13,130 bases of DNA from Pyrinomonadaceae bacterium. Its GTDB lineage: Bacteria > Acidobacteriota > Blastocatellia > Pyrinomonadales > Pyrinomonadaceae. Within the stretch, counting starts at the first letter, position 1. Every line of letters starts with the position of its first letter. Below, piece after piece: positions 1 to 13,130 of this stretch. The notes under the pieces are model-generated. The model searched no databases. It worked only from the letters and a program-made list of their open reading frames with translations, and was not told the origin of the DNA. The stretch covers positions 1-13,130 of the forward strand of contig JACCTF010000749.1 of the NCBI GenBank assembly GCA_013812565.1. The letters run 5' to 3'. A program made the translations under genes and the position numbers.

Positions 1-2
1 CG

Positions 3-143
3 CCAACAGACACACAATCAAGCACATCGACGGGCACGCAGACGGATACCCAAACCGGCACATCAACAGGCACACAAACCGGCACATCAACCGGTTCGCA
101 AACCAATACACCAAACACATCAACAAACCAAAAACCAAACTAA
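3..143 (+). CDS. 3' end of a Thr/Gly/Ser/Gln-rich low-complexity protein (partial)
   Basis: The frame starting at position 3 is open from the window edge to a TAA at 141-143. It encodes a tail made almost only of Thr, Gly, Ser, Gln and Asn, with a repeated octapeptide GTSTGTQT. The DNA shows a 24-bp near-tandem repeat, 57-80 against 81-104. The other two forward frames give a Lys/His/Arg-rich product, which is less plausible. Such Thr/Ser-rich tails are typical of extracellular or cell-surface proteins, but no domain is visible here. The gene body lies upstream of the window, so function is unknown. It runs in the same direction as the VWA gene that starts 105 bp later. Confidence 0.55.
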   Translation, partial: PTDTQSSTSTGTQTDTQTGTSTGTQTGTSTGSQTNTPNTSTNQKPN

Positions 144-248
144 CATGCACACGTTGCGCCAACCCTCACGCTCTGCCAAGCATCAATCTTTCGCCGCGCA
201 AAACAATCGTGCGCAGCGTTAGGGCAGCAGCGTAAGGTTATTGGTTTA

Positions 249-1313
249 ATGACAAACGTCCACAACAGAACATTGCTCGCGTCAGCGTTTCTTCAAGGAA
301 CGCTGACGCTTTTTTTTCTTAGTACATTTCTTGTTACAAGCGCCGGCGGGCAGGCACAGCGGAGCGGGCAGAGTAAACAGACACAGCAAACACGTCCGCG
401 CACATCGCCGCCTGCTTCGCAGCAGCCTTCTGTTCCGGGGGCCACGCCGATCCAAGGTGATGACGAAGAAGTTGTTCGCGTCACGTCCAACTTAGTCGTG
501 GTGCCTGTCTCGGTTACAGATGCAACCGGTCAACCCGTACAAGGCTTGACGATTAACGATTTCCGTCTTGAGGAAGAAGGGCGCACGCAACAGATCGCGC
601 AGATCGGTGATCCTGATCAAGTGCCGCTGGAGATTGCTCTACTGCTGGATGTATCGAGCAGCGTCGGCGCACGCTTCGCCTTCGAGAAGGAAGCTGCATC
701 ACGCTTTCTCAAAGAAGTCTTGAAGCCCGTAGATCGAGCGTCCATCTTCGCCATCGACACCAAACCGCGTCTGGTCGAGGCGCGCAACACGGCAGAACAA
801 GCGACGCAGAAGTTATTGGCCTTTGAACCGGCCAAGGGGTTGACGGCTTTTTACGACACTGTGGTGGAAGCAGCCAAGTACCTCATCACCACCACGCCGC
901 CACGTCATCGCCGTGTGATCGTGGTCATCTCTGATGGGGAAGATACCTATAGTGAGAAGCACAAGAATGTAGCGGCCGCGCTGCCCGAGGTGCAGCGTGC
1001 TGATGTCGTTTTCTACGCGATTAACCCGAGCGGGCAATCGCTGTGGCTGAACAAGATCAGCACACGCGGGCAGGAAGGGATGCAGCAACTTGCGACTGCG
1101 ACGGGCGGCACGGCCTTTGTGCCTAATGTGTCGGATGATTTAAACGCGGTCTTTAGTCAGATCGCTAATGAGCTTCGCTCACAGTATCTGCTGCAATACT
1201 ACCCGAGCACGAACGCACCGGCCAGTAAGTTCCTGCGCATCGCAGTAAAAGTTCCCGCGCGATCTGAATTACGCGTACGCGCCCGTCAAGGCTACTACTC
1301 CCCGCAGAAGTAG
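249..1313 (+). CDS. Secreted VWFA-related (Acidobacteria-type) protein
   Basis: This 354-residue protein has a Sec-type signal peptide (hydrophobic stretch about 9-31, probable cleavage after AGGQA at 36). A Gln/Pro/Thr-rich linker follows (about 38-68), then a short beta region (about 74-118, beginning EVVRVTSNLVVVPVSVTD) that normally precedes the VWA fold in this family. The VWA domain spans about 126-315. It has an intact MIDAS: D134, S136 and S138 in DVSSS, T199 in GLTAF, and D229 in ISDGED. A metal-dependent adhesion or protein-binding role outside the cytoplasm is expected from the fold; the partner is unknown. The ATG at 249 has only a weak AAGG about 12 nt upstream. No start codon after the hairpin at 279-317 would keep the signal peptide, so the hairpin really lies within the coding sequence. 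It converges with the next gene across 8 bp. Confidence 0.9.
   Translation: MTNVHNRTLLASAFLQGTLTLFFLSTFLVTSAGGQAQRSGQSKQTQQTRPRTSPPASQQPSVPGATPIQGDDEEVVRVTSNLVVVPVSVTDATGQPVQGLTINDFRLEEEGRTQQIAQIGDPDQVPLEIALLLDVSSSVGARFAFEKEAASRFLKEVLKPVDRASIFAIDTKPRLVEARNTAEQATQKLLAFEPAKGLTAFYDTVVEAAKYLITTTPPRHRRVIVVISDGEDTYSEKHKNVAAALPEVQRADVVFYAINPSGQSLWLNKISTRGQEGMQQLATATGGTAFVPNVSDDLNAVFSQIANELRSQYLLQYYPSTNAPASKFLRIAVKVPARSELRVRARQGYYSPQK
279..317 (+). terminator. Intrinsic-terminator-like hairpin inside the VWA signal-peptide codons
   Basis: GCGTCAGCGTT at 279-289 pairs perfectly with AACGCTGACGC at 299-309. The stem can grow inward by a U-G pair and a C-G pair to 13 bp with a five-base loop. Eight T residues (310-317) follow directly. 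This is the canonical form of a rho-independent terminator. It starts 30 nt after the ATG of the VWA gene. A near copy of the 5' arm (GCGCAGCGTT) sits upstream at 211-220 and could pair with the same 3' arm. Confidence 0.75.
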
Positions 1314-1321
1314 TAACATCC

Positions 1322-1843
1322 TCAATTCATTTCCAGTAACACATCGGTCAAGCGTGCAATCGTATCGAGCAAAGATCTTCCCGCTTGCTCCAGTTGATTC
1401 GCTGCAGCTTGTTCTTCCGCCCTTGCGGCACCAGCGGCGACGCCTACAAGTCTGGGATAAAAGCGGTCGAGTCCGGGTGTTGTGCGAAAGCGAAGCTCAA
1501 GCTGATCCAGTCCGTCGCGCACGTTAGCAAGGTTTGTTTGCAGTGCCGCCTTGTTTTTGTTTATCAACGACGTCTCTTGTGGCGTGATGCGGCCACGCCG
1601 CGCCTGCTCATCAATCATCTCGACGCTGCTGGAAACGCGACCGAACAGGTAAAGGAAGCGTGTCAGTGTTTTTATCTGGTCAGCCACGCGCCCTCGCCCA
1701 TCAGCCACTGCCGACGCTGATCTCCTTTGTGTGCTGCTTGCCGCTGGAGTTCGTCGCTGGGCGGGTGCGCCCCGCCGCTGTGCAGCAGCAATTGATGGGA
1801 CCAACAACAAACAAAGCACGGCTAATGCGCTAACATGTTTCAC
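1322..1843 (-). CDS. Small secreted alpha-helical protein of unknown function
   Basis: The gene encodes 173 residues. The start is GTG (complement of 1841-1843), chosen because GGAGGA lies 8 nt upstream on the minus strand (complement of 1852-1857), the best ribosome site in this part of the window. Residues 1-21 form a signal peptide ending IAAA, with likely cleavage before Q22. An Arg/Ala/Ser/Pro-rich stretch (about 22-50) follows. The remainder (about 52-173) is predicted by eye to be nearly all amphipathic helix, with no Cys and no catalytic motif. The product probably acts in the periplasm or outside the cell. I do not recognise a family. It converges tail-to-tail with the VWA gene. Confidence 0.8.
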   Translation of the reverse strand: MKHVSALAVLCLLLVPSIAAAQRRGAPAQRRTPAASSTQRRSASAVADGRGRVADQIKTLTRFLYLFGRVSSSVEMIDEQARRGRITPQETSLINKNKAALQTNLANVRDGLDQLELRFRTTPGLDRFYPRLVGVAAGAARAEEQAAANQLEQAGRSLLDTIARLTDVLLEMN

Positions 1844-1983
1844 AACTTATCTCCTCCAAGGTCAAAGAATAACTTTCGACTAAAGCAGCCACGCGTGTGA
1901 GGGAGAGGCGTGTCGCGTCCGAGAAGTTTGATGATTACGGAAGACCGACAAACTATTACCATCGGCCGCGCGCCGTCAAGCAG

Positions 1984-2082
1984 ACAAGAGTACGGAGCGC
2001 GAGATACGGAGTGCGAAGTTCAATTAAATCAAAGTCGCGCCCTGCAACTCCGTATCTCGCACCTCGAACTCCGTACTCTTGT
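1984..2082. repeat. Heptamer-built hairpin element A (TACGGAG words)
   Basis: Two stacked perfect stems are visible: 1984-1997 with 2069-2082 (14 bp) and 1999-2012 with 2047-2060 (14 bp), around a 34-nt loop. The left arm is a run of 7-bp words: GTACGGA at 1990, GCGCGAG at 1997, ATACGGA at 2004, GTGCGAA at 2011. Read on the minus strand, the right arm has the same kind of words plus one additional heptamer (GTTCGAG). This creates an internal loop of 1 nt against 8 nt, a difference of exactly 7. No T-tract follows. It lies in the divergent spacer between the 1322-1843 gene and lipB. Confidence 0.8.
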
Positions 2083-2122
2083 GTTGCTACAATGACCCGC
2101 AAACTTTCCGTAGTTTTGAACC

Positions 2123-2836
2123 ATGCAAACAAAGATGCAACAGCGAACGCTCACGGTGCGCCGCCTCGGAAATCTTGAATATGGCTTGGCGCTTCAAGTG
2201 CAAAAGCAGACCGAAGCAGCAGTCCGCGACCGTATGCAACCGGACACGCTGCTCCTCGTCGAGCACCCCGACGTGATTACGCTCGGACGACGTGCATCCG
2301 ACAATGCCCTTCTCGCTTCGCCCGAAGTATTAGCGGCGCGCAGCATCGCCCTCTTTGAAACGAATCGCGGCGGGAAAGCGACCTATCATGGGTTCGGCCA
2401 GATCGTCGGCTATCCCGTTATTAACTTGAGTCCTGATCGCGAAGATGTTCATGTTTACGTGCGCGATTTAGAGGAAGCACTCATCCGCGCGCTCGCAGAC
2501 TTTGGTATCGAGAGCTTTCCGATCAAAGGCTTGACCGGCGTTCACACCAGGCAGGGCAAACTCGCTGCCATCGGCGTACACATTGCGCGCTGGACCACCA
2601 CGCACGGCTTCGCTTTGAACGTCAATACCGATCTGAGCTTCTTCAATCTGATCACCCCGTGCGAAGGCGAAGCTGTGACTTCGATGAAAGAAGTCCTGGG
2701 TCGAACACTTCCGTTGCACGATGTTGAAGACCGTATCATCACGCGCTTCGCCGAAGTCTTCTATATGGAACTGGAAGACGCGGATCACCAGCCTTTATTT
2801 GAAACACAACTGAGTCGAACAATTGCACCAGTTTGA
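2123..2836 (+). CDS. lipB: LipB, octanoyl-[acyl carrier protein]:protein N-octanoyltransferase
   Basis: LipB moves the octanoyl group from acyl carrier protein onto the lipoyl domains of cytoplasmic complexes such as pyruvate dehydrogenase, the first step of lipoate assembly. The family signature is clear: RGGKATYHGFGQ (82-93), where many members have Asp and Pro at the Lys85 and Phe91 positions. The catalytic pair is present as Lys146 in GKLAAIGVH and Cys180 in LITPCEG. The length of 237 residues is normal. The ATG at 2123 is used; an ATG at 2135 (residue 5) is an equal alternative, since neither has a strong ribosome site. The stop lies 20 bp before the next gene, suggesting one transcript with the PLP enzyme and probably lipA. 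Confidence 0.95.
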   Translation: MQTKMQQRTLTVRRLGNLEYGLALQVQKQTEAAVRDRMQPDTLLLVEHPDVITLGRRASDNALLASPEVLAARSIALFETNRGGKATYHGFGQIVGYPVINLSPDREDVHVYVRDLEEALIRALADFGIESFPIKGLTGVHTRQGKLAAIGVHIARWTTTHGFALNVNTDLSFFNLITPCEGEAVTSMKEVLGRTLPLHDVEDRIITRFAEVFYMELEDADHQPLFETQLSRTIAPV

Positions 2837-2856
2837 ACTTGATATACCAGAAGCCA

Positions 2857-3843
2857 ATGTTAACTCCTGAACTGATTCGCGAAGCGCATGCGCGCATTGA
2901 ATCCTTTGTGCATCGCACTCCGCTCATTCAATCCGGCTCGTTTAACGAGGCAGCCGGAAGACACGTCTTTTTCAAATGCGAGAATTTGCAACGCGCCGGG
3001 GCGTTCAAGATTCGTGGCGCAATGAACAAGCTTCTTTCGTTAACAAATGAGGAACGTCGCCGCGGAGTTGCTGCTTTTTCTTCCGGCAATCACGCGCAAG
3101 CCGTCGCGCTCGCGGCGCGCGAGACGGGGACGCGTGCGGTGATCGCGATGCCGAGCGATGCGCCGCGCATGAAGATCGCCGCGACGCGCGGCTATGGAGC
3201 GGAAGTCGTTTTCTATGACCGTCAACGCGACGACCGTGAAGCATTTGCACGTGGCATCGCCGAGCGCGAGAGCCTTGTGCTTGTGCCGCCTTATGACGAC
3301 TACCTCGTGATGGCTGGACAGGGAACCTGCGCGCTCGAACTTTTGGAGGATGTTCCCCATCTCGACGCTCTCGTCATGCCATGCGGCGGTGGCGGATTAT
3401 TTGCCGGTGCGAGCACTGCGGCGAAGGCTGTCAACGCGAAAGTTCGTTGCTTCCCGGTCGAAGCTGAGACGGCAAACGATACCGAGCAATCGTTTCGTCG
3501 AGGCGAGCGTGTTTGTATTCCGCCGCCGCCGACAATCGCCGATGGGATGCGCAACCAAGCGCCGGGCGCGCTCACCTTTCCTATTCTTCAAAGAAATGCC
3601 GAGGATGTTCTGACCGTCTCAGACGATCTGATCGTGGAGGCACTACGCTTTCTGCTTTTTCGTTGCAAGCTTCTTGTCGAACCGACGGGCGCGGTCGGAG
3701 CAGCGGCAGCCCTCTTCGGTAAACTTCCCCGAAACATCCAGCGCGTCGGCGTCATCATCTCAGGCGGCAATGTTGACCCGGAAACGCTCGCTCGCCTACT
3801 ACCCGCGACGAGCGACGATCACGCTTCCTCAATGTTAAAATAA
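2857..3843 (+). CDS. Serine racemase / threonine dehydratase-like PLP enzyme (fold type II)
   Basis: The protein has 328 residues from the ATG at 2857; a TTG at 2833 that overlaps lipB would add eight residues and is less likely. Lys51 in GAFKIRGA is the expected Schiff-base lysine. SSGNHA (75-80) is the substrate loop, GGGG (177-180) binds the cofactor phosphate, and SGGN (302-305) closes the cofactor site. The stretches MPSDAPRMK and VEAETANDTEQS resemble serine racemase and L-threo-3-hydroxyaspartate dehydratase, including the divalent-metal region. There is no C-terminal ACT domain, so it is not the allosteric biosynthetic IlvA. Likely reactions are deamination of Ser/Thr-like substrates, Ser racemisation, or both; sequence alone cannot decide. 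It sits between lipB and lipA, probably co-transcribed. Confidence 0.88.
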   Translation: MLTPELIREAHARIESFVHRTPLIQSGSFNEAAGRHVFFKCENLQRAGAFKIRGAMNKLLSLTNEERRRGVAAFSSGNHAQAVALAARETGTRAVIAMPSDAPRMKIAATRGYGAEVVFYDRQRDDREAFARGIAERESLVLVPPYDDYLVMAGQGTCALELLEDVPHLDALVMPCGGGGLFAGASTAAKAVNAKVRCFPVEAETANDTEQSFRRGERVCIPPPPTIADGMRNQAPGALTFPILQRNAEDVLTVSDDLIVEALRFLLFRCKLLVEPTGAVGAAAALFGKLPRNIQRVGVIISGGNVDPETLARLLPATSDDHASSMLK

Positions 3844-3878
3844 CGCTGCCTTTAAGTTTGGTGTAAAGAGGTAATTAA

Positions 3879-4814
3879 GTGAGTCGTGAACTTCGAGTAA
3901 TAAGCAACGCTAAGCCACGTGAGCGCCAGCCGAAGCCTGATTGGTTAAAGATCAAATTGGGCGATCCAACAAATCAAAATCATGTTCTGAAACTAATCGA
4001 AGGATTGAACCTTCACACGGTCTGTCAGGAAGCCGGATGCCCGAACATCTTTGAATGTTGGTCGGATAGGACGGCGACATTTATGCTGAGCGGCGATACA
4101 TGCACGCGCCACTGCGGCTTTTGCGCGGTGAACAAAGGTAAGCCCAGCGAGCTTGACCCGGAAGAGCCGCGGCATGTCGCCGAAGCCGTACGTCATCTCA
4201 ATCTGGCGCATGCCGTCATCACATCAGTCAACCGCGACGATTTGGACGACGGCGGCGCGGCACACTGGGCCGAGACCATCCGCGAAGTGCGCCGGATGAA
4301 CCCACAGTGCAAAGTTGAAGTTTTAATTCCCGACTTTAACGGCGACGAAGCGGCACTCAACACCGTGCTCGATGCTGAGCCTGACGTGCTCAACCACAAC
4401 ACTGAAACCATCGCACGCCTCTACAGACGTGTCCGCCCCGATGCCAAATATCAACAGACGATGACGTTGCTCGAACGCGCCGCCGCGCGTCGCGACCGGG
4501 AACGACGCGGCATGTTGACCAAGAGCGGCATCATGGTGGGCCTCGGCGAAACGTTTGATGAAGTTGTTGAGTTGATGAAAGATTTGCGCGCAGTCTCCTG
4601 CGACATTATGACCATCGGGCAGTATCTACAGCCGCATGCGCGTCGTCTGCCCGTTGAGCGGTATGTCACGCCGGAGGAGTTTGCTCGTTGGCGCGAAGTC
4701 GGCCTCAACTTGAGGTTCCGCCATGTTGAGTCAAGCCCGCTCACGCGCTCCTCATATCATGCGCGTCAGCAGACGGAAAGCTCCGTCAGTGAACCTGTCG
4801 AAGCAGCGTCTTGA
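3879..4814 (+). CDS. lipA: LipA, lipoyl synthase (radical SAM)
   Basis: LipA inserts two sulfur atoms into protein-bound octanoyl chains to form lipoyl groups, using S-adenosylmethionine and two [4Fe-4S] clusters. The auxiliary-cluster cysteines are C49, C54 and C60 in CQEAGCPNIFEC. The radical SAM cysteines are C75, C79 and C82 in CTRHCGFC. The C-terminal RSSYHA (290-295) supplies the serine ligand of the auxiliary cluster. The length of 311 residues is typical. The start is GTG at 3879, supported by AAAGAGGT at 3865-3872 with a 6-nt spacer. It stands 35 bp after the PLP enzyme and two genes after lipB, the partner enzyme, so the group probably works as a lipoylation operon. Confidence 0.96.
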   Translation: MSRELRVISNAKPRERQPKPDWLKIKLGDPTNQNHVLKLIEGLNLHTVCQEAGCPNIFECWSDRTATFMLSGDTCTRHCGFCAVNKGKPSELDPEEPRHVAEAVRHLNLAHAVITSVNRDDLDDGGAAHWAETIREVRRMNPQCKVEVLIPDFNGDEAALNTVLDAEPDVLNHNTETIARLYRRVRPDAKYQQTMTLLERAAARRDRERRGMLTKSGIMVGLGETFDEVVELMKDLRAVSCDIMTIGQYLQPHARRLPVERYVTPEEFARWREVGLNLRFRHVESSPLTRSSYHARQQTESSVSEPVEAAS

Positions 4815-4870
4815 AGGCAGGGAGCGACTATTGATCGCCGGCAATTGCCGGATGCCTCACCTGCTGCCTT
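4814..4870. terminator. Nested inverted repeats between convergent genes
   Basis: Between the lipA stop and the stop of the reductase gene, AAGGCAG (4814-4820) pairs with CTGCCTT (4864-4870). Inside them lies a perfect 14-bp palindrome CCGGCAATTGCCGG (4838-4851). The position between convergent genes suits transcription termination for both, but there is no T-tract on either side, so an intrinsic terminator is only possible. Confidence 0.35.
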
Positions 4871-4884
4871 AATCTAACCGGGCG

Positions 4885-5640
4885 TCAGTAGTTGGTTAAA
4901 ATCGCGTCCGGCTTGAAACCCATCACCTGCAAACGACTGCGTGTTTGTTCAATCATTTCCAGCGAGCCACAGACAAGCGCAACCGGTGCGGACAGCTCCG
5001 GCAAGATGTGATCCAGCAGAGATTGGACGTAGCCGGTCGGCCCGGACCAGTCGTGCCCGTCGGGGCGCGAAACGACTTGACGCAATTCGACGCCCGCTGC
5101 TTGCCAACCCTCGGTCTCATCCAGGTAGCAGAAGTCTGCGGGTGTGCGCACTCCGTAGAGAACAACAATCTGACCGAAATCACGGGCACGTCGCAGCACA
5201 TGACGCAAGGCCGAGCGCAGCGGCGCAATCCCTGTACCCATTGCGATAAAGACCAGGTCCTTGCCTCTGTGCTCGTCGAGCGTAAACCCACGTCCCACGA
5301 TCTCCGCCATCGTTAACGCTTGGCCGGATTGCATATCAAAGATCGCCTGGGCTGCGCCGTTCGTGCGCTTAATCAAAAACTCAAGCTCCTCATCCTCCGG
5401 CGCACTGGCAAAAGCGAAGTAGGCTGATCCTCCATCGTTTGTCTGCAACACAGCCACTTGGCCCGGCGCGAAACTCAGGCCGTGCGCACCCGTCGCGCCT
5501 TCGGGCAGCATGCGAAACGAGCGCGTATCGCGCCCTTGTTCGCTTCTATGTGTGATGATTAACGAACGCGTCTTCCCGTTTCCCATAAACAACACCGATA
5601 TTTGAAATTTGTGTGACGAGTTTAACGTGCCCCGTACCAT
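4885..5640 (-). CDS. FAD/NAD(P)-dependent ferredoxin reductase-like oxidoreductase
   Basis: This is a 251-residue member of the ferredoxin-NADP reductase fold. The N-terminal FAD barrel (about 25-115) has FAPGQ (57-61) and AYFAFASAP (73-81), in place of the usual RxYS flavin motif. The NAD(P) half (about 127-250) has MGTGIAPLRS (134-143), LYGVRTPADFCY (161-172) and CGSLEM (224-229). It resembles the reductase subunits of hydrogenases and sulfide dehydrogenases, but no C-terminal Cys cluster for a [2Fe-2S] centre is present, and no electron-transfer partner gene is adjacent. The ATG at 5640 is chosen, with AGGA about 4 nt upstream; a TTG at 5652 and an ATG at 5586 are alternatives. The electron acceptor is unknown. 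It converges with lipA and diverges from the DoxX gene. Confidence 0.82.
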   Translation of the reverse strand: MVRGTLNSSHKFQISVLFMGNGKTRSLIITHRSEQGRDTRSFRMLPEGATGAHGLSFAPGQVAVLQTNDGGSAYFAFASAPEDEELEFLIKRTNGAAQAIFDMQSGQALTMAEIVGRGFTLDEHRGKDLVFIAMGTGIAPLRSALRHVLRRARDFGQIVVLYGVRTPADFCYLDETEGWQAAGVELRQVVSRPDGHDWSGPTGYVQSLLDHILPELSAPVALVCGSLEMIEQTRSRLQVMGFKPDAILTNY

Positions 5641-5734
5641 AGCATCCTGCAAGTGAAAGGCTCAATCGTAGCGCACACAGCAACGCATATGGTAAAACAA
5701 CCCGGTTGCCGCGAGAACAGCATAAGTTGTCAGC

Positions 5735-5800
5735 GTTTAGAGTTCAGCCTGAAAGCTTTCCTTCGGAGCACACTGAGGCGCTCAAACGTGAACTCTAAAT
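5735..5800. repeat. Palindromic intergenic element D (TTTAGAGTTCA ends)
   Basis: TTTAGAGTTCA at 5736-5746 is perfectly inverted as TGAACTCTAAA at 5789-5799. An inner GCCT (5747-5750) can pair with AGGC (5776-5779), leaving a 9-nt asymmetry on the right, and a small palindrome GAAAGCTTTC sits at 5751-5760. The ends can be read as two heptamers (GTTTAGA, GTTCAGC), a weaker form of the pattern seen in elements A, B and C. It lies in the divergent spacer between the reductase and DoxX genes. Confidence 0.5.
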
Positions 5801-5906
5801 ATCAACTTGATAAAGCTTCTTGGTCGCCGCGCTTTTTGCCGCCCAATTGTTTTGGGAATTTTTGTAGCTGTACGAGGGTTGACTGAAGATCGGAGAGAAC
5901 AAATAG

Positions 5907-6347
5907 ATGTTTCGAACATTGATGAAAACGCAGCCGACGTGGATGACTCTGCCGGTACGCCTTGCGCTCGGATGTATCTTTATCGCTCATGGCGCGCAGA
6001 AAGTGTTTGGTGTCTGGGGCGGCAAAGGGTTGTCGGCATTCATTGAGGGGACTGCTCCGTTTGGGTTGCAACCGGCTTGGCTATGGCTGGGTGCGGCAGC
6101 CTTTGCCGAGCTTTTCGGCGGCCTTCTAGTGCTCCTCGGACTGCTTACCAGATTCGGCGCACTAATGATTGTGCCCGTCATGCTTGTCGCAATGTTCGGC
6201 GTACATTGGGGCAGATTCTTCCTGCAGGACAGAGGCATTGAGTACACGCTGGCGCTCTTGGCAATGGCGCTGGCGCTTCTGATCGCGGGCGGCGGCCGCA
6301 TCTCCTTCGACGAAGCCCTGAGCGATACACGCACACGCAGGCGCTAA
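5907..6347 (+). CDS. DoxX-family integral membrane protein
   Basis: This 146-residue protein has four predicted membrane helices (about 13-32, 57-77, 80-100 and 107-130). The first contains the DoxX-type signature RLALGCIFIAHGAQKVFG, followed by a loop with GTAPFG and then AAAFAELFGGLLVLLGLLTR in helix two. DoxX proteins are small inner-membrane proteins linked to redox and quinone metabolism in some bacteria and to oxidant or thiol stress in others; the exact role cannot be told here. The ATG at 5907 has GGAG at 5892-5895 with an 11-nt spacer. The C-terminus is short and Arg-rich (TRTRRR), consistent with a cytoplasmic end. Its stop is 6 bp before hairpin element B. Confidence 0.88.
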   Translation: MFRTLMKTQPTWMTLPVRLALGCIFIAHGAQKVFGVWGGKGLSAFIEGTAPFGLQPAWLWLGAAAFAELFGGLLVLLGLLTRFGALMIVPVMLVAMFGVHWGRFFLQDRGIEYTLALLAMALALLIAGGGRISFDEALSDTRTRRR

Positions 6348-6353
6348 AAAGAA

Positions 6354-6434
6354 GTGATGAGTAATGGGTGATGAGTAATGAGTTAGAACTTGCTCTTACT
6401 CATCACCCATTACTCATCATTCATCACTTTTCTT
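6354..6434. repeat. Heptamer-built hairpin element B (GTGATGA/GTAATGG words)
   Basis: A perfect 24-bp inverted repeat joins 6355-6378 to 6396-6419 around a 17-nt loop. The left arm is a 14-bp tandem duplication: GTGATGAGTAATGG at 6354-6367, then the same at 6368-6381 with the last base A. It therefore reads as GTGATGA and GTAATGR heptamers, ending in GTTAGAA at 6382. On the minus strand the right arm has the same words plus one extra heptamer, ATGATGA. A weak T-rich run (6428-6434) follows, so it may also terminate doxX transcription. The MFS start codon begins immediately after. Confidence 0.85.
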
Positions 6435-7688
6435 ATGAGACGTTCCCCATTACTGGTAATCTTTGTTACCGTCTTCATCAACCTAATCGGCTTTGGCATC
6501 TTCATTCCCTTGCTACCTTTTTATGCGCGAAGTCCGCAATTTAACGCCTCGCCACGCACCATCGGGCTGCTCTTTGCTTCCTATTCAATCATGCAGTTTC
6601 TGTTTTCTCCGTTGCTCGGCAGGTTGTCAGACCGTTATGGCCGACGCCCGCTTTTATTTCTGAGCATGGTCGGGACCGGCATCTCTTTTCTGATTCTCGG
6701 CGCGGCGACGACTGTTTGGATGCTCTTTGCCGGTCGCATTCTCGATGGGATTACGGGAGGCAACATCTCAATCGCGCAGGCGTATGTCGCGGATGTGACG
6801 CGACCCGAAGAACGTGCGAAAGGCATGGGAATCATCGGCGCAGCATTCGGTTTGGGATTCACATTTGGACCTTTGATCGGCGGATTTTTAAGCCGGTGGG
6901 GGATCAGCGTGCCGTTCTTCTTCGCTGCCGGACTGTCTTTCGTTAACGCCGCGCTGATCTATTTTCTGTTGCCTGAAACTATTGGCCCGGAAGCGCGCTT
7001 GAAGCATAGAGAAGCCGTAAGTTGGAAGGAGAGGTATCGACAACTGGCTGAGCCGCGACTCATCTTTGTGCTCTTTATCTACTTCCTCTTTATCGTGGCC
7101 TTCTCGATTATGACAACCGTCTTTGCGCTCTATACGATGTATCGCTTCGGCTATGATGCGCAAGCCAACGGCTACCTGCTCGCCTTTATCGGCGTCATCG
7201 CCATCATCATCCAGGGGGGATTGATCGGGCGGCTAACAAAACTTTTCGGTGAACTGCGCTTAATCATCCTCGGCTTGCTCTTGCTCGCACTCAGTTTGCT
7301 GGCAATGCCGTTCATCGGACCTGTTGTCGGCGGTATACTTGCGCTGCTCGCGGTTCTTGCAGTTATCGCTATCGGTAACTCGTTTGCTACGCCGACGCTG
7401 ACAAGCCTCGCCTCAAAGAGCGTCAGCGTAGAGAACCAGGGTGGAGCGCTTGGATTGACGCAGTCGATGGCAAGCCTCGCGCGGGTCGTTGGCCCACTCA
7501 TCGGAGCGGTATTGATTCATAGCGAGATGGCTCCGCAGAACATGGATGATCGCTCGCTGCTTGTGACGTTTTGGACAGCGGCGGGGATTACCTTTGCGGC
7601 TTTGTTCCTTGCCGTTTATCTGGTGCGCACGCACAAAACAATTGCAACGGATCAGTCGAACGTCGAGATGGCCGCGACCGGCATGTAA
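6435..7688 (+). CDS. MFS transporter, drug:H+ antiporter type (TetA/TCR-like)
   Basis: This 417-residue protein has about 12 predicted membrane helices. Motif A of the major facilitator superfamily, GRLSDRYGRR (62-71), lies between helices 2 and 3. AQAYVADVTRPEERAKGMG follows helix 4, and a motif C-like GAAFGLGFTFGPLIGG (135-150) lies in helix 5, which is typical of proton-coupled exporters. It is similar in plan to class A/B tetracycline exporters, but the substrate cannot be read from sequence and no TetR-type regulator is adjacent. The ATG at 6435 is chosen. A TTG at 6390 would add 15 residues translated from hairpin element B and is an artefact of the repeat. No Shine-Dalgarno sequence precedes the ATG, since the repeat occupies that space. 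Confidence 0.9.
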   Translation: MRRSPLLVIFVTVFINLIGFGIFIPLLPFYARSPQFNASPRTIGLLFASYSIMQFLFSPLLGRLSDRYGRRPLLFLSMVGTGISFLILGAATTVWMLFAGRILDGITGGNISIAQAYVADVTRPEERAKGMGIIGAAFGLGFTFGPLIGGFLSRWGISVPFFFAAGLSFVNAALIYFLLPETIGPEARLKHREAVSWKERYRQLAEPRLIFVLFIYFLFIVAFSIMTTVFALYTMYRFGYDAQANGYLLAFIGVIAIIIQGGLIGRLTKLFGELRLIILGLLLLALSLLAMPFIGPVVGGILALLAVLAVIAIGNSFATPTLTSLASKSVSVENQGGALGLTQSMASLARVVGPLIGAVLIHSEMAPQNMDDRSLLVTFWTAAGITFAALFLAVYLVRTHKTIATDQSNVEMAATGM

Positions 7689-7736
7689 GGTTTACCGTGA
7701 ATCGCCCCTTTCCCATGACACATGACTTTGATCGCG

Positions 7737-7755
7737 CAAGGAGTCTGACTCTTTG
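7737..7755. promoter_or_regulatory. Dyad-symmetric site upstream of the SnoaL-like gene
   Basis: CAAGGAGTCTGACTCTTTG has nine symmetric pairs around a single central base, with one G-T wobble. It lies 83 bp upstream of the ATG at 7838 and 49 bp after the MFS stop. There is no following T-tract. It could be a regulator-binding site, but no regulator gene is nearby. Confidence 0.25.
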
Positions 7756-7837
7756 AAAGCTTCGCATCGGCAACGTGTAGGGGTCGTGAACAGTTTGTGA
7801 AGAGCATTGAGATAATGACTGCCCAGGGGGATTTGAG

Positions 7838-8248
7838 ATGTCTAAAGCAATAACTGATAAATTTATCGAAGCGTTGTGGAAATTGGAAGAGGGTCGCGAT
7901 TTGGAACCGATTGTGGCGATGTATGCGGACGATTGCGAAGTGGGCAACGTCGTCGCGCCTGAAAAGTTTCATGGTCCCGATGGAGCACGCGAGTTCTGGA
8001 CGAAATATCGCGAAACATTTGGTGAAATCAAGTCTACATTTCGCAACGTGATCGCGACCGAAGGGCACGCAGCGCTTGAGTGGACAACTAAAGGTACGTC
8101 AACCGGCGGCTCTCCGATTGAGTATGATGGCGTCAGCGTTCTTGAAATCGAAGGCGATAAACTGATACGCTTTCGCGCTTACTTCCACGCTGCCGAGCTT
8201 GGCCGTCAAGTAACCAATGACACAGCAAGCACGGCTCGCTCCCAGTGA
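7838..8248 (+). CDS. SnoaL/NTF2-like cone-fold protein
   Basis: This 136-residue protein has the SnoaL-like layout: an N-terminal helix (4-17), then DLEPIVAMYADDCEV (20-34), a region near HGPDGAREFW, and beta strands ending in VSVLEIEGDKLIRFRAYF. The fold makes a small cone-shaped pocket and is used by polyketide cyclases, steroid isomerases and many proteins of unknown role. Here no gene for a known partner pathway is adjacent, so the substrate is unknown. The ATG at 7838 is well supported by AGGGGGA about 6 nt upstream. The last 15 residues are polar and probably disordered. It is likely cytoplasmic, with no signal peptide. Confidence 0.85.
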   Translation: MSKAITDKFIEALWKLEEGRDLEPIVAMYADDCEVGNVVAPEKFHGPDGAREFWTKYRETFGEIKSTFRNVIATEGHAALEWTTKGTSTGGSPIEYDGVSVLEIEGDKLIRFRAYFHAAELGRQVTNDTASTARSQ

Positions 8249-8340
8249 AGAAGTTAGAAAGAGAAACTTCAACCTTCTGCCTTAAAACCTCACAACATAT
8301 ATTGGCTTCCTGCTGGAAGATGGAGAGTTTGGCCGCCCGC

Positions 8341-8424
8341 GCTTGCGAACGCTAAAAAGTTCGTCCAAGCGCGAGGCACGGCCGTCTAAAAGTTCAGCAG
8401 TACAAATCGCTAAAACGATTTGTA
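8341..8424 (+). other. Two small hairpins with CTAAAA-containing loops in a 298-bp gene-free spacer
   Basis: The spacer 8249-8546 holds no convincing gene. It contains a stem GCTTGCGAAC (8341-8350) with GTTCG (8359-8363) and CAAGC (8366-8370), with a 2-nt bulge and loop GCTAAAAA. It also contains a perfect 9-bp stem TACAAATCG (8401-8409) with CGATTTGTA (8416-8424), loop CTAAAA. A third CTAAAA lies between them at 8386-8391. This may be part of the 5' leader of the next gene or a small RNA; the function is not known. Confidence 0.35.
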
Positions 8425-8546
8425 AACATTCCTTGGTGCTGGATGTGCGTGCATCAGTGGGGAAGTATGTTTTCGCAAAGCCAGATGCAACACGGAGGGC
8501 GCCAAAGATTAATAAGAAGCTTTAATTTAGTGGAGGAAAACGAATC

Positions 8547-8954
8547 ATGGATCAGTCACTTTTTCGCGGTATGGTGCTCTCCGGGGCGCTACTCGCGACG
8601 TTAACATTCACAGCAACGGCGCAGGAACAGAACACACCAAACCAGGTGGATCCGGGCGAGCGCAAAGAGTTGCGCCAAGATCGAAGGGAGATTCGGAGAG
8701 ACACCAGAGAGACTCGGGCTGACCGGCGCGAGATACATCGGGACAAACAAGACCTCAAAGCTGACCGGCGCGACTACCGTAGAGATCGCCGCGATGGAGC
8801 AACGCAAGCAGAGTTGCGTGCTGATCGACGCGAGATCAAAGCAGACGGACGCGAGTTGCGCGGAGATAGACGTGAGCTTCGGATGGATCGCCGCGACCGC
8901 CGCGCGGGCGTTCGCGACTTTCGGCGGGATCGGCGAAACGCTCGGAGAAGCTAA
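8547..8954 (+). CDS. Secreted Arg/Asp-rich heptad-repeat protein
   Basis: This 135-residue protein has a signal peptide (1-25, ending TATA, cleavage before Q26) and a mature part dominated by the repeat xDRRExR. Asp recurs every seven residues at 45, 52, 59, 66, 73 and 80; after a one-residue register skip near GATQAE (84-89) it recurs at 93, 100, 107, 114 and 128. One aliphatic or aromatic residue per heptad (I49, I63, L70, Y77, I97, L104, L111, F125) fits a lone charged helix stabilised by i to i+4 salt bridges better than a classic coiled coil. It is strongly basic. It may bind anionic polymers or surfaces, but that is inference. The ATG at 8547 has GGAGGA about 9 nt upstream. Terminator 8981-9018 follows. 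Confidence 0.85.
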   Translation: MDQSLFRGMVLSGALLATLTFTATAQEQNTPNQVDPGERKELRQDRREIRRDTRETRADRREIHRDKQDLKADRRDYRRDRRDGATQAELRADRREIKADGRELRGDRRELRMDRRDRRAGVRDFRRDRRNARRS

Positions 8955-8980
8955 CTTCAAAAGTATTACATCTACTGCTT

Positions 8981-9018
8981 ATGAAAAGGGGCGAACCGCG
9001 CGGTTCGCCCCTTTTCAT
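8981..9018. terminator. Perfect 38-bp palindrome, bidirectional intrinsic terminator
   Basis: The 18 bases at 8981-8998 (ATGAAAAGGGGCGAACCG) are exactly inverted at 9001-9018, with a self-complementary CG centre. The stem is GC-rich and flanked by AAAA on one side and TTTT on the other, so transcripts from either strand would end in a hairpin with a U-run. It lies 26 bp after the stop of the Arg/Asp heptad protein. It would also meet any transcript from the minus-strand kinase relic. Confidence 0.85.
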
Positions 9019-9150
9019 TACCTCCGCATGATCTAAAGGGTTGGCGCGGCCTGCCCACAAGCACCGCCACTCAAATTACAGGGGTTCCCTATGAGGGAGC
9101 TTCATTGCAAAGTGGATTATAGACCGAAGCCATGGGGAAGTTGCAGGAGT

Positions 9151-9207
9151 GTCCAAAGTCTAAGGTCTAAAGTCCAAAGTCAATGCAGTATTCCGCTTCG
9201 GACTTTA
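9151..9207. repeat. Heptamer-built hairpin element C (GTCYAAR words)
   Basis: Consecutive 7-bp words fill 9151-9185: GTCCAAA at 9151, GTCTAAG at 9158, GTCTAAA at 9165, GTCCAAA at 9172 and GTCAATG at 9179. TAAAGTCC (9168-9175) pairs with GGACTTTA (9200-9207), with three further pairs inside after one mismatch. The right arm is much shorter than the left, carrying about one heptamer. The right end abuts the last readable codon of the kinase relic. Confidence 0.75.
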
Positions 9208-9598
9208 AATCATCTTGGGCACGCGGGCATCGAGCGTTCCCGGGTCGATCTTCATCTTCACACTCAAACGCCCTTGAAAACAGGGTTTGTTTGAATTCAG
9301 AATACTTTTATAAGAATTCGAGTTCCTGCTTGAGCGGAATCTCCTGCATTCCCACTTTATAAATACTTAGGCGCAGCCTATCCCTCAGATACGAGGTCAG
9401 ATATTTGGCTGTATCCGGGTCTTTGTGAACGAGTTCCGAAATGGCACGCGGGTGTTAAATAGAAAGTGAGGGTGACGCGGCATCTTAAGGGCTTGAAGTT
9501 GCGCTTGCGCGAGTTGGGAATCTAAGTTGCGCGGCTCTCAATTCTCCCTTCAAGTAACGGTCGTAATAATCGACTGCAAGGCGCGTGTGCTTTTGACG
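9208..9598 (-). pseudogene. Relic of a LytS/YehU-type sensor histidine kinase
   Basis: Reading the minus strand with frame changes gives a continuous family match. Frame one (9598-9524) contains DYYDRYLKGELRAAQL. After one extra base (9523), frame two (9522-9451) gives SQLAQAQLQALK and then the phosphoacceptor box HPHFLFNT (9474-9451). One base is missing in the five bases 9450-9446, then 9445-9311 gives AISELVHKDPDTAKY, LRLSIYKVGMQEIPLK and QELEFL, followed by a TAA at 9310-9308. A last shift gives FQGRLSVKMKIDPGTLDARV and PKMI, ending at 9208. These are the dimerisation/His region and the start of the ATP-binding half of PF06580-type kinases. The membrane domain and the nucleotide-binding boxes are absent. 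Identification is strong; activity is not expected. Confidence 0.85.
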
Positions 9599-9846
9599 GG
9601 GCTAGAACCTTTATGGAGTTACCATCAACCGCGCTTAACATTTGACAGTTCGCCCGTCACAACGCGATGATTACAAATGTGTTAATAGCGTTCGACTTGA
9701 AAGCGGCTGTGGAATGCCGCTGCGAGCGGACAAAGTTTTACCGTTTTACCGAAGGAGCTTCGGTTCACTTTCGCATGAGGACGGTGCCCACGCTACTGGT
9801 CCACTAAGTTCGCCGTCGCCCTCGCCTCCTTCACGGATGTTTGATT
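9599..9846. other. Gene-free spacer upstream of the Ser/Thr kinase
   Basis: No gene is supported here. The minus strand may hold further decayed kinase sequence, but I cannot recognise any. The only structure seen is a 7-bp stem with a 3-nt loop, ACCGAAG (9748-9754) with CTTCGGT (9758-9764), with no T-run. No clear ribosome site or promoter for the kinase was found. Confidence 0.4.
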
Positions 9847-11937
9847 ATGAAGCTTTGCCCCTCATGTCAATGGTGTTATGAAGACACTTACACTCTCTGC
9901 TCGAGAGATCAATCTTCGCTCGTCCCGTCGCTTCCCGTAAGCCGTGTGATCGCTCAGAAGTACAGCCTCGACCGGCTGCTCGGCCACAGTTGGATGGGAG
10001 ATGAGTTTGCGGGCACGCGCCTTGAAACTGATCAGCCTGTCCAAATCAAAGTTCTGTTACCCGACTCGCTTGGCGAAGGTGAAGCGCGCAAACGCTTCCG
10101 CCGTGAAGCGCATACCATCGCTCACCTTAATACACGCATCATTCACCAGCATGTCGCCAAGACCTACGACTACGGTTCGCTCTCAGACGGCACGGGCTAC
10201 ATCGTCACGGAACTGATCGCCGGGCAGACTTTGCGGGAGTACATTGATAGCGCCGCGGCGGTTCCCCTTGATGACGCGGTTCACATCGCCCGACAGATAG
10301 CTGAAGCGCTTGCTATGGCTCATCTATGCGGCGTTGTTCATCGCGACCTCACACCGTCGAACATTCTACTAACGCACAATCAGCATAAGCGTCTGGACGT
10401 CAAGATCGTTGATTTCGGCTTCGCCAAGCTGCGCGAGATGGCCTTGATGACCGGCGGCGCGGCAACTGTCTCTGCACGGTCACTCACGGATACGCTTTAT
10501 TACACATCGCCTGAGCAATACGCCGGTCACGATCACGGTACGCGATCTGACATCTATAGTCTGGGGTTGATTCTCTACGAGATGATTGCCGGGCGGTTGC
10601 CCTATGATATTCCGCCGGGTGCAGTTCCGGCTCTTAACGATCATCAAGCGGCACAGCCGCTCGCAGACATTCGCCCGGATGTGCCTGATCCGCTCGCGAA
10701 GTTGGTGATGCAGTCGCTGCACCCGAGGCCTTTGTCGCGACCGGACTCTGCCGCGGATGTGGCGTCACAGTTACAGATGATTGAAGGCCCACAAGCACAT
10801 GCCGCGCCAATGCCAACGTCGAGTCTTGATAAAGCTGTCGCCCCTGAACCAGATCAAGATACGACACCCATCCCGCTGCCACTACCGGATACCAGTCGGC
10901 TGCCGGATTCTTTATCTTCAAATAATTCACCTGCGCGCGCGCACGAACTACACAACGGCGACAGGAGCGCCCCGCCGATTGAAGATGACGGATGGCAGTT
11001 GAGAGAGCAACAGCACCCAGTAAGAACTATAACCTCTGCCCCGGTAGAGGAAGAAACGAACGAACAAGCGCCGCCGGTCTTCGACGAATCGCTCGAGGAT
11101 TTGACTTTATACGGTTCCCAAGTAACCAACGCTAACGGGCAAGCGTCTTCCCCACCACACTCCGTCGCGCCCGTTGCTTATGAATCTCCATCACGTCGTC
11201 GCTCAATGTTGTTTTACGCTATGTTGGCGACCGTCGCGCTGGCGCTCGGTTTTGCCACTTCGTTCTGGTTCACACAACGGAACACGGTGACGCCTCGGCT
11301 CACAGCCTCACGTGAAGCTGCGCCTTCTGCCTTGCCGCAAAATTCTTCGGTGCCCGAGCCATCAACATCCACCCCAACGCCTGTTGTGGAAAGCTTGCCA
11401 CCTGCGATTGCGGAAACTTTACCAACTGTTGAACCTGCAGAACCCAGGCCGGCAGAAATCGAACCTGCCGTGCCCGCAGCACAACGCAACCAGAAAGACA
11501 AAGCGGAACCGACGGGCGACGCCGTCAAGCAGGAGACGCCGGAAAATCCAGAGACATCAATGATAGAAGCGGTGCCGCCCGTGGTTGAGGAAGAACGTCC
11601 GCGTACAGTTGCGACACTAACTCCCACTCCAGATGCAACGCCAAAGCCCGATCAAACTCCTAGCGGCGATTGCACGATGTCAGTTAGCCAGGATTCTCTA
11701 ACGTTGCGCAGCGGCGGGTCCGACGCCGTTACGGTAAGACTGACCGGCGCGAGTAGCTCTGCTGACATCAGCGCCAATACAGCCGACTGGGGGGATATAG
11801 CGGTGTTTCCACAGGGAGGAACTGGGAGCGGTGCAGCCAGATACTCAATCGTATCTACCAGTAAAAACCCGGGCACGTACACTGTAACTTTCAGGTCACC
11901 CTGCGGCTCGAAGCGTGTCACAGTAACAGCGCAGTAA
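9847..11937 (+). CDS. Transmembrane Ser/Thr protein kinase with zinc-ribbon-like N-terminus and beta-sandwich exterior
   Basis: This 696-residue protein starts at the ATG at 9847; a TTG at 9841 would add two residues. Residues 4-21 (C4, C7, C10, C18) form a short zinc-ribbon-like segment like those opening many acidobacterial kinases. The kinase domain (about 39-312) has Lys68 in VQIKVL, HRDLTPSN (165-172), DFG (189-191) and SPE (221-223), so it is probably active. The usual HRDxKPxN lysine is Thr169, and the glycine loop is degenerate (GHSWMGDEF). A long acidic and Pro-rich linker precedes one membrane helix (454-476). Outside it, a Pro/Glu/Thr-rich stalk (about 478-606) leads to a beta-rich domain (607-696) whose C609 and C686 may form a disulfide. 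It probably senses an external cue; ligand and targets are unknown. Confidence 0.9.
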   Translation: MKLCPSCQWCYEDTYTLCSRDQSSLVPSLPVSRVIAQKYSLDRLLGHSWMGDEFAGTRLETDQPVQIKVLLPDSLGEGEARKRFRREAHTIAHLNTRIIHQHVAKTYDYGSLSDGTGYIVTELIAGQTLREYIDSAAAVPLDDAVHIARQIAEALAMAHLCGVVHRDLTPSNILLTHNQHKRLDVKIVDFGFAKLREMALMTGGAATVSARSLTDTLYYTSPEQYAGHDHGTRSDIYSLGLILYEMIAGRLPYDIPPGAVPALNDHQAAQPLADIRPDVPDPLAKLVMQSLHPRPLSRPDSAADVASQLQMIEGPQAHAAPMPTSSLDKAVAPEPDQDTTPIPLPLPDTSRLPDSLSSNNSPARAHELHNGDRSAPPIEDDGWQLREQQHPVRTITSAPVEEETNEQAPPVFDESLEDLTLYGSQVTNANGQASSPPHSVAPVAYESPSRRRSMLFYAMLATVALALGFATSFWFTQRNTVTPRLTASREAAPSALPQNSSVPEPSTSTPTPVVESLPPAIAETLPTVEPAEPRPAEIEPAVPAAQRNQKDKAEPTGDAVKQETPENPETSMIEAVPPVVEEERPRTVATLTPTPDATPKPDQTPSGDCTMSVSQDSLTLRSGGSDAVTVRLTGASSSADISANTADWGDIAVFPQGGTGSGAARYSIVSTSKNPGTYTVTFRSPCGSKRVTVTAQ

Positions 11938-11984
11938 CGACTTTAGCTGCGCTCTTGATCCGAAGCTCGCCGTGTACTGCGCTG

Positions 11985-12962
11985 TTAGAGATACTCAACC
12001 GTATCAACTTGCAAAAGACAGTTCTCCGCATCCCAATCTGCTGAGACAATCCCCGACGGCTCGACGCCCATGTACTCCGCTGGCAAGGCGGAGGCCATTG
12101 GAATCACACAGTCGAGCGGCAATCCTGTAAACCGAACAGTGTTACCAACCGCCGTGTGCATCGCGAGCGCTGAGCCGGCAAGATTCTCCGCGCCTGGTGC
12201 CGCAACGCGACCATCTGCACTCAATTCCACCTCTGTCTCACCAAGCATGTAAACGCCCGGCGCACACCCTGCCGCCGCTATTGCATCAGTCACAAGAATG
12301 GCGCGCAATTGTGTCTTGGCACGGATCATCGCCTTAACGGTTGCTGCCGGCAGATGATGCCCATCAACGATGAAGCTAGCAAACAGTTCATCGGCCGCAA
12401 GTTGCTCCCAGATGAAGTTAGGATGCCTCGGCAGCATTTGCGCGCAACCGTTGCCGAGATGTGTAGAGAGAGAAGCGCCCGCACCGACCGCATCACGTAT
12501 ATCCTCGATTGAAGCGGCCGTGTGTCCGATTGCGACGCGAGTGTTTGCCTCCACGAGGTGCTCGATCAACCGCAATGCGCCCGGCACTTCCGGGGCTAGG
12601 GTGACAAGTCGGATGCGACCATCGGCGGCTTCTTGTCGGCGCTTGAAATCTTCTACGGATGCTTCCTTGGTGTGCTCGCGCGGGTGTGCGCCGCGCGGGC
12701 CGTCAAGCGGAGATATATACGGCCCCTCCATATGTATGCCGACGACGGCCGGGTCGGCAAACTTCACAATCGTTCGTGCGCAGTGCGAAAACTGTTCAAA
12801 GGAAGAAGTGATCAAAGTCGGAAGATACTGAGTGACGCCGGTCGCCCGCATACAATCGGTAGCATGCCGTAGCTGATCCGGAGTACAGCCGGGGTTGTTA
12901 AAATCAACGCCCGCGAAACCGTTAACCTGCAGATCAAAGAAGCCTGGAAACTCGATCTTCAA
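11985..12962 (-). CDS. nagA: N-acetylglucosamine-6-phosphate deacetylase-like amidohydrolase (short form)
   Basis: NagA removes acetate from GlcNAc-6-phosphate, feeding amino-sugar and cell-wall recycling. This 325-residue form starts almost at the barrel (PGFFDLQVNGFAGVDF, 6-21). It keeps E79 in HMEGP, H147 in GHT, H168 in STHLGN, H202 in DGHH and the catalytic D226 in VTDA. Canonical NagA is about 380 residues and begins with a beta-sandwich strand set of roughly 50 residues, which is missing here. The start is TTG (complement of 12960-12962) with AAGGAG about 11 nt upstream. An in-frame TAG lies 13 codons upstream, with no better start. No nagB or transporter gene is in the window. Substrate specificity is likely but not certain. 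Confidence 0.85.
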   Translation of the reverse strand: MKIEFPGFFDLQVNGFAGVDFNNPGCTPDQLRHATDCMRATGVTQYLPTLITSSFEQFSHCARTIVKFADPAVVGIHMEGPYISPLDGPRGAHPREHTKEASVEDFKRRQEAADGRIRLVTLAPEVPGALRLIEHLVEANTRVAIGHTAASIEDIRDAVGAGASLSTHLGNGCAQMLPRHPNFIWEQLAADELFASFIVDGHHLPAATVKAMIRAKTQLRAILVTDAIAAAGCAPGVYMLGETEVELSADGRVAAPGAENLAGSALAMHTAVGNTVRFTGLPLDCVIPMASALPAEYMGVEPSGIVSADWDAENCLLQVDTVEYL

Positions 12963-13130
12963 TTCGTGTTTGTCTCCTTCACTTATAGCCTTCCATAACT
13001 ATACTCAAGATGTAAAGCACATGGCTTCACTGATGAATTTTTATCTTCGTAGAACCATTACCCACAGCGTTTCCACGATGAGATTATGTAAATTAATGGT
13101 TTTATAAATTTCACTGACATCTCTGATTGA
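12963..13130. other. Upstream region of the nagA-like gene
   Basis: This AT-rich end of the window contains the ribosome site for the minus-strand gene. It also has an 8-bp inverted repeat, AACCATTA (13053-13060) with TAATGGTT (13094-13101), separated by 33 nt. No further gene is convincing. A regulator-binding role for the repeat is possible but unsupported. Confidence 0.25.

Follow-up and report, generated by a model that had tools for sequence, protein, structure and literature searches.

Hairpins in the window and their neighbouring genes

The window, a 13,130-nt stretch of a Pyrinomonadaceae genome (contig JACCTF010000749.1), contains three hairpins, here called elements A, B and C, and a weaker fourth. 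These elements share a plan in which two inward-facing arms of tandem heptamers flank a short asymmetric core; in the host family, many of the heptamers fit GTNNNRR. In element A, arm 1 (positions 1984–2020, + strand) reads ACAAGA followed by GTACGGA, GCGCGAG, ATACGGA, GTGCGAA and GTT, and pairs with arm 2 (2046–2082), which on the − strand reads ACAAGA, GTACGGA, GTTCGAG, GTGCGAG, ATACGGA and GTT. The core of element A, GTTCAATTAAATCAAAGTCGCGCCCTGCAAC (2018–2048, + strand), overlaps the arm ends and was compared at the level of its family, family A; by eye, it resembles the cores of two other elements (L157 1497 and L149 4334). A lipoate-protein ligase (LipB-like) gene lies downstream (2123–2836, + strand). 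Element B is placed between a DoxX-family gene (5907–6347, + strand), the stop codon of which is 6 nt before arm 1, and an MFS transporter gene (6435–7688, + strand) that starts 7 nt past the last word of the element. Arm 1 of element B (6354–6388, + strand) consists of GTGATGA, GTAATGG, GTGATGA, GTAATGA and GTTAGAA, and arm 2 (6393–6427), read on the − strand, of GTGATGA, ATGATGA, GTAATGG, GTGATGA and GTAAGAG. Its core, GTTAGAACTTGCTCTTAC (6382–6399, + strand), overlaps the inner words and is similar to the core GATAAAAACTTGTTCTTAC of a family-D element (L154 5237). Element C, of family C, has a left arm (9151–9178, + strand) of GTCCAAA, GTCTAAG, GTCTAAA and GTCCAAA, all four of which fit, followed by its core and a right arm (9179–9212, + strand) decayed to about one word and a remnant (the reverse complement contains TTTAAA GTCCGAA).

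A first-pass annotation had described all three hairpins as written in 7-bp words. RNA folding gave z-scores of −8.1 for A (1984–2082) and −10.1 for B (6347–6434), with no shuffle equal to either, and the 37 and 30 pairs formed, respectively, are built of heptamers. The description as a whole is confirmed. For C, the z-score was −2.05, which is weak, over the originally proposed 9151–9207 and −4.1 over 9151–9212. The fourth hairpin (5735–5800, + strand; 12-bp arms; z = −2.5) was said to open with two similar words, of which one fits and the second breaks the RR ending; its membership in this group is doubtful. When the arms were aligned with gaps of 0 to 14, a gap of 7 gave the best match fraction in both A (28/30) and B (25/28), confirming a one-heptamer difference between arms, with arm 2 the longer in each. 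No Rfam family scored above its gathering threshold in the window.

Heptamer arrays, arms and shared cores

Heptamer runs are more frequent than in randomised sequence, as had been predicted. Matches to (GTNNNRR)x4 in the genome numbered 90 + 88, compared with 20 + 26 for the reversed pattern, a control that GTGATGA words also satisfy. A 50-piece sample of 297,053 bases, with 25 pieces picked for holding hits, contained 60 runs of at least three GTNNNRR words, whereas 20 first-order Markov sequences averaged 0.95, and a hit-blind sample of 20 contigs (92,723 bases) gave 8 such runs against 0.1 expected. With the GT/RR anchors set at periods of 5, 6, 8 and 9, these 20 contigs yielded 1, 2, 1 and 1 runs; other period-7 anchors yielded 9 (AC...YY), 9 (CA...RR), 8 (TG...RR) and 8 (AG...RR), matching the count of GTNNNRR, so that in this sample the period stands out more than the letters do. 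For runs of at least four words, GTNNNRR scored 47 and the runner-up of 32 patterns 20 in the whole 50-piece sample, which is itself enriched for GTNNNRR. Tandem period-7 arrays thus occur above chance, as in long simple sequence repeats and STRR heptamers.

When period-7 arrays were collected blind to their words, those of the host, G033 and G009 fitted GTNNNRR better than under a column-permuted null; most arrays in the latter two (41/64 and 32/45, respectively) lie off the pattern. The fit was not above this null in G038, G042 and G054, which rules out a class-wide rule. The preference for GTNNNRR is a tendency at the level of the host's family and does not characterise the class. The proposed common grammar over different words survives to that extent: unrelated words take a shared form in the host and in further genera of the same family.

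All 18 nearby pairs of runs of at least three GTNNNRR words face inward, and pairs of runs of at least two words were 60 inward, 9 outward and 21 in the same direction. The 47 pairs listed span 44–192 bp, too short for a transposase gene, and their inward arms are MITE-like terminal inverted repeats. The two arms of an element share a word family (score of 179.5; the highest of 500 arm swaps was 114.5). A strict mirroring of word order was not supported, as 68 of 500 word shuffles scored at least as high as observed among the 47 pairs listed, a few with an arm in common; the power of this test is low because the words within one family are so alike. In comparisons of congeneric species, 7-bp steps made up 20 of the 33 indels inside arrays, compared with 5 of 114 outside (8/16 and 12/17 versus 3/49 and 2/65 in the separate comparisons), in line with the predicted enrichment at multiples of 7, and in L235/L236 the arms altered independently, by 14 and 7 bp.

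Indels in multiples of 7, independent arm changes and word sharing between arms would all follow from growth in place, the view of the first-pass annotation, whereby slippage makes heptamer runs and quasi-palindrome template switching copies them to the other arm with no movement. Against this stand the absence of clear mirroring in word order, in-frame copies within conserved genes, asymmetric cores common to unrelated loci, and a model of one family that matches many genera; we consider such an origin unlikely, and of the single 7-bp mechanism proposed to generate the families, the steps are retained and the in-place origin is not. Same-family loop segments of host elements at unrelated loci scored better than their flanks, with core pairs scoring at least 10 numbering 20 of 153 in family D (flank pairs, 3), 6 of 120 in family C (0) and 10 of 66 in family A (1), where one element (L231) was entered in two overlapping readings. 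Conservation of the cores is moderate, most core pairs being at or below background, and the interiors of several D elements (77–136 nt) seem unrelated except at their ends. Model R1, comprising core and arm and derived from B and nine other D elements, matched 35 of 40 relatives (both strands; 121 candidates scored per genome), with best E-values of 4.7e-23 in G018 and 2.7e-22 in G015, both from other genera. Among the 40 relatives scanned, G021 and G022 had no R1 match. Array counts in the 36 same-family genomes were zero for these two and high for G015, G030, G009 and G020. A short palindrome is thus dispersed in many copies, as in REP-type repeats. By eye, the odd word GTRAACA occurs one or two words outward of the core in six family-D elements (L159 927, L187, L193, L215, L222 and L234).

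We regard it as probable that Pyrinomonadaceae-type Acidobacteriota harbor families of short, dispersed palindromes with putative mobility and 7-bp slippage, and that A, B and C are members of three such families. Copies would disperse as non-autonomous mobile DNA via some enzyme, and each arm would then grow or shrink through 7-bp slippage. Four regions compared between G033 and G009 yielded neither a clean empty site nor a target-site duplication, the intergenic differences being too complex.

Position relative to genes and copies in frame

Of the 36 codirectional host elements, 28 lie within 15 nt of the upstream stop codon and 16 within 15 nt of the start codon. For the 18 elements with at least 30 nt of slack, 11 were at the stop (2.56 expected; none of 100,000 simulations was as high) and 2 at the start. 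The bias toward stop codons is weaker elsewhere (4/8 elements with slack in G033 and 1/3 in G009). Such a bias, and the very stable RNA hairpins of A and B, would suit hairpins under selection at gene 3' ends, where they would act in termination, in 3' protection or as attenuators between the genes of an operon, the words drifting freely while the stem forms. Copies also occur inside genes, however (11/29 in G033 and 5/63 in the host), no elements are seen in G021 and G022, and the stems of A, B and C have no match to a T-tailed terminator in a scan restricted to loops of 3–8; this explanation strikes us as improbable. Intrinsic terminators, requiring a GC-rich stem and a T run, were rejected for these stems, the same scan listing for the three elements only a small − strand stem within the loop of A. 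If the elements are instead dispersed copies, as we favor, they would persist where harm is small, just past a stop codon or within a protein loop with the frame kept, and their strong hairpins may influence mRNA 3' ends.

The hairpins had been described as intergenic; the elements are not confined to such positions, with in-frame copies in genes for a polymerase, PurL, MetG and an Lhr-like helicase, palindromic inserts in unrelated genes as in Rickettsia palindromic elements (RPE). Whatever the frame, a heptamer array free of stops would be read as one and the same cycle of seven residues, and proteins of these bacteria contain seven-residue repeats, such as VQSPKSK/FGLWTLD, that are hairpin readings. 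Some genes terminate on a stop codon within an element. The PurL insert sits in a linker, and the best PDB match has a linker of similar length; the insert may be a replacement rather than added sequence. PurL and MetG were discarded as empty/occupied comparisons specific to G033, as G009 has related inserts at both places. The MetG insert region is only partly heptameric.

Polymerase sites and known repeats

Among the 120 error-prone polymerases listed, the same site can hold different word families, and the hairpins of closely related bacteria differ in their words at identical spots in the gene. Where both arms could be classed, they agreed on word family in 171 of 174 cases. Two polymerase proteins (P0013 and P0042) that are 98.6% identical elsewhere are yet unlike at two sites. 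By parsimony, with empty and one non-heptamer palindrome included as states, the occupant changed at least 32 times at site 3, at least 23 times at site 1 and at least 6 times at site 2. In G044, from another family, two polymerase sites hold period-7 runs with words that do not end in RR. A somewhat speculative reading, to which we give a low probability, is rewriting in place, in which both arms swap their GTNNNRR word at a fixed site with frame and palindrome kept, either through wholesale exchange for a copy from elsewhere, the site being a privileged landing place, or through a machine that writes palindromes of heptamers. If so, the process would be naturally recorded in the polymerase gene.

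Dispersed copies with candidate mobility are best read as heptamer-armed REP/RPE-like elements. As described in PMC3733652, REPs of the GTAG superfamily have stems of 5–13 bp, with termini that often supply a TAG stop, and copies of REPs lie inside DNA synthesis and repair genes; REPs of the GTAG and CGTC superfamilies resemble the present elements as short dispersed palindromes, intergenic and intragenic, that touch flanking genes. These likenesses, and the presence of Y1 genes in 49 of 60 relatives, speak for ordinary GTAG-type REPs moved by RAYT (Y1) transposases, with the heptamers as incidental decoration. The arms here, however, are tandem period-7 arrays that change by 7 bp, and the 37 and 30 pairs of A and B exceed the stem length given for GTAG REPs (PMC3733652). 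RAYT mobilisation was also rejected on gene counts: across 36 same-family genomes, Y1 counts do not follow array counts (Spearman 0.10, p = 0.58), and G010 and G034 have many arrays and zero Y1 genes. Such an identity is very unlikely.

In cyanobacterial tRNA-Leu introns, the stem arms consist of heptamers and their complements, at a single intron locus as opposed to the dispersed family here. Work by Elhai in 2008 reportedly described the small dispersed repeats of Nostoc, a different phylum from that of the host, as very small mobile elements inside heptamer arrays. Heptameric simple repeats (GGGNATC, PMC4692102; TAACTGA, PMC4679880) are similarly of period 7, mostly intergenic and many per genome, as far as these accounts describe them, and are grouped here with the LSSR of Mrazek 2007 cited there. 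They are described as direct repeats (for TAACTGA, 169 direct sets and one indirect; PMC4679880), whereas the arrays here commonly form inverted, inward-facing pairs on either side of a core. According to PMC4692102, the bacterial excess of heptamers has been noted before, and detailed work is scarce.

RPE, as reviewed in PMC10969869, likewise form several palindromic families found in frame in unrelated metabolic genes. In that review, they are ~150 bp long, each with a conserved peptide, whereas the seven-residue cycle here is set by the word; compared by description, they also differ in that different families occupy one site here. PARCELs (PMC2996958) and the coding palindromes of Nematomorpha (PMC6649704) are, like the present elements, translated palindromic DNA; unlike them, the former are described as 25-residue tandem protein repeats and the latter as encoding conserved protein regions. 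The titles and abstract openings surveyed, with subscription papers mostly out of reach, held nothing on heptamer-armed palindromes in Acidobacteriota.

For gene annotation in these bacteria, the consequence is that seven-residue repeats of the kind named above are hairpin readings and that some stop codons lie inside elements. At the polymerase sites, near-identical genes form a natural series for tracing occupant, frame and words, making mobility, slippage and in-place rewriting testable. The heptamer excess is here tied to palindromic, dispersed elements with defined families, at gene junctions and in protein-coding sequence.

Hairpins of the window and heptamer runs in the host

The window (contig C522 of a 5.34 Mb host genome in 1,103 contigs) contains three hairpins, A (1984-2082), B (6347-6434) and C (9151-9212), among ordinary genes: LipB-like, PALP enzyme, lipoyl synthase, DoxX, MFS transporter, SnoaL-like and protein kinase. 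The closest relatives of the host LipB are from an Acidobacteria gp4 (71% identity; L031) and a Pyrinomonadaceae genome (65%; L032). A and B are strong folds (z -8.1 and -10.1 as RNA; -7.7 and -9.8 as DNA) and, as the first-pass annotation had claimed, their arms differ by exactly one heptamer, arm 2 being the longer in each; among gaps of 0-14, a gap of 7 gave the best arm match fraction in both. In C, four words of the left arm fit the proposed pattern GTNNNRR, and the right arm has decayed (z -2.05 over 9151-9207; -4.1 over 9151-9212). The proposed weaker fourth element (5735-5800) is a marginal hairpin (z -2.5). The product of 8547-8954 is a small protein rich in Arg and Asp, in which DRRE-like units recur; it is encoded by imperfect direct repeats. 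Behind the gene ending at 8954, a perfect, loop-free 19-bp inverted repeat (8981-9018; ATGAAAAGGGGCGAACCGC and its complement) is not a heptamer element and could be a bidirectional terminator.

In a 182,006-base host sample rich in pattern-match contigs, 30 period-7 and 21 lag-14 segments were found, versus 0-2 at other lags of 4-13. Runs of at least three GTNNNRR words numbered 60 against 0.95 expected in 297,053 bases (25 of the 50 pieces picked for pattern matches), and the proposed excess was borne out in 20 contigs chosen without regard to matches (eight runs; 0.1 expected). In 425,399 bases from 61 pieces (the window, 36 match-chosen contigs and 24 chosen without regard to matches) there were 81 such runs, and all 18 pairs of runs no more than 150 bp apart face inward.

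Word families and shared cores

Host words fall mainly into families D (GTGAYRA; includes B), C (GTYYAAR; includes hairpin C) and A (GTNCGRR; includes hairpin A, by its words). Both arms belong to one of these families in 38 of the 47 pairs listed; the remaining nine have arms of two different classes, or one arm that fits none. The agreement scored 179.5, versus at most 114.5 in 500 arm swaps. Mirrored word order between arms was not significant (68 of 500 shuffles scored at least as well).

The shared GTNNNRR grammar stands in part. When arrays were found by a word-blind period-7 search and compared with a column-permuted null, the pattern fitted 5 of 11 host arrays in blind contigs (null 1.8), 48 of 65 in other host pieces (12.3), 23 of 64 in G033 (7.1), 13 of 45 in G009 (5.2) and 3 of 9 in G054 (2.2), and in the f3 genomes 10 of 36 in G038 (9.4) and 7 of 36 in G042 (9.3). 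G033 and G009 are placed in the host's family. Within that family the grammar is therefore a genuine tendency; among the f3 genomes it does not amount to a rule. Against it, several other period-7 anchor patterns match its number of runs of three in the 20 blind contigs (up to nine, versus eight for GTNNNRR), and a reversed-pattern control was often equally high across 60 relatives, 50 of which (34 of 36 within the host's family) contain (GTNNNRR)x4 matches. The G038 and G042 samples (L200-L214) hold many period-7 arrays of other words (TGAGGAC, AATTGAG, AGTCAGT); several of these arrays have an inverted partner close by.

Host elements of one family share asymmetric cores to a greater degree than flanks or shuffled sequence would give, though most pairs stay at that background; by eye, clear cases are the B core GTTAGAACTTGCTCTTAC, which resembles GATAAAAACTTGTTCTTAC of contig L154, and the cores at L193 4119 and L231 5474. 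A D-family model built from 10 elements (both strands; 121 candidates scored per genome) matched 35 of 40 relatives, among them other genera with E <1e-20. Among the 40, it had no match in G021 and G022, the only two array-free genomes of 36 in the host's family. Judged by sequence, the hairpins are probably family elements, not free-standing hairpins. In five D elements (L151 8384, L222 15913, L224 2123, L226 3448 and L228 1287), arms and core ends flank 77-136 nt of interior sequence that seems unrelated, a pattern expected if two half-elements came together or if cargo inserted into the core. A second dispersed palindrome, GCAAACTAACAGTTTGC flanked by GTAAAGC/GCTTTAC, recurs in the compared regions of G009 (L304, L306) and G033 (L286, L297).

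Of the proposed mechanism, the 7-bp steps are upheld at orthologous arrays of congeneric pairs, where 12 of 17 array indels (G054/G050) and 8 of 16 (G033/G009) are multiples of 7; outside the arrays the figures are 2 of 65 and 3 of 49 (gaps up to 42, flanking identity at least 80%). The arms of one element can change independently (14 and 7; L235/L236). G009 carries large insertions relative to G033 (L304 3888-6184; L310 4695-5457, 8950-9526 and 11460-12482), at least one of which (L310 4695) lies where G033 carries a heptamer element.

Position relative to genes and in-frame copies

By our own dicodon gene caller, more than 60% of the element falls in a called gene in 5 of 63 cases from the host (coding fraction 0.78); under a stricter rule of at least 45 nt from either gene end, 3 of 81 arrays are intragenic. 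Besides intergenic copies there are in-frame ones inside genes. Of 36 elements between codirectional host genes, 28 have the upstream stop, and 16 the start, no more than 15 nt away; where slack is at least 30 nt, the counts are 11 of 18 versus 2 of 18, with 2.56 expected at the stop and none of 100,000 simulations as high. The bias is less in G033 (7 of 11 at stops; 4 of 8 with slack) and G009 (1 of 3; 1 of 3). One element, L148 6762-6829, takes up the whole gap from TA|G to ATG. D words such as GTGACAA hold TGA in their reading cycle, and some genes end inside such arrays (L159 and L219, both with terminal VTSDE). By eye, the D element at L215 3108-3219 lies just behind an apparent tRNA gene 3' end.

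As 7 leaves a remainder of 1 on division by 3, regular heptamer arrays are translated into one seven-residue cycle in every frame. The commonest word is stop-free in 20 of 23 arrays well inside genes, versus 63 of 111 outside (Fisher p 0.008, several arrays coming from one polymerase gene and so not all independent). In-frame cases are an error-prone polymerase, PurL and MetG in G033 and G009, and a host Lhr-like helicase, whose insert P0121 shares. In 5fku, the best PDB chain, the residues that flank the first polymerase insert are about 10 apart; the insert of PurL sits in a natural linker; that of the helicase lies, by our reading of the motifs, between motifs I and Ia, a region of 17-25 residues in 65 of 78 delimitable relatives among 120 listed.

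Differing words at polymerase sites

Three polymerase sites were surveyed in the best 120 of 7,999 relatives, largely metagenome proteins in which misassembly is possible, and delimited in 114, 19 and 98. Insert identity at lag 7 was 0.114, 0.226 and 0.19 at sites 1-3 (site 1 diluted by many stretches that ran too long), versus 0.04-0.09 at most other lags and 0.127 at one. Peptide families correspond to the words GTCCAAA (VQSPKSK), GTCTCAA (VSSLKSQ), GTGTCAG (VSG..CQVPG) and GTGTGGG (GVGG), back-translated except in G033, G009, G002 and G044, where DNA was read. The two arms, where each could be assigned to a class, carried the same one in 74 of 74, 13 of 13 and 84 of 87 cases. Eight of those 84 are a non-heptamer palindrome, and in the three exceptions GVGG is mixed with VSG. 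A single arm was assignable in 28, 6 and 6, and neither in 12, 0 and 5. The non-heptamer palindrome (GGCATTCCTGCCTGC type, TGIPAC..RQECL) occupies the same in-frame site 3 in 9 of 98 proteins (P0014, P0114 and others; G009 L304 ~20539).

A FastTree tree built from the other 1,035 columns requires a minimum of 23, 6 and 32 changes of occupant at sites 1-3, with the empty state counted; these minima use topology alone, with labels assigned by regular expression. P0013 and P0042 differ at sites 1 and 3 with cores 98.6% identical, P0098 and P0115 (98.5% identical) differ at site 1, and site 2 in G033/G009 has GTGTCRG versus GTCCAAA words. No heptamer insert was found at site 1 in G029.

The nearest known kinds are REPs (PMC3733652) and Rickettsia palindromic elements (PMC10969869), which share intragenic copies and stop-codon contact, and heptameric simple repeats (PMC4692102, PMC4679880); our literature search found no report joining these kinds. 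Y1 transposases do not explain the elements: counts of their genes do not correlate with array counts in 36 genomes of the host's family. The elements form families of inward form, change by 7 bp, contact stop codons, have in-frame copies and differ as occupants of one site; they would move through some enzyme, their arm lengths may change by slippage, and words would be exchanged either when new copies insert at permissive sites or when an occupant is rewritten.
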